Notes under the pieces: generated by a model
Database searches by the model: none
Told to the model about the DNA's origin: nothing
Seen by the model: only the letters and a program-made list of their open reading frames with translations
Shown: one piece after another, positions 1 through 64,000 of the stretch
How the letters are laid out: each line of letters starts with the position of its first letter
Numbering within the stretch: position 1 is the stretch's first letter
Made by a program: the position numbers and the translations under genes
Assembly (NCBI RefSeq): GCF_000009905.1
Contig: NC_006177.1
Span: forward strand, 2,542,001-2,606,000
Reading direction: 5' to 3'
Length of the DNA stretch: 64,000 nt
DNA from: Symbiobacterium thermophilum IAM 14863
GTDB taxonomy: Bacteria > Bacillota > Sulfobacillia > Symbiobacteriales > Symbiobacteriaceae

Positions 1-1826
1 GTCGTCAGCATGAACACGGCCGCCTTGGTGCGGTCCGGCAGTCCCAGCTTCTGCAGGATGCGGCTCACGTGGGTCTTGACCGTCGCCTCGCTCAGGAAAA
101 GGCGTGCGGCGATCTCCCGGTTGCTGAGCCCCTGCGCCACGTGGGCCAGGACCTCCCGCTCCCGCTGCGTGAGGACGGACAGATCCGGGTGAGGCGACGT
201 GACGGAGGCAGCCGTCTCCTGTCTCGCCCTCTCCGCCGGCGGAACCGGTGAGGACACCTCCGGCCCGGCCCCCGCCTCCGGCGGCTGAGGGTCAACCACC
301 GGCGGGGGCGGCGCGGACCCCGCGCCACCCCGGGGCTGCCCTCGCGCCGGGTCCGTTGCATCTGCCTGCCACGCCTCTCCGGAAGCGGCCGGCAGGAACG
401 ACATGGCGCTCCAGACGTGGCTCTCCAGGGCGGCCACCACCAGCGGGTCGAACTGCGTGCCCTTCCCCGCTTTCACCCGCTCCAGCGCGGCGGCGGGCGA
501 GGGCGTCCCGTCGGCGCTGCCGGCCTCCAGCGCCTCGGCAAAGGCCCGGGCCACGGCCAGGATGCGGGCGCTGAGCGGGATTCCGCCCTCCCGCAGGCCC
601 AGCGGGCCGGTGCCGTCCCAGCGCTCGCCCAGCGCCTCCAGCACCCGGCGGACCCTGTTGAGCCGCGGCGAGTCCGCGCCGGCGAGGATGCTTCCCCCCG
701 GCCGACCGGGCTCGGCGTACGCCAGCAGCGCGGCCAGGTAGAGGTCCCGAACCTCCTGCTCCGACAGCCCCATGTTGCCCGCCAGTACGGTGGCGTAGGC
801 CGCAGAGGCGCGGATGGGCACCGTCCGCCGCCCCGCCTCCCGGCTCTCCAGCACGGCCACCAGGGCTTCCACCGTGTCCTGCTGGGCGGCCTCGACCTCC
901 GCCATCCAGCGGCTGTTCTCGAGGGCGACGCCGGCCAGGCTCGCCCAGGTCGCCAGCGGAGACCGATCCGAGGCGTCCAGGGGGCTGGCGGCCCGGGTGC
1001 CGGCCGCGAGGTAGCCCAGCAACTGTCGGCTGCCGGGAACCCGGTGCAGCACCACCGAGACGTACCCCAGCGCCCGGAACCGCTCGGGATCGGGCGCCCT
1101 CCCGGCGGGGAAGACCAGGTGCGCGGCCTCCTGCGCCGACAGCCCGCGCGCGGCCCGCACGCGCAGGTGGCCGCGCCCGTCGTACATCAGCAGGCAGCAG
1201 AGGTCGAGGCGGAACACGCTCACCGCCGCGTCGATGATCAGCGTGAGCACCGCCTCGGTGTCAAACTCCGTGGTGAGCATCCGGGCGACCTGCCCCAGGG
1301 CGAGCAGTTGCCGCACCTGCTCCTCCGCGGACTCGTGCAGCCGCTCCTGCTCCAGGGCAAGGCCGAGCATGTCGGCCGCCGCCTGCAGGCCGGCCAGATC
1401 CGCGGCGGACAGCGCCTGCTGCCCCGGCCTTACCACCGCCAGGATGGCCCGGACCCCGCCTCCGCCCCGGACGGGCAGGGCGACCAGCGTGCCGGAGCCC
1501 AGCCCCCACCCCCGGAGCGGCGCCGCCCGGGCGTCGGCGGCCAGGTCCAGGATGATCCTCGGCTCACCCGACTGCATCAGCAGTTGCGGCAAGAGCAGGA
1601 GGTCGTCCGCGTTCCTTGACCGGATGTCCGCAGCCGGCGGCCCCTCGGCGGCCAGCAGGCGGACCGGCGCCCCGCCACCGCAGGAGAGCACAAAGGCACC
1701 CGACTCCGAAGGGACGATCGCCTCGACCACGGCCCGGGCCGCCTCACGGCCGTCCCGGCTCTCCCGCAGCCGCCCGGCCAGCGCGGCCAGCCGCTGCGTC
1801 CACTCCCGGTCGCTCGCCGCAGCCAT
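1..1826 (-). CDS. GAF-GAF-degenerate HD-GYP-LuxR regulator (C-terminus cut by window edge)
   Basis: One uninterrupted frame runs from ATG at 1826 to the window edge (about 608 residues visible). Residues 20-160 and 175-305 look like two GAF sensor domains. Residues 315-470 align with HD-GYP phosphodiesterases, but the signature residues are replaced: the expected LLHDIGK reads LLAYAEP, the HHERWDGTGYP region reads ALGERWDGTGPLG, and the VADxFDAL region reads VARAFAEAL. Metal binding and c-di-GMP hydrolysis are therefore unlikely. After a proline-rich linker, residues 549-607 form a LuxR/FixJ helix-turn-helix (LTQREREVLAHVAQG, then SNREIAARLFLSEATVKTH). It is probably a ligand-sensing transcription factor. 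It starts 7 bases after the 78-residue gene and is the third gene of the KaiC-like operon. The call rests on motif reading; the missing C-terminal end should be short. Confidence 0.85.
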   Translation of the reverse strand, partial: MAAASDREWTQRLAALAGRLRESRDGREAARAVVEAIVPSESGAFVLSCGGGAPVRLLAAEGPPAADIRSRNADDLLLLPQLLMQSGEPRIILDLAADARAAPLRGWGLGSGTLVALPVRGGGGVRAILAVVRPGQQALSAADLAGLQAAADMLGLALEQERLHESAEEQVRQLLALGQVARMLTTEFDTEAVLTLIIDAAVSVFRLDLCCLLMYDGRGHLRVRAARGLSAQEAAHLVFPAGRAPDPERFRALGYVSVVLHRVPGSRQLLGYLAAGTRAASPLDASDRSPLATWASLAGVALENSRWMAEVEAAQQDTVEALVAVLESREAGRRTVPIRASAAYATVLAGNMGLSEQEVRDLYLAALLAYAEPGRPGGSILAGADSPRLNRVRRVLEALGERWDGTGPLGLREGGIPLSARILAVARAFAEALEAGSADGTPSPAAALERVKAGKGTQFDPLVVAALESHVWSAMSFLPAASGEAWQADATDPARGQPRGGAGSAPPPPVVDPQPPEAGAGPEVSSPVPPAERARQETAASVTSPHPDLSVLTQREREVLAHVAQGLSNREIAARLFLSEATVKTHVSRILQKLGLPDRTKAAVFMLT

Positions 1827-1833
1827 GGCCGGA

Positions 1834-2070
1834 TCACCTCGTCGACGGGGCCTCGTCCCAGGCCGGGGCGACATAGGGCCTGCAGTACCGGTAGAGCCGG
1901 CCCCGCCGCTCGAGCACCTGCAGCTCCACGAGCTGGCCCAGGGCGGGCTCCACCAGCGTCTCCGGGCGCCCCAGCCGCAGGGCCAGGCTCTCGGGCGTCT
2001 CCCGCGCGAAGGGGTTGCGCTGGAAGTAGAGGGCGGCCTCCAGTCGAACGGCGTTCAGGTCTGCAGTCAT
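1834..2070 (-). CDS. Small 78-residue protein, possible winged-helix
   Basis: ATG at 2070 follows a GGGAGG ribosome site about 7 bases upstream. The 78-residue product has helical segments (VRLEAALYFQRNPF; PESLALRLGRPETLVEPALG) and then a short basic strand pair (LERRGRLYRYCRPYVAP), which resembles a compact winged-helix fold with the wing at the C-terminus. It lies 14 bases after the KaiC-like gene and 7 bases before the GAF-LuxR gene, so translation of the three is likely coupled. I do not recognise a named family. It could be a DNA- or partner-binding adaptor between the ATPase and the regulator; that role is inference from position only. Confidence 0.7.
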   Translation of the reverse strand: MTADLNAVRLEAALYFQRNPFARETPESLALRLGRPETLVEPALGQLVELQVLERRGRLYRYCRPYVAPAWDEAPSTR

Positions 2071-2084
2071 CTGCCGCACCTCCC

Positions 2085-3509
2085 CTACCACAGCGCCAGG
2101 TACGGGGGCGCGTCGGTGTACTCGATGACCATCAGCTCCGACACGCGGCCGTTGGGCGCTTTCTGTACCTGCAGGTACTGGTACCGCCCGTCGAACCAGG
2201 TCCGCAGGATGCCCTCCGCATTGCGCTGGACGAAGGCGGACATCGCCGGCCCCATCTCCTCGAAGTTGCAGATGCCGACGATGGTGTCGCCCCGGTGCCG
2301 GGCGTGGGAGATGGCCTCCGCCCAGCCTTTCACCACCGCGTCCTGCTTCAGGGTGTGCAGGGCGGCGTTCAGGTCGAGGGACCAGAGCCAGTGGCGCGGG
2401 CCGTCGGGGCTGCCGATGCCGTGGGCGATGGCGGTGGCGCTCCCCGGCGACACGAACAGGTCGAACTCGTTGGACACCCGGATAATGTAGGGTTCCAGCT
2501 CCGGCGGAACCGGCCGCCCCTCCTGCTCGATGTACCGCCACCGGCCCTCGGCCCCCAGCCGGGCGGCGTCGAAGCCGTAGAGGCTCAGCACCATCGCGAC
2601 CACTGCCGGCGGCCGCACGGCCGAGCACACGGCGACGTAACCGTCGCCCTGCCGGAGGTGCGCAGCGGCGATCGCCCCGAGCAGGTAGCGGTAGTTGCAC
2701 TTGCTGTTGACGTTGAGGACCAACGTGCTCCCCCGGGGGATGCCGCCGCCCAGGCACTCGTCCAGCCGGTCCAGGCCAGTGGGCACCACCTCGCCCACGG
2801 TCAGGTCCGGCACCCGGTCCAGGGCGGGCAGCACCCGGATCCCCCGCCGGGAGATGACGAAGACGTGCTTTCCGGTGCGGAACGGGGAGCCCCTGTGCTT
2901 GCGCACCTCCAGGTGGCGGAGCCGGTTCACCTCGAAGTCGTCGTACGTCAGGTGAAGAACGGTGTCCACCATGTACTCGGCCGCAGACGGGCCCTCCGCC
3001 GGCGCCCCTTCTTCCACGAGAAGGCTGGTGGCCCCCATCCGGTGCAGGGCGTTGCGGAGCAGGTAGAGCGTTCGCCGACCGCCCTTTTCCGCCAGGGCCA
3101 GTTCCAACAGGGTAACGCTGTCCACGACCACCCGGCGGAGGCCGATCTCCCGCTTCAGCTCCTCCAGGAGGCCACCCGGCCGGATCGCCTCATCCAGGAA
3201 GGCACCGGGATCCAGGGTGATGACCTGCAGCTTCCCCGCCTGCTCCAGGGCCTGCAGATCAAACCCCAGCTCGCGGGCGTCCCGGTAGATCTGCTCCGGG
3301 AACTCCTCGAAGGTGAAGTACGCACCCCCCTCGCCCCGGCGGGCACCCTCGCAAAGGAACTGGATCCCCAGGGTCGTCTTGCCGGTCCCCGGCGCGCCCC
3401 GCACCAGCGTGGCGCTCGCCGGAAACAGGCCGCCGCCGAGCACGCTGTCGAGCCCCTCAACTCCGGTGGACAGTCTGGCGTGCACTTCGCTCACGGCTCT
3501 CCCCACCAT
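2085..3509 (-). CDS. KaiC-like RecA-fold ATPase with degenerate second half
   Basis: The 474-residue product has the KaiC/RadA/GvpD layout. In the first half (about residues 10-240) the Walker A motif RGAPGTGKTT, the paired glutamates in FTFEEFPEQ (equivalent to KaiC catalytic EE) and a Walker B strand ending VVVDS are intact. The second half repeats the opening (LDECLGGGIPRGSTLVLNV), but its P-loop reads NVNSKCNYR, with no GKT, so it probably cannot bind ATP normally. KaiC proteins normally keep ATPase in CI and phosphotransfer in CII; here only a CI-like activity seems preserved. No kaiA or kaiB is nearby. A GTG at 3494, preceded by GGGGAGA, is a better start than ATG 3509. First gene of a three-gene operon with a LuxR-type regulator, suggesting a signalling role. 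Confidence 0.85.
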   Translation of the reverse strand: MVGRAVSEVHARLSTGVEGLDSVLGGGLFPASATLVRGAPGTGKTTLGIQFLCEGARRGEGGAYFTFEEFPEQIYRDARELGFDLQALEQAGKLQVITLDPGAFLDEAIRPGGLLEELKREIGLRRVVVDSVTLLELALAEKGGRRTLYLLRNALHRMGATSLLVEEGAPAEGPSAAEYMVDTVLHLTYDDFEVNRLRHLEVRKHRGSPFRTGKHVFVISRRGIRVLPALDRVPDLTVGEVVPTGLDRLDECLGGGIPRGSTLVLNVNSKCNYRYLLGAIAAAHLRQGDGYVAVCSAVRPPAVVAMVLSLYGFDAARLGAEGRWRYIEQEGRPVPPELEPYIIRVSNEFDLFVSPGSATAIAHGIGSPDGPRHWLWSLDLNAALHTLKQDAVVKGWAEAISHARHRGDTIVGICNFEEMGPAMSAFVQRNAEGILRTWFDGRYQYLQVQKAPNGRVSELMVIEYTDAPPYLALW

Positions 3510-3662
3510 TCATGTGCCGGTTTCGCCGTACCCGGTCGCGCTGCACGGATGCCGGACGCATCGGGCCGCCGCAGGCACCTTTGGGGAGAAATTTCGGCGC
3601 AGAATAATCAAATCCTTTATACGACCGCCATCGCAGACCTGGCCGGTGTCGGCCTCCTCTTC

Positions 3663-4544
3663 TTACCCCTTCACCAGCGACAGCCGCACCCCCAGGGTAT
3701 GGGCCGGGTCCACCTGCACGGTCCCGGAGGGCAACCGGCGGACCGCGACGCCGCGGGACTCCAGCTGGTCTGCCGCCCGGGCGGTGTCGGGCACCGTGAC
3801 GGCTACGCTGTGTACGCCGTACCCGCGCTCGGCCACAAAGGCGGCGACGGGGCTGTCGCCGCCGCGGGGGGCGATCACCTCGATCAGCCCCCGCTTCAGG
3901 GGGAAGAAGACCCGGTCAGCCTGGCGGCTGGGGCAGACCGAGGGATCGCCTTCCGGCTGGAGGCCGTAGCCGTCCCGGAAGAAGGCCACCCCCTCGTCCA
4001 GCGTGGGGAAGGCAAAGGCGAGCCGGCTGACGGAGCCGTACTGCAGCGGGTGGGGCAGCAGTTCGCCGTCGCCCGCCAGCTTCCGCCGCTTCTCTTCCCC
4101 TTCGCTGTCGTGCTGGATCAGGAACGGGTTCACCGCCCGTCCGCCGGCCACCCGGAACGCCCGCCAGGTGCGGCGGCGCCCGCCGGGGGTGACCAGTTCG
4201 CCGTCCCAGGGCTCCTCCGGCCGCAGATCGGTGACCCCGTCCGCGGCGCGCCGGCGGAAGGCGGCGAGGTCGGCCTCCAGGTCGTCGCTGGCCAGGGCGA
4301 AGGTGAAGAGCCCGGGCCCGAACCGGTCCAGATGCTCCACCAGATCCGGCCAGGCGGCGGCCCGGTCCCGGACCGCAATCAGTTCCAGGTACTCCGGGTC
4401 CAGCACCGCCAGCCGGTTGGCGGTGCCCCGGCCCGGGTGCTCGCCGCCCTCGGTGACGAAGAACCCGAGCCGGCGGTACCGCTCGGCCGCCTCCTCCAGA
4501 CCGTTCACCGCGATCAGCACATGGTCAATATGCGTGATCGCCAT
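3663..4544 (-). CDS. VOC superfamily (glyoxalase-like) protein, two-module
   Basis: The 293-residue protein opens with ITHIDHVLIAVNGLEEAAERY and has a second VOC module near residues 155-290 (LAFAFPTLDEGVAFFRDGYG). This is the layout of the glyoxalase-like family with two modules in one chain. VOC proteins place paired beta-alpha-beta-beta-beta units around a metal site; the substrate cannot be told from sequence. The second HxD-type start of the fold is less conserved. ATG 4544 has an AGGAAAGGGG site upstream. It lies just downstream (15 bases) of the acyl-CoA dehydrogenase-like gene and probably shares its transcript, so a role in the same catabolic route is possible. Confidence 0.75.
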   Translation of the reverse strand: MAITHIDHVLIAVNGLEEAAERYRRLGFFVTEGGEHPGRGTANRLAVLDPEYLELIAVRDRAAAWPDLVEHLDRFGPGLFTFALASDDLEADLAAFRRRAADGVTDLRPEEPWDGELVTPGGRRRTWRAFRVAGGRAVNPFLIQHDSEGEEKRRKLAGDGELLPHPLQYGSVSRLAFAFPTLDEGVAFFRDGYGLQPEGDPSVCPSRQADRVFFPLKRGLIEVIAPRGGDSPVAAFVAERGYGVHSVAVTVPDTARAADQLESRGVAVRRLPSGTVQVDPAHTLGVRLSLVKG

Positions 4545-4559
4545 AACCCGACCCCTTTC

Positions 4560-5765
4560 CTATGAGATGGCTGCAGCGGAAGCCTGCCGGGCGAGCGCCG
4601 CCCGTGCGAGGTTCCGGAGCACGGCATCCTCCATCGGCGGGTTGTGCAGGCCCGCCCGCACGTCACGGTAGAGCCGCTCCAAGGGCAGTTGCCGGAAGAG
4701 ACCGGCGATGCCCGCCACCCGCATCGCCCGGTCGACGATCTGCAGGGCGAGGTTCACGGCCAGCACCTTGGCGGCGCCCAGCAGGGGGACCAGCTCGCCG
4801 CGCCGCTCCGGCTCGGCGTCCCAGCGGTCCGCTACCGTGTAGAGGGCGGAGCGGGCCGCCAGAAGGTCGATCTCGTTCTGGCCGAGCAGCGCCTGGATGT
4901 GGGGCTGGTCGGCGATCGGGCCGGGCAGCGAGTTGGGGCGGCGGGTCCGGGCGTACTCCACGGCGAACCCGTGGGCGGCCCGGGCGATGCCCAGATACAC
5001 GGCGGGGATGTGCAGGGCCCACCCGGCGCCGTCCCCCGTGCCCACCTGGCAGGTGTTGCCCCGGCCGAAGGTCTCCAGGAGGTCGCCGTCCTCCACGAAC
5101 ACGTCCTCCAGGACCAGGTCGTGGCTGCCGGTGGCCCGCATGCCCAACGCATCCCAGGTCTCGACGACGGTCACGCCCGGGCTGCCCGTCTGCACCAGGA
5201 ACCAGCCGCCCCCGTCGGACCCTTCGAAGCTGGCCGAGACCACGGCGTAGTCGAGGACCGGCGCCAGGGAGGTGAACGATTTGCGCCCCGTCAGCAGCCA
5301 GCCCCCCGGCGCGCGCCGGGCCGTCGTGGTGGGCCGGCCTCCCCGGGAGGGGCTTCCGGTCTCCACCTCGCTGGCGGCAGAGTTGATCAGCGCCCCCCGC
5401 CCGGCCACTTCACGGAAGATCCGCGCGGTCGCCGCCGGCGGCCAGGCCCGGGTCTCCGCCAGCTTGCCGACCACGGCCAGATGCCACCCGATGCCCAGGG
5501 CCGTGGCGCCGTCGCCCTGGGCCAGCCGCTCCTGCGCGAGCAGGGTCTCGGTCAGGTTCGCCCCCTCGCCGCCCCACTCGACCGGCACCGTGAGGCGGAC
5601 GTACCCCGAGGCCCGCAGTTCTGCGAAGTTCTCGAACGGGAACGAGTTCTCCCGGTCGTGCAGCGCCGCCCGCCCGGCGAACCGGTCGGCCAGCTCGCCA
5701 GCCAGGGCGACGAACCGCCTCTGCCGCTCGGTCCGCACGAAGAGGTCTGGTTCCGGGACGGCCAT
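4560..5765 (-). CDS. Acyl-CoA dehydrogenase family flavoprotein
   Basis: The 401-residue protein has the acyl-CoA dehydrogenase fold: an N-terminal helical domain (residues 1-120, with LTVPVEWGGEGANLTETLLAQE), a middle beta domain with the FAD-contact stretch GWLLTGRKSFTSLAP and TWDALGMRATGSHDLVLEDVFV, and a C-terminal four-helix bundle. I cannot place the catalytic glutamate with confidence, so members such as DszC- or SfnC-like monooxygenases are also possible. The start at ATG 5765 is chosen for its GGAGGAGGGG site; an in-frame ATG exists upstream at 5807 inside a tandem repeat. It sits downstream of the liv-type transporter operon, separated by the 34-bp repeat array, suggesting use of an imported acid. 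Confidence 0.82.
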   Translation of the reverse strand: MAVPEPDLFVRTERQRRFVALAGELADRFAGRAALHDRENSFPFENFAELRASGYVRLTVPVEWGGEGANLTETLLAQERLAQGDGATALGIGWHLAVVGKLAETRAWPPAATARIFREVAGRGALINSAASEVETGSPSRGGRPTTTARRAPGGWLLTGRKSFTSLAPVLDYAVVSASFEGSDGGGWFLVQTGSPGVTVVETWDALGMRATGSHDLVLEDVFVEDGDLLETFGRGNTCQVGTGDGAGWALHIPAVYLGIARAAHGFAVEYARTRRPNSLPGPIADQPHIQALLGQNEIDLLAARSALYTVADRWDAEPERRGELVPLLGAAKVLAVNLALQIVDRAMRVAGIAGLFRQLPLERLYRDVRAGLHNPPMEDAVLRNLARAALARQASAAAIS

Positions 5766-5795
5766 GCCGGCCCCTCCTCCGGAACTCACCTTGTC

Positions 5796-5962
5796 CGTCA
5801 TCCTCACCGCCCCCCAGATCGGTCAGCAACGTCACACCGATCCCCTCTCAGGCCCGCCGGCCCCGTCATACCGACCGCCCACCCAGATGCGGCCACACAC
5901 CACGCCGACTCCCCTCCTGGATGCGGCTCCCGTCACGCCGACCGCCCTCCCAGGTAGGCCTG
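5796..5962. repeat. 34-bp tandem array carrying start-site-like sequences
   Basis: Five degenerate copies with about 34-bp spacing (CGTCA-type anchors near 5796, 5830, 5864, 5898 and 5931). Read on the minus strand each copy is roughly CTGGGAGGGCGGTCGG followed by a GTG or ATG and often ACG, which looks like a ribosome site plus start codon. The first copy is the 3' end and stop codon of livF; the last overlaps the 5' side of the acyl-CoA dehydrogenase gene. The array fills the livF-acd gap. Confidence 0.7.
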
Positions 5963-6655
5963 CTCCACCAGCGGGTTACCGGCCAGCTCGGCCGCGGTGC
6001 CCTCCAGCCGGACCACGCCGTTCTGGAGCACGTAGCCCCGGTGGGCAATCTGCAGGGCGGCCCGGGCGTTCTGTTCCACCATAAAGACCGTCGTCCCCCG
6101 CGCGTTCACCTGCCGGATCAGCTCCAGCACCCGGTCTACCCAGAGCGGCGAGAGCCCCATGGTCGGTTCGTCCATGCAGAGCAGGCGGGGCCGGCCCATC
6201 AGGGCCCGGGCCATGGCCACCATCTGCTGCTCACCGCCGGAGAGGGTCCCCGCCACCTGGGAGAGCCGCTCCCTCACCCGCGGGAACAGCTCCAGCACCA
6301 TCTCGTAATCAGCCCGGACCTGCTCCCGGTCGGTGCGGGCGTAGGCGCCCATCAGCAGGTTCTCCCGCACGGTCATGTGCGGAAAGAGCCGGCGGGCCTC
6401 GGGCACCGATCCCAGCCCCCACCGGATGCGGCGGGGCGTCGGCCAGCGGGTCGCGTCCTCCCCGCCCAGGAGTACCTGACCCCCGCGGGGCCGGACCAGG
6501 CCCAGGATCACCTTCATCGCCGTGGACTTGCCGGAGGCGTTGCCCCCGAGGAGGCAGGTGATCTCCCCCTCCCGCACGGTCAGGCTCACGCCGAAGTGCA
6601 CCTGCACGGGGCCGTAGAAGGTGTCCACCCCACGCAGTTCCAGGATGGCCGCCAC
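5933..6655 (-). CDS. livF: Branched-chain amino acid ABC transporter ATPase (LivF type)
   Basis: A 240-residue ATPase subunit. Walker A is GGNASGKST, the ABC signature is LSGGEQQMVAMARALM, and Walker B is RLLCMDEPTMGLSP; GxNxxGKST in place of GPNGAGKST is a small variation of the P-loop. LivF pairs with LivG on the cytoplasmic face of the LivHM permease. GTG 6655 follows AAGGAGGGAG. It is the last transporter gene, 15 bases after livG. Substrates could be branched-chain amino acids, but many liv-type systems carry urea, amides or aromatic acids; the neighbouring acyl-CoA dehydrogenase hints at a carboxylic acid. Confidence 0.93.
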   Translation of the reverse strand: MAAILELRGVDTFYGPVQVHFGVSLTVREGEITCLLGGNASGKSTAMKVILGLVRPRGGQVLLGGEDATRWPTPRRIRWGLGSVPEARRLFPHMTVRENLLMGAYARTDREQVRADYEMVLELFPRVRERLSQVAGTLSGGEQQMVAMARALMGRPRLLCMDEPTMGLSPLWVDRVLELIRQVNARGTTVFMVEQNARAALQIAHRGYVLQNGVVRLEGTAAELAGNPLVEQAYLGGRSA

Positions 6656-6670
6656 GTTCGTCTCCCTCCT

Positions 6671-7561
6671 TCAGTGGACCGCCGCCCGCGCGCGTGCGTC
6701 TTGGGCCGGCGGTGCGGGCGCGGCCGCAGGCGGCTGCCGCCGGCCGGGGCTCCGGCCCACGTAGGCCTCCACCAGCCGCCGGTCGGACCAGACCTCCGCC
6801 GGCGTGCCCGCCACCAGCACCTCCCCGGCCTCCAGGGCCACCACCCGGTGCGCCAGGGCGCTGACGACGTCCAGCTTGTGCTCGATGAGCAGGATCGTGT
6901 GCCCGCGGGCCTGCAGCAGCCGGATGACCTCGGTCATCTCCTCGGTCTCGGTGGGGTTCATGCCGGCGGTAGGCTCGTCGAGCAACAGGATCTTCGGGCG
7001 CAGGGCCAGCGCCCGGGCCAGCTCGGTGCGACGCCGGTTGGCATAGGAGAGCGAGTAGGCGGGCTGGTGCAGCCGGGGCAGCAGCCGATCGCCGAAGAGC
7101 GAGAGGATCTCCACCGCCTCCTCCACCAACTCGGCCTCCAAGCGGCGGAGCCGGGCCGGGCGGGCCATGGCCGCGATCACCTCCCGGATCGCCCCCAGCA
7201 CACCGGTCAGGGGACCCGCGGGCCGCCCGAACTCCGCCTGCAGCCGGGTGTGGGCCCCGAGAAGCACGTTCTCCAGGACCGTCAGGTTCCCGTAGACCCG
7301 CCCGTTCTGAAAGGTGCGGGCGATCCCCTTCGCGGCGATGACGTGCGCCGGCAGGCCGTCGATGCGCTCCCCCTCCAGGTAGACCTGTCCGCCGTCGGGC
7401 CGCTCGGCGCCGGCGATCAGTTGAAAGAGCGTGGTCTTCCCCGCCCCGTTGGGGCCGATGACCGCCACCGTCTCGCCCGGCCCGACGTCCAGGCTCACGG
7501 ACCGCACGGCGTCGAGGCCGCCGAAGCGCTTGGCCAGGTTCCGGACCGAAAGGACCTGCAC
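6671..7561 (-). CDS. livG: Branched-chain amino acid ABC transporter ATPase (LivG type)
   Basis: The 296-residue ATPase has Walker A GPNGAGKTT, Walker B KILLLDEPTAGMNPTET and the LivG-type C-terminal extension. The LSGGQ signature region reads YSLSYANRRRTELARAL, in which the usual GGQQR is weakly kept; LivG proteins often show LSYGQQR here, so this copy deviates (SYANRRR). The last 30 residues are a proline- and alanine-rich tail. GTG 7561 sits behind AGGAGGTGAA. Partner of livF and of the fused permease in the same operon. Confidence 0.92.
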   Translation of the reverse strand: MQVLSVRNLAKRFGGLDAVRSVSLDVGPGETVAVIGPNGAGKTTLFQLIAGAERPDGGQVYLEGERIDGLPAHVIAAKGIARTFQNGRVYGNLTVLENVLLGAHTRLQAEFGRPAGPLTGVLGAIREVIAAMARPARLRRLEAELVEEAVEILSLFGDRLLPRLHQPAYSLSYANRRRTELARALALRPKILLLDEPTAGMNPTETEEMTEVIRLLQARGHTILLIEHKLDVVSALAHRVVALEAGEVLVAGTPAEVWSDRRLVEAYVGRSPGRRQPPAAAPAPPAQDARARAAVH

Positions 7562-7575
7562 GGGGGTTCACCTCC

Positions 7576-9393
7576 TCACGATGCGGCGCTCAGGAGGCCC
7601 CGGGGCCGGAACCTGAGCATGACCAGAAGCAGCAGGCCGTAGACCAGGAACCGGTACTCCGCCAGGAACCGGGCGGACTCGGGGATGACGATCAGGGCGA
7701 GGGCCCCCGCCACGGCGCCGATGGTGTTGTCCAGCCCGCCCAGCACCACCATCGTCAGCACCTGCAGCGACATCGCGTGGGTGAACGTGTCCGGCGCGAT
7801 GTAGGTGTAGGCGTGCGCCAGCAGGACGCCGGCGAGGCCCGCGATGAAGGCGCTGAGGCCGAAGGCGATGGACTTGTACCGCTCCAGCCCCACCCCGTAC
7901 GCCCGGGCGGCCACCTCGTCCTCCCGCACGGCCCGCAGCGCCCGGCCCAGGTACGAGCCGGAGAGCCGCTCCGCCACCCAGATGCCGCCCAGCAGCAGGG
8001 TCAGGGTCAGCCAGTAGAACCCCGCGGCCGAGGTGATCTCCACTCCGAAGAGGCCAGGCGGGGCGATGTTGCTGATGCCCAGGGGCCCCCGGGTCAGTGC
8101 CGTCCAGTTGAGCGCCACCAGCGCGATCCCCTGGCCCAGGCCGATGGTGGCCACCGCCAGGTACTGCCCCCGGAGCCGCAGGGCCGGGTAGCAAAGCACC
8201 ACGCCGACGGCGGCGGCGATGACGGGCGCGACAGCCAGCGACAGCAGGAAGGGCCACTGCAGCCGGGTGGTGAGGATGGCCGAGGCGTACGCCCCCAGGG
8301 CCAGGAAGCCGGCGTGCCCGAGGGAGATCTGCCCGGCCGTCCCGGCAATCAGGTTGAGGCTGATGGCCAGCAGGCCGAAGATCCAGGCGGTCGCCAGCAC
8401 CTGCAGCCAGTACCCGTTCCGCACCACCAGCGGCAGGGCCAGGGCGACGGCCCCCGCCGCGGGCAGCGCCCACCGGGGGATAGGCAGCGGCCGCCCGATC
8501 GGGATGAAAGTGCCGGCAGTGGGCTCGGGCAGCAGCGCCCGGGCGGCCGCGAACAGGCCGTTGGGGCGGAAAAGCAGCACGCCGAGCAGCAGTCCGATGC
8601 CCACCAGGTCGCGCCAGGTGGAGCCCAGCCAGGCCACCGCCAGCGACTCCGCCGTTCCCAGCAGGTACGCCCCCACCAGCGCGCCGGGGATGTTGCCCAA
8701 TCCGCCCAGCAGGGCCGCCGTGAATCCCTTCAGGCTCGCGGAGAAGCCCATGGTGGGGTAGACGCTGTGGTAGTACAGCCCCACCAGGAGCCCGCTCACC
8801 CCGGCCAGGGCGCCGGCCATGGCGAAGCTGACCCGGCTGACCTGGTTCACGTCGACGCCCATCTGCAGGGCGGCCTCCCGGTCCTGGGCGGTGGCCCGGA
8901 CCGCCCAGCCCAGGCGGGACCGCTTCAGGAAGAGCCAGAGCGCCAGAGCGGTGGTCAAGCCCACAGCCAGGATCACCAGGTCCAGGGAGGAGAGGAAGCC
9001 GCCGCCCACCCGGACCCGCACGTCGGCGAAGGGGGTGTGGAAGGCCTTGGTCTCCGGCCCCCATATCAGCTGGGCCGCCTGCTCCAGGACGAGCCCCGCG
9101 GCGATGGTGGTGAGCAGCAGCACCGTCCGGCCAGAACCGGCGAAGGGGCGGATGGCGACCCGCTCCACCGCCAGCCCCAGCAGGGCCGAGGCGACGAGCA
9201 CGAGCAGCAGGGTGGGCAGTAGCGGCAGGCCCAGCCAGGTGACCGCCATCCAGCCCACGAAGGCGCCGACCATGTAGAGGGAGCCGTGGGCGAAGTTGAT
9301 CACGTTGGCCACGCCGTAGATCTGGGTGATGCCCACCGCCGTGAGGGCGTAGAGGTTGCCAACCACCAGGCCGTTGATCAGCTGGTCCAGCAT
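7576..9393 (-). CDS. Fused LivH-LivM branched-chain type permease
   Basis: A single 605-residue chain holds both inner-membrane subunits. Residues 1-290 are LivH-like (MLDQLINGLVVGNLYALTAV, IYGVANVINFAHGSLYM). Residues 300-605 are LivM-like (LQVLATAWIFGLLAISLNLI, AGTAGQISLGHAGFLALGAY). About 16-18 hydrophobic segments are visible. In most genomes these are two genes; the fusion fixes a 1:1 stoichiometry. The start is ATG 9393 because GGAGGGGGAGC lies directly upstream; a longer reading from 9435 would overlap the binding-protein gene. Its stop is 14 bases before the livG start. The fusion junction near residue 290 has no stop or frame change. Confidence 0.92.
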   Translation of the reverse strand: MLDQLINGLVVGNLYALTAVGITQIYGVANVINFAHGSLYMVGAFVGWMAVTWLGLPLLPTLLLVLVASALLGLAVERVAIRPFAGSGRTVLLLTTIAAGLVLEQAAQLIWGPETKAFHTPFADVRVRVGGGFLSSLDLVILAVGLTTALALWLFLKRSRLGWAVRATAQDREAALQMGVDVNQVSRVSFAMAGALAGVSGLLVGLYYHSVYPTMGFSASLKGFTAALLGGLGNIPGALVGAYLLGTAESLAVAWLGSTWRDLVGIGLLLGVLLFRPNGLFAAARALLPEPTAGTFIPIGRPLPIPRWALPAAGAVALALPLVVRNGYWLQVLATAWIFGLLAISLNLIAGTAGQISLGHAGFLALGAYASAILTTRLQWPFLLSLAVAPVIAAAVGVVLCYPALRLRGQYLAVATIGLGQGIALVALNWTALTRGPLGISNIAPPGLFGVEITSAAGFYWLTLTLLLGGIWVAERLSGSYLGRALRAVREDEVAARAYGVGLERYKSIAFGLSAFIAGLAGVLLAHAYTYIAPDTFTHAMSLQVLTMVVLGGLDNTIGAVAGALALIVIPESARFLAEYRFLVYGLLLLVMLRFRPRGLLSAAS

Positions 9394-9403
9394 GCTCCCC
9401 CTC

Positions 9404-10600
9404 CTACGGGTTCCAGATCGCAAAGGCGCCGCCACGGACCACCAGCGGTACGAAGCGGGGGTTGCGGAGCCGCCGGTCCTCGCCGAAGGCGGTGGCGCCC
9501 TGCAGGATGGTCTCCAGGTGCTCGGCCTGCTCCAGGCCGTCCCGCAGGGCCTTGCGGTCCACCCCCACCCGGTTCAGCACCGCGGCCAGGATCTTCATCC
9601 CGTCGTACGCCCCGGCGGCGAAGGTGTCGGGGTCCGTGCCGTACCGCTCCCGGAACCGCTCCACGAACTGCTGCGCCTCGGGGCGGGGATCCGCCGGGTG
9701 GAACCGGCTCACCGTGTAGACCCCCTCCACCGCCGCCCCGCCCAGGTTGAGGAACTGGGGCGAGTAGACCGAGCTGGCGGCCAGCACGGTCACGTCCAGC
9801 CCCACCGCGGGGATCTGCTGGGCGATCAGCGCTCCGTCGTTGTAGTAGGAAATCAGCACCAGAGCGTCAGGCTGGGCGTCCCGGGCCTTGGTCAGAACCG
9901 GGCGGAAGTCCTTTTCGGTAAGTAGATAGGCCTCCTGCAGCACCACCTCGGCGCCCAGGGCCCGGGCCTGCTCGACGAACAGATCGGCGGTGGTCTTGCC
10001 CCAATCGGTGTTCTGGTGCAGCACCGCCAGCCGCTTCCGGCCCAGCTGCTCCACCGCCAGCCGGGCCAGGAAGGGCGCCTCGTCCGTCTGGCTGGTGGAG
10101 TTGCTCCAGATGAAGTCGCCGGTCTTGGTGAAGTCCGGGTGCGAGTTGGTGATGCCCAGCTGCACCAGCCCGGCCCGCTGGAAGATGGGCGAGGCGGCCA
10201 TGGAAGCGGGCGAGCTGAAGTCGCCGATGACCGCCACGACCCGCGGGTCATTGACGAACTTCTGGGCGACGGCCGGGCTCTGTTTGGGATCGCTCTGGGT
10301 GTCCTCAAACACGTAGTTCAGCGGCCGGCCCTGCACCCCGCCGGCGGCGTTGATCTCCTCCAGGGCCAGGTCAAAGCCCCGGCGCCAGATCTTGCCGTAC
10401 TCGGCGCTGTCCCCGGTCAGAGGCCCCATCACGCCGATGAGCACCTCCCCCTGCGCCCCGTTCTGGCTCCCTGCGGATCCCTGCGCCCCCGACGGCGCCG
10501 TCGCGGCGGAGCTACAACCGGCCAGCACCACCGAAAACGCCAGAACCCATGCCAGCCAGAACCGGGCACGTTGCGCCCCGCGCAGAGACACCAGAACCAC
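9404..10600 (-). CDS. Periplasmic-type substrate-binding lipoprotein of the liv transporter
   Basis: A 398-residue type I solute-binding protein. The signal peptide ends in the lipobox VLAGC (Cys near residue 28), followed by a Ser/Ala/Gln-rich spacer and the mature start VLIGVMGPLTGDSAEYGKIW, typical of LivJ/LivK proteins. VFEDTQSDPKQ and VVAVIGDFSSPASMAASP match the hinge and ligand-loop region. It is anchored to the outer face of the membrane and delivers ligand to the fused permease, whose gene starts 11 bases after this stop. GTG 10600 has GGAG eight bases upstream. First gene of the operon, with a palindrome at 10652-10667 in its leader. Confidence 0.93.
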   Translation of the reverse strand: MVLVSLRGAQRARFWLAWVLAFSVVLAGCSSAATAPSGAQGSAGSQNGAQGEVLIGVMGPLTGDSAEYGKIWRRGFDLALEEINAAGGVQGRPLNYVFEDTQSDPKQSPAVAQKFVNDPRVVAVIGDFSSPASMAASPIFQRAGLVQLGITNSHPDFTKTGDFIWSNSTSQTDEAPFLARLAVEQLGRKRLAVLHQNTDWGKTTADLFVEQARALGAEVVLQEAYLLTEKDFRPVLTKARDAQPDALVLISYYNDGALIAQQIPAVGLDVTVLAASSVYSPQFLNLGGAAVEGVYTVSRFHPADPRPEAQQFVERFRERYGTDPDTFAAGAYDGMKILAAVLNRVGVDRKALRDGLEQAEHLETILQGATAFGEDRRLRNPRFVPLVVRGGAFAIWNP

Positions 10601-10651
10601 TCCCCTTTCTCCGTGTTTTCACGCGTGCGATGGCCGACCCGAAATCTCACG

Positions 10652-10667
10652 TATTCCGGTCGGAATA
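10652..10667. promoter_or_regulatory. Palindromic operator candidate before the liv operon
   Basis: TATTCCG-GT-CGGAATA is a perfect 7-bp inverted repeat with a 2-bp centre, about 50 bases before the binding-protein start. The form suits a TetR- or GntR-type dimer; the regulator is not in the window. Confidence 0.5.
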
Positions 10668-10756
10668 GGTTGCATTGAAGCGTAGCATTATTCCGCTTTC
10701 CCGTCAACGGGGGACAGCGGAGAAAAGTGGGTCATTCCTATCAAGAAAACAGGAAA

Positions 10757-10786
10757 ACCCGGATGCCAGATGGCATCCGGGCCTGG
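10757..10786 (-). terminator. Rho-independent terminator after the PLP-gene remnant
   Basis: CCGGATGCCA-GA-TGGCATCCGG gives a perfect 10-bp stem; on the minus strand it is followed by GGGTTTTCC. It ends the transcript coming from the sulfur-amino-acid genes. Confidence 0.7.
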
Positions 10787-10857
10787 GGCGACGCCTTCTC
10801 TGGGATGGGGGCTGCCTGCACAGGTGAGTCGCCCCGAACCGGGGCCAGGATGTTCGG

Positions 10858-10983
10858 GTTCGGGGCGAAACGTGCACTCCTCTGCGACCCCCGGGTGCAC
10901 ATTTCGCCTCGAACTCCCTGCTGACCACGCACGCAGCAGGCGGAATGTGCACCCCACCACAGACCACAGGTGCACATTCCGCC
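10858..10983. repeat. Two GTGCAC hairpins (same family as 30.3 kb array)
   Basis: Hairpin 1 pairs 10858-10877 with 10895-10914 (18 of 20 positions; arm GTTCGGGGCGAAACGTGCAC). Hairpin 2 pairs 10939-10953 with 10969-10983 perfectly (arm GGCGGAATGTGCACC). The two GTGCACATT arms are 75 bp apart. The same arm sequence recurs five times at 30315-30705. The truncated PLP gene stops just after hairpin 2. Confidence 0.85.
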
Positions 10984-11000
10984 TCGAACCGGGCCCGGGA

Positions 11001-11228
11001 TCAGACCCCAGACTGCGCCGCCGCATACCCGAGCGCCTGCTCCAGGTCGGCGACGATGGCCTCCAGGGCCTGGCGGGTCGGGTTGCCCGAGCGGGCGTAA
11101 TCGTACGGACCCGAGCGGTTCAGCCCGGGTTGACGGAACGTGGAAACCTGGTAGATGGGCACGGCGGCCGCGCCCGTGACGGAGTCCACCTCGCGCCCCG
11201 TGTGCAGAACCCGCGTCCCAAACTCCAA
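11001..11228 (-). pseudogene. Truncated cystathionine gamma-synthase/lyase family gene
   Basis: A TTG start at 11228 with GGAGGGAT upstream begins a normal Cys/Met-metabolism PLP enzyme N-terminus: VLHTGREVDSVTGAAAVPIY, then YDYARSGNPTRQALEAI. Reading stops after about 75 residues (ending AAAQSGV), whereas the family needs about 380 and the PLP lysine lies near residue 200. The stop is a few bases from the GTGCAC hairpin pair, so the rest was probably lost in a deletion or replacement there. It begins 4 bases after the stop of the intact paralogue, so the two were once tandem genes, as with metI-metC pairs. Confidence 0.85.
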
Positions 11229-11232
11229 GGCT

Positions 11233-12312
11233 CTATCCCTCCAGCGCCTGAGCAAGATCGGCGATCAGGTCGTCGGCGTCCTCGATGCCCACCGAGAGCC
11301 GCAGCAGCCGGTCCGTGATGCCCAGCCGCCGCCGCACCTCCTCCGGCATGTCGGCGTGGGTCTGGGTCCAGGGGAAGGTGATCAGGCTCTCCACGCCCCC
11401 CAGCGACTCGGCGAACAGGATCAGCTTCACCCGGCGCAGCACCTGCGGCACCAGAGAGGGCTCCGTCACGGTGAAGGAGAGCATCCCGCCCACGCCCGGG
11501 TAGAGCACCTCTTCGACCCGCGGGTGCTCCCGGAGCCAGGCGGCGATGCGCGCCGCGTTCTGCTGGTGGCGCTCCATCCGCAGGGCGAGGGTCTTCAGCC
11601 CGCGCAGCACCAGCCAGCTGTCCTGCGGCCCCAGCACCGAGCCCACCGCGTTCTGGAGAAAGGAGAGCCGGTCCCCCAGGGCGGTGTCCCGGGTGATCAG
11701 CGCCCCGGCCACCACGTCGTTGTGGCCGGCCAGGTACTTGGTGGCGCTGTGGACGACGATGTCCGCGCCCAGCTCCAGCGGGCGGCAGAGCCAGGGCGTG
11801 AGGAAGGTGTTGTCGACGATCAGCAGCAGGCCGTGCGCCCGGCAGAGACCGGCCAGGGCGGCGACATCCGCCCGCTTCATGCGCGGGTTGGTGAGGGACT
11901 CGACGAGGACCGCCCGGGTGTCGGGCCGGATCGCCGCCCGCACCGCGTCCAGATCCGCCGTGTCCGCGTAGGTGTGCGGCAGGGCCAGCACCTGCTCCAA
12001 CAGCCGGTAGGTGCCGCCGTACAAGTCCTCGGTGACGACCAGGTGGTCGCCGGGCCCGAAGAGCCCCAGTGCACAGGTCAGTGCCGCCATGCCCGAGGCA
12101 AAGGCGAGCGCCCGGGCGCCCCCCTCCGCCCGGGCAAGCGCTTCCTCCAGGGCCGCCCGGGTCGGGTTGCCGCTGCGGCTGTAATCGTAGCCCGTCGACT
12201 CGCCCAGGGCCGGATGCTGAAAGGTCGCCGATTGGTAGACCGGCACCGAGACGGCGCCATAGGCCGGGTCACGCCTGACCCCTGCGTGGACGAGCACCGT
12301 GTCCAGTTTCAT
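11233..12312 (-). CDS. Cystathionine gamma-synthase/lyase family PLP enzyme
   Basis: The 359-residue product is a full-length Cys/Met-metabolism PLP enzyme. Motifs include YDYSRSGNPTRAALEEALA, FASGMAALT, DNTFLTPWLCRPLELGADIV and the PLP-lysine motif VVHSATKYLAGHNDVVAG. It catalyses either gamma-replacement on O-acetyl/succinyl-homoserine or elimination from cystathionine; sequence alone does not separate them. ATG 12312 is preceded by GGGGGGAGAACC, so it is preferred to a longer reading from 12414 that would run into the upstream gene. The paralogue immediately downstream is truncated. Likely role: interconversion of methionine and cysteine, in the cytoplasm. Confidence 0.9.
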   Translation of the reverse strand: MKLDTVLVHAGVRRDPAYGAVSVPVYQSATFQHPALGESTGYDYSRSGNPTRAALEEALARAEGGARALAFASGMAALTCALGLFGPGDHLVVTEDLYGGTYRLLEQVLALPHTYADTADLDAVRAAIRPDTRAVLVESLTNPRMKRADVAALAGLCRAHGLLLIVDNTFLTPWLCRPLELGADIVVHSATKYLAGHNDVVAGALITRDTALGDRLSFLQNAVGSVLGPQDSWLVLRGLKTLALRMERHQQNAARIAAWLREHPRVEEVLYPGVGGMLSFTVTEPSLVPQVLRRVKLILFAESLGGVESLITFPWTQTHADMPEEVRRRLGITDRLLRLSVGIEDADDLIADLAQALEG

Positions 12313-12410
12313 GGTTCTCCCCCCAGGATGGAAGAATCGGCACCCGAAGCGGGCCCTTCCGGGCCATCGCCAGCAGGTGAACGGCAGCGATCGCGCGTCG
12401 ACGATGGCCG

Positions 12411-13505
12411 TCACCCCTGCCGGAGCCAGGCCGAGACCGCCTCCACCTCCTGCGCCAGCTCGGCGGCCGCCGCGTCATCGACGGGCCCGAACAACGCCGG
12501 GACCACCCGCGAGCCCTCCGCCCGCCAGGTCCCGATGACGCGACCGCCGCTCAGGATCACCGCGGCCACGTCCGCCGCGGCCCGGAAGACCGCCTTGTAG
12601 TGGTCCTCGTCCAGGTAGAATTTGTCGGCGTGGGCCAGGAGGAAGGGGTCGAACTTGGGCAACAGGCGCACGCAACCCGCGTCCGCACCAGGACCACCGG
12701 CCTGCCGGTCCGGGGCACAGGAACCGCCGCCCTCCCCTTCCGGGACCAGCCAGCCGTCCCGCACCGCCACCCGGCCGCCCAGCCGGGTCAGGGCCTCCCG
12801 GGCGCGCCGCACCGAGACGCCGCTCCAGTGGGCGAAGTCCTGAATCCGGGCGGGGCTGTACGCCCGCAGGTACCGCTCCAGCAGCACCGCCAGGGCGTCG
12901 TCCGGATCCATGTCCGCGACCGGCAGGTCCAGCCAGTCCTCGGTCCGCACGAACTGAACCTCCCCATCCCGCTCGGGGCCGTACACCACCCGGCCGGCGT
13001 ACGCCAGGTCCTTCAGCACCCCTCCCCACGAAGAGAAGAGATACGCCACCCACTCGTCCCGGCATCCCAGGATCTGCTGCGCGCCCTCCAGCAACTCCGC
13101 CCGGGTGGCAGGCCCCCGCGCGAGGATCTGCAGGCAGGCCGCCGCGGCCGCCTCCCGCTGCACACGGGTGACGTGCTTGTCCAGGTACTTGCTCCAGCGG
13201 GACTCCCACTCGGGCCGCAGCGCCCGCCAGAGCAGCGGCAGGTCCTCCGCAGCCACAACGTGCAGGGTCCCCCGCACCGTCCAGGTCCGCACCAGCCGCC
13301 GCGTCTCCTCCAGCTCGCGCCGGACGTCCCCCGGGCGGGCGCCGGCGAGCCTGGCCCTGGCGGCCAGGTCCGGCGTGGTGCGGAGCTGGCTCTGGATCCC
13401 GACCAGGTGGCGCGCCAGCTCCACCACGCCGCCGGTGCGCCTCTCCCGCCCCAGCCATTGGTTCTGCGCGTACCGTTCACACTGCACGCATCTCGCGTCG
13501 CGCAT
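12411..13505 (-). CDS. Winged-helix AlkZ/YcaQ-like DNA glycosylase family protein
   Basis: The 364-residue protein fits the HTH_42 (AlkZ/YcaQ) family: RHLVGIQSQLRTTPDLAARAR near the N-terminus, TRRLVRTWTVRGTLHVVAAED, and a later region SPARIQDFAHWSGVSVRRAREAL. In AlkZ and YcaQ a QxQ or QxD pair is catalytic; here the VGIQSQL stretch supplies a comparable glutamine pair, so DNA glycosylase activity on bulky alkyl or crosslinked bases is possible. ATG 13505 is preceded by GGGAGGAACG. Longer readings pass through a terminator-like hairpin at 13576-13601 and are rejected. Divergent from the broken MFS gene at 13782. Confidence 0.72.
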   Translation of the reverse strand: MRDARCVQCERYAQNQWLGRERRTGGVVELARHLVGIQSQLRTTPDLAARARLAGARPGDVRRELEETRRLVRTWTVRGTLHVVAAEDLPLLWRALRPEWESRWSKYLDKHVTRVQREAAAAACLQILARGPATRAELLEGAQQILGCRDEWVAYLFSSWGGVLKDLAYAGRVVYGPERDGEVQFVRTEDWLDLPVADMDPDDALAVLLERYLRAYSPARIQDFAHWSGVSVRRAREALTRLGGRVAVRDGWLVPEGEGGGSCAPDRQAGGPGADAGCVRLLPKFDPFLLAHADKFYLDEDHYKAVFRAAADVAAVILSGGRVIGTWRAEGSRVVPALFGPVDDAAAAELAQEVEAVSAWLRQG

Positions 13506-13575
13506 TTCAGACCGTTCCTCCCTCGTCGGGCATGTACCGCCGCCGGGCGGCGCCTGCACCCGGGCAAATGCAAAC

Positions 13576-13617
13576 AGCCCCCTGCCTACCGGCAAGGGGC
13601 TTTTCCGTTTACGGAAA
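13576..13617. promoter_or_regulatory. Leader hairpin plus palindrome between divergent genes
   Basis: AGCCCC-TGCC and GGCA-GGGGCT form a stem at 13576-13601, with a T-rich flank on both strands. The adjoining TTTCCGTTTACGGAAA (13602-13617) is a palindrome. It lies 70 bases upstream of the AlkZ-like start, so it could be an attenuator or an operator. Confidence 0.45.
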
Positions 13618-13781
13618 GACGTGTAGCCTGCGCCGACCATGCTGCAACCAGTAGCAAAGCTGGGCCCCCTAGGGTCCCGCCCTCATGATAATAGCTTACC
13701 CTACGGATAATTTGCAGTCTAGTCTTGATCGCCCCGCTTCTGTACCCTCTCCCTGCAAGCCTGAACAAGGAGGGGAACCGC

Positions 13782-14255
13782 ATGGCTTCCTCCATTCCCG
13801 TGCAGCCGCATCCGGCACCTGGCCTCCGCCGCAACCGGGCGTTCCTCACCGCCCTTGGCGGGACGGCGGTGGCGCAGCTCGGCACGTCGCTCTACCCGAT
13901 GATCCTCCCGGTGTGGGTCATGCAGACCACCGGCTCTGCGGCCCGCGTCGCTGCCCTGAGCAGCCTCGGCACAACCGTCCGCCTGCTGGCGGCGCCCCTC
14001 GCGGGCACCGTCGCGGACCGGTCCGACCGGCGGGCGGTCATGGCCCTCGCGAACCTCGCCCGGGCGGCGATCGTCGCGCTCCTCGCGTTGGCACTGGCAT
14101 CGGGGCACGGCCAGTTCTGGGTCCTGGCGATCGGCAGCGCAGCGCTGGTCCTGGCCGGCGCCTTCTTCTCGCCCGCCTGCGCGGGCGCCCCGGGAGGCAG
14201 GACCCCAGCCCGCGTTGGGGAAAATCATGGTACACCAAGAAAACCACAGGGCTGA
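13782..14255 (+). pseudogene. Truncated MFS transporter
   Basis: ATG 13782 with AAGGAGGGGAACC opens a typical major facilitator: NRAFLTALGGTAVAQLGTSLY, then GTVADRSDRRAVMALANLAR, which is the conserved loop 2-3 motif, followed by two more membrane segments. After GAFFSPA, near residue 130, the family sequence ends and a 25-residue unrelated basic tail runs to a stop inside a 14-bp hairpin (14245-14292). MFS proteins are about 400 residues with 12 helices, so two thirds are missing. It is divergent from the AlkZ-like gene. Function is presumably lost. Confidence 0.82.
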
Positions 14256-14292
14256 ACCAACGGTCCCCCCGCCCGACGGGTTCAGCCCTGTG
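14245..14292. repeat. Perfect 14-bp inverted repeat at the MFS break
   Basis: CACAGGGCTGAACC at 14245-14258 is the exact reverse complement of 14279-14292, with a 20-base loop. It may act as a terminator for either strand, or be the footprint of the event that truncated the MFS gene. Confidence 0.7.
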
Positions 14293-14330
14293 CGCGCCAC
14301 GGTTCAGATGCGGGTCTACCCCCCGGCTCC

Positions 14331-14957
14331 TCAGTCGAAGTCGGTGGGCAGGTCCGGGTTGTCGTAATGCTGGAACATCCGGCGGATCTGGGCTTCCGTC
14401 ACCCGGCTCGTCGACAGGGGCGGCAGGTGATCCCGGTCGAAGAAGCCGACCTGGTCCGTCTCCAGGCTGTTGCCGGGTGTACCGGCGACCAGCTCGCAGC
14501 GGATGAACAGCTTGTACACGTACCAGATCAGCGGGGGATGGTCGTGCCTGGCCCGGTCGTACACCGCCAGCATCTTGGTGGGCCGCACCTCGTACCCGGA
14601 CTCCTCCCGCACCTCCCGGACGGCGGCCTCGGCGGGGCTCTCGCCGACGTCGGCCCATCCGCCCGGCAGGGACCAGAGCCCCTCCTTCCGCTCCCGCACC
14701 AGGAGCAGCTCGCCCCGGGGGTTGAACACCACCGCGCGGACGTCCACCTTCGGCGTCAGGTAGCCCTGTTCGGCGGCCAGCTCCTGTGAGAGAATGTCGT
14801 CAGGGATGGAGGTGTACCTGGCCAGGATCTCACCGGCGATGGCGCGCAGCTGCTCGAACCGCTCCCGGTCGTACGGGTCCTTGGTGTACGTGATCCCGGC
14901 CTGGGCGATGGACTGGATCTGCTGTGCCCACTGGAGCCACAGCGGGTTCTGCGACAT
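14331..14957 (-). CDS. NUDIX hydrolase with N-terminal helical domain
   Basis: The product is about 208 residues. The NUDIX box is intact: GGWADVGESPAEAAVREVREESGY. The first 65 residues (NPLWLQWAQQIQSIAQAG, then YDRERFEQLRAIAGEIL) match the small helical domain found before the NUDIX fold in ADP-ribose or phosphoribosyl-type pyrophosphatases of Firmicutes. Nucleoside-diphosphate-linked sugars or cofactors are likely substrates, hydrolysed with Mg2+ bound by the EExGYE glutamates. ATG 14957 (MSQNPLW) is favoured; a GTG at 14966 is also possible. The gene is divergent from the HAD hydrolase at 15038. Confidence 0.88.
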   Translation of the reverse strand: MSQNPLWLQWAQQIQSIAQAGITYTKDPYDRERFEQLRAIAGEILARYTSIPDDILSQELAAEQGYLTPKVDVRAVVFNPRGELLLVRERKEGLWSLPGGWADVGESPAEAAVREVREESGYEVRPTKMLAVYDRARHDHPPLIWYVYKLFIRCELVAGTPGNSLETDQVGFFDRDHLPPLSTSRVTEAQIRRMFQHYDNPDLPTDFD

Positions 14958-15037
14958 GTTGAACACCCACCCCTTCCGGCGTATGACGCGCTGCAGACGC
15001 CTGACCCAATTCCACGGCAGACTTGGAGGAGGAGACT

Positions 15038-15673
15038 TTGTCGTTCAAGTGCGTGGCCTTCGATGTGGACGGTACGCTCCTGGACACCGAAAAGGCCGTC
15101 CTCGTTTCCCTGCAGAAAGTCCTCCTGGAGGAGACGGGGCAGACCCCTGCGGAGGAGGAGCTGCGGTTCGTCCTGGGCATCCCGGGCGTGACGGCCCTGG
15201 AGCAGCTCGGGGTTCCGGACCCCGGGGCCGCCTTCGACAAGTGGGTCGCCTATGCGCGGGAGGTTGACCACCTGGTCACCGTCTTCCCCGGCATCGTGGA
15301 GCTCCTGGACGAACTGCAGGACGCCGGGGTGACCCTGGGGCTCGTGACCTCCCGGACCCGGATCGAGCTCGACGGGGACCTCGTCCACTTCGGGCTCCTG
15401 GAACGCTTCCGCGCGGTGGTCTGCGCGGACGACACGGAGGGTCACAAGCCGGATCCCGATCCGCTGCTGAAGCTCATGGCCGATACCGGGTTCAGCCCAG
15501 GCGAGGTGCTCTACATCGGGGATACGGTCTACGACAGCCAGTGCGCCCGGGCGGCTGGGGTGAAGTTCGCGCTGGCCCTCTGGGGCGCCGGGGACCCGAA
15601 CGTCCCGTGCGACTACCGGGTGGCACACCCGGCGGAGCTGGCCGCCATCTGCCGGCCGGCTCCCGGCCGCTGA
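15038..15673 (+). CDS. HAD-superfamily phosphatase (PpaX/Gph-like)
   Basis: The product is 211 residues from TTG 15038, chosen because GGAGGAGGAG ends 4-5 bases upstream. All HAD motifs are visible: FDVDGTLLDTE (motif I nucleophile Asp), LVTSRT (motif II), GHKPDPDPLL (motif III Lys) and YIGDTVYD (motif IV Asp). The cap is of the helical C1 type between motifs I and II, as in phosphoglycolate phosphatase and the pyrophosphatase PpaX. The substrate is a small phosphate ester or pyrophosphate. It stands alone between the NUDIX gene and a convergent alpha/beta hydrolase. Confidence 0.9.
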   Translation: MSFKCVAFDVDGTLLDTEKAVLVSLQKVLLEETGQTPAEEELRFVLGIPGVTALEQLGVPDPGAAFDKWVAYAREVDHLVTVFPGIVELLDELQDAGVTLGLVTSRTRIELDGDLVHFGLLERFRAVVCADDTEGHKPDPDPLLKLMADTGFSPGEVLYIGDTVYDSQCARAAGVKFALALWGAGDPNVPCDYRVAHPAELAAICRPAPGR

Positions 15674-15768
15674 CCCGTGCCATCCGGTGCTGCGGACATG
15701 CGGTGCACGCGCGGACAGCTTTCCCCTCCCGCCGCACCGGCATCCCGATGGTAGGACGTCAGCCAGGA

Positions 15769-16572
15769 TCAACAGCCCTTCGGGGCGAGGTGCTCCCGCA
15801 GGATCCGGTCGAACACGTCCGGGCGCTCGACCATCATGCTGTGGCCGGCGCCGGGCACCATCCGGGTCGGCACCCCGTGGCTGCGCAGCGACTCCAGCAG
15901 CGGCTCCAGGCCTGGGGTGCGCTCGCCGTACACGTAGGTCCGGGGGACCGGCAGGCTCAGGAACCGCTCCAGCAGCCCCGGCGTGTCGGAGGTCCGGACC
16001 AGCCCGGCGGCGTACCGCCACAGCACGTCGGGCGCGCACCGGCTGAGGGTGGCGGCGTAGAGCAGATCGTCCTCCCGGCCGTCCAGGCCGCTCCCGGCGA
16101 ACTTCCCGACCAGCCGCGGCAGCGCGGCCCGGACGCCCTCCGCGCCCATCGCCGCCAGCCTGCGGCTCAGGGTGGCGTCCTCCGGACGCAGGTTGCCCTC
16201 GGCGCAGAGCAGGCCCGTGAAGCGTCCGGGGTCACGTTCAGCCATGAGTATGGCGATGGTGCCGCCCATGCTGTGGCCCACCAGGCTGACCCTGCTGAGG
16301 CCCAGCCAGTCCAGCAGCTCCATCAGGAGATCCGCCAGGTCGTCCATGGCACAGGCGAAGCCTGCCGGATCCTCGCTGTCGCCGTGTCCGGGCAGGTCGG
16401 GAAGGATGACCGCCCGCCCCGCCAGGGCCTTGCCGGCCGCGGCCGGCAGGAAGAAGACGTGGGAGGCCCCGAGCCCGTGGAGGAGCAGGACGGGTTCCGG
16501 GCCTCCGCCTGCGCGCATGCGCACGGCCAGGGTGCCGGCGCGCGACGGCCATCGGATGAGGCGGAGATCCAT
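15769..16572 (-). CDS. Alpha/beta hydrolase
   Basis: A 267-residue alpha/beta hydrolase. It shows the oxyanion-hole LLLHGLGAS, the strand DLPGHGDSEDP, the nucleophile elbow VGHSMGGTIAI (Ser near residue 98) and the late histidine in PGAGHSMMVERPD; the acid is probably the Asp or Glu near YVYGERTPG. There is no signal peptide, so it is cytoplasmic. The substrate is unknown; esterases, C-C hydrolases and lactonases share these motifs. It is monocistronic as far as can be seen, with a weak upstream region of about 280 bases before arsM. Confidence 0.87.
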   Translation of the reverse strand: MDLRLIRWPSRAGTLAVRMRAGGGPEPVLLLHGLGASHVFFLPAAAGKALAGRAVILPDLPGHGDSEDPAGFACAMDDLADLLMELLDWLGLSRVSLVGHSMGGTIAILMAERDPGRFTGLLCAEGNLRPEDATLSRRLAAMGAEGVRAALPRLVGKFAGSGLDGREDDLLYAATLSRCAPDVLWRYAAGLVRTSDTPGLLERFLSLPVPRTYVYGERTPGLEPLLESLRSHGVPTRMVPGAGHSMMVERPDVFDRILREHLAPKGC

Positions 16573-16821
16573 CTCGCTTCACTCCCGAATCGGAGGGCCC
16601 CGCGCCGGAGGCCCTTCCGGCGTCGTAGGGCGGCACGATTGCGGTGCCGCAGAGATCCCTTCGTTAGACGAGACCCGTTGCCGTGCGAGTTCGGCACCAC
16701 GCTCCGGCCGGCGGGGAGGGCGATGGCCCACCGCCCCCGCCCATGGAACCTGATCCGGGGCCGGAAGGTACCGACCTGGTCCGACTGGCCGAGAGCATCC
16801 GGTAGCCCCCTGCGACAGCAA

Positions 16822-16846
16822 GAGCCCTGCGTGCGCCGCAGGGCTC
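16822..16846 (-). terminator. arsM terminator
   Basis: GAGCCCTGC and GCAGGGCTC pair in a 9-bp stem directly after the arsM stop, followed on the minus strand by TTGCTG. Confidence 0.7.
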
Positions 16847-16853
16847 GTTCATC

Positions 16854-17684
16854 TCACGCGGTCGGCTTCCGCGCCTCGATGGTCGCCGAGAACACCTGGT
16901 TCTTCAAGGACTCGCCGGCTCCCCAGGCTTCCAACAACTGCTCGCTATCTTTGGGCCGGATGACGATGTCGACAAAGCCAGCCTCCGTGAGCATGGTCCG
17001 CAACTCGCCAACCGTGGCCACGCCCGCCACGCATCCGGCGTAAAGGGCCAGGTCCTCCCTGACCTCGGGCGGAAGCGGGGCGAGGCTTACCATGTCGGCC
17101 ACCGCAATCCGGCCGCCGGGCCGCAGAACCCGGAAGGCCTCCCGGAACACCTGCTCCTTCTCCGGCGAGAGGTTGATCACGCAGTTGGAGATGATCACGT
17201 CCACGCTCTCGTCCGCCACCGGCAGGTGTTCGATCTCGCCGAGGCGGAACTCGACGTTGGCGAATCCGCCCTTGCGGGCGTTCTCGCGGGCCCGAGCCAG
17301 CATCTCGGGCGTCATGTCCACCCCGATCACCCTGCCGCTCTCCCCAACCTGGCGTGCGGCGAGGAAGCAGTCGAACCCGGCCCCGCTCCCCAGGTCCAGC
17401 ACCGTCTCGCCCGGCTTCAGGCTCGCGATCGCCTGCGGGTTGCCGCATCCCAGACCAAGGTCTGCGCCTGCGGGCGCCGCGGCCAGTTCGTCGTCGGAGT
17501 ACCCGAGGACCCTCCCCAGCTCCTCCCCCCCGGCCCCGCTGCCGCAGCAACAGCCGCTCACCACCAGGAGGTCATCCCCCTTTGGCTCCGGAGCACAGCA
17601 CCCGCCCGCCGAGCCGGCGGCGGAACCCCGGGCCGCTTCGGCATAGCGCTTCCGTACCATCTCACGCAGCGCGTGCGCGTCCAT
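16854..17684 (-). CDS. arsM: Arsenite S-adenosylmethionine methyltransferase
   Basis: A 276-residue class I methyltransferase of the ArsM type. It has an N-terminal cysteine-rich segment ([15 protein letters not shown]), the SAM motif [34 protein letters not shown], and the arsenic-binding cysteines in [13 protein letters not shown] and [10 protein letters not shown]. ArsM methylates As(III) to volatile or exportable methylarsenicals in the cytoplasm. ATG 17684 follows GAGGAGGGG. It lies 114 bases after arsR on the same strand and ends at a terminator hairpin, so arsR-arsM is a two-gene detoxification unit without a pump. Confidence 0.95.
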
Positions 17685-17798
17685 CCACACCCCTCCTCTG
17701 ATTTCCTGCAGCCCCCATGCCCGAAGCCGCCTCCCGGCCGGCAGCGCCCCCGGGTCAGCGGCTCCAACGACGACAACCGACGTCCGGCTTGGACGCCT

Positions 17799-18116
17799 TC
17801 AGCAACACCCCCGGCCATCAACCCCGCACAGTTCCGGGATGGTCGTGAGGTCCGCGTCCAGGAAAGCCCGAAACGCCTTCAACCCTTCCAGGAGCCGCTC
17901 GCGGTCGGCCTGGTAGTACACCCACATCCCCGCTCTGCGTTCACGGACCAGGCCGGCCGCCTTCAGCTTGGCGATGTGCTGGGAAACCGCGGGCTGGCTG
18001 ATGCCGAGGACCGGATAGAGCTCGCACACGCACCGCTCCCGGTCCCAGATCAACTTCAGGATTTTCAGGCGCGTCAAGTCTCCCAGCGCCTTCATCAGGA
18101 TCACGTGCCGCTCCAT
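17799..18116 (-). CDS. arsR: ArsR-family metalloregulator
   Basis: A 105-residue ArsR/SmtB repressor. The winged-helix core is QPAVSQHIAKLKAAGLVRERRAGMWVYY. The As(III)-sensing motif ERCVCELYPVL has the CxC of classical ArsR at the start of helix alpha-3; extra C-terminal cysteines (ELCGVDGRGCC) could add a third or fourth ligand. ATG 18116 has GGGAGGGCG upstream. It should repress its own promoter (18139-18168) and arsM until arsenite binds. Confidence 0.95.
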   Translation of the reverse strand: MERHVILMKALGDLTRLKILKLIWDRERCVCELYPVLGISQPAVSQHIAKLKAAGLVRERRAGMWVYYQADRERLLEGLKAFRAFLDADLTTIPELCGVDGRGCC

Positions 18117-18138
18117 CCGACGCCCTCCCTGCTATATA

Positions 18139-18168
18139 AGTATATGGTTATGTCCTTCTTGATACCAA
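18139..18168 (-). promoter_or_regulatory. arsR promoter with overlapping A/T palindrome
   Basis: Minus-strand TTGGTA (-35), 18-bp spacer, TATACT (-10). The -10 lies in the dyad CATATACTTATATAG, a likely ArsR operator. Confidence 0.6.
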
Positions 18169-18351
18169 CCGCGTTTTCTCATCCGGCTGGCAGCAGCGGG
18201 CGTGCGTGGGCCATCGGACTGGCTGCGGGGTTATGGATGGCGCAGGCAAAAACTTCAGACGCCCTGGACATCCAGGGCGTCGTGATCCCACGGAACCCGT
18301 GTCGAACACCCGACCCGAGCGACAGAGCAGGCTCCGCACGGGCAGATCGCG

Positions 18352-18660
18352 TCACAGGCTGCGGGCCAGCGCCATCAATCGCTCCCGCAGCTGGTCCAGT
18401 CTCTCGTTGACCCGCTTTCGCTCTTCAAAGGAATCCCGCCAGATCACCAGGTCCCAGAGCGTACCGGGGGCGTTGGGGATCCCGAGCAGGTACTCCTTCA
18501 GCGCCGCCGCGGCGTCCGGTTCGTTTCCGGCCCAGGAGAGCAGTTCGAAGCAGCGCCGCAGCAGGTAACCATACTGACCGTCGAGGCCCTCCGCCTGCAG
18601 GAGACGCTGAAGCTCCGTCAGCACCTCCCGCATCTCCACAAGTTCCGCCCGTTCCGTCAT
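18352..18660 (-). CDS. Small helical protein, possible immunity protein
   Basis: A 102-residue acidic, all-helical protein from ATG 18660 with GGAGGGTCG upstream. It contains LRRCFELLSWAGNEPDAAAA and GTLWDLVIWRDSFEERKRVN, a pattern seen in small immunity-like families (DUF6966 type) that protect against polymorphic toxins; I am not certain of the match. It lies immediately downstream of the frameshifted toxin-like gene on the same strand, the usual toxin-immunity order. If the toxin is dead, this gene may be kept as an orphan immunity gene. Confidence 0.7.
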   Translation of the reverse strand: MTERAELVEMREVLTELQRLLQAEGLDGQYGYLLRRCFELLSWAGNEPDAAAALKEYLLGIPNAPGTLWDLVIWRDSFEERKRVNERLDQLRERLMALARSL

Positions 18661-18667
18661 CTGACGA

Positions 18668-19912
18668 CCCTCCAGGAATCGACCACCTGCAGGCCTCAAT
18701 GGCCCACGGGTTGGGAATGTACGCCTGCATGATGTGCTCGCCGCCGAGATAGGGCCCGCCCTGGCTGGCGACCGGCCCGACGTACACCACGGAGTCCTTT
18801 CGGAACCTTTACCGCGTACACCTTCTCGACGATCGAGCGGCCCATGTACTCCAGGGTCTGCGGATGAACCCACACCGGCTTCACATCGGTATCCACCCGC
18901 ACCAGCGCGTGGCTCACGGGCGGTTCAAAGGTGAACCGGCGCCCAAGCGGTTTTCCCCGCCGGCCCGGTAGAGCACCCGGACCTCAGGCAGCACCACTTC
19001 GTTGTAGCGCATGCCGTAGAAGTTGCGTGCAGGGTCACCGACCGCAGGCCGCCCAGGGGCCCCTCCCGGAACACATCGTACTGGTAACCATGGGTCGCCC
19101 GCCACCGGGCGATGTCTTCCCACTCCGCCTCCGCCCGCACATACTCCCGGAAGCGGGAAGCCTCACGGGCCCGGCGCGAGTCCAGGATGTTCCGGAGGAC
19201 CCGGGCGCGGATCTCGCTCCCCGGCGCAGCGGCAGAGGACCCCGGGACGGGATCCGGCTCCGCAAGCGCGGCCGCCACCATGCTCCGGGATCTCGCCCAA
19301 TCTCCCGCCGGGGCATGCGTCCCCAGGCGCCAGGTCCAGAACCGGCTGGTGAGGGTGTTCAGACCCATGAACAGGCCGGAGGTGAGGCCACCCTGGGCAA
19401 AGGCGCCCACCGCGCCGCGGACGGAGCGCTCCGGGGAGTGGACCAGGTAGCTGACCAGACTCGACGCTCCACCCGCCGCGATGTTGGTGGCTGCGATCCC
19501 GACCCGGGCAGCCAGCCGCCCACGCCGGCGCTGATCCCGCCGATCACCGACCCGATCACCGCTTCGACCCAGTTGAACAAGCGGCCACCCACCACCAGCT
19601 CGTAGAGCGCGCCGCTCACCAGGGCCGCGCCGCCTACCGCCAGCAGAACCGGAACACTCAGCGTGAAGAGGGCGGTGAGGCCGGCGGCCCGATCCTTCAC
19701 CCATGCCGCCAATCCGCCCTGGCCGTTTTCAGGTGCAGCGCCTCCAGCGGAACCTGCGCCGGAATGGGTTCGGCCGCCACCAGCACGCCCACCCGGTCGC
19801 GCTGCTGGGCCTCCGCCGCGGAGACGCGTGGGTACACCAGGTAGGCCGACAGACACGACAGAAGCCACGCCAGGACCAGAAATCCTGCAATGTGGCGCTT
19901 GGCCTCACGCAT
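18668..19912 (-). pseudogene. Frameshifted secreted toxin-like protein
   Basis: ATG 19912 with GGGAGGTCAG opens a signal-anchor (HIAGFLVLAWLLSCLSAYLV). The coherent protein then jumps frame at least five times: near 19730 (AAAA run), 19515, 19035, 18945 and 18795 (AAAGG run). Joined, it gives a hydrophobic, glycine/alanine-rich middle (LFTLSVPVLLAVGGAALVSG; AATNIAAGGASSLVSYLVHS) as in pre-toxin regions. A C-terminal domain follows, with NFYGMRYNEVVLPEVRVLYR, VSHALVRVDTDVKPVWVHP and VYVGPVASQGGPYLGGEHI. I do not recognise the catalytic family. Several shifts sit in homopolymers, so assembly errors are an alternative to decay. The gene downstream looks like an immunity gene. Confidence 0.7.
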
Positions 19913-20237
19913 AGCTGACCTCCCTGGGCCCGTGGAGTCGAAAGGATGATTGTTCATATAACCGAAAAACCTTGATCGTCGGACCAATCTCGCTGTACTG
20001 AGCGCTGGACGACTGGCCGGGGCGGCGCCGCGTGCCTCCAGCGATGGGGGCGCCGCGTCCCTTCCCGGTGCGGCGCTGCGTCCCTCCCCGGTGCGGGCGC
20101 CGGCGCGCATCTGCAGGTGCGCAGAGGCTGCAGGGACCAGGCCCTGCAGCCTCTGTGCCACCAGGATGCGCCGCCCTGCGGCGCGCCCCTCCCGTTTCGG
20201 TTTGCGGTCTCCGCTCTGCGCTCTGCGGTCTCCGCGT
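19913..20237. other. Intergenic region with a 14-bp hairpin
   Basis: There is no supported gene. CAGAGGCTGCAGGG at 20122-20135 pairs perfectly with 20142-20155 and could end transcription of the D,D-carboxypeptidase gene, although no T-run follows. Short GCGGTCTCCG/GCTCTGCG repeats lie at 20205-20240. Confidence 0.6.
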
Positions 20238-21512
20238 TCAGTCGCTGGCGGACAGGCGGTCTGCCGAGTGCCGCCGGAACCGCCGCTGCCTCCGCCGGGC
20301 CTGCAACCGGTCGGTGGCGATGACCGCACCGCACAGCGCCGCGCCCGTCGCCATCCAGACACCGGCCCGTTGGTACCATGCCGCGGCCCCGGCGCCGGGG
20401 GGCTTTCCCGAGCCCCCATCGCTGTGAGCCGGCGGCTCCGCCTGGGCAGACGCCGTCACCGGCGCCAGCACCGGCTGATGGGCGATCACCCGGCCATCGA
20501 CCAGGGCCTGGACCACCGCCACGGTCCCTTCAGGCCACTCCTCACCCGGCAGCGGCCGGCGGTAGGCGATTTCCACCTCATCCCCCTCCCGCAGCCAGGC
20601 GCGCAGCGGCTCCTCCAGCCGGCCACCAGCACCCGGCAGGTCGCCGGCCGAAAGCACAGTGGTGAGGGAGAAGTCGTACAGACCGTGGCGCAGCAGCCGC
20701 TCCATGTCCGCGTACATCTGCTCCTTGTCCGGATTGCCCAGGAGCACGCCGATGACCTCGCGGCCGTCCGCCGCGGCCGAACCGACCAGGGTGAACAGCG
20801 CGGCCTCGGTGTATCCGTTCTTCACGCCCGTGGCCTCCGGCATGCGTTGGATGAGCAGGTTCCGGTTGTAAATCTCCCGGGTGGTCTCCATCTCGGGCCA
20901 CGGGAACGTGAGCCACTCGGTTCCCGCGATCTCCCGGTAGACCGGATCCGCCATGGCCACCCGGCCGAGGCGCGCCAGGTCGCGGGCGCTGCTGTAGTGC
21001 CCGTCTTCATCCAGGCCGTGCGGGTTGCGGAACTGGGTATCGGTGAGGCCCAACGCCCGGGCCTTTTCGTTCATCTGCCGGACGAACGCCTCCTCGCTGC
21101 CGCCCAGGAAGATGGCGATCGCCACCGCGGCGTCGTTGGCCGACTCCAGGATCAGCGCCTCCAGCAGCTCCCGCAGCGTGTACGTGGTCCCCTGGGTCAG
21201 GTAGACCTTGGAGCCCTCAATCAGCTCCGCCTCCGGCGGGATGGTCACGGTCTCGTCCAGGCGGCCGGACTCGATGGCCAGGAGGGCGGTCATGATCTTC
21301 GTGGTGGAGGCAATCGCCAGGCGTTCGTCGGGGTTCTTCTCCCAGAGCACCTGCCCCGTGGCGCAGTCCATCAGGATACCGGATTCGGCGCTGGTCTCGT
21401 ACCAGGTGTCGTCCGCCGAGGCCGGCAGGCGAAGCAGAAGCGTCAGCAGCAAAGCGCAGGCGATGATGGCCCTGAGCCGCTTCAGCGCAATCTCCTCCCT
21501 GTGTGATGGCAT
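20238..21512 (-). CDS. D-alanyl-D-alanine carboxypeptidase (PBP5/DacF type)
   Basis: A 424-residue low-molecular-weight PBP. After a signal peptide (RLRAIIACALLLTLLLRLPA), the active-site motif SxxK is IASTTKIMTALLAI, SxN is ILESANDAAVAIA and KTG is VKNGYTEAA (KNG in place of KTG). A C-terminal beta domain follows, then a membrane segment near residues 385-405 (GVWMATGAALCGAVIATDRL) that anchors it outside the cell. It trims the terminal D-Ala from peptidoglycan stem peptides. ATG 21512 is used here; a CTG at 21485 has a better-placed GGGAGGAG. The KNG variant is worth noting. It is downstream of the sortase. Confidence 0.9.
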   Translation of the reverse strand: MPSHREEIALKRLRAIIACALLLTLLLRLPASADDTWYETSAESGILMDCATGQVLWEKNPDERLAIASTTKIMTALLAIESGRLDETVTIPPEAELIEGSKVYLTQGTTYTLRELLEALILESANDAAVAIAIFLGGSEEAFVRQMNEKARALGLTDTQFRNPHGLDEDGHYSSARDLARLGRVAMADPVYREIAGTEWLTFPWPEMETTREIYNRNLLIQRMPEATGVKNGYTEAALFTLVGSAAADGREVIGVLLGNPDKEQMYADMERLLRHGLYDFSLTTVLSAGDLPGAGGRLEEPLRAWLREGDEVEIAYRRPLPGEEWPEGTVAVVQALVDGRVIAHQPVLAPVTASAQAEPPAHSDGGSGKPPGAGAAAWYQRAGVWMATGAALCGAVIATDRLQARRRQRRFRRHSADRLSASD

Positions 21513-21828
21513 CCGGGCCTCATCCCACCGAGCCATGAGGACCAGCGCGACGGTGCGCTGGTCCTCAGCCTGTCTGCTGGGGGCCGCTGGTCCTACACTT
21601 CCGCGCCCCGGCTTGAAATCCCTGCATTTCACGGAAGGGTTATCTTGTTAAGAAGGACCACCGGCTGGGGCACGAACACCCAGGGGGCACGGCGGCGCCG
21701 CACCGTCCGCCCGAGCCCCCGCACAGTGGAGACGCCCGGCCGGTGGGGCACACCCCCCGCAACGGGCCGGCATTCCTGTACCCCGCACCGCGCCGGGCGC
21801 CCCCCCGGGCGCGTGCCCGGGCCCCTGC
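21513..21828. other. Intergenic region between sortase and carboxypeptidase
   Basis: No gene is seen. A 12-bp perfect stem at 21537-21566 (GAGGACCAGCGC with its complement) lies in the leader of the carboxypeptidase gene; no T-run follows it. The rest is very G+C-rich with short self-complementary GGGCGC runs. Confidence 0.55.
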
Positions 21829-22590
21829 TCAGGATGCTCCGGCAGTGTGGACCGGTTCGGGGAGGTCTGCAGCCTCGAGAACGCCCCTGACGACGAGGCG
21901 GTGGGTGTTGATCCACTTCGGCGTGCAGGTGATCAGCGTGATCTGCGCCTGTTCCGTGGGATCCAGCACCCAGGTCTCATCCGGCTCCACGACGAAGATC
22001 TCGGACGCCCGATAGACGTAGGTCGCCCCGCCGCTCCGGACGAGGATGGGATCTCCGACCTCCACCTGGTCCAGCCGCAGGAAGAAGGGGCCGTAGATGT
22101 GCCCACGGTGGCCGACGAGGGCGAAGTTGCCCGGTTCACCGGGACCGGCCGTCTCGGCGAAATGCCCCACCGCGTGGCGCAGGGTCCGGTCGTCTGTCCC
22201 CTCGGCGATGGCCACGGTCAGGTCGATCTTGGGAATGGTCAGTATCCCGATGACCTCGGGTCCGGGCGCTTGATCGGCACGGTCCGGTGACTCTTCGCCT
22301 GTGCCGGCTTCCGGTCCCGCCGTCTCCATTGCCGGCAAGCCCGCTCCGGTGTCGGCGCCTTCCTCGGGCAGCGCCGGCGGTGCGCCTGAGGGGGCCGCCG
22401 CGGCAAACGGCCGGAGGCCGGCCAATCCCGGCGCGGTGCCACCGGCGGCGGCCAACGCGGCAACCTCCCGCTCATACCTCTCCATCAGGCGGGCCTGTTC
22501 CCGCCGCGAGACCCCGTTGACCACACCTGCCACCAGGACCAGGAGGCACCCCAGCAGGAACAGGGCCTTCGGCAGATAACGCGCGACCAT
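21829..22590 (-). CDS. Class D sortase
   Basis: A 253-residue protein with an N-terminal membrane anchor (YLPKALFLLGCLLVLVAGVV), a long Ala/Gly/Pro-rich linker and a C-terminal sortase fold. The catalytic residues are visible: His in ALVGHRGHIYGPFFLRL, Cys in ITLITCTPKW and Arg in NTHRLVVRG. IGILTIPKIDLTVAIAEG opens the fold as in class D enzymes. It cleaves an LPXTG-like signal and joins the substrate to the cell wall. The gene lies 70 bases after that of a collagen-like LPAAG protein on the same strand, its likely dedicated substrate. ATG 22590 follows GGAGGCGAG. Confidence 0.92.
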   Translation of the reverse strand: MVARYLPKALFLLGCLLVLVAGVVNGVSRREQARLMERYEREVAALAAAGGTAPGLAGLRPFAAAAPSGAPPALPEEGADTGAGLPAMETAGPEAGTGEESPDRADQAPGPEVIGILTIPKIDLTVAIAEGTDDRTLRHAVGHFAETAGPGEPGNFALVGHRGHIYGPFFLRLDQVEVGDPILVRSGGATYVYRASEIFVVEPDETWVLDPTEQAQITLITCTPKWINTHRLVVRGVLEAADLPEPVHTAGAS

Positions 22591-22614
22591 CTGCGCTCGC
22601 CTCCGTTGCGAAAG

Positions 22615-22651
22615 GCACAGGGGTACACCTACGGCGAGGGTACCCCTGTGC
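22615..22651 (-). terminator. Hairpin between surface protein and sortase genes
   Basis: GCACAGGGGTAC pairs with GTACCCCTGTGC around a 13-base loop; CTTTCG follows on the minus strand. A leaky terminator here would make more substrate than sortase. Confidence 0.55.
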
Positions 22652-22660
22652 GGCTTGCGA

Positions 22661-23659
22661 TCATGGCTGGCCCCGTCTGCGCCTCCGGTTCAGCACGCTC
22701 CACCCGATGCTGGCGAGCATCAATGCGGCTCCCGAGACCATCAGGCCGCCGGTAGTCATCACCCCGCCCGCGGCGGGCAGCTCGGTGATGGTAGGCCGCG
22801 GGGGTTCAGCGGGAGCCTCCGGCGCGGCAGGCGGTTCGGGCTCGCTGGGCGGCTGCGGCAGCGGGGGGCTTACAATCGGAGTGGGTGGCTCCTGTGCAGG
22901 CGGAAGCTGCGGGGTGACGGGTTCCACGGGTTCTGTGGGCTCCTCCGGCTCCCCGGGCTCCGGCTCCACTGGCTCCGGATCGCTGGACGTGGAGGGGCTG
23001 GGCGGCCTGCGGCTCGGTGGGTCGGAGTCACGGGGATCCTCCGGCCTGCTGGGGTTCCCAGGCTCTGCGGGATCCCCCGGATCACCGGGATCGCCGGGAT
23101 CACCAGGATCTCCCGGGTCGCCGGGGTCGCCGGGCTCTTCAGGGGCGCACGGATCCTCAGGCTCGCCAGGTTCCTCCGGTGTGCCGGGATCCTCAGGTTC
23201 GCCGGGCTCACCGGGCGTCCCGGGCTTCCAGGGCTTCCCCGTCCAACCCAACTGGCTCACCTGCTCAGGGACACAAGGTTCCACGGGATCATCCGGGTCG
23301 CCGGGATCCTCGGGAGGGCACGGGTCCTCAGAATCGCCAGGCTTCCCGGGGTTGCCGGGGTTCCCGGGGTTGCCAGGGTTCCCGGTCCGGCCCCGACCAC
23401 CGCGGCCGGCCGTGTCCATCTCTCCGGGCTCACAGGGATCCACCGGGTCATCCGGACCACCTGGGGTACCGGGGTTGCCGGGGTTCCCGGGTGGGCCGGG
23501 CTGCCCGGGGCCTCCGGACCCCCCGGTTTCCGGCCGGTAACCGTGGGCTCTCCGCCGGTCACCCCGGCTTCCCCCCTCGCTGGCCCATGCGTACGGCGCC
23601 AGGGCCTGTAAGAGCAACAGTGCGGGCAGGAGGAGCCCGATCCAGACTTTCCTGCGCAG
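22661..23659 (-). CDS. Collagen-like LPAAG-anchored surface protein
   Basis: From a CTG start at 23659 the 332-residue product begins MRRKVWIGLLLPALLLLQAL with an AWA cleavage site, a full signal peptide; AAAGGGG sits 7 bases upstream. No ATG, GTG or TTG gives a complete signal peptide; the next option, TTG 23617, loses the basic part. The mature part has collagen-like G-x-P repeats (runs of GNP, GDP and GEP triplets at about residues 45-205), then a Pro/Glu-rich stalk. The end is ITELPAAGG, a hydrophobic helix and RRRRRGQP: a sorting signal with LPAAG in place of LPXTG. Four cysteines lie between the repeat blocks. It is likely displayed on the wall by the sortase encoded next. Confidence 0.88.
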   Translation of the reverse strand: MRRKVWIGLLLPALLLLQALAPYAWASEGGSRGDRRRAHGYRPETGGSGGPGQPGPPGNPGNPGTPGGPDDPVDPCEPGEMDTAGRGGRGRTGNPGNPGNPGNPGKPGDSEDPCPPEDPGDPDDPVEPCVPEQVSQLGWTGKPWKPGTPGEPGEPEDPGTPEEPGEPEDPCAPEEPGDPGDPGDPGDPGDPGDPGDPAEPGNPSRPEDPRDSDPPSRRPPSPSTSSDPEPVEPEPGEPEEPTEPVEPVTPQLPPAQEPPTPIVSPPLPQPPSEPEPPAAPEAPAEPPRPTITELPAAGGVMTTGGLMVSGAALMLASIGWSVLNRRRRRGQP

Positions 23660-24021
23660 CTCCCATCCCCTTTCGATCTCCGGATGGGGCTGCAGCGGCC
23701 GTGAGCCCGGTGGTATAAAGCGACACCAACGTGATCTCGGGCGCTGCGCCCACCCACATGGTTATCTGGGAATGGAAGCGAACATGACGATCCCCGGGCA
23801 CCTCGGCTGAAGAAGCTGCACACCCGGGCTGCCTGCAACCTCTCGCGCGGTATCCCCCACCGCCGCGGGAAGACGGATGGGGGACGAGTATCGCAGACGT
23901 AACACAAACGCCTCCCCCAGGGAGGCTCTACCTATGCAAGGCAAGTGGGTATGTAACCAAAGCAGGTGCAGTTCGTTTCAACGAATGGGAGGATACCCGA
24001 CAACGAACCAGGAGGGACAAC
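23660..24021. other. Divergent intergenic region
   Basis: It separates the collagen-like gene from the lipoprotein gene and must hold both promoters. A GCCTCCC-GGGAGGC stem lies at about 23909-23926. No coding frame is convincing; no clear sigma-A box pair was found. Confidence 0.5.
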
Positions 24022-25056
24022 ATGCCCAACGCAAGGCGTGCGGCCACCCTTCTCGCCATCCTCGTGCTACTGACGGGCTGTGCCGGCAGCCAGACGGACG
24101 CCGACGCGACGCCGGTGGAAAAGCAGGCATCCGCAGCGGATGAGAACGACACGCCCGATCGCGACGCTGCCGATCGCAACATCGACCCGGTGAACGACCG
24201 GGAGTGGGCACTCCGGCCGGCAACCCGCGTTGATCTCAACGGCGACGGCCTGGACGAGTTGATCATCGGCGAGTTGGGCCGGTGGAGTACCGAGAAGGTA
24301 AAGGTGCTGAGACAGGACGGAAGCGACCTGCTGAAGCTGGATCAGTGGCTGCCGGACACGACACAGACCCGGGTGGACCTGGTGACGATGGACGGCTTGC
24401 CGAACCCCGTCCTGGTCATCCACGTTGGCGATCCTGATGAATGGCACAGCATGGAGTTCACCTGGATGGAGGGCGAAGAGCTGGTCAGCGTGTGGGGATG
24501 GCATCCCAAGCACAACGTCGCCTTCGGCGAGGACTATGCCATCAGGCCGGACGGTACCGTGGAGATCACCGGTGACATTGCCGGGTTCACCATCGTCCGC
24601 CGTTACCGCATCGAACCGTATGCAGACGCGTACATGCCCTATGTGGCCAGGAAACAGGACGAGGTAGTCATCCCGGGATCCTATCCCACCACGGCGGCAG
24701 ACCTTCTCACGGCGCTTTTCATCGCCAGGTGGTACGACCTGCCGGACCTGGTTGACCAGTACCTTCCCGATCCCGATATCCGTAAGGCCTTCATGAAGGA
24801 AGACTTCGGCGAAATCCGCTACAGGCCAATACCGGTGGAAACGGGCCTCCTGGTCTACACCGACTGTGGCCCGCAGATTGAGCCGGCTGATCCTGACGAC
24901 AACGGGCTTGTGGAGTTCCTGGTATCCGTTGCGTCATACGAGGAGCGGCTCTACTGGACCGGAGAGGCCGTCATCAGCACTGAAAGGGATGGGAGGCTGG
25001 TGGTGAAAGATATCCGGATCACCGATCGAGGCGGGTTTCTCCCGAGACGGGGATGA
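24022..25056 (+). CDS. Lipoprotein with DxNGDGxDE calcium-type motif
   Basis: ATG 24022 has CCAGGAGGGAC upstream. The 344-residue protein has a lipoprotein signal (LLAILVLLTGC), a charged low-complexity spacer and then VDLNGDGLDELIIGELG, the FG-GAP/VCBS-like calcium-binding motif. After that comes a beta-rich region and an alpha/beta C-terminal part (LLTALFIARWYDLPDLVDQY). It should sit on the outer membrane-facing surface. No enzyme motif is seen. It is followed by the remains of one or two similar secreted-protein genes, so this may be a small lipoprotein cluster in decay. Confidence 0.82.
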   Translation: MPNARRAATLLAILVLLTGCAGSQTDADATPVEKQASAADENDTPDRDAADRNIDPVNDREWALRPATRVDLNGDGLDELIIGELGRWSTEKVKVLRQDGSDLLKLDQWLPDTTQTRVDLVTMDGLPNPVLVIHVGDPDEWHSMEFTWMEGEELVSVWGWHPKHNVAFGEDYAIRPDGTVEITGDIAGFTIVRRYRIEPYADAYMPYVARKQDEVVIPGSYPTTAADLLTALFIARWYDLPDLVDQYLPDPDIRKAFMKEDFGEIRYRPIPVETGLLVYTDCGPQIEPADPDDNGLVEFLVSVASYEERLYWTGEAVISTERDGRLVVKDIRITDRGGFLPRRG

Positions 25057-25180
25057 CGCTCCCGGGAGCGTCGCACAAAGCCCCCAGATGCAACACGCAG
25101 TCCTCCAGTCTCGTTGCGGATGGAGGAGTATGGCCATGCACGAAGACAGTGCAGACCAGCATTTCCATGGGGAGATGACA

Positions 25181-25575
25181 GTGGCAAGGCATCGTGTCCT
25201 CCTGGTGGTGGCCGCCATCCTCGTGGGGTGTTCCCGTCCAACGGACACTGTGACCAGTACCCCGTCCCCCCGCCCTTCGAGCCTCCGCAGGTCACGCAGA
25301 CACCTGCAGACTCCGCTTCGGATCCCGACGCTGTGCGCTCAGACGTTGATCTGGTCGTGAACGCTGCGAAGCTCAGCGCCCTGGGGAATGCCGAAGAGGT
25401 TTACCGCCTGCCCACAGGAATGGGCCGCATCGCCCTCTCGCCCGATGGACGGTATCTGCTGTACACCACCTGCGATCTCTGCGATCGCGGGTCGCCGTAC
25501 CGCCCCATGGTGCTTGACCTCCAGACCTTGGAGGCTGCTGAGGGCTCCGACGTGGTTTTGTTCGGGATCGGTTAA
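25181..25575 (+). pseudogene. Broken beta-propeller-like lipoprotein
   Basis: GTG 25181 behind GGGGAG gives a lipoprotein signal (RHRVLLVVAAILVGCSRPTD). The coherent sequence then changes frame near 25265 and goes on as SDVDLVVNAAKLSALGNAEE and MGRIALSPDGRYLLYTTCDL, a PD40/WD40-like blade. It stops at 25575 after one blade, where such proteins normally carry six or seven. So one frameshift and one truncation are visible; the joint with the next fragment is at about 25576. Confidence 0.7.
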
Positions 25576-26404
25576 TTTCAATTGGGGCGACTTCGGTCGG
25601 ATGGCCCGCTGCGATGTGACTGTGGAACGTATCCCAGCCTTGATCGATGCCTGGGGACAGGCCAGCGGAGCGAATCCCACAGGCAAGATGGTAATTAGCG
25701 TCACTGACCCGAATCGCGAGGACGTGGTCGCAAGAAGCGTCGGCTCCAACCAGACCGTCAGCTTCAACGTGGGCAACCACGGAGTGTTCGGTACATACGA
25801 GATCCGCTATTCTACGCCGCACAGCCACAAATGGAATCTCTGACCGCGCTTCTGGCACTACCTGGACAACGGCCAGCCGTGCATCCCGGAGATTGGCTGC
25901 ATGGTTCCCGAGGGCACGCCGCAGGAATTTACCCTTTATCGGATGCAGGATGGTGTGCGCGTGACTGCTGTGCAGGTTGGAGACCGTGTGTTCATCAAGC
26001 CCTCGCCGCAGCATGCTGCCGTGAAATCCCGAACCGCGGCTGACCAGCATTATCTCACGATGGCCGACCTACAGCGCCAGTTCTACGAGCCTACGATTGG
26101 GGTCGACGTCTACGATTTGGCCGATTACGAACCCGGTGATACCGTCCTGATTCGCGATCGATTGGTTGAAGTGCGCTACGATGCAGCCAGCGACGAAACG
26201 ACCCTTGTTTTCTCTGATGAAGAAGGGCTTCACCTTGACTGGGCGTTCCGCGGCAACCTGACCGACAGGTACGCAGCGGGCGACACCATCACGCTCAAGT
26301 TCAAGGTGGTTGAATACGCCGGTGAGTTCGAGATTCTTGACTACATGGAGACCCTGTGGACTGACGGCAGGGCGCCGGCACTTGACAACTACCTGGTTAA
26401 CTAG
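25576..26404 (+). pseudogene. Unknown secreted-type protein interrupted by a TGA
   Basis: One frame reads NWGDFGRMARCDVTVERIPA to SHKWNL, meets TGA at 25841-25843, and continues without a shift as PRFWHYLDNGQPCIPEIGC to the stop at 26404. Both sides look like real protein; the second half is acidic and beta-rich (LADYEPGDTVLIRDRLVEVR), like an OB-type or exosporium/cell-surface domain. The N-terminus is not found. TGG to TGA would explain the break; a suppressed or recoded stop is less likely. A GTG or ATG in the second half could still give a 165-residue product. Confidence 0.6.
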
Positions 26405-26514
26405 CAAATGATGCCAACCGATCCCCGGGCGCTTATATGACGGCGCCCGGGGGTCTCGCGCTCTGCGCCCAAGCGGCCACGTATGCGGCCTGACACATCT
26501 GCACACGAGCGACG

Positions 26515-26553
26515 TTAAAAATACAGAGCCCTGCATGCCTGCAGAGCTCTGTA
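26515..26553 (-). terminator. rnpB terminator
   Basis: The minus strand reads TACAGAGCTCTGCA, a short loop, TGCAGGGCTCTGTA and then TTTTT: a strong intrinsic terminator just after the P1 helix of RNase P RNA. Confidence 0.9.
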
Positions 26554-26557
26554 CCGT

Positions 26558-27001
26558 GTGAGAGTCCGGCTATACCCCTGGTTCTGTCCGCCCGCCTTTC
26601 GGCGGGCGTGATGATCATTTATCTCACGGCCCGACCAGACCGTGGTCCCGGATTACTCCTGGGACTGCGTCCTACCCGCGCTCAAAGGCGCCTACTTGGA
26701 CTTGCACCGTGGCGGAGATTGCCCGTGCCACTCCCCCGTCGCCGGGGGACCTGCGTCTCTCTAGCTCGTTACAGGTACAAGCGACTCGCACCAGGCGAGA
26801 CCGCCTTCCCCATCGTCGGCTCGCGCCGCCAGAGCTTGCGCTCTGCGCCAACTTTCTTCCGGCTACGGGTCCTGATGCGTCTGCCTGGGGCAGACTCGGA
26901 CTTCACCGGAAGCGGTGCCAGGAAGTTCCTCACCGGGCCATCCGGGTCATGCGGCTTGCGCCTCCCCATCTGCCCGGCGCGATCATCCACCGAACTCTCA
27001 C
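26558..27001 (-). ncRNA. rnpB: RNase P RNA, bacterial class A
   Basis: Read on the minus strand, the 3' part has the universal CR V/P2 sequence GAGATAAATGATCATCAC, then a GC hairpin and GACAGAACC, the hallmark of RNase P RNA. P1 forms from GTGAGAGTTCGG (5' end, 27001) and CCGGACTCTCAC (3' end, 26558). P2 forms from GATGATC near 26985 and GATCATC near 26613. The 5' conserved region is GGTGAAGTCCGAGTC; CTCCGCCACGGTGCAAGTCC and GGGTAGGACGCAG match later conserved regions. About 444 nt. It is the ribozyme that matures tRNA 5' ends, and it is co-oriented with, and just downstream of, three tRNA genes. Confidence 0.93.
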
Positions 27002-27089
27002 GATATGAAACTGTGGTCGGAAAGGTTAGATCTCAAGTCTAACAGAAAAAACACATGCCGTCCACCGGCAATGGTTGGACGGCACGGCA

Positions 27090-27165
27090 TGGTGCGAGAG
27101 CCGAGATTCGAACTCGGGACCTCACGGTTATCAGCCGTGTGCTCTGCCGACTGAGCTACCCTCGC
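27090..27165 (-). tRNA. tRNA-Ile (GAT)
   Basis: A 76-nt cloverleaf with encoded CCA. Acceptor GCGAGGG pairs with CTCTCGC; anticodon loop CTGATAA gives GAT; T-loop TTCGAAT. Last tRNA before rnpB. Confidence 0.97.
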
Positions 27166-27205
27166 ACATTGCGGGCCGCTTCCGATATCGGAAGCGGCCA
27201 GAACA

Positions 27206-27281
27206 TGGAGCTGATGACCGGGCTCGAACCGGTGACCTCGTCCTTACCAAGGACGTGCTCTACCACCTGAGCTACATCAGC
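27206..27281 (-). tRNA. tRNA-Thr (GGT)
   Basis: A 76-nt cloverleaf with encoded CCA. Acceptor GCTGATG pairs with CATCAGC; anticodon stem GTCCT/AGGAC with loop containing GGT; T-loop TTCGAGC. Confidence 0.97.
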
Positions 27282-27287
27282 ACAACC

Positions 27288-27363
27288 TGGTGGACCGCGT
27301 AGGACTCGAACCTACAACCTGCCGATTAAGAGTCGGATGCTCTACCAATTGAGCTAGCGGTCC
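27288..27363 (-). tRNA. tRNA-Lys (CTT)
   Basis: A 76-nt cloverleaf with encoded CCA. Acceptor GGACCGC pairs with GCGGTCC; anticodon loop CTCTTAA gives CTT; T-loop TTCGAGT. First tRNA after the promoter. Confidence 0.96.
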
Positions 27364-27407
27364 GTGCTGCATCGCCGTGCCGTATTGCATTTGCTGAGCG
27401 CACCGTT

Positions 27408-27436
27408 ATTCTATCCGGTCGGCAGCTTCCTGTCAA
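27408..27436 (-). promoter_or_regulatory. Sigma-A-type promoter of the tRNA-rnpB operon
   Basis: Minus-strand TTGACA (-35), 17-bp spacer, TAGAAT (-10), about 45 bases before tRNA-Lys. A near-consensus stable-RNA promoter. It overlaps the 3' end of the preceding small gene. Confidence 0.88.
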
Positions 27437-27788
27437 CACCCTTCACCGCCTCAATCGCAGCCCGGGACCGGAAGCAATGCGGCGCCAGCTGCCGCAGCAT
27501 CGCCCAGCAGGTGCGGATCGCTTCCTGCAAGTCCCAGTGCACCTCCGTGCGGTACAGGTACGGATCCATCTCGTCCTCGTGCCCGAGCCAGACCCGACTG
27601 CGATACGCCACCTTCCCTTCGAGCCCGCTCACCGGTTCTGCCATCACCATGACCTGCGCCTGATATCCATCCGGCAGATGCAGGAACTGATCGAACACCT
27701 TTCCCTCGTCCACCGGCCGCTCCCTCCAGGTTCTCTCGTATATCCCTACGGACGGTCCGGAAGGAAAGTTCACGTGGGAGTGAGACAA
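27411..27788 (-). CDS. Hypothetical 125-residue protein
   Basis: TTG 27788 has AAAGGGG 6 bases upstream. The 125-residue product includes FDQFLHLPDGYQAQVMVMAE, YRSRVWLGHEDEMDPYLYRT and QEAIRTCWAMLRQLAPHCF: a beta-rich middle and a helical end. I do not recognise a family; there is no signal peptide and no cofactor motif. The stop codon lies inside the promoter of the tRNA-rnpB operon, an overlap that argues for compact but real coding here. The G+C pattern at third positions fits the neighbours. Confidence 0.6.
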   Translation of the reverse strand: MSHSHVNFPSGPSVGIYERTWRERPVDEGKVFDQFLHLPDGYQAQVMVMAEPVSGLEGKVAYRSRVWLGHEDEMDPYLYRTEVHWDLQEAIRTCWAMLRQLAPHCFRSRAAIEAVKGVDRKLPTG

Positions 27789-27885
27789 GTACAGCCCCTT
27801 TCATCTCTGGAGCATTCCGGTGCTTGTCCCCTAACAATGGATACGCTTATAATGGTGTTATCGTAAACGATGAGGGGGACGAATC

Positions 27886-28149
27886 GTGGAAGAGATCCTG
27901 CGCGGCTACCGCGATCGCGCTTACGCACTGCTGGCCGAAAACCGGGCACAATCCCGCGAGGGCATCGAACTCCTGGTCCGGGAAAGGCTTCCGCATGTGG
28001 CCGCCGCCATGCAGGCCGGCGGCAAGCCGCTCACGACTGCGCAGCTGGACGCCCTTTACCACGAACTCCTGGAGATCTCGTTCACGATGTTCTCCCTGGG
28101 TTACACGATGGCCCACACGGTGGATCAAACCGCTGGCACACGCGCATAG
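27886..28149 (+). CDS. Hypothetical 87-residue helical protein
   Basis: GTG 27886 follows GAGGGGGACG. The 87-residue product is predicted fully helical (ILRGYRDRAYALLAENRAQS, then LTTAQLDALYHELLEISFTM). No known domain is recognised. It ends at a good bidirectional terminator and is divergent from the 125-residue gene. It could be a small adaptor or DNA-associated protein; that is a guess. Confidence 0.65.
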   Translation: MEEILRGYRDRAYALLAENRAQSREGIELLVRERLPHVAAAMQAGGKPLTTAQLDALYHELLEISFTMFSLGYTMAHTVDQTAGTRA

Positions 28150-28153
28150 ACGA

Positions 28154-28183
28154 CCCGGCCTAACCGGCCGGGCCTTTCTCTTC
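28154..28183. terminator. Bidirectional terminator between convergent genes
   Basis: CCCGGCC and GGCCGGG pair across a short loop, followed on the plus strand by CCTTTCTCTTCTT. It serves the 87-residue gene; the AI-2E gene stop lies inside it. Confidence 0.75.
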
Positions 28184-29263
28184 TTCCGGGCGGGCGGCCG
28201 GTGCCGGCAGGACCGGCAGCGGGTGGACCTCGGTGAGGCGGGCCACGACGAAGGACCAGAGCACGCGCACGAGGGCGGCGGCCGGGACGGCCAGGATCAG
28301 CCCCCACGGTCCTGCCAGGTAGCCGCCGGCCAGGACGACCAGCAGCACCCCGATGGGATGCAACCCCACAGACTCGCCCATGATCTTGGGCGAGAGCACC
28401 GCGTTCTCCAGCTGCTGGATGATCAGGAAGACCAGGGCGATCTGCAGGCCTCGCCAGGGCGACTGGGCCAGGCCTGAGAGCACCGCCGGCACGGCGCCCA
28501 GCACGGGCCCCACATAGGGGATGAACTCCATCAGCCCTGCCCAGATGCCCAGCAGGACGGCGAACCGGAGCCCCAGGAGCGACGAGGCGGCCGCGGCCAG
28601 CGCCCCCACGGACAGGCCGAGGAGGATCTGTCCCCGCACGAAGCCGGAGATCACCCGGTCCAGCTCCCGCAGGAGCTGGATGATGTCCTGCCGCCAGCGG
28701 CGGGGCAGTGACCGCACGAAGCGCTCCCGGAAGTAGTCCAGGTCCTTCAGCAGGTAGAACGCCAGGAAAGGCGCCAGGGCCAGGCTGAACAGGAAGCCGG
28801 CGGCCGCCTCCAGCGTCTGGATGTCCACCAGCCGGTGCAGGGCGGCCACCGAACGCACCTCGATGTTGGTAATCGACCGGTCCAGGCTCTCCCGCAGTTC
28901 CGGGGGCAGCCCCGCGTCCCGGGCCCAGCGCTGCAGACCATCAGCCATCTCCCGGGCCCGGGCGGAGTAGAGCGGGATGGCCTCCGTCAGCCGGCGCACC
29001 TCCGTCAGCGCGGAGGGCACCAACTTGACCACCACCAGGACCCCGGCGGCGGCGAGCGCCGCATAGACCGCGAGGATCGCCCAGGGGCGGGGCAGGCCCA
29101 GGCCGACCAGCCGGTTGACCAAGGGCGCCAGCAGGTAGGCCAGGACCACCGCCAGGAGAAAGGGCGCCAGCACCGGGCGGATCGTCCAGAGCCCCCAGGC
29201 CAGGGCGAGAACCAGTCCGCTCAGCACCAGCGCCGCCAGAATCCTTCGTCCCCGATGCGTCAC
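28160..29263 (-). CDS. AI-2E family (YrrI/PerM-like) membrane transporter
   Basis: A 367-residue protein with eight or so membrane helices arranged as in the AI-2E exporter family: helices at residues 10-80, a cytoplasmic helical region at 100-190, then helices including GLMEFIPYVGPVLGAVPAVLSGL and SPKIMGESVGLHPIGVLLVVLAGG, the family signature. Characterised members export small solutes or act as Na+/H+ antiporters; the substrate here is unknown. The order mnmA - PRC - AI-2E recalls yrrD-yrrI of Bacillus. Confidence 0.9.
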   Translation of the reverse strand: MTHRGRRILAALVLSGLVLALAWGLWTIRPVLAPFLLAVVLAYLLAPLVNRLVGLGLPRPWAILAVYAALAAAGVLVVVKLVPSALTEVRRLTEAIPLYSARAREMADGLQRWARDAGLPPELRESLDRSITNIEVRSVAALHRLVDIQTLEAAAGFLFSLALAPFLAFYLLKDLDYFRERFVRSLPRRWRQDIIQLLRELDRVISGFVRGQILLGLSVGALAAAASSLLGLRFAVLLGIWAGLMEFIPYVGPVLGAVPAVLSGLAQSPWRGLQIALVFLIIQQLENAVLSPKIMGESVGLHPIGVLLVVLAGGYLAGPWGLILAVPAAALVRVLWSFVVARLTEVHPLPVLPAPAARPEEEKGPAG

Positions 29264-29266
29264 GGG

Positions 29267-29461
29267 TCAGTCGACATCCCCCGTCATGGCGTCCGCGACC
29301 GCATCCATGCCATCGTTCCACATCCGCCGCATGCCCTTGCCCATGCGGCTCATCCCCTGCATCACCGGCTGACGGGTCTGGGGCGTGAGGGCGACCACCA
29401 GGATGGCCCCCAGGGCCAGGCCGGCGAGCATGCCCGAGATGAAAGCGCCGTTGTACCGCAT
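29267..29461 (-). CDS. YtxH-like small membrane protein
   Basis: A 64-residue protein with one N-terminal membrane segment preceded by YNGAFISGMLAGLALGAILV and followed by a Met/Gly/Arg-rich amphipathic tail, the YtxH pattern. It lies 3 bases before the AI-2E gene and so is translationally linked. Function is unknown; some YtxH-like proteins are envelope-stress induced. Confidence 0.75.
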   Translation of the reverse strand: MRYNGAFISGMLAGLALGAILVVALTPQTRQPVMQGMSRMGKGMRRMWNDGMDAVADAMTGDVD

Positions 29462-29473
29462 CCCGTTCCACTC

Positions 29474-29686
29474 CTATCGACGACGTTCGTTGGTGGGTCC
29501 CAGAGGCGCCGACGCCTCCACCCGGTGCTCCGCGGCGGCGATCAGCTCGCCGTCCGAGTCCAGGTGGTAGATGCGCACCGCGCCGCGGGCCGTGTTGAAC
29601 TCCACGCAGCAATCCCAGCAGTAGTATTGCTCCGCCCCGACACGGCCAATACTGCGGCTACCACAGTTCGGGCACCTCACGTCCAC
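29474..29686 (-). CDS. Small zinc-ribbon protein
   Basis: A 70-residue protein with CPNCGSRSIGRVGAEQYYCWDCC, a CxxC...CxxC zinc ribbon, followed by EFNTARGAVRIYHLDSDGEL. GTG 29686 overlaps the end of the PRC-barrel gene; GTG 29680, eight bases after an AAGGGGGG run, is an alternative. Zinc-ribbon proteins of this size often bind nucleic acid or act as adaptors. Part of the PRC - Zn ribbon - YtxH - AI-2E operon. Confidence 0.75.
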   Translation of the reverse strand: MDVRCPNCGSRSIGRVGAEQYYCWDCCVEFNTARGAVRIYHLDSDGELIAAAEHRVEASAPLGPTNERRR

Positions 29687-30198
29687 AGCCCCCCTTCGCG
29701 CTCCGCCACCGCGTCCAGCAGGATCGCCCCTTCGCCGGTGACCGCCGGCCCGTTCAGGGGCACGATCGCCTTGCCGCTCAGCAGATCGTCCACGAAGCCG
29801 CGCGAGAGTTGCAGAGCGTGGATCTCCCCCGTGCTGGGTTCGAAGTGCAGGTCGTCGAGCATGCCCAGCTCCTCGCCCGAGCCGTCCAGCACGGGCAGAC
29901 CGGTCAGGGCCGACCCGCACCGGGTCTCCGCCTCGTCCTCCAGGTACCGCTCCTCTGCCAGCACATACGTCGAACCCACTGCCTTGACACCCTGGTAGTC
30001 CAGTACCCGGCGGCGGCTGAGCAGTCCGCCGGTCTCCAGCACCAGCCCACGGATGCGCCGCCCGTCGCGGCTGATCAGCACCTCCTGTACCCGCCCCACC
30101 GGCCGCATGTCGGGACTTGCCAGCACCGACAGCCCGATCAGGTCCCTGGCCCTGGACACGTCTGCATCGATCCCCCGCTCGCGCAGATTCAGGATCAT
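29677..30198 (-). CDS. PRC-barrel domain protein (YrrD-like)
   Basis: A 173-residue protein with two PRC-barrel modules: ARDLIGLSVLASPDMRPVGR with VQEVLISRDGRRIRGLVLE, then SALTGLPVLDGSGEELGMLD with DLHFEPSTGEIHALQLSRGF. The PRC barrel is a small beta-barrel first described in RimM and photosynthetic reaction centres; the Bacillus YrrD protein has the same double module and gene position. ATG 30198 is used, though its ribosome site is weak (ACAGG). The gene sits directly after the 85-bp hairpin array. Confidence 0.85.
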   Translation of the reverse strand: MILNLRERGIDADVSRARDLIGLSVLASPDMRPVGRVQEVLISRDGRRIRGLVLETGGLLSRRRVLDYQGVKAVGSTYVLAEERYLEDEAETRCGSALTGLPVLDGSGEELGMLDDLHFEPSTGEIHALQLSRGFVDDLLSGKAIVPLNGPAVTGEGAILLDAVAEREGGLWT

Positions 30199-30314
30199 CC
30201 TGTTACGAATGCCAGTCTGCCCCGATCCGCCCAGGGATAAACCAGGAAGTTTGCCGGTAACGCCGGTCGTTGAGTTGCGTCCCACTCCGCTGCGCCACGG
30301 CGTCCCGTCCCCGG

Positions 30315-30705
30315 TTCGAGGCCAAATGTGCACCCCACCCCCGCCCACCCGTGCACATTCCGCATCGTCGCAGCGGCCCGACGCCACCCCGCCTCCCAGT
30401 TCGAGGCGAAATGTGCACCCCGCCCCCGCCCGCCGGTGCACATTCCGCCCCGTCACAGTGGCCCGACACCACCCCGCCTCCCAGTTCGAGGCGAAATGTG
30501 CACCCCGCCCCCGCCCGCCGGTGCACATTCCGCCCCGTCACAGCGGCTCGACGCCACCCCGTCCCCCCGGTTCGAGGCCAAATGTGCACCCCACCCCCGC
30601 CCACCCGTGCACATTCCGCCCCGTCACAGCGGCCCGACACCACCCCGCCTCCCAGTTCGAGGCGAACTGTGCACCCCGCCCCCGCCCGCCGGTGCACATT
30701 CCGCC
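30315..30705. repeat. 85-bp tandem hairpin array (five copies)
   Basis: Copies start at TTCGAG, positions 30315, 30400, 30485, 30571 and 30656 (85, 85, 86, 85 bp apart). Each has arms such as GGCGAAATGTGCACC and GGTGCACATTCCGCC around a C-rich 15-base loop; on the minus strand the loop is GGCGGGCGGGGGCGG, able to form a G-quadruplex. It fills the mnmA - PRC-barrel gap. Arm sequence is shared with 10858-10983. Frames inside it are repeat artefacts. Confidence 0.92.
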
Positions 30706-30862
30706 GCCACAGGCCGACTGTCCGGGCCCAGCTGCAGACCGACGGCGTTTCTGCCCCCAAACCCATCGCCGAGGCCAAGCCGTAACCACACAAACCACCG
30801 CCCCCGGACCCGCCCGAAGGCGGATCCGGGGGCGCTGCAGCACGAATCACCGGACTGTCTGC

Positions 30863-31960
30863 TCAGTTGATCGCACGCTCAATCGTCCCGCCGCCCAGCA
30901 CCCAGTCGCCGTCGTAGAAGACCACCGCCTGGCCGGGGGTGATCGCCCGCTGGGGCCGGTCGAACTCCACCCGCACCGCGTCCTCGCCGATGGGGTAGAT
31001 CGTGCACTCCGCCTCCGGCGCCATGCGCCGGATCTTCGCCCGGCAGCGCCGCGGGAACGTGAGCCCGGGGATGGCGATCCAGTTCAGGTCCGAGGCCACC
31101 AGCCCGCCCCGGTAGGTCTCCTCGTCCTCGCCCACGATCACCGCGTTGCGCTCCACGTCCAGGTCCACCACGTAGACCGGGCGTGGGGTCGTGAGGCCGA
31201 GCCCCTTGCGCTGACCGATGGTGTACAGGGGCAGCCCCTGGTGCTGCCCGATGACCTCGCCCCGGGTGTTCAGGATGGGGCCGGGGACGATGGCCTCGGG
31301 CGCCCGCTCCTTCAGGAACCGGCCGTAGTCGTTGTCGTAGACGAAGCAGATCTCCTGGGAGTCGGGCTTGTCGGCGGTGACGAACCCGTACTTGGCCGCC
31401 AGCGCCCTCACCTCGGACTTCTGCAGGTGTCCGACGGGGAAGAGCGTGTGGGCCAGAGCCTCCTGGGTCAGGTTGTGGAGCACGTAGGTCTGGTCCTTGC
31501 GGGCGTCCGCCGACTTGCCCAGGAGCCAGCGGCCCGGGAAGCGGTCGTCCTGCCCGATGACGGCGTAGTGGCCGGTGGCCACGTAGTCGCACTCCAGCTG
31601 CTTCGCCTTCTCGAGGAAGGCCGAGAACTTCACATACCGGTTGCAGGCGATGCACGGGTTGGGCGTACGGCCCCGGGTGTACTCCTCGATGAAGTAGTCG
31701 ATCACCGTGCGGGCGAACTGCCCCTGGAAGTTCATGACGTAGTACGGGATGCCCAGCTTGTGGGCGACGGAGCGGGCGTCCTCCACCGCTGCCAGGGAGC
31801 AGCAGCCCGAATGCTGGTTCATCTGGATCTCTTCCGGAATGTCGTCCGTCCAGGTGTTCATGGTGACGCCGATCACCTCGTAGCCCTGCTCCACCAGGAG
31901 CGCGGCCGCCACCGAGGAGTCGACGCCGCCGGACATCGCCATGAGGACGCGCTTGGCCAC
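30863..31960 (-). CDS. mnmA: tRNA-specific 2-thiouridylase
   Basis: A 365-residue enzyme: the PP-loop MSGGVDSSVAAALLVEQGYEV, the first catalytic cysteine in TPNPCIACNRYVKF, the second in PDSQEICFV, and the tRNA-binding TGHYA region. MnmA adenylates U34 of Lys, Glu and Gln tRNAs and inserts sulfur passed on from the cysteine desulfurase, whose gene lies directly upstream. GTG 31960 has AGGAAGGGGG upstream; longer readings lack a site. Essential or near-essential; cytoplasmic. Confidence 0.96.
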   Translation of the reverse strand: MAKRVLMAMSGGVDSSVAAALLVEQGYEVIGVTMNTWTDDIPEEIQMNQHSGCCSLAAVEDARSVAHKLGIPYYVMNFQGQFARTVIDYFIEEYTRGRTPNPCIACNRYVKFSAFLEKAKQLECDYVATGHYAVIGQDDRFPGRWLLGKSADARKDQTYVLHNLTQEALAHTLFPVGHLQKSEVRALAAKYGFVTADKPDSQEICFVYDNDYGRFLKERAPEAIVPGPILNTRGEVIGQHQGLPLYTIGQRKGLGLTTPRPVYVVDLDVERNAVIVGEDEETYRGGLVASDLNWIAIPGLTFPRRCRAKIRRMAPEAECTIYPIGEDAVRVEFDRPQRAITPGQAVVFYDGDWVLGGGTIERAIN

Positions 31961-32085
31961 GGGTCGCCCACCCCCTTCCTTCGTTACGTATAGTGTAGCC
32001 CGTCGGGTGCGACCGTAACGGCGCCCGGCAGGCACTTCTTACCGGCCTCGCGCCCGTCCCGGCCCCTGCTCACACGTGCGCCGGG

Positions 32086-33267
32086 TCAGCGACCCGGCGC
32101 CGCAAGCTTTCGCAAGAACTCGACCGACTTGACGAACTGCTCGACCGCGTAGTCCACGTCCTCCGCGGTGTTCTCCTCCCCGAAGGAGAATCGCAGCGAC
32201 GACTGGGCCTCCTCCCGGCTGCAGCCCACCGCCAGCAACACGTGGCTGGGCTGCAGCGATCCGGAGGTGCAGGCCGACCCCGACGAGGCGTAGACCCCCG
32301 CCATGTCCAGGCGCAGCAGCAGCGCCTCGCCCTCGATCCCGTCCACCGAGACGTTGGCGTTGCCCGGGTGGCGCAGCTCCGGGTGTACGAACGGGTCGAC
32401 GCCGTTCAGCCGCACGCCTTCGATCGCCAGGACCCCCCGCAGGAACCGGTCCCGCATCTCCCGGGCGTGAGCAGCCCGGCGCTCCAGCTCCCTGGCCGCG
32501 ATCTCCGCCGCCAGGCCGAAGCCCACGATGCCGGGCACGTTCTCCGTGCCGGCCCGCATCTTCCGCTCCTGCCCGCCGCCGGTGGTGAGGCCGGGCCCGA
32601 ACCGGAACCCCTTGCGCACGTACAGCGCCCCGACGCCCTTCGGGCCGTAGATCTTGTGGCTGGAGATGGAGAGCAGGTCCACCCCGAGCGCCTTCACGTC
32701 CAGCGGGACGTAGCCCGCCGCCTGCACGGCGTCGGTGTGGAAGATGACGTCGGGATCCTTCGCCTTGGCCGCGGCGCACAGGGCCGCGATGTCCTGCACG
32801 GTGCCGATCTCGTTGTTCACCGCCATGATCGAGATCAGCACGGTGTCGGGGCGCATCGCCGCCAGCAGCGCCTCGGGCCGGATGATGCCGGTGCCCGGCT
32901 CCACGTCCACCAGCGTGACCTCGTACCCTTCCCGCACCAGGGCCTCAGCCGTGTCCAGCACCGCGTGATGCTCGAAGGGCGAGATGATCAGGTGCCTGCC
33001 CTTGGCCCGGTTGGCAGCCATGGCGCCGCGCAGGGCCCAGTTGTCGGCCTCGGTGCCGCCGCTGGTGAAGAAGATCTCGCCGGGCTGGGCGCCGATCAGG
33101 GCGGCCACCTGCGCCCGTGCCTCCTCCACCCCCTTGCGGGCCCGGCGGCCGACCGCGTGGATGGAAGAAGGGTTGCCGTAATGCTCCGTCAGGAACTCGT
33201 AGACGAGCCGGGCCACCTCGGGATGACAGCGGGTGGTCGCGGCGTGGTCACAGTACACCGTCCGCAT
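32086..33267 (-). CDS. iscS: Cysteine desulfurase (IscS/NifS-like)
   Basis: A 393-residue PLP enzyme. N-terminal YCDHAATTRCHPEV, the PLP lysine in LLSISSHKIYGPKGVGALYV and the active-site cysteine loop SSGSACTSGSLQPSHVL are all present. It removes sulfur from cysteine as a persulfide, for thiolation (MnmA) and Fe-S assembly. ATG 33267 has GGGGAG 10 bases upstream. Between this gene and the Rrf2 gene lies the 43-bp array, so the ancestral cymR-iscS-mnmA operon is interrupted by about 390 bases of repeat. Confidence 0.95.
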   Translation of the reverse strand: MRTVYCDHAATTRCHPEVARLVYEFLTEHYGNPSSIHAVGRRARKGVEEARAQVAALIGAQPGEIFFTSGGTEADNWALRGAMAANRAKGRHLIISPFEHHAVLDTAEALVREGYEVTLVDVEPGTGIIRPEALLAAMRPDTVLISIMAVNNEIGTVQDIAALCAAAKAKDPDVIFHTDAVQAAGYVPLDVKALGVDLLSISSHKIYGPKGVGALYVRKGFRFGPGLTTGGGQERKMRAGTENVPGIVGFGLAAEIAARELERRAAHAREMRDRFLRGVLAIEGVRLNGVDPFVHPELRHPGNANVSVDGIEGEALLLRLDMAGVYASSGSACTSGSLQPSHVLLAVGCSREEAQSSLRFSFGEENTAEDVDYAVEQFVKSVEFLRKLAAPGR

Positions 33268-33299
33268 GGCAGTTCTGCTCCCCTTCTCACTCATCTGGG

Positions 33300-33640
33300 C
33301 CCCGCAGACGGGCTTCGGAAGCCACACAACGGGACGTGCCCCCGCCGCTGCGCGTGGGCGGGCTGCAAGACCGGACCGGCACCCCAGCCGGCGCGCTCCG
33401 GCGGGCCATACGACGGGACCGGCAGCCCGGCCCCTGCGCTCGGACGCACGACCCGACCGGCACCCCCGCCACTGGGCCTGTACGGGCTTCACGACCCGAC
33501 CGGCCCCCCCGCCGCTGCGCCTGGCCAGGCTGCACGACCGGACCGGCGCCCCAGCCGGCGCGCTCCGGCGGGCCACACCACCGGACCCCGGCCCCCACCG
33601 GCGCCTGGGCGGGCCACACACGGAGCCGTACGGCGCCGCA
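33300..33640. repeat. 43-bp degenerate tandem array
   Basis: CCGGC anchors at 33376, 33419, 33457, 33500, 33543 and 33588 (spacing 43, 38, 43, 43, 45). Minus-strand units run roughly GGTCCGGTCGTGCAGCC, a G+C-rich centre and GGCTGGGGTGCC. It fills the Rrf2-iscS gap. The sequence differs from the other arrays, though GGTCGTG recalls the 34-bp array at 5.9 kb. Confidence 0.8.
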
Positions 33641-33655
33641 GAAGGACCGGCAACG

Positions 33656-34096
33656 CTAGATGTGGTACATCGGGTTCCCCCGCTCCGCCAGGGCCTGGTC
33701 GACCAGGTCCTGCAGCGTGATGGAGTCGATGACGGCGATGATCTGCTGCGTCACCCGCTCCCACACCCCGTGGACCGGGCAGGTGCTCGCGCACTCCGGG
33801 TCGGGCTCGCCCTCGGTGGCACAGTCCGTGTAGCCGATGGGCCCTTCCAGCACCCGGATGATGTCGCCCACGGTAATCTGGTTGGCCGGCCGGGCCAGCA
33901 TGTAGCCGCCCTGCGCCCCGCGCACGGCGGTGATGATCCCCGCCCGGCGCAGCGGCGCCGCCAGCTGTTCGAGATAGTGTTCCGAAAGCCCCTGACGCTC
34001 GGCGATGGTCCGCAGCGAGACCGGACCCGAACCCTCGTGCATCGCGAGCTCGAACAGGGCCTTAACGCCGTATTTTCCCTTGGTCGACAGCTTCAC
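33656..34096 (-). CDS. Rrf2-family transcriptional regulator
   Basis: A 146-residue Rrf2 regulator: KLSTKGKYGVKALFELAMHE, helix-turn-helix SLRTIAERQGLSEHYLEQLA, wing GIITAVRGAQGGYMLARPAN. Three cysteines occur as DCATEGEPDPECASTCPVHG (C-x9-C-x3-C), where IscR has C-x5-C-x5-C and Bacillus CymR has none, so this copy may bind an Fe-S cluster. GTG 34096 lies after a GGGGGCGG run. Together with iscS and mnmA it probably links sulfur supply to transcription, acting on its own promoter at 34144-34172. Confidence 0.93.
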   Translation of the reverse strand: MKLSTKGKYGVKALFELAMHEGSGPVSLRTIAERQGLSEHYLEQLAAPLRRAGIITAVRGAQGGYMLARPANQITVGDIIRVLEGPIGYTDCATEGEPDPECASTCPVHGVWERVTQQIIAVIDSITLQDLVDQALAERGNPMYHI

Positions 34097-34143
34097 GTGT
34101 ACCGCCCCCAATTCCGACCAACAATATCGGGATCGCCACCTAG

Positions 34144-34172
34144 AGTCTATGCGCCATAATCCCGACTGTCAA
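34144..34172 (-). promoter_or_regulatory. Promoter of the Rrf2-iscS-mnmA unit
   Basis: Minus-strand TTGACA, 17-bp spacer, TAGACT. GGGAT and ATCCC half-sites flank it (dyad spanning about 34128-34163), a possible Rrf2 operator. Confidence 0.8.
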
Positions 34173-34188
34173 GACCGGATTTCCGGGA

Positions 34189-36330
34189 TCAGGGGCGGGC
34201 CGTGGAGAGCCTGACGGTGATCACGCTGCCGGACGGCACGGCGGTCCCCGGGGCCGGACTCTGCTCCACCACGAACCCGGCGCCGCCCCCCTGCTTCAGC
34301 AGGAGGCCCAGCTCGGCGGAGAGCCGGCCGGCGTCCGCCAGGGTAAGGCCGCTGAAGTCGGGCACCGTCACGGTCTCGCCGCCCAGCGGGCCAAGCGTCA
34401 GCTCCACCTCGCTGCCGGGGGCAGCCTCGGCACCCGGCGCCGGCTTCTGGGCCGTCACCACCTTGCCCTCGCCGGAGACCTTCGGCTGCAGCCCCGCATC
34501 CCGCAGCCGCTGCAGGGCCCAGTCCGCCGGCAGGAACCGGGCGTCGGGCACCGCCACCCTGGCCGGCTCCTGCGCCTTCTCCCCGGCCGGCTCCACCTGC
34601 GGCTCCGCGACCTCCTCGGGATCGTCAGGCGGGACGCCCAGGGCGCGCAGCACCTCCGGCATCAGCTTGGCGAAGAGCGGCGCCGCGATGGTGCCGCCGT
34701 AGCCCGGGGGCCTCGGCTCGTCGATCAGGACGAACATCGCCACCCGGGGCTCGGTGGCCGGGGCGAAGCCCAGGAAGTCGCCCAGGCCCCGCTCCTTCTC
34801 CCGGCCGCCCTCGTACTTCTGCGCCGTGCCCGTCTTGCCGCCCGCCGTGTAGCCCGGGACCTTCGCCTGGGTATAAGCCTCCTCGATGACGCTGACCATC
34901 AACTGCCGGACCTCGGCCGCCGTCTGCTCGCTGATCACGGTGCGCAGGGGTTCCGTCGGGGCCTTCCACACCGTCTCGCCGTTGGCGTCGCGGATCTCGC
35001 TCACCAGGTGCGGCCGCACCAGCTTGCCGCCGTTGGCGAAGACCGCCGCCGCGCGCACCATCTGTACCGGCGTCACCTCCAGGTGCTGGCCGATGTAGAT
35101 GTTGGCCCAGTCGATCGCCCGCTTCTCCTCCCAGTTGGTCAGGCCGTTGGCGGCGGCCTCGTGGGGGAAGTCGAGGCCGGTGGGCTCGGTGAAGCCGAAC
35201 GCCTGCAGGTACCGCTGAAAGGTCTCATGGGGGATGCGCTGGCCCACGTGGATCAGCCCGACGTTGCTGGAAGTCTGCAGGAGCTGGGCGATGGTCCGCA
35301 TCTGCGGCTCCACGTGGACGACCCGGTCCCAGTTGGTGATGGTCCAGCCATCGATCTCGATCTGCCCCGAGTCGGGGATGAGGGTTGTGAGGTCGATCAA
35401 CCCCTCCTCCAGGGCAATGGCCGTGGTCACCGTCTTGAAACTGGAGCCGGGCGGCAGCGGCGTGACCGCCCAGTTGGTCAGCCGCTCCACGTCCAGCGTC
35501 CCGTCCTCCTTAACCCAGGAGGAGCGGTCGCTCAGGTCCGCGCCCGGGCGCATGGCCAGGGCCAGGATCTCGCCGGTGTGCACGTCCATGGCGATCGCCA
35601 GTGCGCGCCGCGCGTCTTCCCGGGCGATCACCTCATCCAGCGCCTCTTCGAAGGTCCGCTGTAGGTAGATGTCGATGGTGGAGATGACGGTGTAGCCGTC
35701 CTCGGCGGGGATGTTGCTCCGCACCGTGCCCAGGATGGGGGCGTTGTCGTAGGTGAGCTCCGCCCGGACGAAGCCGGGTCTGCCCCGGAGCGCCTCCTCG
35801 TACTGCGCCTCCAGCCCGTAGACGCCCACCCCGTCGGCGTCCAGATAGCCGATGATCTGGTTGGCGGCCTCACCCTGGGGATAGACCCGCTGGCTGGTCT
35901 CCTCCAGCGAGATGCCGGGAAGCATCAGCCCGGCGATCTCCTCCGCCGTCGCCAGGTCCACGCCCCGGGCCAGTACCAGGTACTGCGAGTCGGGGTTCTC
36001 CCGCAGCAGCCGCTCCAGCTCGAAGGCGTCCTGCCCCAGCAGGGGGGCGAGGCTCTCGGCGACGCGGGCAAAGTTGCGGGCCTCCATGTGGAAGGGCGAG
36101 GCGACCACGTTGCGCTGGGGGATGGAGACCGCCAGCGGACGGCCGCTCCGGTCCAGCAGCGCCCCGCGCACCGGCGCGAGCGAGGCCTCCTGCAGCCGCC
36201 GGGCCTCTTCCCGCGCCAGGACCTCCTCGGCCTCCATCACGTGGAACCAGCCGAGGCGGCCGACCATGAACAGCAGGACCGCCGTCAGCACGAAGCGCAG
36301 GATCTTCGCGCGCCGCCGCAAGGCCGTCAC
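34189..36330 (-). CDS. Class B penicillin-binding protein with two PASTA domains (SpoVD-like)
   Basis: A 713-residue transpeptidase: N-terminal membrane helix (ILRFVLTAVLLFMVGRLGWF), PBP dimerisation domain at 45-220, transpeptidase at 235-560 and two PASTA repeats at about 595-710. Active-site motifs are SSFK in PGSSFKTVTTAIALEEG, SSN in LQTSSNVGLIHVG and KTG in AGGKTGTAQKYEGG. It crosslinks peptidoglycan at the division septum or forespore (SpoVD/FtsI group); PASTA domains bind muropeptide or beta-lactam-like ligands. The second PASTA has the usual VPDFSGLTLADAGRLSAELG start. It lies 6 bases after the preceding 209-residue gene, so the two are cotranscribed. Confidence 0.94.
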   Translation of the reverse strand: MTALRRRAKILRFVLTAVLLFMVGRLGWFHVMEAEEVLAREEARRLQEASLAPVRGALLDRSGRPLAVSIPQRNVVASPFHMEARNFARVAESLAPLLGQDAFELERLLRENPDSQYLVLARGVDLATAEEIAGLMLPGISLEETSQRVYPQGEAANQIIGYLDADGVGVYGLEAQYEEALRGRPGFVRAELTYDNAPILGTVRSNIPAEDGYTVISTIDIYLQRTFEEALDEVIAREDARRALAIAMDVHTGEILALAMRPGADLSDRSSWVKEDGTLDVERLTNWAVTPLPPGSSFKTVTTAIALEEGLIDLTTLIPDSGQIEIDGWTITNWDRVVHVEPQMRTIAQLLQTSSNVGLIHVGQRIPHETFQRYLQAFGFTEPTGLDFPHEAAANGLTNWEEKRAIDWANIYIGQHLEVTPVQMVRAAAVFANGGKLVRPHLVSEIRDANGETVWKAPTEPLRTVISEQTAAEVRQLMVSVIEEAYTQAKVPGYTAGGKTGTAQKYEGGREKERGLGDFLGFAPATEPRVAMFVLIDEPRPPGYGGTIAAPLFAKLMPEVLRALGVPPDDPEEVAEPQVEPAGEKAQEPARVAVPDARFLPADWALQRLRDAGLQPKVSGEGKVVTAQKPAPGAEAAPGSEVELTLGPLGGETVTVPDFSGLTLADAGRLSAELGLLLKQGGGAGFVVEQSPAPGTAVPSGSVITVRLSTARP

Positions 36331-36336
36331 CTCCGC

Positions 36337-36966
36337 CTATAGGGTCCAGCCGAGCAGGTTCAGGAAGAGGCGGGCCGCCTGCTCGAACCGCTGGCGCTGC
36401 TCCTGGATCCAGAGGCCGGTCTGCAGCTCCGTCAGCGTCATGTAGCCCTCGCGGGCCTTGAAGTTCAGCATCAGCTCCTCGTCCTCCGCGGAGCTGGCGT
36501 GGAACGTGTAGCCGGTGGTGGGCGTCGCCCAGTCCCAGGTCATGGCGAAGCGCCGGTCGAGGAACTCGGCCTCGGCCGCCCCCCAGGCGGGGGTGAAGGC
36601 CTGGGCGACCAGGTTCAGGGGCCGTCCCTGGCCCGCCTTCAGCCAGGCGGTGAAGCCCACCTCCACCGTGTTCAGCCGGAAGGCGCCGGCTTCGGTGAGG
36701 ATGATCGCCGCCAGGTTGTGCAGGAGGAGGTCCGGCCTGGCCCCCAGGATCTCCAGGCGGAAGCTGTCCAGGCGGATCAGCAGGTTGGACTTGTCCGTGC
36801 CCCGCAGTTCCAGTTCGAAGTCGTAGATCTCAGCCTCCAGCCGTTCCCGGAGGCCGGCGGCTGCGAGCTGGCTCCGCACCTGGTCGGCCAGGGGCCGCAG
36901 CCGTTCCCGCAGCGAGAACAGTTCATCGAACTCGACGTACAGACTCTGCTCCTGATCAGGCAGCAA
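36337..36966 (-). CDS. Conserved-looking hypothetical protein, 209 residues
   Basis: TTG 36966 has GGAGG nine bases upstream. The 209-residue soluble protein alternates helix and strand (SLYVEFDELFSLRERLRPLA; YDFELELRGTDKSNLLIRLD; TYTFHASSAEDEEL-like region). I do not recognise the family. It is the first gene of the two-gene unit with the PASTA PBP, suggesting a cell-wall link. Confidence 0.75.
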   Translation of the reverse strand: MLPDQEQSLYVEFDELFSLRERLRPLADQVRSQLAAAGLRERLEAEIYDFELELRGTDKSNLLIRLDSFRLEILGARPDLLLHNLAAIILTEAGAFRLNTVEVGFTAWLKAGQGRPLNLVAQAFTPAWGAAEAEFLDRRFAMTWDWATPTTGYTFHASSAEDEELMLNFKAREGYMTLTELQTGLWIQEQRQRFEQAARLFLNLLGWTL

Positions 36967-37107
36967 CCGCTATCGCCTCCATTCCCCTATTCTACCAGAG
37001 GCAGACAGGCGGTGGCTACGGTTGCAGCGGGCCAACGCGCGCAGGAGTTGCCCCCGCTCCCGCCGAAGTGATGACATGGATGCCCACAGACGAAGGGGGG
37101 ACGGGGC

Positions 37108-37545
37108 ATGACGAAGGTGCTGCTTGCGACCGATGGTTCCGCCCACAGTGTGCGCGCGGCCCAGAGCCTGCGGAAGATGGCCGAACGGGATCAGACCATC
37201 GAGGTCACGGTGTTCCACGTGGCGCCGCTGCCCGACCTGACCACCCCTGCGGCAGCCGGCGCGCCCGTGCCCAACCCGCTCCTGCCTGACACCTATGCGC
37301 AGGCCCAGGCGGAGCGGGCCCTCTCGGTGACGCTGGCGGCGCTGGGCCTGCCGCCCGAGCGGGCCCGGGGGAGCTACGTCATCGGCGTGCCCGGCGAGGC
37401 GATCCTCGCGGAGGCCCGGCAAGGCGGCTACGATCTGATCGTGATGGGCCGGCGCGGGCTTTCACCGCTGAAGGAGCTCCTCCTCGGCAGCGTCAGCCAG
37501 GTCGTGCTCCACCGCGCCCCCTGCCCCGTACTGATCGTGCCGTAA
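37108..37545 (+). CDS. Universal stress protein (UspA family)
   Basis: A 145-residue UspA fold: KVLLATDGSAHSVRAAQSLR at the start and the ATP-binding signature VMGRRGLSPLKELLLGSVSQVV (G-2x-G-9x-G-S) at the end. ATP-binding Usps act as stress-linked nucleotide sensors. ATG 37108 is preceded by GAAGGGGGGACGGGGC. Monocistronic, with its own terminator. Confidence 0.94.
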   Translation: MTKVLLATDGSAHSVRAAQSLRKMAERDQTIEVTVFHVAPLPDLTTPAAAGAPVPNPLLPDTYAQAQAERALSVTLAALGLPPERARGSYVIGVPGEAILAEARQGGYDLIVMGRRGLSPLKELLLGSVSQVVLHRAPCPVLIVP

Positions 37546-37578
37546 GGACATCCGCCTCACGTACCCCGAGGCGCGCAT

Positions 37579-37621
37579 GAGCGGACGGCCGCCGCCCCCG
37601 GCGTGCCGTCCGCTCCTGTTT
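37579..37621 (+). terminator. uspA-type gene terminator
   Basis: GAGCGGACGGC pairs with GCCGTCCGCTC; CTGTTTTC follows on the plus strand. Confidence 0.85.
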
Positions 37622-37646
37622 TCACGGTGGGGCGCCCTCCTTCCGG

Positions 37647-38069
37647 CTAACCCCGGGCCGCCTGTACGGCCTCGACGATCCGCTGCGCGACCGTCTGCGG
37701 GTCCGAGCCCTCGATCTGGCTGCGGGGGATCATCGCCACGGCCTGGCCGTCCTTCAGCACCGCGAAGGAGGGCGACGAGGGCGGATACTGCGGGAACAGG
37801 GCACGCGCCGCAGCCGTGGCCTCCTTGTCCTGGCCGGCGAACACCGTCATCAGGTGATCGGGCTTGACCTGCCGCAGGGCCAGCGCCGCCGCCGGCCGCG
37901 CGATGCCGCCGGCGCAGCCGCACATGGAGTTGATGGCCAGGAGCGTCACGCCCTTGGCGGTCGGCAGCTTCTCCTGCACCTCCTCGGCCGTGCGCAGCTC
38001 CTCGAAGCCCAGCCGGGTCAGCTCCTCCCGCATCGCCTGGAAGTCGGGCACGAACATATGCAGATCCAC
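37647..38069 (-). CDS. Bacilliredoxin (BrxA/BrxB family)
   Basis: A 140-residue thioredoxin-fold protein with the family CGC motif in NSMCGCAGGIARPA, followed by DHLMTVFAGQDKEATAAARA and PPSSPSFAVLKDGQ. Bacilliredoxins remove bacillithiol from oxidised proteins, so a bacillithiol-type thiol may be used here. GTG 38069 has AGGGAGAGGGG upstream. Convergent with uspA. Confidence 0.93.
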   Translation of the reverse strand: MDLHMFVPDFQAMREELTRLGFEELRTAEEVQEKLPTAKGVTLLAINSMCGCAGGIARPAAALALRQVKPDHLMTVFAGQDKEATAAARALFPQYPPSSPSFAVLKDGQAVAMIPRSQIEGSDPQTVAQRIVEAVQAARG

Positions 38070-38140
38070 GCTGCCCCTCTCCCTTCTGCACCTTTGACGT
38101 TCCCTTCGTGTCCCTTGTGACGTACGCGAAGGGCCGCCGG

Positions 38141-38965
38141 TTACGGATGGGCGGCGGGCGGCGGCCAGGCGGGCAGCCGGAGGGCCAGCACCGTGAGTCC
38201 GGCGAACAGCACCGTGAGAAAGACCTCAGACCAGCCGACCCGATCGAGCCGGGCGGCTCCCCGGCGGCGGGCGCGCCAGGCGCAGACCACGGACCACACC
38301 AGCGGCGGCACCAACGCCAGAGGCACGAGCGGCGGCGCCCATCCCCGGACGGCGGGGTAGGCCGCGGCGGCGAGGAAGGCGAAGTGCACCGCCACCGACA
38401 GGTCGTGGAAGGAGCGGCGTTTCCGCTCCCGCGCCATGGTCTTGACCCGGAAGATGGAACCGGCGAAGAAGGCAAAGCAGGCGTAGGTCAGCGCCCAGCC
38501 GCGGAGGGACATCCCGCCCGCCCCGGCCAGTTCGTACAGCGGCGCCCCGGCCATCAGGCCGGTGACCGACAGGAAACCGGAGAGCAGCGAACGGGTCCGG
38601 CCCCGCTGGGCCAGCCAGAACACCAGGCAGGCCAGCAGCAGGGCGCCTGCCAGCAGGCCGAGCACGGCGGGACGGAGGGCCGCCACCGGCAGCAGCAGCG
38701 CGGCGGCGGCTGCGGCCAGGGCCAGGAGCCAGAATCCGGCCACCTCCGGCTCGGCGCTGGCCATGCCGGCGCGGCCCGAGGCGCCCCGGCCGAGCAGGAC
38801 CTCCAGGGGACCGCGCGCCGCGTACGCCGTCAGCCAGCCCAGAAGGGCCACGAGGCCGAGCGGCTGCGGTCCGAGCGCGAGGACGGCGACCACGGCCGGC
38901 GTGAGCACCATCGCCCACGCGCCGTGCTCGCGGGGAAGGGGAACGGGTCCGGGTCGAAGTCGCAT
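38141..38965 (-). CDS. YwiC-like membrane protein
   Basis: A 274-residue membrane protein with 8-9 helices. The start PLPREHGAWAMVLTPAVVAV is the YwiC-family signature; IFRVKTMARERKRRSFHDLS is a conserved cytoplasmic loop. In Bacillus ywiC lies near anaerobic nitrate-respiration genes; no biochemical role is established. ATG 38965 has GGTTGCAACC-type leader sequence but a weak ribosome site. 71 bases upstream of the bacilliredoxin gene. Confidence 0.88.
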   Translation of the reverse strand: MRLRPGPVPLPREHGAWAMVLTPAVVAVLALGPQPLGLVALLGWLTAYAARGPLEVLLGRGASGRAGMASAEPEVAGFWLLALAAAAAALLLPVAALRPAVLGLLAGALLLACLVFWLAQRGRTRSLLSGFLSVTGLMAGAPLYELAGAGGMSLRGWALTYACFAFFAGSIFRVKTMARERKRRSFHDLSVAVHFAFLAAAAYPAVRGWAPPLVPLALVPPLVWSVVCAWRARRRGAARLDRVGWSEVFLTVLFAGLTVLALRLPAWPPPAAHP

Positions 38966-39112
38966 CGCGGTTGCACCCCCGTCTGCGCACAGTGTACCAT
39001 TCAGGGGCGGGAGTGTTCTGTGCGCGTTGTCACGTCAGCCCCGCGGCAGGAAATGCTGTGGGACGAGCGAAACCTTTCGCGTGACCAAGGGAAAGGAGCG
39101 GTCCTGGGATAC

Positions 39113-39427
39113 ATGTTTGACTCGGCGGAGTTTGCGGCGCTGCGGGAGGAGTACCTGCAGGGAGCCCGGGAGCGGGCCGGCCGCCTGCGGGAGGCGGTGG
39201 CGGCGCTGCGGGAGGGCGGCCCCGTAGACCTGCGCCAGCTGCGGCAGGAGGTCCACAAGCTGCGGGGGTCCGGGGGCTTCTACGGCTTCAGGGCGCTCTC
39301 CGCGGCAGCCGCCGCGGCGGAGGATGCGCTGCTCATGGTCCTGGACGGCGAGCAGGAGCGGGACGACCACGCCCTGGCGGACCTGGTGGCCCGGGTGGTG
39401 GCGGAGATCGAAGCGGCTACGCTGTAG
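39113..39427 (+). CDS. Histidine phosphotransfer (HPt) protein
   Basis: A 104-residue helical protein. The HPt motif LRQEVHKLRGSGGFYGFRAL contains the phospho-accepting histidine (near residue 47) and the conserved K-x-x-G-S/SGxxG pattern. HPt proteins shuttle phosphate between receiver domains. It is convergent with a hybrid kinase bearing two receivers and close to a single receiver gene, so the three probably form a phosphorelay. ATG 39113 is 14 bases from AAAGGAG; a CTG at 39104 has better spacing and would add three residues. Confidence 0.88.
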   Translation: MFDSAEFAALREEYLQGARERAGRLREAVAALREGGPVDLRQLRQEVHKLRGSGGFYGFRALSAAAAAAEDALLMVLDGEQERDDHALADLVARVVAEIEAATL

Positions 39428-39434
39428 ATTGAAG

Positions 39435-39473
39435 GGCCGGCCCCGGGGAGCACCTCGCTCCTCGGGGCCGGCC
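39435..39473. terminator. Convergent terminator between HPt and hybrid kinase genes
   Basis: GGCCGGCCCCGGGGAGC pairs with GCTCCTCGGGGCCGGCC (one bulge). Very stable, but no T-run. Confidence 0.7.
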
Positions 39474-39499
39474 GCGCGCGTGGGGGTGCGTCGGGCTCC

Positions 39500-41767
39500 T
39501 CAGTGGGAAGCCAGCAACTCCCGCACCCGCGCCACGATCTCCTCCTGGATCACCGGCCCCTTGGTCACGTGCCGGGTGGGTCCCAGCTGGAGCAGGGTCT
39601 TCTCACCCTCGGTGAGGTCCAGGGCGGTGAGGACCAGCAGCGGGATCTGCTGCGTCCAGCGCCGCTGCCGCAGCAGCCGGACCAGCTGGAAGCCGTCCAG
39701 GTTCGGCATCATCAGGTCGAGGATGAGGAGGTCCGGCCGCTCGGCCATGATCATGCGGAAGGCCTCCTGCCCGTCTTGGGCCGTGCGCACCGCATAGCCC
39801 GCCCGCTCCAGCATCACGCTGACGATGCGCCGCACGTCCGGGTCGTCGTCCACCACGAGGATGGAGGGCTGCGGCCGCTCGCCGCGCCAGGTGCCCAGCA
39901 CGGTCCGGATCGTGGCCAGCAGGTCGTTCTCGTCGATCGGCTTGGCCACGATGCCCGAAACGCCCGTGGCCACCAGTTCCGGCTCCTTGCCGGCGCCGTA
40001 GGCCGAGACCACCACCACGGGGATGTCGCGGGTGGCCGGGTCGTGCTTCAGCTGCCGGAGCACCTGCACGCCGTCGGCTCCGGGCATCATCAGGTCGAGG
40101 GTGATGACGTCCACGTGCCGGCTCCGGGCGATCTCCAGGGCCTGCTCGCCCGAGGTGGCCCCGACCGCGTGGAACCCCTCCCGCTCCAGGGCGAGCATGA
40201 TGATGCGCACGATGTCCGGATCGTCGTCCACTACCAGGACCGTCCGGCTGCCCACGGGGATGGGCGGCTCCGCGACGTGCCCGCCCGGCTCCACCGGGAT
40301 TGTGAACGAGAAGGTGGAGCCCTCGCCCAACGCGGATTCGACCCAGATCTGGCCGCCGTGCTCCTCCACGATCGCCTTGCAGATGGTGAGGCCGAGGCCG
40401 GTGCCGCCGGTCTTGCGGGAGGCCGCGTTGTCCACCCGGTAGAAGCGTTCGAAGATCAGGCCCGTCTGGTCGGCGGGGATGCCCGGGCCGCGGTCGATGA
40501 CGTCGAACCGCACCCCGTCGCCGGTCTCCCGGGCCCGGATGAGTACCTCGCTCCCCTGGGGCGAGAACTTGATGGCGTTGGAGATCAGGTTGTCCAGCAC
40601 CTGGTGCAGCCGGTCGGCGTCGGCCATCACCCGCGCCAGCCCCTCCGGCACGTCCGTCGTCAGGGTGATGTTGCGCTGCCGGGCAAAGGCGTTCATCTCC
40701 TCCACGGCTCGCCGCACCACGTCAGCGGGGCTCAGCGGCGCACGGCGGATCTCCATCTTGCCGGCCTCGATGCGGGAGATGTCCAGGATGTCGTTGATCA
40801 GCCGGATCAGCCGGTCGGTGTTGTTGCGTGCGATCGTGAGCAGCTCCCGCGCCTCCGGCGGCAGGTCGCCGGCCGCCCCGCCCAGGACCAGCCCCAGCGC
40901 GCCCTTGATGGAGGTCATCGGCGTGCGCAGCTCGTGGGAGACCGTAGCGATGAACTCCGTCTTCATCCGGTCCAGCTCGGTCTCCTTGGTGATGTCGCGG
41001 TAGACATAGATGCGGCCGAGGACGTGACCCTCCGTGTCCGTCACCGGAGCGGCGAACTCGTGGAAGACGCGGGGGCGCTGCTCCCGCGTCTCAATGACGT
41101 TGGTCTCCGGCTCGATGGGCGGCCCGCCGTTCGGGGCAGGCTGCCACTGGAAGGCGGAGACGCCCAGGGACCGCAGGGCCAGGGCGTGCAGTTCATGTAC
41201 CGATTTGCCCACGATCTGCTCCGCGGGCAGCCCCAGCATGCCGCCCGCCTGGTGGTTGGCCACCACGCAGATGCCCAGGGTGTCGACCATGATGATGGCC
41301 TCGCCCACCGAGTCCAGCAGCGCCGTGAGCCGCGTGGCCTGCGCCTGGGCCAGCTCCCGGGCGGACTGGATCTCGGCCAGGTTCTGCCGGAGCTGCTGCT
41401 CCATCGCCTTCCGCTGTGTGATGTCCCGGGCAATACCGACGTAGGCAACCACCGATCCTCCTTCGTCCACGATGCGGGTGATGGACAGGAAGGAGTACCA
41501 GAGGTTGCCGTTCTTGTGCCGGTTGATGACCTCGCCGACCCACTTGCCCTGCCGGCCCAGCTGCGTCCACATGTCGCGGAAGACCTCCGGCGGGGTGAGT
41601 CCCGAGCGTACGATATTGGTTTTTCTGCCGATCAGCTCGTCACGGCTGTAACCGGTCACCGCCTCGTACGCGGGGTTGACGTCGAGGATCACCGTGTCCT
41701 TGTCGGCGACGACGATGCCGTCGAGGCTGTGCCAGTACACTTCCCGCAGGATGTGGGTGACGTCCAA
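39500..41767 (-). CDS. PAS-PAS hybrid histidine kinase with two receiver domains
   Basis: A 755-residue protein: PAS 1 at about 1-120 (with a PAC motif GIARDITQRKAMEQQLRQN), PAS 2 at 140-265, HisKA with ATVSHELRTPMTSIKG (His near 281), HATPase with DNLISNAIKFS, DRGPGIPADQ and GGTGLGLTICKAIV, then REC1 (VLVVDDDPDIVRII, phospho-Asp in VITLDLMMPGADG) and REC2 (ILVVDDDPDVRRIV, Asp in LLILDLMMPNLDG). There is no membrane segment, so it is cytoplasmic. TTG 41767 has AAAGGAAG upstream. The separate HPt (39113) and receiver (41801) genes fit a multistep relay. Two tandem receivers on one kinase may allow two outputs or a phosphate sink. Confidence 0.94.
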   Translation of the reverse strand: MDVTHILREVYWHSLDGIVVADKDTVILDVNPAYEAVTGYSRDELIGRKTNIVRSGLTPPEVFRDMWTQLGRQGKWVGEVINRHKNGNLWYSFLSITRIVDEGGSVVAYVGIARDITQRKAMEQQLRQNLAEIQSARELAQAQATRLTALLDSVGEAIIMVDTLGICVVANHQAGGMLGLPAEQIVGKSVHELHALALRSLGVSAFQWQPAPNGGPPIEPETNVIETREQRPRVFHEFAAPVTDTEGHVLGRIYVYRDITKETELDRMKTEFIATVSHELRTPMTSIKGALGLVLGGAAGDLPPEARELLTIARNNTDRLIRLINDILDISRIEAGKMEIRRAPLSPADVVRRAVEEMNAFARQRNITLTTDVPEGLARVMADADRLHQVLDNLISNAIKFSPQGSEVLIRARETGDGVRFDVIDRGPGIPADQTGLIFERFYRVDNAASRKTGGTGLGLTICKAIVEEHGGQIWVESALGEGSTFSFTIPVEPGGHVAEPPIPVGSRTVLVVDDDPDIVRIIMLALEREGFHAVGATSGEQALEIARSRHVDVITLDLMMPGADGVQVLRQLKHDPATRDIPVVVVSAYGAGKEPELVATGVSGIVAKPIDENDLLATIRTVLGTWRGERPQPSILVVDDDPDVRRIVSVMLERAGYAVRTAQDGQEAFRMIMAERPDLLILDLMMPNLDGFQLVRLLRQRRWTQQIPLLVLTALDLTEGEKTLLQLGPTRHVTKGPVIQEEIVARVRELLASH

Positions 41768-41800
41768 ACAGAACCGCTTCCTTTCGCCCGACCGCGGGGA

Positions 41801-42172
41801 CTAGGCCCGGAGCATCGCCTCCAGCTGGTCGGACAGGGTCATCGGGTCGAAGGGCTTGACCAGATAGCCGATGGCCCCGAGCGAACGGCCCTTCTCGATC
41901 TCGGACTGCTGCGCCCGCGCGCTGAGGAAGACGATCGGGATGGAGGCGGTGGCGGGGTTGGCCTTCAGCCGCCGGCAGGTCTCATAACCGTCCATCTCTG
42001 GCATCATCACGTCCAGCAGAATCAGATCCGGCCGCTCCTGCTCCGCCTTCGCGATGCCTTCCTGCCCCCCGGAGGCGACGCTGACCTCGTGCCCGCCCTG
42101 GAACTTCAGGGAGAGCTGCACCATGCGCTGAATGTCGGGATCATCCTCGATCAGCAGGATCCGAAGTGCCAT
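41801..42172 (-). CDS. Single-domain response regulator (CheY-like)
   Basis: A 123-residue receiver: ILLIEDDPDIQRMVQ, phospho-Asp in LILLDVMMPEMDGYE, Thr/Ser in IVFLSARAQQ, Lys in LVKPFDPMTL. No output domain. First gene of the unit with the hybrid kinase, 33 bases apart, driven by the promoter at 42211-42239. ATG 42172 follows AAAGGAGGGGG. Confidence 0.95.
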   Translation of the reverse strand: MALRILLIEDDPDIQRMVQLSLKFQGGHEVSVASGGQEGIAKAEQERPDLILLDVMMPEMDGYETCRRLKANPATASIPIVFLSARAQQSEIEKGRSLGAIGYLVKPFDPMTLSDQLEAMLRA

Positions 42173-42210
42173 TCGCCCCCTCCTTTCGCCTATCGAATAT
42201 CTCTTCTCAT

Positions 42211-42239
42211 ATTGTAGGCTTACCCATCACTTGTGTCTA
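42211..42239 (-). promoter_or_regulatory. Promoter of the receiver-hybrid kinase operon
   Basis: Minus-strand TAGACA, 17-bp spacer, TACAAT, about 40 bases before the receiver gene. The remaining intergenic sequence up to 42452 shows nothing else. Confidence 0.75.
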
Positions 42240-42452
42240 CTGTCTCCAGAGTAGGCGAGGCGTGATTCGCTCGCCCAATCGTGCCAATGCGCCTCAAGGC
42301 GACGGGAATCGCCATGTGAATAGTATCACATAGGGCTCCGTCCCGCCAGAGGGAGCACCCCACATATGGCCCATCGGAGGGATATGCCGTCCGGGGCCGG
42401 GGCAGTACCCGGATGGCACTGCACAACCTGCCGGGGGCAGGGCAAATCGAAG

Positions 42453-42478
42453 ACCCCGCTGCCGGCGTGCAGCGGGGT
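42453..42478 (-). terminator. Terminator of the NTF2-like gene
   Basis: ACCCCGCTGC pairs with GCAGCGGGGT; CTTCGATTTG follows on the minus strand. Confidence 0.7.
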
Positions 42479-42505
42479 TCGCGGGTTTCGCGGCGCAGCC
42501 GCCGT

Positions 42506-42847
42506 CTAGTACCATCGCATCCGTCGGATCAGCCCGTCCCGGAAGTGGAAGATCACGCACCGGGCGCGCCGCTCGCCCTGTGCCTCCGCCGTCACCTCGG
42601 CGGCGGCCGCCGGCCCGTCGACGAGCACGTGCTCCACCCGAAAGGTGAGATCCGGGTAGGTCTGCCACAGCCAGACCAGGTAGCTGTGGACGCCCTCCTG
42701 GCCGCTGGCCGTGCGCTCGGCGGTCAGCTCCACGTCGGCGGTGAGAAGGGGTGCGACGTTGCCCGGGCAGTGGGAGTTGCACATGTGGAAGAACCGGGTC
42801 ACGGCCTCCTCGACGCGCAGGCGTTCCGTCATGACGCTCTGTGACAC
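42506..42847 (-). CDS. SnoaL/NTF2-like small protein
   Basis: A 113-residue protein from GTG 42847 (GGAGG eight bases upstream). RVEEAVTRFFHMCNSHCPGN, VAPLLTADVELTAER and YPDLTFRVEHVLVDGPAAAA follow the cone-shaped NTF2/SnoaL fold, which serves as a small-molecule binding pocket or isomerase. The ligand is unknown. Stands alone. Confidence 0.78.
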   Translation of the reverse strand: MSQSVMTERLRVEEAVTRFFHMCNSHCPGNVAPLLTADVELTAERTASGQEGVHSYLVWLWQTYPDLTFRVEHVLVDGPAAAAEVTAEAQGERRARCVIFHFRDGLIRRMRWY

Positions 42848-43030
42848 GGGCGGGTCCTCCTTTCGCCGGCGGCGGCCGAAAGCTGTGCCTGTTTTCAGCC
42901 TATCACAAATGGACGCGCAGCCATATCCGCCCTTGGTGCCATGCACCGGCACCCGCCCGTGTCATCCTCCAGGCGCTCTGGCCGCGCGGACCCGTGGCCG
43001 CCCGGCGCCGGATGCAGCCCCCGCGCCCGC

Positions 43031-44347
43031 TCAGCGCCCGCGCCGCTCCCGCAGCAGCCGGGCGAGCTCCGCCTCCCGGCCGTACCCCTTGGGCTCCCAG
43101 AAGGGGCCGTCCACGCCCTCCGGCAGGTAGCGCTGCTCCACCCAGGCGCCGGGGAAGTCGTGGGGGTATTGATATCCCTTCCCGTAACCCAGCCGCTGGT
43201 CCGAGCCGTAGCCGGTGTCCTTCAGGTGATTGGGCACCGGTGGCGTTTTCTCCCGCTCCACCACCGCCAGGGCCCGGTCGATGGCCAGGTAGGCGCTGTT
43301 GGACTTGGGCGCGCAGGCGAGGTAGACCACCGCCTCGGCCAGGGGGATGCGCCCCTCGGGCATGCCGATGAACGACACCGCGTCCGCCGCCGCCTGGGCG
43401 ATCACCAGGGCCTGGGGGTCGGCCAGGCCGATGTCCTCCGCCGCGGAGATCACCAGCCGCCGGGCGATGAACCGGGGGTCCTCGCCGGCGTAGAGCATCC
43501 GCGCCAGCCAGTAGAGCGCGGCGTCGGGATCCGAGCCCCGGATCGACTTGATCAGCGCCGAGGCCACGTGGTAGTGCTCGTCCCCGTCGTGGTCGTAGAC
43601 CACCGCCCGCTTCAGGAGGGCCTCCTCCGCCGTCTCCAGGGTCACCGTCCGGCGCCCCTGCTCGTCCGGCTGGGTGAGCAGCACCGCCAGCTCCAGGGCG
43701 TTGAGCGCGGCCCGGGCATCGCCGCCGGCCATGCGCACCAGGTGCTCCATCGCCTCGGGAGTGACCGTGGCGTTGTAGTTGCCCAGGCCCCGCCCGGGCG
43801 TGCGCAGGGCCCGGTCCAGCAGGTGGGCGATGTGCTCGTCGCTGAGCGGCTTCAGCTCGAAGATCCGGGTGCGGCTCACCAGCGGCGCGTTCACCGAGAC
43901 CAGCGGGTTCTGGGTGGTCGCGCCCACCAGCGTGATCAGCCCGTCCTCCACGTGGGGGAGCAGCGCGTCCTGCTGGTCCTTGCGCCAGCGGTGGATCTCG
44001 TCGATGAAGACGACGGTCTTCTGGCCGCGCTCCGCCAGGCGGGCGCGGGCCTCGTCGACGATGCGGCGGATGTCCTGAACGCCCGAAGTCACCGCGTTCA
44101 GCTGCTCGAAGTGGGCGTTCACGTTGCTCGCCATCAGCCGGGCGAGGGTGGTCTTGCCGGTGCCCGGCGGGCCGAAGAGGATGCAGGAGGGCAGGTGGCC
44201 TGCCTCCAGGGCCCGGCGCAGGAAGCGGCCGGGGCCCACCAGGTGCTCCTGGCCCACGAACTCATCCAGGGTCTGCGGGCGCATCCGGGCGGCCAGCGGC
44301 GCGCTTTGCGCCGCCTGCTGCGCCGCGGCCCACGAGAACAGGTCCAC
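43031..44347 (-). CDS. rarA: Replication-associated recombination ATPase RarA
   Basis: A 438-residue AAA+ ATPase of the RarA/MgsA/WRNIP1 family: RMRPQTLDEFVGQEHLVGPG, Walker A FGPPGTGKTTLARLMA, Walker B VVFIDEIHRWRKDQQDALLPHVEDG, sensor 1 VGATTQNP, and the C-terminal tetramerisation region (DAALYWLARMLYAGEDPRFIARR, then ALVIAQAAADAV). RarA acts at stalled replication forks. IHRW replaces the more common IHRF. ATG 44347 has AGGAGGTGGTCCCG upstream. Next to an RlmL-like methyltransferase on the same strand. Confidence 0.96.
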   Translation of the reverse strand: MDLFSWAAAQQAAQSAPLAARMRPQTLDEFVGQEHLVGPGRFLRRALEAGHLPSCILFGPPGTGKTTLARLMASNVNAHFEQLNAVTSGVQDIRRIVDEARARLAERGQKTVVFIDEIHRWRKDQQDALLPHVEDGLITLVGATTQNPLVSVNAPLVSRTRIFELKPLSDEHIAHLLDRALRTPGRGLGNYNATVTPEAMEHLVRMAGGDARAALNALELAVLLTQPDEQGRRTVTLETAEEALLKRAVVYDHDGDEHYHVASALIKSIRGSDPDAALYWLARMLYAGEDPRFIARRLVISAAEDIGLADPQALVIAQAAADAVSFIGMPEGRIPLAEAVVYLACAPKSNSAYLAIDRALAVVEREKTPPVPNHLKDTGYGSDQRLGYGKGYQYPHDFPGAWVEQRYLPEGVDGPFWEPKGYGREAELARLLRERRGR

Positions 44348-44362
44348 GGGACCACCTCCTGT

Positions 44363-45610
44363 TCAGCGATCATCCCCGCCCCCGGGAGCAGGGCGCGCAC
44401 GGCCCGCCCCTGGGGCAGGCCGGCCTTGGGACTCCCCGGAGGCAGGGCCGCCCCCTGTCCCCGGGACCGGACGGCCATGGTACGGCCCCTCGTACTGGTA
44501 CAGGTCGCACTCGATGCGGCCGTTGTACAGCTTGCGCTTCCGGTCGGCCCGGCGGCCGAAGTGCCGCTCGAACCCCTTGTGCGGGGTGATGACGAAGGCC
44601 GACCAGTCCTGCAGCCTCCGGACCAGGCGGCCGATGTCCCGGTACAGCGCCTCCACGGCCTCCCGCTCCCCCATCCGCTCCCCGTAGGGCGGGTTGGTGA
44701 TCAGGTAGCCGTAAGGCGCGTCCCGCCCGATCTCCTGCAGCGGCTTCCGCTCCAGCCGGACGGACCGGGAGAGCCCCGCCGCCCTGAGGTGGTGCGCGGC
44801 CAGCTCCAGTGCCCCGGGGTCAATGTCCGAGCCACGGATATCCAGCGGCCGGTCATAGTCGGCCAGGTCGAAGCCTTCCTCCCGGGCCTCGTCCCAGAGG
44901 CGCGCCGGGATGCACCCCCACGTCTCGGCGTCGAAGGACCGGTGCAGCCCGGGCGCCAGGTTGTGGCCGATCAGGGCCGCCTCGATGGGGATGGTGCCCG
45001 AGCCGCAGCAGGGGTCCAGGAGCGGCCGGTCCGGGTGCCAGCGGGAGAGCAGGACCATCGCCGCGGCCAGCGTCTCCTTGATCGGCGCCTCGGTCACCAG
45101 CTTCCGGTAGCCCCGCTTGTGCAGCCCCGGCCCGGTGGTGTCCAGAGTGACGGTCGCCACGTCCTTCAGCAGGGAGACTTCAATGCTATAACGGGCGCCG
45201 CTCTTGGGGAACCACTCCAGCGGGTACCGCTGCCGGAGCCGCTCCACCACCGCCTTCTCCGCCACCTTCTGGCAGGCGGGCACGCTGGAGAGCTGCGACT
45301 GGTGGGAGCGGCCGTTGACGATGAACCGGCCCTCGGCGGGGATCCATTCCTCCCAGGGGACGGCCCGCACGCCCTGGAAGAGTTCCTCGAAGGTGGTGGC
45401 CGGGAACGAGGCCATCTCCACCAGCACCCGGTCGGCCGTGCGCAGCCAGAGATTGGCCCGGCAGATCGCCCGCGCGTCGCCCCGGAACCGGACCCGGCCG
45501 TTCTCCACGATCTGCTGGTCGTAGCCCAGGCCCTTCAGCTCGCGCGCCACCACCGCCTCCAGCCCCATGGCGGCGGTGGCGATCAGCGTCAGCTGCTGCG
45601 TGTCGGACAT
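44363..45610 (-). CDS. THUMP-domain rRNA N2-guanine methyltransferase (RlmL/YpsC-like)
   Basis: A 415-residue enzyme: THUMP domain at about 55-165, Rossmann methyltransferase at 170-385 with DPCCGSGTIPIEAALIGHNL, GSDIDPGALELAAHHLRAAG and the catalytic motif ITNPPYGERMGER. It methylates a guanine at N2 in 23S rRNA (as the first half of RlmL does). The last 35 residues are a Gly/Pro/Arg-rich tail of low complexity. It starts 2 bases after the threonine aldolase stop. Confidence 0.92.
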   Translation of the reverse strand: MSDTQQLTLIATAAMGLEAVVARELKGLGYDQQIVENGRVRFRGDARAICRANLWLRTADRVLVEMASFPATTFEELFQGVRAVPWEEWIPAEGRFIVNGRSHQSQLSSVPACQKVAEKAVVERLRQRYPLEWFPKSGARYSIEVSLLKDVATVTLDTTGPGLHKRGYRKLVTEAPIKETLAAAMVLLSRWHPDRPLLDPCCGSGTIPIEAALIGHNLAPGLHRSFDAETWGCIPARLWDEAREEGFDLADYDRPLDIRGSDIDPGALELAAHHLRAAGLSRSVRLERKPLQEIGRDAPYGYLITNPPYGERMGEREAVEALYRDIGRLVRRLQDWSAFVITPHKGFERHFGRRADRKRKLYNGRIECDLYQYEGPYHGRPVPGTGGGPASGESQGRPAPGAGRARPAPGGGDDR

Positions 45611-45612
45611 GG

Positions 45613-46653
45613 CTAGGGCCCCGCCTTCACCGTGCGGGCGATGGCGTCGAGGGCCAGCTCCACGTCAGCCGCAGTCACGTCCTTGTGGGTGACCAGCCGG
45701 ACGCTGCGCGGCCCGGTGTCGTTGCACAGCACGCCCTGCGTCCGCAGCGCCTGCACGAAGGCGCCCGCGGTCCAGCGTTCGTCGACGATCTCCACCACGA
45801 CCATGTTGGTCTGCACCGTCTCCAGGTCCACCCGCAGGCCGGGGATCCCGGCGATCCCCTCGGCCAGCCGGCGGGCGTTGGCGTGGTCGTCGGCCAGCCG
45901 GTCGATCATCATCTCCAGCGCGACCAGCCCGGCCGCCGCCAGGACACCGGCCTGGCGCATGCCGCCGCCCAGGAGCTTCCGGTAGCGGCGGGCCTCGGCG
46001 ATGAACTCCCTGCTGCCCACGAGCAGCGAGCCCACCGGGGCCGCGAGCCCCTTGGAGAGACAGAACATCACCGAATCCACCGGGGCGACCAGCTCGGCCG
46101 CGGGCCGCCCCAGGGCCACGGCCGCGTTGAAGATGCGGGCGCCGTCCATGTGCACCGGGATGCCGTGCCGGTGGGCGACCGCGGCGACGGCCGCCACGTT
46201 CTCGGGGGGAAGCACACAACCGCCCGAGCGGTTGTGGGTGTTCTCGACGCAGACCAGCCCGGTGCGGGGGAAGTGGACGTTGTCCGCCCGGATGGCCGCC
46301 TCCACCGCGGCCGGGTCCATCGCGCCCCGCACGCCGGGGATGGTCTTCACCTGGCAGCTCGACAGGGCGGCGATCCCGCCGACCTCGTACAGGTAGACGT
46401 GGCTCTCGGCCTCGACGATGACCTCCTGGCCCCGGCGCGTATGGGTGAGCACCGCCACCTGGTTGCCCATCGTGCCGCTGGGCACGAACAGCGCCGCCTC
46501 CTTCCCCAGGAGCTCCGCGGCCCGCTCCTCCAGCCGGTTGATCGTCGGGTCCTCGCCGTACACATCGTCGCCGACTTCCGCCTCGTACATCGCCCGCCGC
46601 ATCTCCGGCGTGGGCTTGGTTACGGTGTCGCTTCGCAGGTCGATTGCCCGCAT
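45613..46653 (-). CDS. Low-specificity L-threonine aldolase
   Basis: A 346-residue fold-type I PLP enzyme: [56 protein letters not shown] and the PLP lysine in [20 protein letters not shown]. It cleaves L-threonine or allo-threonine to glycine and acetaldehyde. The start ATG 46653 follows GGGATGGGGCG. Probably cotranscribed with the rRNA methyltransferase. Confidence 0.95.
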
Positions 46654-46680
46654 GTTCTTCGCCCCATCCCTTCAAGTGTG

Positions 46681-46712
46681 AAAACGAGCGACCCGCCAGG
46701 GGTCGCCCGCTC
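46681..46712 (-). terminator. trxA terminator
   Basis: GAGCGACCC pairs with GGGTCGCCCGCTC (one bulge), followed on the minus strand by GTTTTCACACTT. Confidence 0.85.
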
Positions 46713-46718
46713 CGTCAT

Positions 46719-47066
46719 CTAGGCCTGGGCCAGAGCCCGGTCGATCTTGGCGGCCAGCTCCTTCTTGGGCTGGAAGCCGACGATCCGCTCCACCGGCTCC
46801 CCGTTCTTGAACAGGATCAGCGTCGGAATCGACATCACGCCGTACCGGGCGGCCAGATCGTTATTTTCATCGACATTGAGCTTACCGACCTTCATGCGGC
46901 CTTCATAGTCTGCCGCGATCTCCTCGACCACAGGCGCGATCATCCGGCACGGGCCGCACCAGACGGCCCAGAAGTCCACCAGCACGGGCAGCGAAGACTG
47001 CTCCACCTCCGCGGCCCAGTTGCTGGCCGACAGCGTGACGACCTTGTCGCCGGCCACTTTCTGCAT
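46719..47066 (-). CDS. trxA: Thioredoxin
   Basis: A 115-residue thioredoxin: [20 protein letters not shown] holds the WCGPC redox site, [20 protein letters not shown] the cis-Pro loop. General protein disulfide reductase in the cytoplasm. ATG 47066 has AAAGGAGGATGC upstream; promoter at 47103-47132 and its own terminator make it monocistronic. Confidence 0.97.
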
Positions 47067-47102
47067 CCTCCTTTACGTATATGCACCCAACTGACAGCCC
47101 CT

Positions 47103-47132
47103 ATTCTAACCAATCGCGAAGTAAGCTGTAAA
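47103..47132 (-). promoter_or_regulatory. trxA promoter
   Basis: Minus-strand TTTACA, 18-bp spacer, TAGAAT, about 35 bases before the trxA start. Between here and 47329 no other signal is seen. Confidence 0.72.
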
Positions 47133-47329
47133 GGCAGCGCGGGTGAGCCGCAGCGACGGGGCCATCCGATCTGGCATCCCGACGGGCGGCACGCGCTGCT
47201 CCAAGGGGGCCTTCGAGGAAGCATCACGCGCCTGTTGGTCAGAAGTGGAGGGCAGGTGCGCTGACCCGCAGGCCAACGCCACAGGCAGCGCACGGACGCG
47301 GCCGATCCCGCGTCTGCGCCGTGCGATCG

Positions 47330-47363
47330 AAAAAGGGCGACGTCCCTCGCGGAACGCCGCCCT
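47330..47363 (-). terminator. Terminator of the candidate small RNA
   Basis: Minus-strand AGGGCGGCGTTCC and GGGACGTCGCCCT pair and are followed by TTTTTC. Confidence 0.8.
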
Positions 47364-47589
47364 GTGGTCAGCATACCCCACCATGCCGTGTGCCCGGTAG
47401 AACAATGAACCTGCTCTCCACAGGTGGGTGCCCGCTCCGCTGCTTTCTGAGTCCCCTGACCACGGCCGTGCCGGGGGGGCGTTCAGGCCACATCGGAATA
47501 AAGGCTCCCTTTCTTGAATGTGTTAGGTCATTTCTTACCGGTGATCACGCACATGGTCGGGAGCGCCCTTAGCTTGTGTGCTCTCCCCG
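47330..47589 (-). ncRNA. Candidate structured small RNA of about 260 nt
   Basis: It lies between the Hsp20 terminator and trxA. A promoter (47596-47624) and an intrinsic terminator (47330-47363) bracket it on the minus strand, and no convincing reading frame is inside. Local hairpins are visible, such as ACCTG-tggagag-CAGGT and GCAT-n-GTATGC. It lacks the features of tmRNA, SRP RNA and RNase P RNA; a 6S-type RNA was considered, but the end-to-end pairing was not found. Unclassified. Confidence 0.5.
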
Positions 47590-47595
47590 GTTCTC

Positions 47596-47624
47596 ATGAT
47601 ACTGCTGCGCGATGGGGAACACAA
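47596..47624 (-). promoter_or_regulatory. Promoter of the candidate small RNA
   Basis: Minus-strand TTGTGT, 17-bp spacer, TATCAT, located right after the Hsp20 terminator. Confidence 0.55.
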
Positions 47625-47636
47625 GACTTGACAACC

Positions 47637-47663
47637 GAAAACCCCGGCGTTCGGCCGGGGTTC
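47637..47663 (-). terminator. Hsp20 gene terminator
   Basis: AACCCCGGC pairs with GCCGGGGTT, followed on the minus strand by TTTTCGGTTG; it overlaps the stop codon. Confidence 0.85.
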
Positions 47664-48012
47664 ACGCTTTCTGCAGCCGCACCTCCAGTTCGTCGTCGGA
47701 ACGCCACCTGACCGATGCAGCGCCGGGCACGACCAGGCAGGGGAGGCCGAAGGTGCGGCGCACGGCGCTCATCGACGAGCTGGCGCGGAAGTAGCCCCGA
47801 GCCTCCACCCGCTCCTCGTGGGTGCGGTAGCCGGACACGGAGACCGCCGTCGGCCCGACCTCCACCCGGATGGACTTGGGGTCGAGGCCGGCGGTACGGA
47901 ACCGGAGCGTGAGAAAGCGCTCGTCCTCCCCCCACTGCGGGGTGAGCTGCGATCCGTCGTCCGGCGCGGGCCAGGGCGGGCTGAGCATGAGGTCCAGCAG
48001 CGAACGATACAT
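47662..48012 (-). CDS. Small heat-shock protein (Hsp20/alpha-crystallin)
   Basis: A 116-residue protein with the alpha-crystallin beta-sandwich: DERFLTLRFRTAGLDPKSIR, VEVGPTAVSVSGYRTHEERV, ASSSMSAVRRTFGLPCLVVP. The classical C-terminal I-x-I motif is missing, so oligomer assembly may differ. ATG 48012 follows GGGGGTGAACGGC. ATP-independent holdase; divergent from the DoxX gene. Confidence 0.82.
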   Translation of the reverse strand: MYRSLLDLMLSPPWPAPDDGSQLTPQWGEDERFLTLRFRTAGLDPKSIRVEVGPTAVSVSGYRTHEERVEARGYFRASSSMSAVRRTFGLPCLVVPGAASVRWRSDDELEVRLQKA

Positions 48013-48150
48013 GCCGTTCACCCCCGTTGGTCCATCCTATGCGGCAGGGACGCGCCTGAACGCCATCAGAAGGAAGTCCGGGATCATACAATGAAATGAG
48101 TTTTAGGTACTTTTACTTTGAGAAAGCCAAATTTATGGAGGAGGATTATC

Positions 48151-48747
48151 ATGGCAGCGCGGACGATTCAGGATCCCCCGTTTGCGCGGTTCCTCTTTGA
48201 CAACACGTCCTCGTCCTGGATCTGGCTGCTCGCCCGCCTCTACCTGGGGTGGCAGTGGCTGCAGGCCGGGTGGCACAAGGTGACCGACCCGGCCTGGATG
48301 AACGGGGGCACCGCCCTGCAGGGGTTCTGGGCCCGCGCCGTGGCGGTGCCCGACCCGCCCGCCAAGCCGGCCATCACCTACGGCTGGTACCGGGAGTTCC
48401 TCACCTTCCTGCTGGAGGGCGGCCATTACACCTGGTTTGCGAAGCTGATCGCCGTGGGCGAGGTGCTGATCGGGGCGGCGCTCATCCTGGGGCTGCTCAC
48501 GGGGTTCGCGGCCTTCGCGGGCGCCTTCCTCAACTTCAACTTCATGCTGGCCGGCACCGCCAGCACCAACCCGGTGCTCTTCACCCTGGCCATCCTGCTG
48601 CTGATGGCCTGGAAGGTCGCCGGCTACTGGGGTGTGGACCGCTGGCTGCTGCCCGCCCTGGGCACGCCGTGGGACCGGCGGCCCGCAGCCCCCGAACGGT
48701 TCGAACCCGAGCCGGTGTCACCGGCGGATGAACGACCGCGGGTGTGA
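48151..48747 (+). CDS. DoxX/DoxD-family membrane protein
   Basis: A 198-residue protein with four membrane helices: WIWLLARLYLGWQWLQAGWH, then AKLIAVGEVLIGAALILGLL, GAFLNFNFMLAGTASTNPVL and LFTLAILLLMAWKVAGYWGV. The NFNFMLAGTASTNPV stretch is typical of the DoxD-like subgroup, related to the small subunit of thiosulfate:quinone oxidoreductase. ATG 48151 has GGAGGAGGATTATC. Monocistronic with a terminator. Confidence 0.9.
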   Translation: MAARTIQDPPFARFLFDNTSSSWIWLLARLYLGWQWLQAGWHKVTDPAWMNGGTALQGFWARAVAVPDPPAKPAITYGWYREFLTFLLEGGHYTWFAKLIAVGEVLIGAALILGLLTGFAAFAGAFLNFNFMLAGTASTNPVLFTLAILLLMAWKVAGYWGVDRWLLPALGTPWDRRPAAPERFEPEPVSPADERPRV

Positions 48748-48748
48748 C

Positions 48749-48778
48749 GGGACAGCCCCCGTGCGGGGGCTGTCCCTT
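48749..48778 (+). terminator. DoxX gene terminator
   Basis: GGGACAGCCCCC pairs perfectly with GGGGGCTGTCCC; TTAT follows. Confidence 0.85.
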
Positions 48779-48986
48779 ATGTGTATCGCCGGCATTGCTC
48801 CTGTACGGCCCGCCAGCCGGGCCGCCGATGCGCGGGTCCCCATCTCCGGCCGTCCACCTGCGACGAGCGACTGCCCTGTACGTTGGCCCAGGGCCGGGGA
48901 CGCCGAATCGTGTGCGTCAGTAGGACAGCAGGCCTCTCTGTCGAAGCAAACCAGATGTGACGTGCCGAGCGGGGAGGCTGGAACGG

Positions 48987-49976
48987 GTGATCAACTGGGT
49001 GGACCTGCGCAGCGGGACGGCCGCACAGCGGCAGGCGTACGCCGCGCTGCAGGAGCTGCGGATCATGGAGGTGCTGGCGCCCTACGATCCGGTGCTGGCG
49101 GGAACCTTCCCCCTGGACCTGAACGTCCCGGGCAGCGACCTTGACATCATCTGTGAGGTGCACGACGGCGAGGCGTTCGGGCGCACCCTGACCGAGGCGT
49201 ACGGTCACCTGCCCGGGTTCGCGGTGCGATCCGCGGTGAAGCACGGCCTGCCCGCCGTCATCTGCGGCTTCCGCTACGGGGACCTCCCGGTGGAAGTCTT
49301 CGGGCAGCCGATGCCCTCCCGGGAGAACCATGCCTGGCGCCACATGGCGGCGGAGGCGCGCCTGCTTGCCCTCGCCGGCCCCGGGGCAGCGGAGGAGATC
49401 CGCCGGCTCAAGGCGGGGGGCCTGAAGACGGAGCCCGCCTTCGCCGAGTACTTCGCCCTGCCCGGCGACCCCTATGAGACCCTGCTCGCGCTGGCCGACG
49501 CGCCGGACAACGAGCTGGGCGGGCTGGTCGAGCGCGCCCGGCGCACCCGGGCCGAGTGCCTCTTCTGCCGGATCGCCACGGGCGGGGAGGCCAGCCGGGT
49601 GTACGAGGATCCGTACACCCTGGCGTTCATGAACATCCGCCAGGCGAACCCGGGGCACGTGCTGGTGATCCCGAAGCGGCACGTGGAGCAGGTCTTCGAC
49701 CTGGACAGCGACCTGGACAGCGACCTGGCCGGCCGCCTCGGCCAGACCATCGCCGCCGTGAGCCGGGCGATCCGGGCGGCGTTCGGGGTGACCGATCTCA
49801 ACGTGTTTCAGAACAACGGCGAGGCGGCTGGTCAGGAGATCTACCACGTCCACTTCCACCTCTTCCCCCGACGCCCGGGCGACGGACTGTTCCAGGTCTA
49901 CCCGGGGCACCTTCCGCCGCCCCAGCCCCGCGCTGTCCTCGACGACCTGGCCGGGCGCATTCGGGCGGAACTGTGA
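48987..49976 (+). CDS. DUF4269 nucleotidyltransferase-like - HIT domain fusion
   Basis: A 329-residue two-domain protein from GTG 48987 (GGGGAGGCTGG upstream). Residues 1-185 are DUF4269-like with a nucleotidyltransferase core: VLAGTFPLDLNVPGSDLDII gives the GT/S...DxD pattern, then HAWRHMAAEARLLALAG and GLKTEPAFAEYFALPGDPYE. Residues 195-329 are a complete HIT hydrolase: CLFCRIATGGEASRVYEDPY and the catalytic histidine triad IYHVHFHLFPR. Each is normally a separate protein. HIT enzymes hydrolyse dinucleoside polyphosphates or AMP esters; an NTase that adds a nucleotide and a HIT that removes it would make a reversible pair, but that is inference. Confidence 0.9.
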   Translation: MINWVDLRSGTAAQRQAYAALQELRIMEVLAPYDPVLAGTFPLDLNVPGSDLDIICEVHDGEAFGRTLTEAYGHLPGFAVRSAVKHGLPAVICGFRYGDLPVEVFGQPMPSRENHAWRHMAAEARLLALAGPGAAEEIRRLKAGGLKTEPAFAEYFALPGDPYETLLALADAPDNELGGLVERARRTRAECLFCRIATGGEASRVYEDPYTLAFMNIRQANPGHVLVIPKRHVEQVFDLDSDLDSDLAGRLGQTIAAVSRAIRAAFGVTDLNVFQNNGEAAGQEIYHVHFHLFPRRPGDGLFQVYPGHLPPPQPRAVLDDLAGRIRAEL

Positions 49977-49991
49977 CAGGAACTTCAGCCG

Positions 49992-50700
49992 ACAGCCCGG
50001 GGACCGGAAGGCGCCGGGCTGTCGTTCAGACGTGAAGTGGCAGAAATCCGCAGAGTGCTGCGCTGGAGGCTGCGGGAAAAGTGACACTTCACGTGTCAAG
50101 TGTCCCGGGCTCAGCCGGCATCCGGGGTCCGGGGAAGGCACCGGGCGGTCGTTCACACGTAAAGTGGCAGAAAATCCGCAGGGCGCTGCGCTGGAGGCTG
50201 CAGAAAAGTGACACTTCACGTGTCAACTGTCCCGGGTTCAGCTGGCAACCGGGGACCGGGGAACGCACCGGGCGGTCGTTCAGACGTGAAGTGGCAAAAA
50301 ATCCGCAGGGCACTGCGCTGAAGGCTGCGGAAAAGTGACACTTCACATGTCAAGTATCCCGGCTTCAGCCGGCATCCGGGGTCCGGGGAAGGCACCGGGC
50401 GGTCGTTCAGACGTGAAGTGGCAAAAAATCCGCAGGGCACTGCGCTGAAGGCTACGGAAAAATGACACTTCACGTGTCAACTGTCCCGCGTTCAGCTGGC
50501 ATCCGGGGACCGGGGAAGGCACCGGGCGGTCGTTCAGACGTGAAGTGGCAAGAATCCGCAGGGCGCTGCGCTGGAGGCTGCGGAAAAGTGACACTTCACG
50601 TGTCAAGTATCCCGGGTTCAGCTGGCATCCGGGGACCGGAGAAGGCACCGGGCGGTCGTTCAGACGTGAAGTGGCAAGAATTCAGCTGGCATCCAGGACC
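49992..50700. repeat. 127-bp tandem array (six copies)
   Basis: GTTCAGACGTGAAGTGGCA-type anchors at 50024, 50151, 50278, 50405, 50532 and 50658 (127, 127, 127, 127, 126 bp apart). In each unit ACGTGAAGTGGCA is the near-perfect reverse complement of TGACACTTCACGT about 45 bases on. The array sits between the convergent ends of the DUF4269-HIT and VOC genes. Open frames inside it (repeating KCHFS and CGFFATSRLNDRP) are repeat artefacts, since 127 is not a multiple of 3. Confidence 0.95.
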
Positions 50701-50865
50701 CTGGGAAGAGGCCGGATGGTCATCCAAGAACGTGCAGCGGCTCCGGATCGTCGTCCAGACGTAGGGTAGCACGATGCCGCGGGGGCTCGCGTCAGAGGCT
50801 GGGGACGGGTACTACTTCATTCTTCGAAGGTCCTGAGTCCGCCAGGGTCACAAGCGCGCACAACT

Positions 50866-50902
50866 GATCGGGCTGGTCGGCACAAGGCCGGCCAGCCCGA
50901 TC
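50866..50902. terminator. Hairpin after the first VOC gene
   Basis: GATCGGGCTGG pairs perfectly with CCAGCCCGATC over a 15-base loop, 30 bases past the VOC stop. No long T-run. Confidence 0.6.
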
Positions 50903-50932
50903 GCATCAGCACCGTTGTCTCCCCGGCTCCTC

Positions 50933-51379
50933 TCATTCCACCCGCGGCCACGTCGCCTCCAGCAGGATGCCGTGCGGGTCGAAGAACAGCATGTTCTGGA
51001 TGGGGCCGATGGTACCGGTGGGCGTGACCTCCACGCCATGCTCCCGCAGCCGCTGCCGCAGCGCCTCGGCGGCCCTGGCATCGGGCAGCGAGAAGGCGAT
51101 GTGCTGCAGCGCGCCGGGGATGAACCCGCCCTGCTGGAGCTGCTCCATCGTCAGCCGGTGGATCTGGGCGGACGGGTTCTCGAAGAAGTGCAGGCCCCAG
51201 GTCTGCACCGAGTCGCCCGGGCGGATGAAGCAGTGCCGCTGCGGCAGCACACCCCCGCCGACGCGGATCTCACCGACCTGCATCCCGAGCACGCCGCCGT
51301 AGAGAGCAATGGTGGCGTCCAGATCTGGGGTGACCAGTGCGATGTGGTGGAATCCCTCCCACGGAATCGGTTGACTCAT
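50933..51379 (-). CDS. VOC-family protein, copy 1
   Basis: A 148-residue VOC protein: WEGFHHIALVTPDLDATIAL, PGALQHIAFSLPDARAAEAL, and the C-terminal acid in DPHGILLEATWPR. The paired histidines and final Glu match the metal-site positions of ring-cleaving dioxygenase/glyoxalase types. By eye it is about three quarters identical to the VOC protein at 53378-53821. It is downstream of a glycosyltransferase, as in the second cassette. Possible roles are resistance (sequestering a drug) or modification of a natural product. Confidence 0.88.
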   Translation of the reverse strand: MSQPIPWEGFHHIALVTPDLDATIALYGGVLGMQVGEIRVGGGVLPQRHCFIRPGDSVQTWGLHFFENPSAQIHRLTMEQLQQGGFIPGALQHIAFSLPDARAAEALRQRLREHGVEVTPTGTIGPIQNMLFFDPHGILLEATWPRVE

Positions 51380-51491
51380 CCTCTACTCCTCCTCTGCGCA
51401 CCGCTGGACGACGGGCTGAGCAGGCCGTCCCTCCGGGCGAAGATGCCATCTCCACCGCAGCCCCCGCGCCGGCCTCACGTTCGACCAGCTT

Positions 51492-52745
51492 TCATCCGGC
51501 CAGTGCACCGACCCGCCGCAGGATCTCCGCCACCGCTTGTGCGACGCCGTCCTCCGCCCGGATCGCCTCGCCCAGGGCGGCGGCCCGGCGCTGCATCTCC
51601 GGGTCTCCGGTCGCGGCCCGAACCGCCTCCGCCAGCCGCTCGGCGGTGAGCTGCCTCCGGGGAATCGGCGCGGGGCCGACGCCCAGTTGATGCACCACCC
51701 GGCCCCAGAAGGGCTGGTCCGTGGTGGCCGGACAGACCAGGGTCGGCTTGCCCGCGGCCAGCCCGGGCGCGACCGTGCCTGCACCGCCGTGGTGGACCAC
51801 CGCGGCTACCCGCGGGAAGAGCCAGTCGTGGGGCGCCTCGGGGATGGCGAGGACGTCCGGGGAGAGGAGTCTCGGCCCGTCGCCGCTTCCCGTGGCGAGG
51901 ATGCCCCGCACGCCAGCCTGGCTGAGGGCCTCCAGCGCCATCCGGGTGCCCTCGTCCCGGTCCAGGCCCGCGACCGACCCGAACCCGACGTACACCGGGG
52001 GAGGCCCGGCCTCGAGGAAGGCGGACAGAGCCTCCGGGGGATGCCAGACCTGAACCCGCCTGGCGAACCAGTAGCCCGTGACGACCGCCTCGGGCGGCCA
52101 GTCGGCGGGCGGCGGCACGACGTGGCGGCTGAAGGCGTGCAGCACCGGAACCGGCTGGCCGCCCTGCGTGAACTCATCCTCACGGCGCGGCCCCAGGCCC
52201 AGCACTTCCCGGCGCCACGCGTCGATCATCTTCCGGAACGGGCGGGTGCCCGAACGCACGGCGGCGTAGGTGAGCCGGTTCAGGAAGCCGCCCAGGTCCC
52301 GGCTGACGAAGGCGGGTGCCGGAAACGTCGCCGTGGGCACAACGACCGGCACCGGCGCCCCGATGAAGCAGGGCACCCGCAGCCGCTCGGCCAGGTGGAC
52401 GCCAGCCAACGCCTTGGGATGGTAGATGATGGCATCCGCCCCCTGCACCGCCGCCCAGGCGTCATCCAGCATGCGGCGCATCATGGGGATGACGGTCTGC
52501 CTGACCGCCTGCATCGTCTTGATCGGGTTCTCCCGGAGGGCCGCCTTGCCCTCGGGCGACTCCAGTAGGGCTGTGAAGTCGCTGCCCATGGGGAAGAAGT
52601 CAACGCCGTAACTCCGAACGAAGGACTCGAAGGCGCGAGGGGCAGCCAGCACCGCCTCGTGTCCGGCAGCGGAGAAACCCTGTGCCAGGGCCACGAAGGG
52701 CTGGATATCGCCCCGGGTACCAGTGGCGAGGATTGCGAACTTCAT
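51492..52745 (-). CDS. UGT/MGT-type glycosyltransferase, copy 1
   Basis: A 417-residue GT1-type enzyme: KFAILATGTRGDIQPFVALA at the N-terminus; donor-site region with VYVGFGSVAGLD and VVHHGGAGTVAPGLAAGKPT plus PATTDQPFWGR. This is the macrolide/sterol glycosyltransferase group (GT28/GT1, vancomycin GtfB-like). Cytoplasmic; it transfers a sugar from an NDP donor to a small lipophilic acceptor. ATG 52745 lies after GAGGAGGACC. Paralogue of 54844-56085. Confidence 0.93.
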   Translation of the reverse strand: MKFAILATGTRGDIQPFVALAQGFSAAGHEAVLAAPRAFESFVRSYGVDFFPMGSDFTALLESPEGKAALRENPIKTMQAVRQTVIPMMRRMLDDAWAAVQGADAIIYHPKALAGVHLAERLRVPCFIGAPVPVVVPTATFPAPAFVSRDLGGFLNRLTYAAVRSGTRPFRKMIDAWRREVLGLGPRREDEFTQGGQPVPVLHAFSRHVVPPPADWPPEAVVTGYWFARRVQVWHPPEALSAFLEAGPPPVYVGFGSVAGLDRDEGTRMALEALSQAGVRGILATGSGDGPRLLSPDVLAIPEAPHDWLFPRVAAVVHHGGAGTVAPGLAAGKPTLVCPATTDQPFWGRVVHQLGVGPAPIPRRQLTAERLAEAVRAATGDPEMQRRAAALGEAIRAEDGVAQAVAEILRRVGALAG

Positions 52746-52833
52746 CGGCCGGTCCTCCTCGGTCATGCTGCGGGCGCCCCGCGATCTGAGTCATGCACAG
52801 CAATAGCTTACCATAAATTGTGGCCCCGCCTGG

Positions 52834-53098
52834 GATGGCCACGCCCCGAAGCATCCGGTCTGTTCGCTCTCGCTGTGGGTCCCCCGCGGCAGGCAACTCT
52901 TCCCTGCGGCTTCCGGTCTGTTCATGCTCGGTGTGGGCAGCCCCGGCCGGGATGGTCACGCCCCGAAGCATTCGGTCTGTTCGCTCTCGCTGTGGGTCCC
53001 CCGCGGCAGGCAACTCTTCCCTGCGGCTTCCGGTCTGTTCGTGCTCCGTGTGGCCAGCCCCGCCTGGGATGGCCACGCCCCGAAGCACCCGGTCTGTA
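52834..53098. repeat. 117-bp tandem array upstream of glycosyltransferase copy 1
   Basis: GATGGCCACGCCCCGAAGCA recurs at 52834, 52951 (one change) and 53068, spacing exactly 117 bp (two full units and a partial). Each unit has two halves beginning CGGTCTGTTC. As 117 is a multiple of 3 the minus strand gives an open frame with a 39-residue repeat, but no independent sign of coding. A decayed similar stretch lies at 56195-56255 before glycosyltransferase copy 2, and CAATAGCTTACCATAA follows both. Confidence 0.88.
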
Positions 53099-53171
53099 AG
53101 CCGTCACTGTTGGCTGCGCAAGCCGGTGCCCCCATCGCTGTGCCGCCCCGAGAGGTACGCCTCCTCGTTTA

Positions 53172-53330
53172 CACCAACACGCAGTGCGAACAGAGCAGAT
53201 ACCACCCGGAGAGGTATCCGCCGGCGCCCTCACCAACACGCAGTGCGAACAGAGCAGATACCGCTCGGAGAGGTATCCTCCGGCGCCCTCACCAACACGC
53301 AATGCGAAGAGAGCGGATGCCGCCCCGGGG
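53172..53330. repeat. 59-bp tandem array
   Basis: CACCAACACGCAGTGCGAA anchors at 53172, 53231 and 53290 (59 bp apart). GCAGATACC and GGTATCCGC in each unit form a short stem. Adjacent to the 117-bp array; together they occupy the whole gap before the second VOC gene. Confidence 0.85.
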
Positions 53331-53377
53331 GTGCTTCTCCCCCGGGGCGGCATCCATGCCGGAACCCACGCCCCTGC

Positions 53378-53821
53378 CTACAGCCGGGACCAGGTCGCCT
53401 CCAGGACGATGCCGTTGGGATCGATGAACAGCATGTTCTGAATCGGACCGATCGAACCGGTCGGGGTCGCCTGCACGCCGTGCCGCTCCAGGCGGGCGCG
53501 CGGGGCCCCGGCCGCCTCCGCGTCCGGAAGGGCAAACGCGATGTGCTGCAGTGCGCCGGGAACGAACGGCCCGTGCTGCAGCTCTTCCAGGGTCACACGC
53601 GGGATCTGGGCGGAAGGATTTTCGAAGAAGTGTAGCCCCCAGGTCGCCGCCTCCTCACCGGGCCGGATGAAGCAGTGCCGCTGCGGCAGCACGCCCCCGC
53701 CGGCGCGGACCTCGCCGACCTGCATGCCGAGCACGTTGCCGTAGAAGTGGATGGTGGTGTCGAGATCCGGCGTGACGAGGGCGATGTGGTGAAAGCCCTC
53801 CCAGGGAACCGTGCGGTCCAT
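53378..53821 (-). CDS. VOC-family protein, copy 2
   Basis: A 147-residue protein: WEGFHHIALVTPDLDTTIHF, PGALQHIAFALPDAEAAGAP, DPNGIVLEATWSRL. Closest relative in the window is copy 1 at 50933-51379. ATG 53821 starts 16 bases after the stop of the BtrH-like gene, so the three genes GT - BtrH-like - VOC form an operon. The GGGVLPQRHCFIRPG loop is identical in both copies, which suggests a shared ligand. Confidence 0.88.
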   Translation of the reverse strand: MDRTVPWEGFHHIALVTPDLDTTIHFYGNVLGMQVGEVRAGGGVLPQRHCFIRPGEEAATWGLHFFENPSAQIPRVTLEELQHGPFVPGALQHIAFALPDAEAAGAPRARLERHGVQATPTGSIGPIQNMLFIDPNGIVLEATWSRL

Positions 53822-53836
53822 GCGCCCGCCTCCTCC

Positions 53837-54811
53837 TCATTCGGATGTCCGCAGGTACTGCGCGACCCGTGCCACCGTCTCCGACTCGCTCTCCTTCGCC
53901 TCCCGGAGCAGCGGGATCAGCGCGGCGGCCTGCTCCGCGCTCACCGGCGTGTCCAGAGCGGAGGGGTCAGCCAGGTCCTGCCCCAGCACCTCCATCATGC
54001 GCCCGTAGATGGCCGCCGTGCGGCGGAAGGCCTCCGCCGCAGGGGCCAGCGCGCGCTCGGCTTCGGCGAGGTGCTCCACGTACCGGGCGGCGCAGGCCCG
54101 GGCTTCGGCGTAGACGAAGGTGGCATAGCGGCAGCCGAACTGGTCGAACCCCTCGCGCTGAAGCCCCCGCATCCAGTTGTCGTAGGCCGAAAGGCCCGCC
54201 CGGTAGCCGGGCCCCATGTGGCCCTGCCGCTCCATCAGGTCCACGTAGTACCGCAGGCTGCTGCGGGCCGTCTGCCGCTCGTCGGCAGGCACCCGCTCCA
54301 GCACGATCTGGTAGTGCAGTTCGGGCGCGCCCGGGAACGACATGCCCAGGTTCTCGTACGGAATCGGATTCCCCCTGGGGCCGTGGCAGCCGCTGGTGAG
54401 CAGCACCCCATCCTCTTCGTCGTAGCCCCACACGACGCCGAACTCCCCGGAATCCACGCCCCAGAGCACGACGCCGATTCCCCTGTCGATCGATTCCCGG
54501 ATGTGCACCAGCGCCCGCCTGCGGGCGGCGTCGAAAGTCGGCATTGCCGGGTGCGCACCGTAGACCTCGGAGTGGACGCCGATCCGGCTCAGCGCCGCCA
54601 GGTGGGTGTTCATCCAGTCGTACGCCGTCACCGAGCTGACGCAGCAGGTCTCGTGCATCACCAGGTGAAACGCCATGCCGGTGTCGCCCATCAGCCGCCA
54701 GTACTCCCACGGTCCCATGCCCGCGGCGTTCAGAACGCCCTGCACCGCCCCGATGTAGCTCATCCAGCCCTCAACGAACCGGGCGTCCACCGCCCTGCGC
54801 CTCGCTTCCAT
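53837..54811 (-). CDS. BtrH/C39-peptidase-like cysteine protein
   Basis: A 324-residue protein from ATG 54811 (GAGAGGAGCAGGAAG). GMAFHLVMHETCCVSSVTAY contains a candidate nucleophile cysteine; ALVHIRESIDRGIGVVLWGV and FGVVWGYDEEDGVLLTSGCH resemble the papain-like BtrH N-terminal domain, which transfers an acyl group from a carrier protein onto an aminoglycoside. The C-terminal half is helical. The family call is tentative. Between a glycosyltransferase and a VOC gene, it suggests tailoring of a glycosylated small molecule. It has no counterpart in the first cassette. Confidence 0.7.
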   Translation of the reverse strand: MEARRRAVDARFVEGWMSYIGAVQGVLNAAGMGPWEYWRLMGDTGMAFHLVMHETCCVSSVTAYDWMNTHLAALSRIGVHSEVYGAHPAMPTFDAARRRALVHIRESIDRGIGVVLWGVDSGEFGVVWGYDEEDGVLLTSGCHGPRGNPIPYENLGMSFPGAPELHYQIVLERVPADERQTARSSLRYYVDLMERQGHMGPGYRAGLSAYDNWMRGLQREGFDQFGCRYATFVYAEARACAARYVEHLAEAERALAPAAEAFRRTAAIYGRMMEVLGQDLADPSALDTPVSAEQAAALIPLLREAKESESETVARVAQYLRTSE

Positions 54812-54843
54812 CTTCCTGCTCCTCTCTGATGTGCTGCCCGGGT

Positions 54844-56085
54844 TCACCCCGAGCATCGGAGGATCTCCGCCACCGCCCGCCCGACCCCGTCCTCCGCCCG
54901 GATAGCCTCACCGAGCGCGGCGGCACGGCGCTGAATATCTTCATCCGTCGTGAGCGTCCCAATCGCCGCCGCCAGCCGCTCGGCCGTCAGCCGCCGGCGG
55001 GGAATCGGCGCGGGCCCCACGCCCAGCCGGTGCACCACCCGGCCCCAGAAGGGCTGGTCCGTGGTCGCGGGGCAGACCAGCGTCGGCTTGCCTGCCGCCA
55101 GCCCGGCCGCCACCGTGCCGGCGCCGCCGTGGTGGACGACCGCCGCCATCCGCGGGAAGAGCCAGTCGTGCGGGGCGCCGGGGATGGCGAGCACGGTATC
55201 GGAGAGGCGCACGGGCGCATCCCCCGTCTCTGTCGCGATCACGCCCCTGACGCCCGCCCGAGCCAGGGCCTCGGCGGCCATCCGGGTGCTTCCGTCCCCG
55301 TCGATGCCCGACACCGACCCGAACCCGATGTAAACCGGGGGCGGCCCCTCCTCCAGGAAAGCCGCCAGGGCGGCAGGCGGCTCCCACGGCTCATCCCGCC
55401 TGGGAAACCAGTAGCCCATCACGATCGCCTCGGGCGGCCAGTCGGCGGGGCGGGGCACCACGTGCGGGCTGAAGGCGTGCAGCACCGGGATCAGCCGGCC
55501 GCCCTGCACGTACTCGCCCTCGCGGCGCGGCCCCAGGCCCAGCACCTGCCTGCGCCACTCGTTGATCATCCCCCGGAACGGACGGCTGCCCGACCGCACG
55601 GCGGCGTAGGTGAGCCGGTTGAGGAAGCCGCCCAGGTCGCGGCTGACGAAGGCCGGGGCAGGAAACGCCGCCGTCGGCACCACCACCGGCACCGGCGCCC
55701 CAATGAAGCAGGGCACCTGCAGCCGCTCCACCAGGTGGGCGCCCGCCAGGGCCTTCGGGTGGTAGACGAGCGCGTCGGCCCCCTGCGCCGCCGCCCAGGC
55801 GTCCTCCAGCATACGGCCCATCATGGGGAAGACGGTCTGCCTGACCACCTGCATCATCTTCACCGGGTTTCCCCGGAGGGCCGCCTGCGCCTCCGGCGAT
55901 TCCAGCAGGGCCGCGTAGTCGCCGCCCATGGGGAAGAAACCGACGCCGTGACTCCGCACGAAGGATTCGAAGCTGCCGGGCGCCGCCAGCACCGCCTCGT
56001 GGCCGGCTGCGCGGAGCCCCTGGGCCAGGGCCACGAAGGGCTGGACGTCGCCCCGGGTGCCTGTGGCGAGAATGACGAATTTCAT
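54844..56085 (-). CDS. UGT/MGT-type glycosyltransferase, copy 2
   Basis: A 413-residue GT1-type enzyme: KFVILATGTRGDVQPFVALA, VYIGFGSVSGIDGDGS, VVHHGGAGTVAAGLAAGKPT, CPATTDQPFWGRVVHRLG. Highly similar along its whole length to 51492-52745. The HHGGAGT and TTDQ motifs bind the nucleotide sugar. First gene of the second cassette; the upstream CAATAGCTTACCATAA region is shared with copy 1, so the duplication included the promoter. Confidence 0.93.
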   Translation of the reverse strand: MKFVILATGTRGDVQPFVALAQGLRAAGHEAVLAAPGSFESFVRSHGVGFFPMGGDYAALLESPEAQAALRGNPVKMMQVVRQTVFPMMGRMLEDAWAAAQGADALVYHPKALAGAHLVERLQVPCFIGAPVPVVVPTAAFPAPAFVSRDLGGFLNRLTYAAVRSGSRPFRGMINEWRRQVLGLGPRREGEYVQGGRLIPVLHAFSPHVVPRPADWPPEAIVMGYWFPRRDEPWEPPAALAAFLEEGPPPVYIGFGSVSGIDGDGSTRMAAEALARAGVRGVIATETGDAPVRLSDTVLAIPGAPHDWLFPRMAAVVHHGGAGTVAAGLAAGKPTLVCPATTDQPFWGRVVHRLGVGPAPIPRRRLTAERLAAAIGTLTTDEDIQRRAAALGEAIRAEDGVGRAVAEILRCSG

Positions 56086-56279
56086 GAGCCGTGCCCCCTC
56101 GGTTGGTGCGCATCAGGCAAGACCGGTGCCGCGATCAGGATTGCCCCGTAATCACGCACAACAATAGCTTACCATAATGCACCACCCCCATCGGCCCGGT
56201 CTCGCCCGGGAGCGTCCAGTCTGTTCGCATTTGCTATGGGTCTCCCGGCCGGTAAGAGACGCGGGCCCAGGCGCCAAGC

Positions 56280-56312
56280 GGCCGCCCGAGCCTTCCGGGC
56301 GCTCGGGCGGCC
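56280..56312 (-). terminator. katG terminator
   Basis: GGCCGCCCGAGC pairs perfectly with GCTCGGGCGGCC just past the katG stop. A long stem but a weak T-run. Confidence 0.7.
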
Positions 56313-56329
56313 GGCGTCAGCAGCCCTTG

Positions 56330-58522
<2,193 letters not shown>

Positions 58523-58596
58523 TTAGGCGACTCACTTTTTGTAACTTCTGCGATGTAAATGTAATTCTGCGTGTCCGCAGCGAATCCTGCTGAGAT

Positions 58597-58611
58597 TTAT
58601 TCTCATTCTAA
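58597..58611. promoter_or_regulatory. PerR/Fur-type operator before katG
   Basis: TTATTCTCATTCTAA; its reverse complement TTAGAATGAGAATAA matches the PerR box TTATAATNATTATAA at 11 of 14 defined positions. Placed 90 bases upstream of a peroxide-defence gene. Confidence 0.65.
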
Positions 58612-58667
58612 GTAGAACATGCGCCTCTTCCGTAATGACCTCCCTCTCACTCCGCCCTACGTCTTCC

Positions 58668-58793
58668 CCCTGCCTTCCCCCTGCCTTCCCCCTGCCTTCC
58701 CTCTGCCTTCCCTCTGCCTTCCCTCTGCCTTCCCTCTGCCTTCCCTCTGCCTTCCCTCTGCCTTCCCTCTGTCCTCCCTCTGTCCTCCCTCTG
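58668..58793. repeat. 11-bp pyrimidine-rich minisatellite
   Basis: About eleven copies of CCTTCCCTCTG (early copies CCTTCCCCCTG, last ones CCTCCCTCTGT). The plus strand is C/T apart from one G per unit, so the complement is a purine strand CAGAGGGAAGG. Located between katG and the LD-carboxypeptidase gene. Confidence 0.95.
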
Positions 58794-58854
58794 CTCTCTT
58801 GCTACCGCCCGTATCGGTGAAGTGGTCGAGACGTCCTTGCCTGAGCGCGTCAAA

Positions 58855-58883
58855 TGCTCCGGCAGGCAGCGCCTGCCGGAGCA
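58855..58883. terminator. 12-bp hairpin downstream of the LD-carboxypeptidase gene
   Basis: TGCTCCGGCAGG pairs perfectly with CCTGCCGGAGCA across a 5-base loop. A second stem (GAGCCGGCA/TGCCGGCTC) lies at about 58900-58930. Confidence 0.6.
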
Positions 58884-59003
58884 TTCGCGACAAAGCCCGG
58901 CGAGCCGGCACGCTTGCGCCTGCCGGCTCCCGCCTGGTTGGGAGGGTCGGGTCCGACGGCGGAGGTCACACGCAGATTCCCGGGCCACCGGGCTGCGCCC
59001 CGG

Positions 59004-59996
59004 TCACACGACGGCGCCTTCCTCCAGCACCAGCCGCCCGTCCCGGATGCATGCCACCGCCCCGATGGGCAGCGTGACGTTGGGCACACAGTGACCGAAG
59101 GCCTCGGTCTGGTACACGGGCAGGTCCAGGTCGCCCAGCGCCTCTGTCACGGCCAGGGCCATCCCTTCCAAGGGGGACGGCCGGTCGCGGAAACAGCCTT
59201 CCATGTGCCCGAACAGGATCGCCTTCACCCCGTCCAACGCCCCGGCGAGCCGTAGCTGGGCCAGTCCGCGCAGGACGGCCGAGGTCAACAGGTTGACCCC
59301 TTCCAGGAAGAGGATCGCCCCCTCCGTGTCCGGCCAGTAGGACGTCCCCAGCAGGTGCAGCACGCAGTTGCAGCAGCCGCCCACCAACCGCCCGCGCACG
59401 CCGCTATCCTGCCGCCCGCTTGCACCGCCCCGATCGTGTCCGGCGCTCTCGGCCCGCCCCGGCCGTACAGGCCGCACCTCGCCGGCCCAGTCGGGCAGCG
59501 GCCCAGGTGGATCGGGATTGGTCAACAGCCGCAGCAGATAGGGAGCCTCCAGTTCAGCGTCAGGCGAGCCCAACCCGTCCGCGAGTCCGGACGCGTGGAG
59601 ACTGACGAGGCCCGTGCGGCGCAGCATGGCCGCCTGCAGGAGGGTGATGTCGCTCATGCCGATGAAGGGCTTGGGGTTCTGTGCGATCAGGTCGTAGTCC
59701 AGGCCATCCACCAGCGTGATGGCCGTGACGCCGCCGGTGGCGCAGAAGATGGCCTTCACCTCCGGGTCGGCCCACATGGCGTGCAGGTCCGCGAGCTGGG
59801 TCTCCCTTGCCCCCGCCCGGACCCCCTCCCGGGCCCACAGAGCTTCCCCGGTCCGCACCCGGAAGCCATACGCCTCCAGCCGCCGGATGCCGGCTTCCAC
59901 CGCCTCCCGGCGGGCGTCCACCGGTCCCGAAGGCGCGACCACCCCCACGAGGTCGCCACGCCGTAGACGAGGGGGCTTAACCACACCAACGGCCAC
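59004..59996 (-). CDS. LD-carboxypeptidase (S66/MccF-like)
   Basis: A 330-residue S66 family peptidase: LRRGDLVGVVAPSGPVDARR, the nucleophile serine in KPFIGMSDITLLQAAML (GMSD where most have GYSD), the Glu region AILFLEGVNLLTSAVLRGLA and the catalytic His in TEAFGHCVPNVTLPIG. Members trim the L,D bond of recycled murein tetrapeptides or, like MccF, cleave microcin C-type compounds. ATG 59996 is used. A poorly conserved, Arg/Gly-rich stretch near residues 175-200 (AESAGHDRGGASGRQDSG) is an insertion. Confidence 0.9.
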   Translation of the reverse strand: MAVGVVKPPRLRRGDLVGVVAPSGPVDARREAVEAGIRRLEAYGFRVRTGEALWAREGVRAGARETQLADLHAMWADPEVKAIFCATGGVTAITLVDGLDYDLIAQNPKPFIGMSDITLLQAAMLRRTGLVSLHASGLADGLGSPDAELEAPYLLRLLTNPDPPGPLPDWAGEVRPVRPGRAESAGHDRGGASGRQDSGVRGRLVGGCCNCVLHLLGTSYWPDTEGAILFLEGVNLLTSAVLRGLAQLRLAGALDGVKAILFGHMEGCFRDRPSPLEGMALAVTEALGDLDLPVYQTEAFGHCVPNVTLPIGAVACIRDGRLVLEEGAVV

Positions 59997-60262
59997 TGGG
60001 AATCACCCCCGATTGCAAGCCTGTTTCACGCACGCCCGAGCCACGCCAAACGAGGCACAACCCCGTTCGGCCGTACCCCCACGTGAAGCACCGCCACGCC
60101 GCGCGTGCTGAGCGACCTGCTTTACGCCCAGTTCACCCGACAGCATCCACCAACTGCGACCCATGCCCGTCGCTCGGTCGGTTAGGGGAAGTCCGCCGCA
60201 ACGCCTCTCCTGAACCGCTTCTTCCAGCCGCAAGCAACCGGCTCGACACGGCTGCTTTCATT

Positions 60263-60905
60263 CAGCCACGACGAACTTTCACTTCGACAACCAGCCAAGT
60301 GAAAATCCGTCGCACTTCGCGCCCCCAGGCGTCCCCTTCATACCTGAAGTAACCCGCTCAGCACGGCACCGGCGATCCACCCACGGCGAACTTCCACTTC
60401 GCCCACCAGCCAAGTGAAAATTCGTCGTACCTCGCGCCCTCAGCCGGCTACTTCGTACCTGAAGTAACCCGCTCGGAACGGCAACGGCCACCCAACTACG
60501 ACGGACTTTCACTTCGGTCTCCAGCCAAGTGAAAATCCGTCGCATTTCGCGCCCCCAGGCGGCCCCTTCATACCTGAAGTAACCCGCTTAGAACGGCGAC
60601 GGCGATCCACCCACGGCGAACTTCCACTTCGCCCACCAGGCAAGTGAAAATCCGTCGCATTTCGCGCCCCCAGGCGGCCCCTTCATACCTGAAGTAACCC
60701 GCTTAGAACGGCGACGGCTACCTAGCTACGCTGAACTTTCACTTCGCTCACCAGCCAAGTGAAAATCCGTCGTACCTCACGCCCTCAGCCGGCTACTTCA
60801 TACCTGAAGTAACCCGCTCAGAACGGCGACAGCTACCCAGCTATGGCGAACTTTCACTTCGACCACCAGCCAAGTGAAAATCCGTCGTACCTCGCGCCCT
60901 CAGCC
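60263..60905. repeat. 115-bp tandem array (six copies)
   Basis: CAAGTGAAAA anchors at 60296, 60411, 60526, 60641, 60756 and 60871: a perfectly constant 115-bp period. Each unit has CGACGGACTTTCACTT (with variants) facing AAGTGAAAATCCGTCG over a 14-base loop, and a second mini-stem ACTTCA-TACC-TGAAGT. Between the LD-carboxypeptidase gene start and the 3' end of a GNAT gene. The stretch 59997-60262 holds no gene. Confidence 0.96.
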
Positions 60906-60977
60906 GGGTCCTCCACGCCTGAAACAACCCCCTGAGAGCGGCAGCCGCCCCCCAGATGCGTCGGCTCGGCCCCCTCC

Positions 60978-61475
60978 TCACGGCCGGATCCGCCCCATGA
61001 CCACCGTGTCCACGTACTGCCCGTCCCGGAAGGCCGCCATCCGCTTGCGCCCCTCCGCGACGAACCCGAACGACTCGTACAGCTTGATGGCCCGTTCGTT
61101 GTCGGGGAACACCTCCAACTCGACGCGCAGGACGTTGAGCCAGCGGTCGGCGACGTCGATGGCGGCCGCCATCAGCGCCCGACCGATGCCCCGCCCCTGC
61201 CAGGCGTCGTGCACCATGATCCCGAGGCTGGCCGTGTGCAGGGTCCGGGAGTTCCGGTAGCGCTGCAGCCATACGTTGCCCACCACCTTCCCGTCCACCT
61301 CGGCCACCAGCACGTAGTCGTACCGGGGGTCGATCCCCTCCAACTTCTTCCGCCACGACTCCGGCGTGGTGTGAGGCGGCTGCAGGGTTCCGTAATAGAC
61401 CTGCGGCCGGGACATGATCTCCGCGAACGCTTCCGCGTCCGACGGCCGGGCCATCCGAATCCCGATCTGCTCCAT
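60978..61475 (-). CDS. GNAT acetyltransferase, copy 1
   Basis: A 165-residue GNAT: IRMARPSDAEAFAEIMSRPQ, YDYVLVAEVDGKVVGNVWLQ, the acetyl-CoA motif WQGRGIGRALMAAAIDVADR and NERAIKLYESFGFVAEGRKR. Similar to PhnO/YhhY-type acetyltransferases that act on amines or amino acids. ATG 61475 has GGGAGGGGAAGCG. Paralogue of 61704-62201, by eye about three quarters identical. Confidence 0.92.
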   Translation of the reverse strand: MEQIGIRMARPSDAEAFAEIMSRPQVYYGTLQPPHTTPESWRKKLEGIDPRYDYVLVAEVDGKVVGNVWLQRYRNSRTLHTASLGIMVHDAWQGRGIGRALMAAAIDVADRWLNVLRVELEVFPDNERAIKLYESFGFVAEGRKRMAAFRDGQYVDTVVMGRIRP

Positions 61476-61703
61476 CGCTTCCCCTCCCGGTTGCAACGTC
61501 TGCGACGCTCACATGGGGGGTGACGCCGTCGTTCCTCGGGTTTGCCCGCCCCATGCTTCACGTCTAGTTTTTGGCTGACGGAAATAGTACCCATACCGTT
61601 CCAACGGCATTGAAACATTCAGCCTATGCCACTCTGTTCGAATCGTCTCTTTCTTTTCAGGCCCGTGCTGGACGAACCGCAACATCGGGCGGGCCCATGA
61701 ACG

Positions 61704-62201
61704 TCACGGCCGGATCCGCCCCATGACCAGCGTGTCCACGTACTGACCGTCGCGGAAGGCGGCCATCCGCTTGCGCCCCTCCACGACGAAACCGAAGGAC
61801 TCGTACAGCTTGATCGCGCGCTCGTTGTCGGGGTACACCTCCAACTCGATGCGGAGGATGTTGAGCCATCGGTCGGCGGCATCGATGGCGGCCGCCATCA
61901 GCGCCCTGCCGATGCCCTGCCCCTGGTGAGCGTCGTGCACCGACATGCCCAGGGAAGCCACGTGCAGGGTGCGGGGATGCCGGCTGCGGTGCAGCCCGAG
62001 GTTGCCCACCACCTTCCCCTCCACCTCGGCCACCAGCACATAGTCGTGTTGGGGGTCATTGCTCTCCAGCCGCTTCTGCCACGACTCCGGCGTGGTGTGT
62101 GAGAGCTGCAAGGTACCGTAGTACACCTTCGGCTGGGTCATGATCTGCGCGAACGCCTCTGCGTGAGACGGGCGGGCCATCCGAATTCGGATCTGATCCA
62201 T
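61704..62201 (-). CDS. GNAT acetyltransferase, copy 2
   Basis: A 165-residue GNAT: IRMARPSHAEAFAQIMTQPK, VLVAEVEGKVVGNLGLHRSR, HQGQGIGRALMAAAIDAADR, NERAIKLYESFGFVVEGRKR. Same length and direction as copy 1, with 228 bases between, so a tandem duplication. ATG 62201 follows AGGAGGCGCACCG. Substrate unknown; divergence is concentrated in the first 80 residues, the substrate side. Confidence 0.92.
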   Translation of the reverse strand: MDQIRIRMARPSHAEAFAQIMTQPKVYYGTLQLSHTTPESWQKRLESNDPQHDYVLVAEVEGKVVGNLGLHRSRHPRTLHVASLGMSVHDAHQGQGIGRALMAAAIDAADRWLNILRIELEVYPDNERAIKLYESFGFVVEGRKRMAAFRDGQYVDTLVMGRIRP

Positions 62202-62410
62202 CGGTGCGCCTCCTATCCGGGTCCTGTCGGGCTCCGTCTCCCTGATATTTAAACTATGAGACGGTTCAATCTCCCAGACCGTTCCAACCAATCCCGCCAG
62301 CAACCGCCTGTCCCAACGCCGGCGCCGGAAGCCATCGCCGACGGGTAGCGGCAGCGCCCGAGAGCGATACCCCAGCCGGGGTGGGGGTACCTGCATGCGC
62401 CCGCCGCAAG

Positions 62411-62457
62411 AAAAAGGGGCCGTTCCAGCGAGCGGTGTGCCCGCGGGACAGCCCCTT
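62411..62457 (-). terminator. aspS terminator
   Basis: GGGGCTGTCCC and GGAACGGCCCC pair (with mismatches) across a 22-base loop, followed on the minus strand by TTTTTC. Confidence 0.75.
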
Positions 62458-62463
62458 CTGTCG

Positions 62464-64000
62464 CTACACCGTCGTGCGGATGTGCAGCTCCTGCAGCTGC
62501 TTCGGCGCCACCTCGCTGGGGGCGTCGGTCATCAGGTCCGTGGCCTTGGCCGTCTTCGGGAAGGCGATCACGTCCCGGATCGACTGCCGCCCGGCCAGGA
62601 GCATCACGAACCGGTCCAGGCCGAAGGCGATGCCGCCGTGGGGCGGGGCGCCGTACTCGAACGCCTCCAGCAGGAAGCCGAACTTGGCCTGCGCCTCCTC
62701 GGGCGTGAAGCCCAGCAGCTCGAACATCCGGTTCTGCAGCGGCCGCTGGTGGATTCGGATCGATCCGCCGCCCAGCTCGACGCCGTTCAGGACCAGGTCG
62801 TAGGCGTTGGCCCGGATAGCCGCCAGCTCCTCCCGGGTGGCCCCCTCCTTGAACACCTTGTCCAGGTCCTCGGGATGGGGCGAGGTGAACGGGTGGTGCA
62901 CCGCCACGAACCGGTTCTCCTCCTCGTCCCACTCCAGCAGCGGGAAGTCGATCACCCACAGCAGGTTGAACTCGCCGGGCTTGCGGAGGCCGAGCCGGTT
63001 GCCCATCTCGACCCGCAGGGCGCCCAGGGCGGCGGCCACCACGTCCGGCTGGTCGGCGACGAAGAGCAGCAGGTCGCCGGGCTCCCCTTCCAGCCGGCGG
63101 ACGATCTCCGCCGTCTCCGCCTCGGTGAGGAACTTGGTGAAGGAAGAGCGGACCTCGCCGCCCTCGCCCAGGGCGATGTAGGCCAGCCCCTTGGCCTTGT
63201 AGGTCTTCACGAACTCGGTCAGCTCATCGATCTGCTTGCGGGAGTACCCGCCGCATCCCTTGGCGTTGATGCCCTTCACCTGACCGCCGGCCTCCACGGC
63301 GCCCTTGAAGACGCCGAAGCCGCAGCCGGCCGCCACATCGCTGACGTCCACCAGCTCCATGCCGAAGCGCAGGTCGGGCTTGTCGGAACCGTACCGGGCC
63401 ATGGCCTCGGCGTAGGTGAGCCGCTTGAAGGGGGTGGGCACCTCCACGCCCAGGGCGTCCCGGAAGACCCGGGCGACCATCTGCTCCATCATCGACAGCA
63501 CGTCGTCCCGCTCCACGAACGACATCTCCACGTCGATCTGCGTGAACTCCGGCTGCCGGTCAGCCCGCAGGTCCTCGTCCCGGAAGCAGCGGACGATCTG
63601 CACGTACCGCTCCAGGCCGCTCACCATGCAGAGCTGCTTGAAGATCTGCGGCGACTGGGGCAGGGCGTAGAACTTGCCCGGGTTCACCCGGGAGGGCACC
63701 AGGTAGTCGCGGGCCCCCTCCGGCGTCGACTTGGTGAGCATCGGCGTCTCGATCTCCAGGAAGCCGTGCTCGTCGAAGAAGTCCCGCACCGCCTTGGTGA
63801 CCCGGTGGCGGAGGATCAGGTTCCGCTGCATCTCCGGCCGGCGCAGGTCCAGGTAGCGGTACTTCAGCCGGACCGTCTCGTCCACGTCCAGGTCGTCCTG
63901 GATGTAGAAGGGCGGCGTCTTGGCCGGGCTCAGGATGCGCAGGTCCAGCGCCCGGATCTCGAACCGGCCGGTGGGGATGTTGGGGTTCACCGCCTCCGGT
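62464..64000 (-). CDS. aspS: Aspartyl-tRNA synthetase (5' end cut by window edge)
   Basis: 512 residues are visible, running off the right edge. Class II signatures: motif 1 region [20 protein letters not shown], motif 2 [20 protein letters not shown] and motif 3 [16 protein letters not shown]. The bacterial GAD insertion domain lies between. The missing part is the N-terminal anticodon-binding OB domain of about 90 residues. It charges tRNA-Asp (or, in organisms lacking AsnRS, also tRNA-Asn). Ends with a clear terminator. Confidence 0.97.

Follow-up and report, generated by a model that had tools for sequence, protein, structure and literature searches.

Two adjacent minus-strand genes of Symbiobacterium thermophilum encode a proline-rich protein ending in an LPAAG motif and a sortase, which raises the question of whether this enzyme serves its neighbor and what kind of structure the two would build at the cell surface. 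We examined the pair within a 64,000-nt stretch of the chromosome (the window). At a probability of about 0.7, we read it as a two-gene surface-display unit in which the protein's own sortase would anchor a wall-spanning, proline-rich stalk via LPAAG. This reading is grounded in features observed in this analysis, namely both genes, their motifs, the catalytic residues, a homologous pair, a restricted distribution and an intercistronic hairpin; from them we infer covalent attachment to the wall and the shape of the stalk.

Two adjacent genes and their products

The features of the locus, in window coordinates, are:

22661–23659, minus strand: substrate gene, stop included, 332 aa; open reading frame with start context AAAGGGG-7 nt-CTG
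23582–23659, minus strand: signal peptide LRRKVWIGLLLPALLLLQALAPYAWA, with predicted cleavage before SEGG
22781–23524, minus strand: x-x-P stalk region with short G-x-P runs (7–8 triplets) and four Cys; marginal match to PF01391
22766–22780, minus strand: sorting motif LPAAG, followed by G
22664–22765, minus strand: remainder of the sorting signal, comprising a hydrophobic helix and the RRRRR tail, from the sequence and a tail profile
22615–22651, minus strand: intercistronic hairpin with a 12-bp main stem and no T run after it
21829–22590, minus strand: sortase P0001, 253 aa, with N-terminal membrane helix, linker and PF04203 domain; TLITCTPKWINTHRLVVRG
22159–22161, minus strand: codon of Phe144, aligned with SrtE1 Tyr229 and Clostridium perfringens SrtD Phe92 (proposed P3-site residue)
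22108–22110, minus strand: codon of catalytic His161, from alignment
21925–21927, minus strand: codon of catalytic Cys222, from alignment
21898–21900, minus strand: codon of catalytic Arg231, from alignment

Translation of the substrate most plausibly starts at CTG 23659, preceded by AAAGGGG at a distance of 7 nt. Farther upstream the frame contains neither ATG nor GTG, and a start at TTG 23617, the first one listed, would cost the protein part of its signal peptide. If translation begins at CTG 23659, the coordinates 21829–23659 are correct. The product has the layout of a sortase-anchored surface protein, with a signal peptide at one end and, at the other, ITELPAAGG, a hydrophobic helix and RRRRRGQP; its tail scores 12.9 with TIGR01167, under the cut-off of 15.9. 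The mature protein is acidic (57 acidic and 16 basic residues; calculated pI 4.05) and, judged by its sequence, resembles a headless stalk attached to a sorting signal. The order and strand of the two reading frames and the ITELPAAGG-helix-RRRRR tail are thus as a preliminary description of this DNA had given them.

The sortase gene lies 70 nt downstream on the same strand. P0001 scores 118.5 bits with PF04203 (E 1.9e-34; cut-off 26.6 bits) and 85.5 bits with TIGR01076, over its cut-off of 39.35, and His161, Cys222 and Arg231 align with those of 47 relatives, which bears out the earlier claim that the three catalytic residues are in place. By these models, P0001 is a member of the sortase superfamily and is predicted to carry out transpeptidation.

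Its class is another matter. P0001 had been described as a class D sortase, an assignment we do not retain: the class D models NF033746 and NF058671 give 84.4 bits (cut-off 165) and 88.8 bits (cut-off 140), and the neighboring substrate carries LPAAG rather than an LPxTA-type motif. The highest NCBIfam score comes from the class E model NF033747 (117.6 bits, under the cut-off of 160), but P0001 has Phe144 in place of the class E Tyr in the beta3/beta4 loop, and LPAAG stands in place of an LAxTG substrate. The class C (pilin) model NF033745 gives 112.9 bits, again under a cut-off of 160. Because none of the E, C and D models reaches its cut-off, as is the case for most of the relatives scanned, we leave P0001 without a class label. 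A mediocre structure model (mean pLDDT 64, three sequences) has a sortase-like fold and does not settle the class; the top structural matches are class E sortases, and the best PDB sequence matches are pilus-type sortases, with 4d70 ranking fourth.

Relatives of the pair and a second sortase

Among ~400 sampled genomes of the phylum, a sortase in genome G422 matched P0001 best, with 44% identity overall. A tree of 46 sortases joins the two with support of 99/98 and places elsewhere the sortase that is conserved in the genus. The G422 sortase (contig C192, locus L092) lies directly downstream of a 1417-aa adhesin, at a distance of 52–94 nt that depends on the start codon chosen; as its 5.5-kb contig belongs to a bin that is 6% contaminated, the host is unsure. 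The adhesin has Collagen_bind and SpaA domains (Cna/SpaA-type) and closes with a short stalk of acidic Gly/Pro sequence, GEPGGPEKPGDPDEP...ELPKAGG-helix-KRK, with the stalk sequence also given as EGPEEPGEPGGPEKPGDPDEP...ELPKAGG-helix-KRK. Elsewhere in the Symbiobacteriaceae, locus L103 (G003 C170:1-291) encodes a Thr-Pro repeat stalk ending LPKTGG-helix-RRR at a contig end, its front unseen.

The preliminary description also proposed that LPAAG is an unusual motif served by a dedicated enzyme, and asked whether the genome encodes other LPxxG proteins. A profile built from 13 tails, the substrate's own among them, recovered the substrate at E 4.4e-12 and no other LPxxG tail below E 0.18 in a profile search of the genome that falls short of a full proteome scan. 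Searches with TIGR01167 and PF00746 missed even the substrate's own tail, so their silence means little and the tail profile is the better test. A dedicated pair is supported by this result, by the position of the closest homologous sortase beside an LPKAGG protein, and by a second sortase with a candidate LACTG substrate of its own. P0001 would then cut LPAAG; among the papers searched, none combines 'LPAAG' with 'sortase'.

The second sortase, conserved in the genus, lies at 787.8 kb (G000:C1:787814-790103; loci L040 and L113, with orthologues L041 and L106 in G001). The gene upstream of it, also conserved in G001, encodes a product ending in LACTGDG-x-PP-GYYVAGG-helix-RRMGR, an LAxTG-type signal, and this protein is likely the second sortase's substrate. 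In our alignment this enzyme has a class-E-like Tyr where P0001 has Phe144. Tyr229 of SrtE1 has been proposed to favor LAxTG, whereas C. perfringens SrtD, which has Phe92, prefers and cuts LPQTGS and refuses LAETG (PMC5148588); the SrtD operon also encodes an LPQTGS anchor protein. The Tyr/Phe site of SrtE1 has stayed beyond test, the mutants being unstable (PMC5148588). By our own reading of the printed alignment, Phe144 would be equivalent to Phe92 of SrtD, and the contrast of Phe with LP and Tyr with LA in one genome fits the Tyr229 proposal, with Tyr alone not sufficient. A strict rule that Tyr entails LAxTG can be rejected, as Tyr occurs in L069, L072 and L084, whose neighbors carry LPxTG or LPQAG. 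It is possible, though we hold it only tentatively, that the window and G422 pairs form a small sortase clade specialized for LPxAGG, with Ala replacing Thr before the cut.

We found no P0001 orthologue in four other Symbiobacteriaceae genomes (G001–G004), where matches were the other sortase or more distant ones; viral contigs yielded nothing and plasmid records only distant sortases. Codon fit is 0.00 for the substrate and 0.21 for the sortase, against 0.35–0.70 for 26 other window genes, with low-complexity repeats biasing such scores, the substrate's 0.00 in particular. Given the lack of a copy in four relatives and the atypical codon usage, the pair was likely gained by transfer, or else was repeatedly lost by relatives. 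Adjoining the pair, downstream of the sortase, is a D-Ala-D-Ala carboxypeptidase gene (20238–21632, minus strand), for which searches of the two other Symbiobacterium genomes gave no close orthologue (best ~47%). The window also contains a class B RNase P RNA (26568–26994), a type typical of Firmicutes, three tRNA genes (Ile, Thr and Lys; 27090–27363) and a 6S RNA (47371–47565), all on the minus strand; the tRNA cluster is 3.4 kb from the sortase-substrate pair.

Collagen, pilus or remnant

The substrate had been called collagen-like, and a true collagen, whose G-x-P runs trimerise to a triple helix and form a heat-stable surface rod, would be a different object from the stalk proposed here. 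The protein has three unbroken G-x-P runs, but these span only 7–8 triplets each, and PF01391 (collagen) matches it marginally (29.1 bits; cut-off 27.2). Gly at every third residue is obligatory in collagen (PMC7893114), and here the periodic residue is Pro: the longest uninterrupted x-x-P run is 23 triplets (shuffle maximum, 13), whereas the longest Gly-X-Y run is 8 (shuffle maximum, 6), and in the main register Gly comes first in 20 of the 42 x-x-P triplets, leaving about half without it. An unbroken Gly-X-Y frame does exist on the plus strand (22707–23540), antisense to the substrate, with 23 uninterrupted triplets and 42.2 bits as collagen. This score is higher because each CCN (Pro) codon of the repeat, recurring at every third position, becomes GGN (Gly) on the opposite strand, and the uninterrupted repeat is a mirror of the stalk. 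We do not accept the frame as a gene. It encodes neither a signal peptide nor a tail, and it fits the codon usage less well than the substrate does (-0.07 versus 0.00), though this difference by itself is small. As it outscores the real gene as collagen, the frame is prone to mis-annotation. No trimerisation domain is evident in the substrate, and in the homologous G422 protein a comparable Gly/Pro segment forms a short stalk beneath an adhesin. The substrate stalk is therefore probably not collagen; a structural collagen is very improbable, and the earlier label is not supported in that sense.

A pilin-type (class C-like) enzyme would instead polymerise the stalk or link it to other proteins rather than anchor it singly. 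The pilus-type PDB matches, a class C-like TLITCTPxxxNTHRLVVRG motif and the class C model score point this way, but that score stays under cut-off, no second pilin gene lies beside the pair, and P0001 has no C-terminal membrane helix, a class C trait that L088 and other true class C relatives have. We consider this reading unlikely. Similarly doubtful is the idea that the locus has decayed or lost its function and is what remains of a broken adhesin cassette, retained by chance. It would account for the lack of the adhesive head seen in the G422 homologue, the atypical codon usage, the CTG start and the absence from the relatives searched; against it, both frames are open, and the signal peptide, sorting signal and catalytic residues are all intact.

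The junction hairpin and the proposed surface-display unit

A hairpin between the two genes, as had been described, is present, and folding at this junction is stronger than expected (z -3.4). The G422 junction has a different stem, of 15–16 bp, in the same place. Across 19 substrate-sortase junctions, which are only partly independent (e.g. L064, L073, L080, L082, L089 and L092), mean z is -3.0, whereas coding windows average -0.2 (p 8e-8) and the stretches following the sortase gene -1.1 (p 0.002); terminators after the substrate gene would equally yield such a folding signal. The hairpins at these junctions are strong and unrelated in sequence. Their recurrence across unrelated pairs lends support to the idea that the hairpin may set the ratio of substrate to sortase.

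We propose that the first gene gives rise to a secreted, acidic, proline-rich stalk that its tail would retain in the membrane. The membrane-bound sortase could then cleave between the second Ala and the Gly of LPAAG, forming a thioacyl intermediate on Cys222, and subsequently transfer the stalk onto an amine of the peptidoglycan. The resulting rod, stiff and negatively charged, could span and coat the wall, and the hairpin would probably leave the messenger with more substrate than sortase. Such a unit would amount to an adhesin-sortase cassette minus its adhesive head, gained by S. thermophilum or lost by the sampled relatives.

For the biology of the organism the implications are modest, as sortase-substrate neighbors are common and this pair belongs among them; its interest is the Ala-containing motif and the contrast it forms with the LACTG pair. 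If the LPxAGG clade is real, one organism's natural contrast of Phe/LP and Tyr/LA could probe what sets motif choice by sortases, and the presence of both systems in a single genome has a bearing on the proposed Tyr/Phe specificity site. More broadly, sortase specificity is relevant to surface display and protein-ligation tools, for which a thermophile sortase with an LPxAG motif would serve as a useful, orthogonal ligase.

Among known systems, the class E sortases Streptomyces coelicolor SrtE1 and T. fusca SrtE are nearest to P0001 by NCBIfam score and as top structural matches, but P0001 stays under the 160-bit cut-off of that class, lacks the conserved Tyr and adjoins an LPAAG rather than an LAxTG protein. 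C. perfringens SrtD (PDB 4d70) is likewise a single sortase adjoining its presumed substrate, has Phe at the proposed P3 site and has been as hard to classify, having been called D5 or E before a new subclass was proposed (PMC4498605); in contrast to LPAAG, its substrate has Thr before the scissile bond, the two substrates differ, and the P0001 linker is longer. Bacterial collagen-like surface proteins share G-x-P triplets and a wall-sorting tail with our substrate, which differs from them in the brevity of its Gly-X-Y runs and in having Pro, not Gly, as its periodic residue. The G422 pair, finally, matches that of the window in its sister sortase, gene order, LPxAGG motif, acidic Gly/Pro stalk and junction hairpin, but its substrate carries a long adhesive head, whereas the S. 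thermophilum protein has none.

Follow-up and report, generated by a model that had tools for sequence, protein, structure and literature searches.

What is a row of five nearly identical inverted repeats doing in the gap between mnmA and a PRC-barrel gene, and what has carried copies of it elsewhere? The row lies in a window of 64,000 nucleotides, positions 2542001-2606000 of a single 3,566,135-bp contig (this genome is labelled G000 below; G003 and G004 are sister species). A first-pass annotation of the window had described a hairpin array with a G-quadruplex-capable loop, and had proposed that the element can move or be copied. Our best reading is that it is one of the dispersed, non-coding target arrays of a predicted HTH-nuclease system.

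The array between mnmA and the PRC-barrel gene

The five units, which we call family A, were recovered at 30314-30711 with unit-to-unit spacings of 85, 85, 86 and 85 bp (TRF score 650), and they sit, as had been said of them, between mnmA and the PRC-barrel gene, both on the minus strand. The same arms had been reported near 10.9 kb, and two units were found there. The features of the two loci are as follows.

30314-30370, 30399-30455, 30484-30540, 30570-30626 and 30655-30711, minus strand: family A array, five 57-bp units
30863..32035, minus strand: mnmA, upstream neighbour of the array
30799..30834, minus strand: terminator-like hairpin of mnmA, separating mnmA from the array
29677..30201, minus strand: PRC-barrel gene, downstream neighbour of the array
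10858-10914 and 10933-10989, plus strand: a further family A array of two units, spaced by 75 bp, with arms as in the 30.3-kb array

The arm sequences of the 15-bp stem are those originally quoted, but their complementarity is not perfect: GGCGA stands against CCGCC, which makes an A-C mismatch on the plus strand and a G-U pair on the minus strand, and unit 5, in which ACTGTGCAC is found, is a variant. The minus-strand loop reads CGGCGGGCGGGGGCGGG in units 2, 3 and 5 and GGGTGGGCGGGGGTGGG in units 1 and 4. A 9-mer from the arm is enriched in the window, with 16 matches against a mean of 6.3 and a maximum of 13 in 100 shuffles. Single strands of the units fold with z scores of -4.1 to -6.2, the value of -6.2 belonging to one minus-strand unit.

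Family A across the genome

Units of family A were collected by pattern searches followed by a scan of the fetched loci. They number 71 at 15 loci, of which 13 hold arrays of 2-12 units and two hold one unit each, so that the idea of a dispersed or copied element holds for many more places than the two first seen. Each unit is 57 bp long and consists of two inverted half-sites of about 20 bp, GTTCGAGGCGRAATGTGCAC, flanking exactly 17 bp. When the spacing was left free, the 17-bp loop was still found in 67 of 68 paired core half-sites, and 26 of the 94 core matches had no partner. The spacings within arrays fall at 74-75, 84-87, 106-107 (with one of 140), 116-118, 127 and 171-172 bp. The sequence of the loop differs from locus to locus, and the G-quadruplex potential is therefore only local; a two-tetrad structure is possible in 19 of the 71 loops and a three-tetrad structure in 2, and a G-quadruplex as the function of the element is not upheld by these counts.

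All 15 loci are intergenic. By hand classification, eight of the gaps are unidirectional, seven are convergent and none is divergent, an outcome with a chance of 0.035 if one fifth of gaps is assumed to be divergent. The genes that flank the 15 loci, some of them frames without a family match, showed no common function. Arms with up to three mismatches occur 72 times in the genome, every time inside the 15 loci; no insertion sequence thus shares the arms, and the possibility that they are the ends of an insertion sequence or MITE was set aside. At the 1494-kb array, a gene for a group II intron reverse transcriptase/maturase (L033 1387-3009) ends just before the repeats. Beyond the amidase-like gene adjoining another family A array there is a 96-bp tandem array (L027 3918-4380, GTCGGCGACAATCC...), possibly a further array family.

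We considered and rejected the idea that family A is widespread beyond the genus. An exact scan of a contig collection, from which near-identical genomes may have been omitted, returned 16 stretches; two are contigs of G003, 13 of the other 14 look like chance single matches, and the last (L074 4369-4413, from Homoserinibacter, an actinobacterium) holds one compact, larger and different palindrome with related ATGTGCACAT arms, which is probably unrelated. Viral contigs gave no family A match.

The arrays also show a helical regularity. At 10.67 bp per turn, the 13 family A arrays have periods that correspond to whole helical turns, and 0 of 20,000 simulations did as well. Reduced to six distinct period classes, the test gives P = 6e-4; both of these tests took the mean of the 1249-kb array without its 140-bp jump, and the inclusion of that jump together with a 138-bp spacing from G003 gives P = 2e-4. 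The test was picked after the data had been seen, and the regularity fails in two other array families described below, family B (115 bp is 10.8 turns) and family D; for these reasons the phasing is counted as supporting evidence only.

A candidate protein partner

One family A array, at 1206 kb on the same chromosome, lies directly upstream of a gene (1204844-1205833, locus L027) whose product has two winged helices and a C-terminal domain resembling homing endonucleases. Both the upstream array and the synteny are kept in G003 (L069), with about 100 bp between array and gene in either genome. There are seven relatives of this HTH-nuclease in G000, seven in G003, six in G004, 11 in G001 and four in G002, and across the phylum 30 of the 398 genomes sampled gave a match, with at most five candidates scored per genome.

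All 22 aligned proteins match PHROG 9084 (phrog_9084), annotated as 'homing endonuclease', at best with 9e-14, and the C-terminal domain alone gave 3.6e-14 in one of three proteins tried. The residues D217, E227, H233, D253 and K256 are invariant in 22 of 22 and are putative catalytic residues. Pfam recognised the HTH part only, together with a weak match to DUF2726, and a comparison of the nuclease domain with PDB sequences gave no match. A single-sequence structure prediction for the family A protein of G003 had a pLDDT of 34.9, an unusable model.

An array in front of the gene is common among the relatives in the genus. In 13 of the 20 genus copies TRF detects an array ahead of the start, at a distance of about 100-430 bp, and the sequences differ between paralogues; paralogous genes mostly have their own, different arrays upstream. 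Measured by repeat coverage in all 20 genus copies plus 4 of the 15 from G001 and G002, the upstream flank is repeat-rich in 18 of 24 cases and the downstream flank in 5 of 23 (Fisher P = 4e-4), the background being 10 of 71 window tiles. In other Bacillota, sampled at one locus per genome for 26 of the loci returned, the corresponding figures are 7 of 25 and 2 of 26 (P = 0.075). Four of the 20 genus copies (L134, L137, L142 and L147) have no repeats within 900 bp upstream; L137, the family B gene of G000, has its array at a distance of 1.4 kb. The orthologues of G000 and G003 have their array families in common, family A at L027/L069, family B at L137/L138 and family E at L135/L140. The gene tree places no protein of G004 in the clade of the A genes or in that of the B genes, which matches the lack of those arrays in G004, and across the three species the presence of families A and B tracks the presence of their genes. 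In the literature that was searched, neither these arrays nor the pairing of gene and array turned up.

Other array families and the sister species

Three more array families are present in the window.

60266..60942: family B, an array with a period of 115 bp, the half-site CCAAGTGAAAATCCGTCGCA and an internal offset of 28 bp, same architecture as family A
49997..50677: family C, an array with a period of 127 bp
52823..53325: family D, arrays with periods of 117 and 59 bp and the core TCTGTTCGC-N6-TGTKGRTG

In family B the internal offset of the half-site pairs is 28 bp in 52 of 60 and 30 bp in 6 of 60. The counts in G000, G003 and G004, in that order, are 102, 19 and 6 half-sites for family A (the last close to a control count of 2 in G004), 48, 57 and 0 half-site matches for family B, counts of 5, 0 and 20 for family C, and 12, 53 and 97 for family D. 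The mnmA locus itself is occupied by family A in G000 and by family D arrays in G003 and G004. An array resembling family C stands upstream of an HTH-nuclease gene in G004 (L146); the family C array of G000 has no adjoining HTH-nuclease gene, and none was found linked to family D.

Site dialects and exchange between species

Family A has a site dialect, and it is species-wide. In G000, with an array at 700 kb set aside, 132 of 136 half-sites have G at position 10; in G003, 22 of 22 half-sites have A there. The 700-kb array of G000 carries the G003 dialect, with A in 6 of 6. This locus is common to both genomes and has three units in G000 and four in G003; copy number, a comparison proposed in the first-pass annotation, thus does vary. 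The flank of the 700-kb array is about 80-93% identical between the two species in most windows, some windows being lower or without a match, and from the very edge of the array there extends a tract of about 3.4 kb at 99.75-100% identity, the single such tract seen. This stretch has the appearance of a recent transfer or conversion, with the array marking one of its ends.

Proposed mechanism

We consider it probable that the family A arrays are cognate targets of HTH-nuclease dimers and have spread with the help of the nuclease, in a way that resembles the RAYT-REP systems with an unrelated enzyme. The 57-bp unit would be a bipartite target bound by a dimer of the two-winged-helix protein, and where an array precedes the gene, binding there could make the protein an autoregulator of its own promoter. 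Both the spread of units and their exchange between strains might come about because the nuclease breaks or nicks its target DNA and repair then copies array DNA into other intergenic gaps or from one strain to another. Selection for protein binding may keep the dispersed arrays homogeneous and, in family A, helically in register. The main difficulty is that the chromosome which encodes the nuclease also carries 71 uncut targets, and these would make the enzyme harmful unless it is repressed, inactive or acting otherwise; the cell may tolerate its targets in that the enzyme is repressed, only nicks, or has lost its activity.

A bolder version is conceivable, and we put it forward tentatively. 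The nuclease gene and the array in front of it would form a self-spreading system that seeds arrays by cutting and repair, exists as several gene-array lineages with species dialects, and turns its arrays into hot spots of interspecies conversion; if true, this would be a new class of genetic system. Short of that, the unexplained intergenic tandem repeats gain a candidate partner, a protein whose gene lies next to them, and several independent gene-array pairs occur within one genus. From these pairs comes a model, open to direct test, of the origin and spread of dispersed arrays and of their co-evolution with a DNA-binding nuclease, which runs alongside RAYT-REP and is independent of it.

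Alternative explanations

The arrays could instead be regulatory or chromosome-organising sites of the winged-helix protein, spread by duplication and recombination, with the nuclease inactive or incidental. An invariant 17-bp spacing, the helical register of family A, an array placed upstream of the gene as for an autoregulator, and the coexistence of the gene with 71 sites are what one would expect of such sites. It would be hard to see, however, why the putative catalytic residues should be invariant in all 22 proteins, and the neighbouring genes have no function in common, nor does any of the 15 loci lie in a divergent promoter gap; on balance we regard this account as rather unlikely. If the units were non-autonomous transposons of the REP/BIME type, mobilised by a Y1 (RAYT) transposase, their habitat would be the right one, as PMC2817692 and PMC3733652 describe REP/BIME as extragenic, occurring in tandem with flanking DNA, and situated in unidirectional or convergent gaps. 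The transposase domain Y1_Tnp (PF01797), however, was found in 0 of 3 genus genomes with positive controls, which rules out mobilisation by Y1 in these three; the foot of the stem lacks the GTAG/CGTC tag, the half-site starting with GTTCGAGG (142 half-sites), and the family A loop is long and of fixed length. We consider this origin highly improbable.

The emphasis on RNA hairpins in the first-pass annotation is not favoured by the pattern of change in the units, whose loop is fixed in length and free in sequence. Transcribed hairpins or G-quadruplexes that act on mRNA ends or in attenuation would agree with the good folding of single strands, with loci at the 3' ends of genes and with a slight excess of pairing within the 14-bp core (184 against 176.5 in shuffles, a value reached in 33 of 5000). 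Over all 20 positions the left and right arms nevertheless pair no better than when shuffled (232 of 300 against 231.8), A-A and C-C/G-G mismatches recur, with positions 13 and 20 affected in separate family A arrays, only 19 of the 71 loops could form a G-quadruplex, and the mnmA terminator precedes the array, all of which makes an RNA element quite improbable. Neutral minisatellite expansion, which needs no trans-acting partner, would explain that copy number varies and that units are homogenised within loci; it hardly accounts for the same half-sites at 15 unlinked loci with different spacers, for the association of arrays with the upstream regions of genes or for the species dialect of family A, and we find it scarcely credible.

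Comparison with known systems

The reading of the arrays as nuclease targets can be set beside three kinds of known systems. Iteron arrays are tandem binding sites upstream of the genes of autoregulated initiator or partition proteins, and the arrays described here are likewise tandem predicted sites upstream of the gene for a candidate binding protein; they differ in that a single family has arrays at many places in the chromosome and the protein carries a nuclease-like domain. With REP/BIME and RAYT (TnpA-REP) they have in common that short, species-specific palindromes are dispersed through extragenic DNA as tandem clusters and go together with a protein family encoded next to them. Unlike those systems, family A has no Y1 transposase or GTAG/CGTC tag, its unit is a 57-bp bipartite one with a fixed 17-bp loop, and the candidate partner combines winged helices with a domain resembling homing endonucleases, the array lying upstream of its gene.

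A relation of the HTH-nuclease to the EDxHD homing endonucleases is a candidate one. A review (PMC3943268) describes the EDxHD enzyme I-Bth0305I as forming a dimer on nearly 60 bp of target DNA, a length close to the 57-bp unit, and the homing-endonuclease-like domain here has invariant D, E, H and D residues. EDxHD enzymes differ from the proteins of this study, which are encoded by free-standing chromosomal genes, have two winged helices and are accompanied by many predicted targets in tandem arrays; neither an intron nor an intein was seen with the HTH-nuclease genes.

Other features of the window

Two further repeats occur in the window: an 11-bp tandem repeat, CTTCCCTCTGC, in 12 copies at 58663-58794, and an imperfect, G+C-rich 43-bp tandem repeat in about seven copies at 33321-33619. 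The Rfam matches are RNase P class B RNA (26568-26994), 6S RNA (47371-47565) and three tRNA genes (27093-27363).
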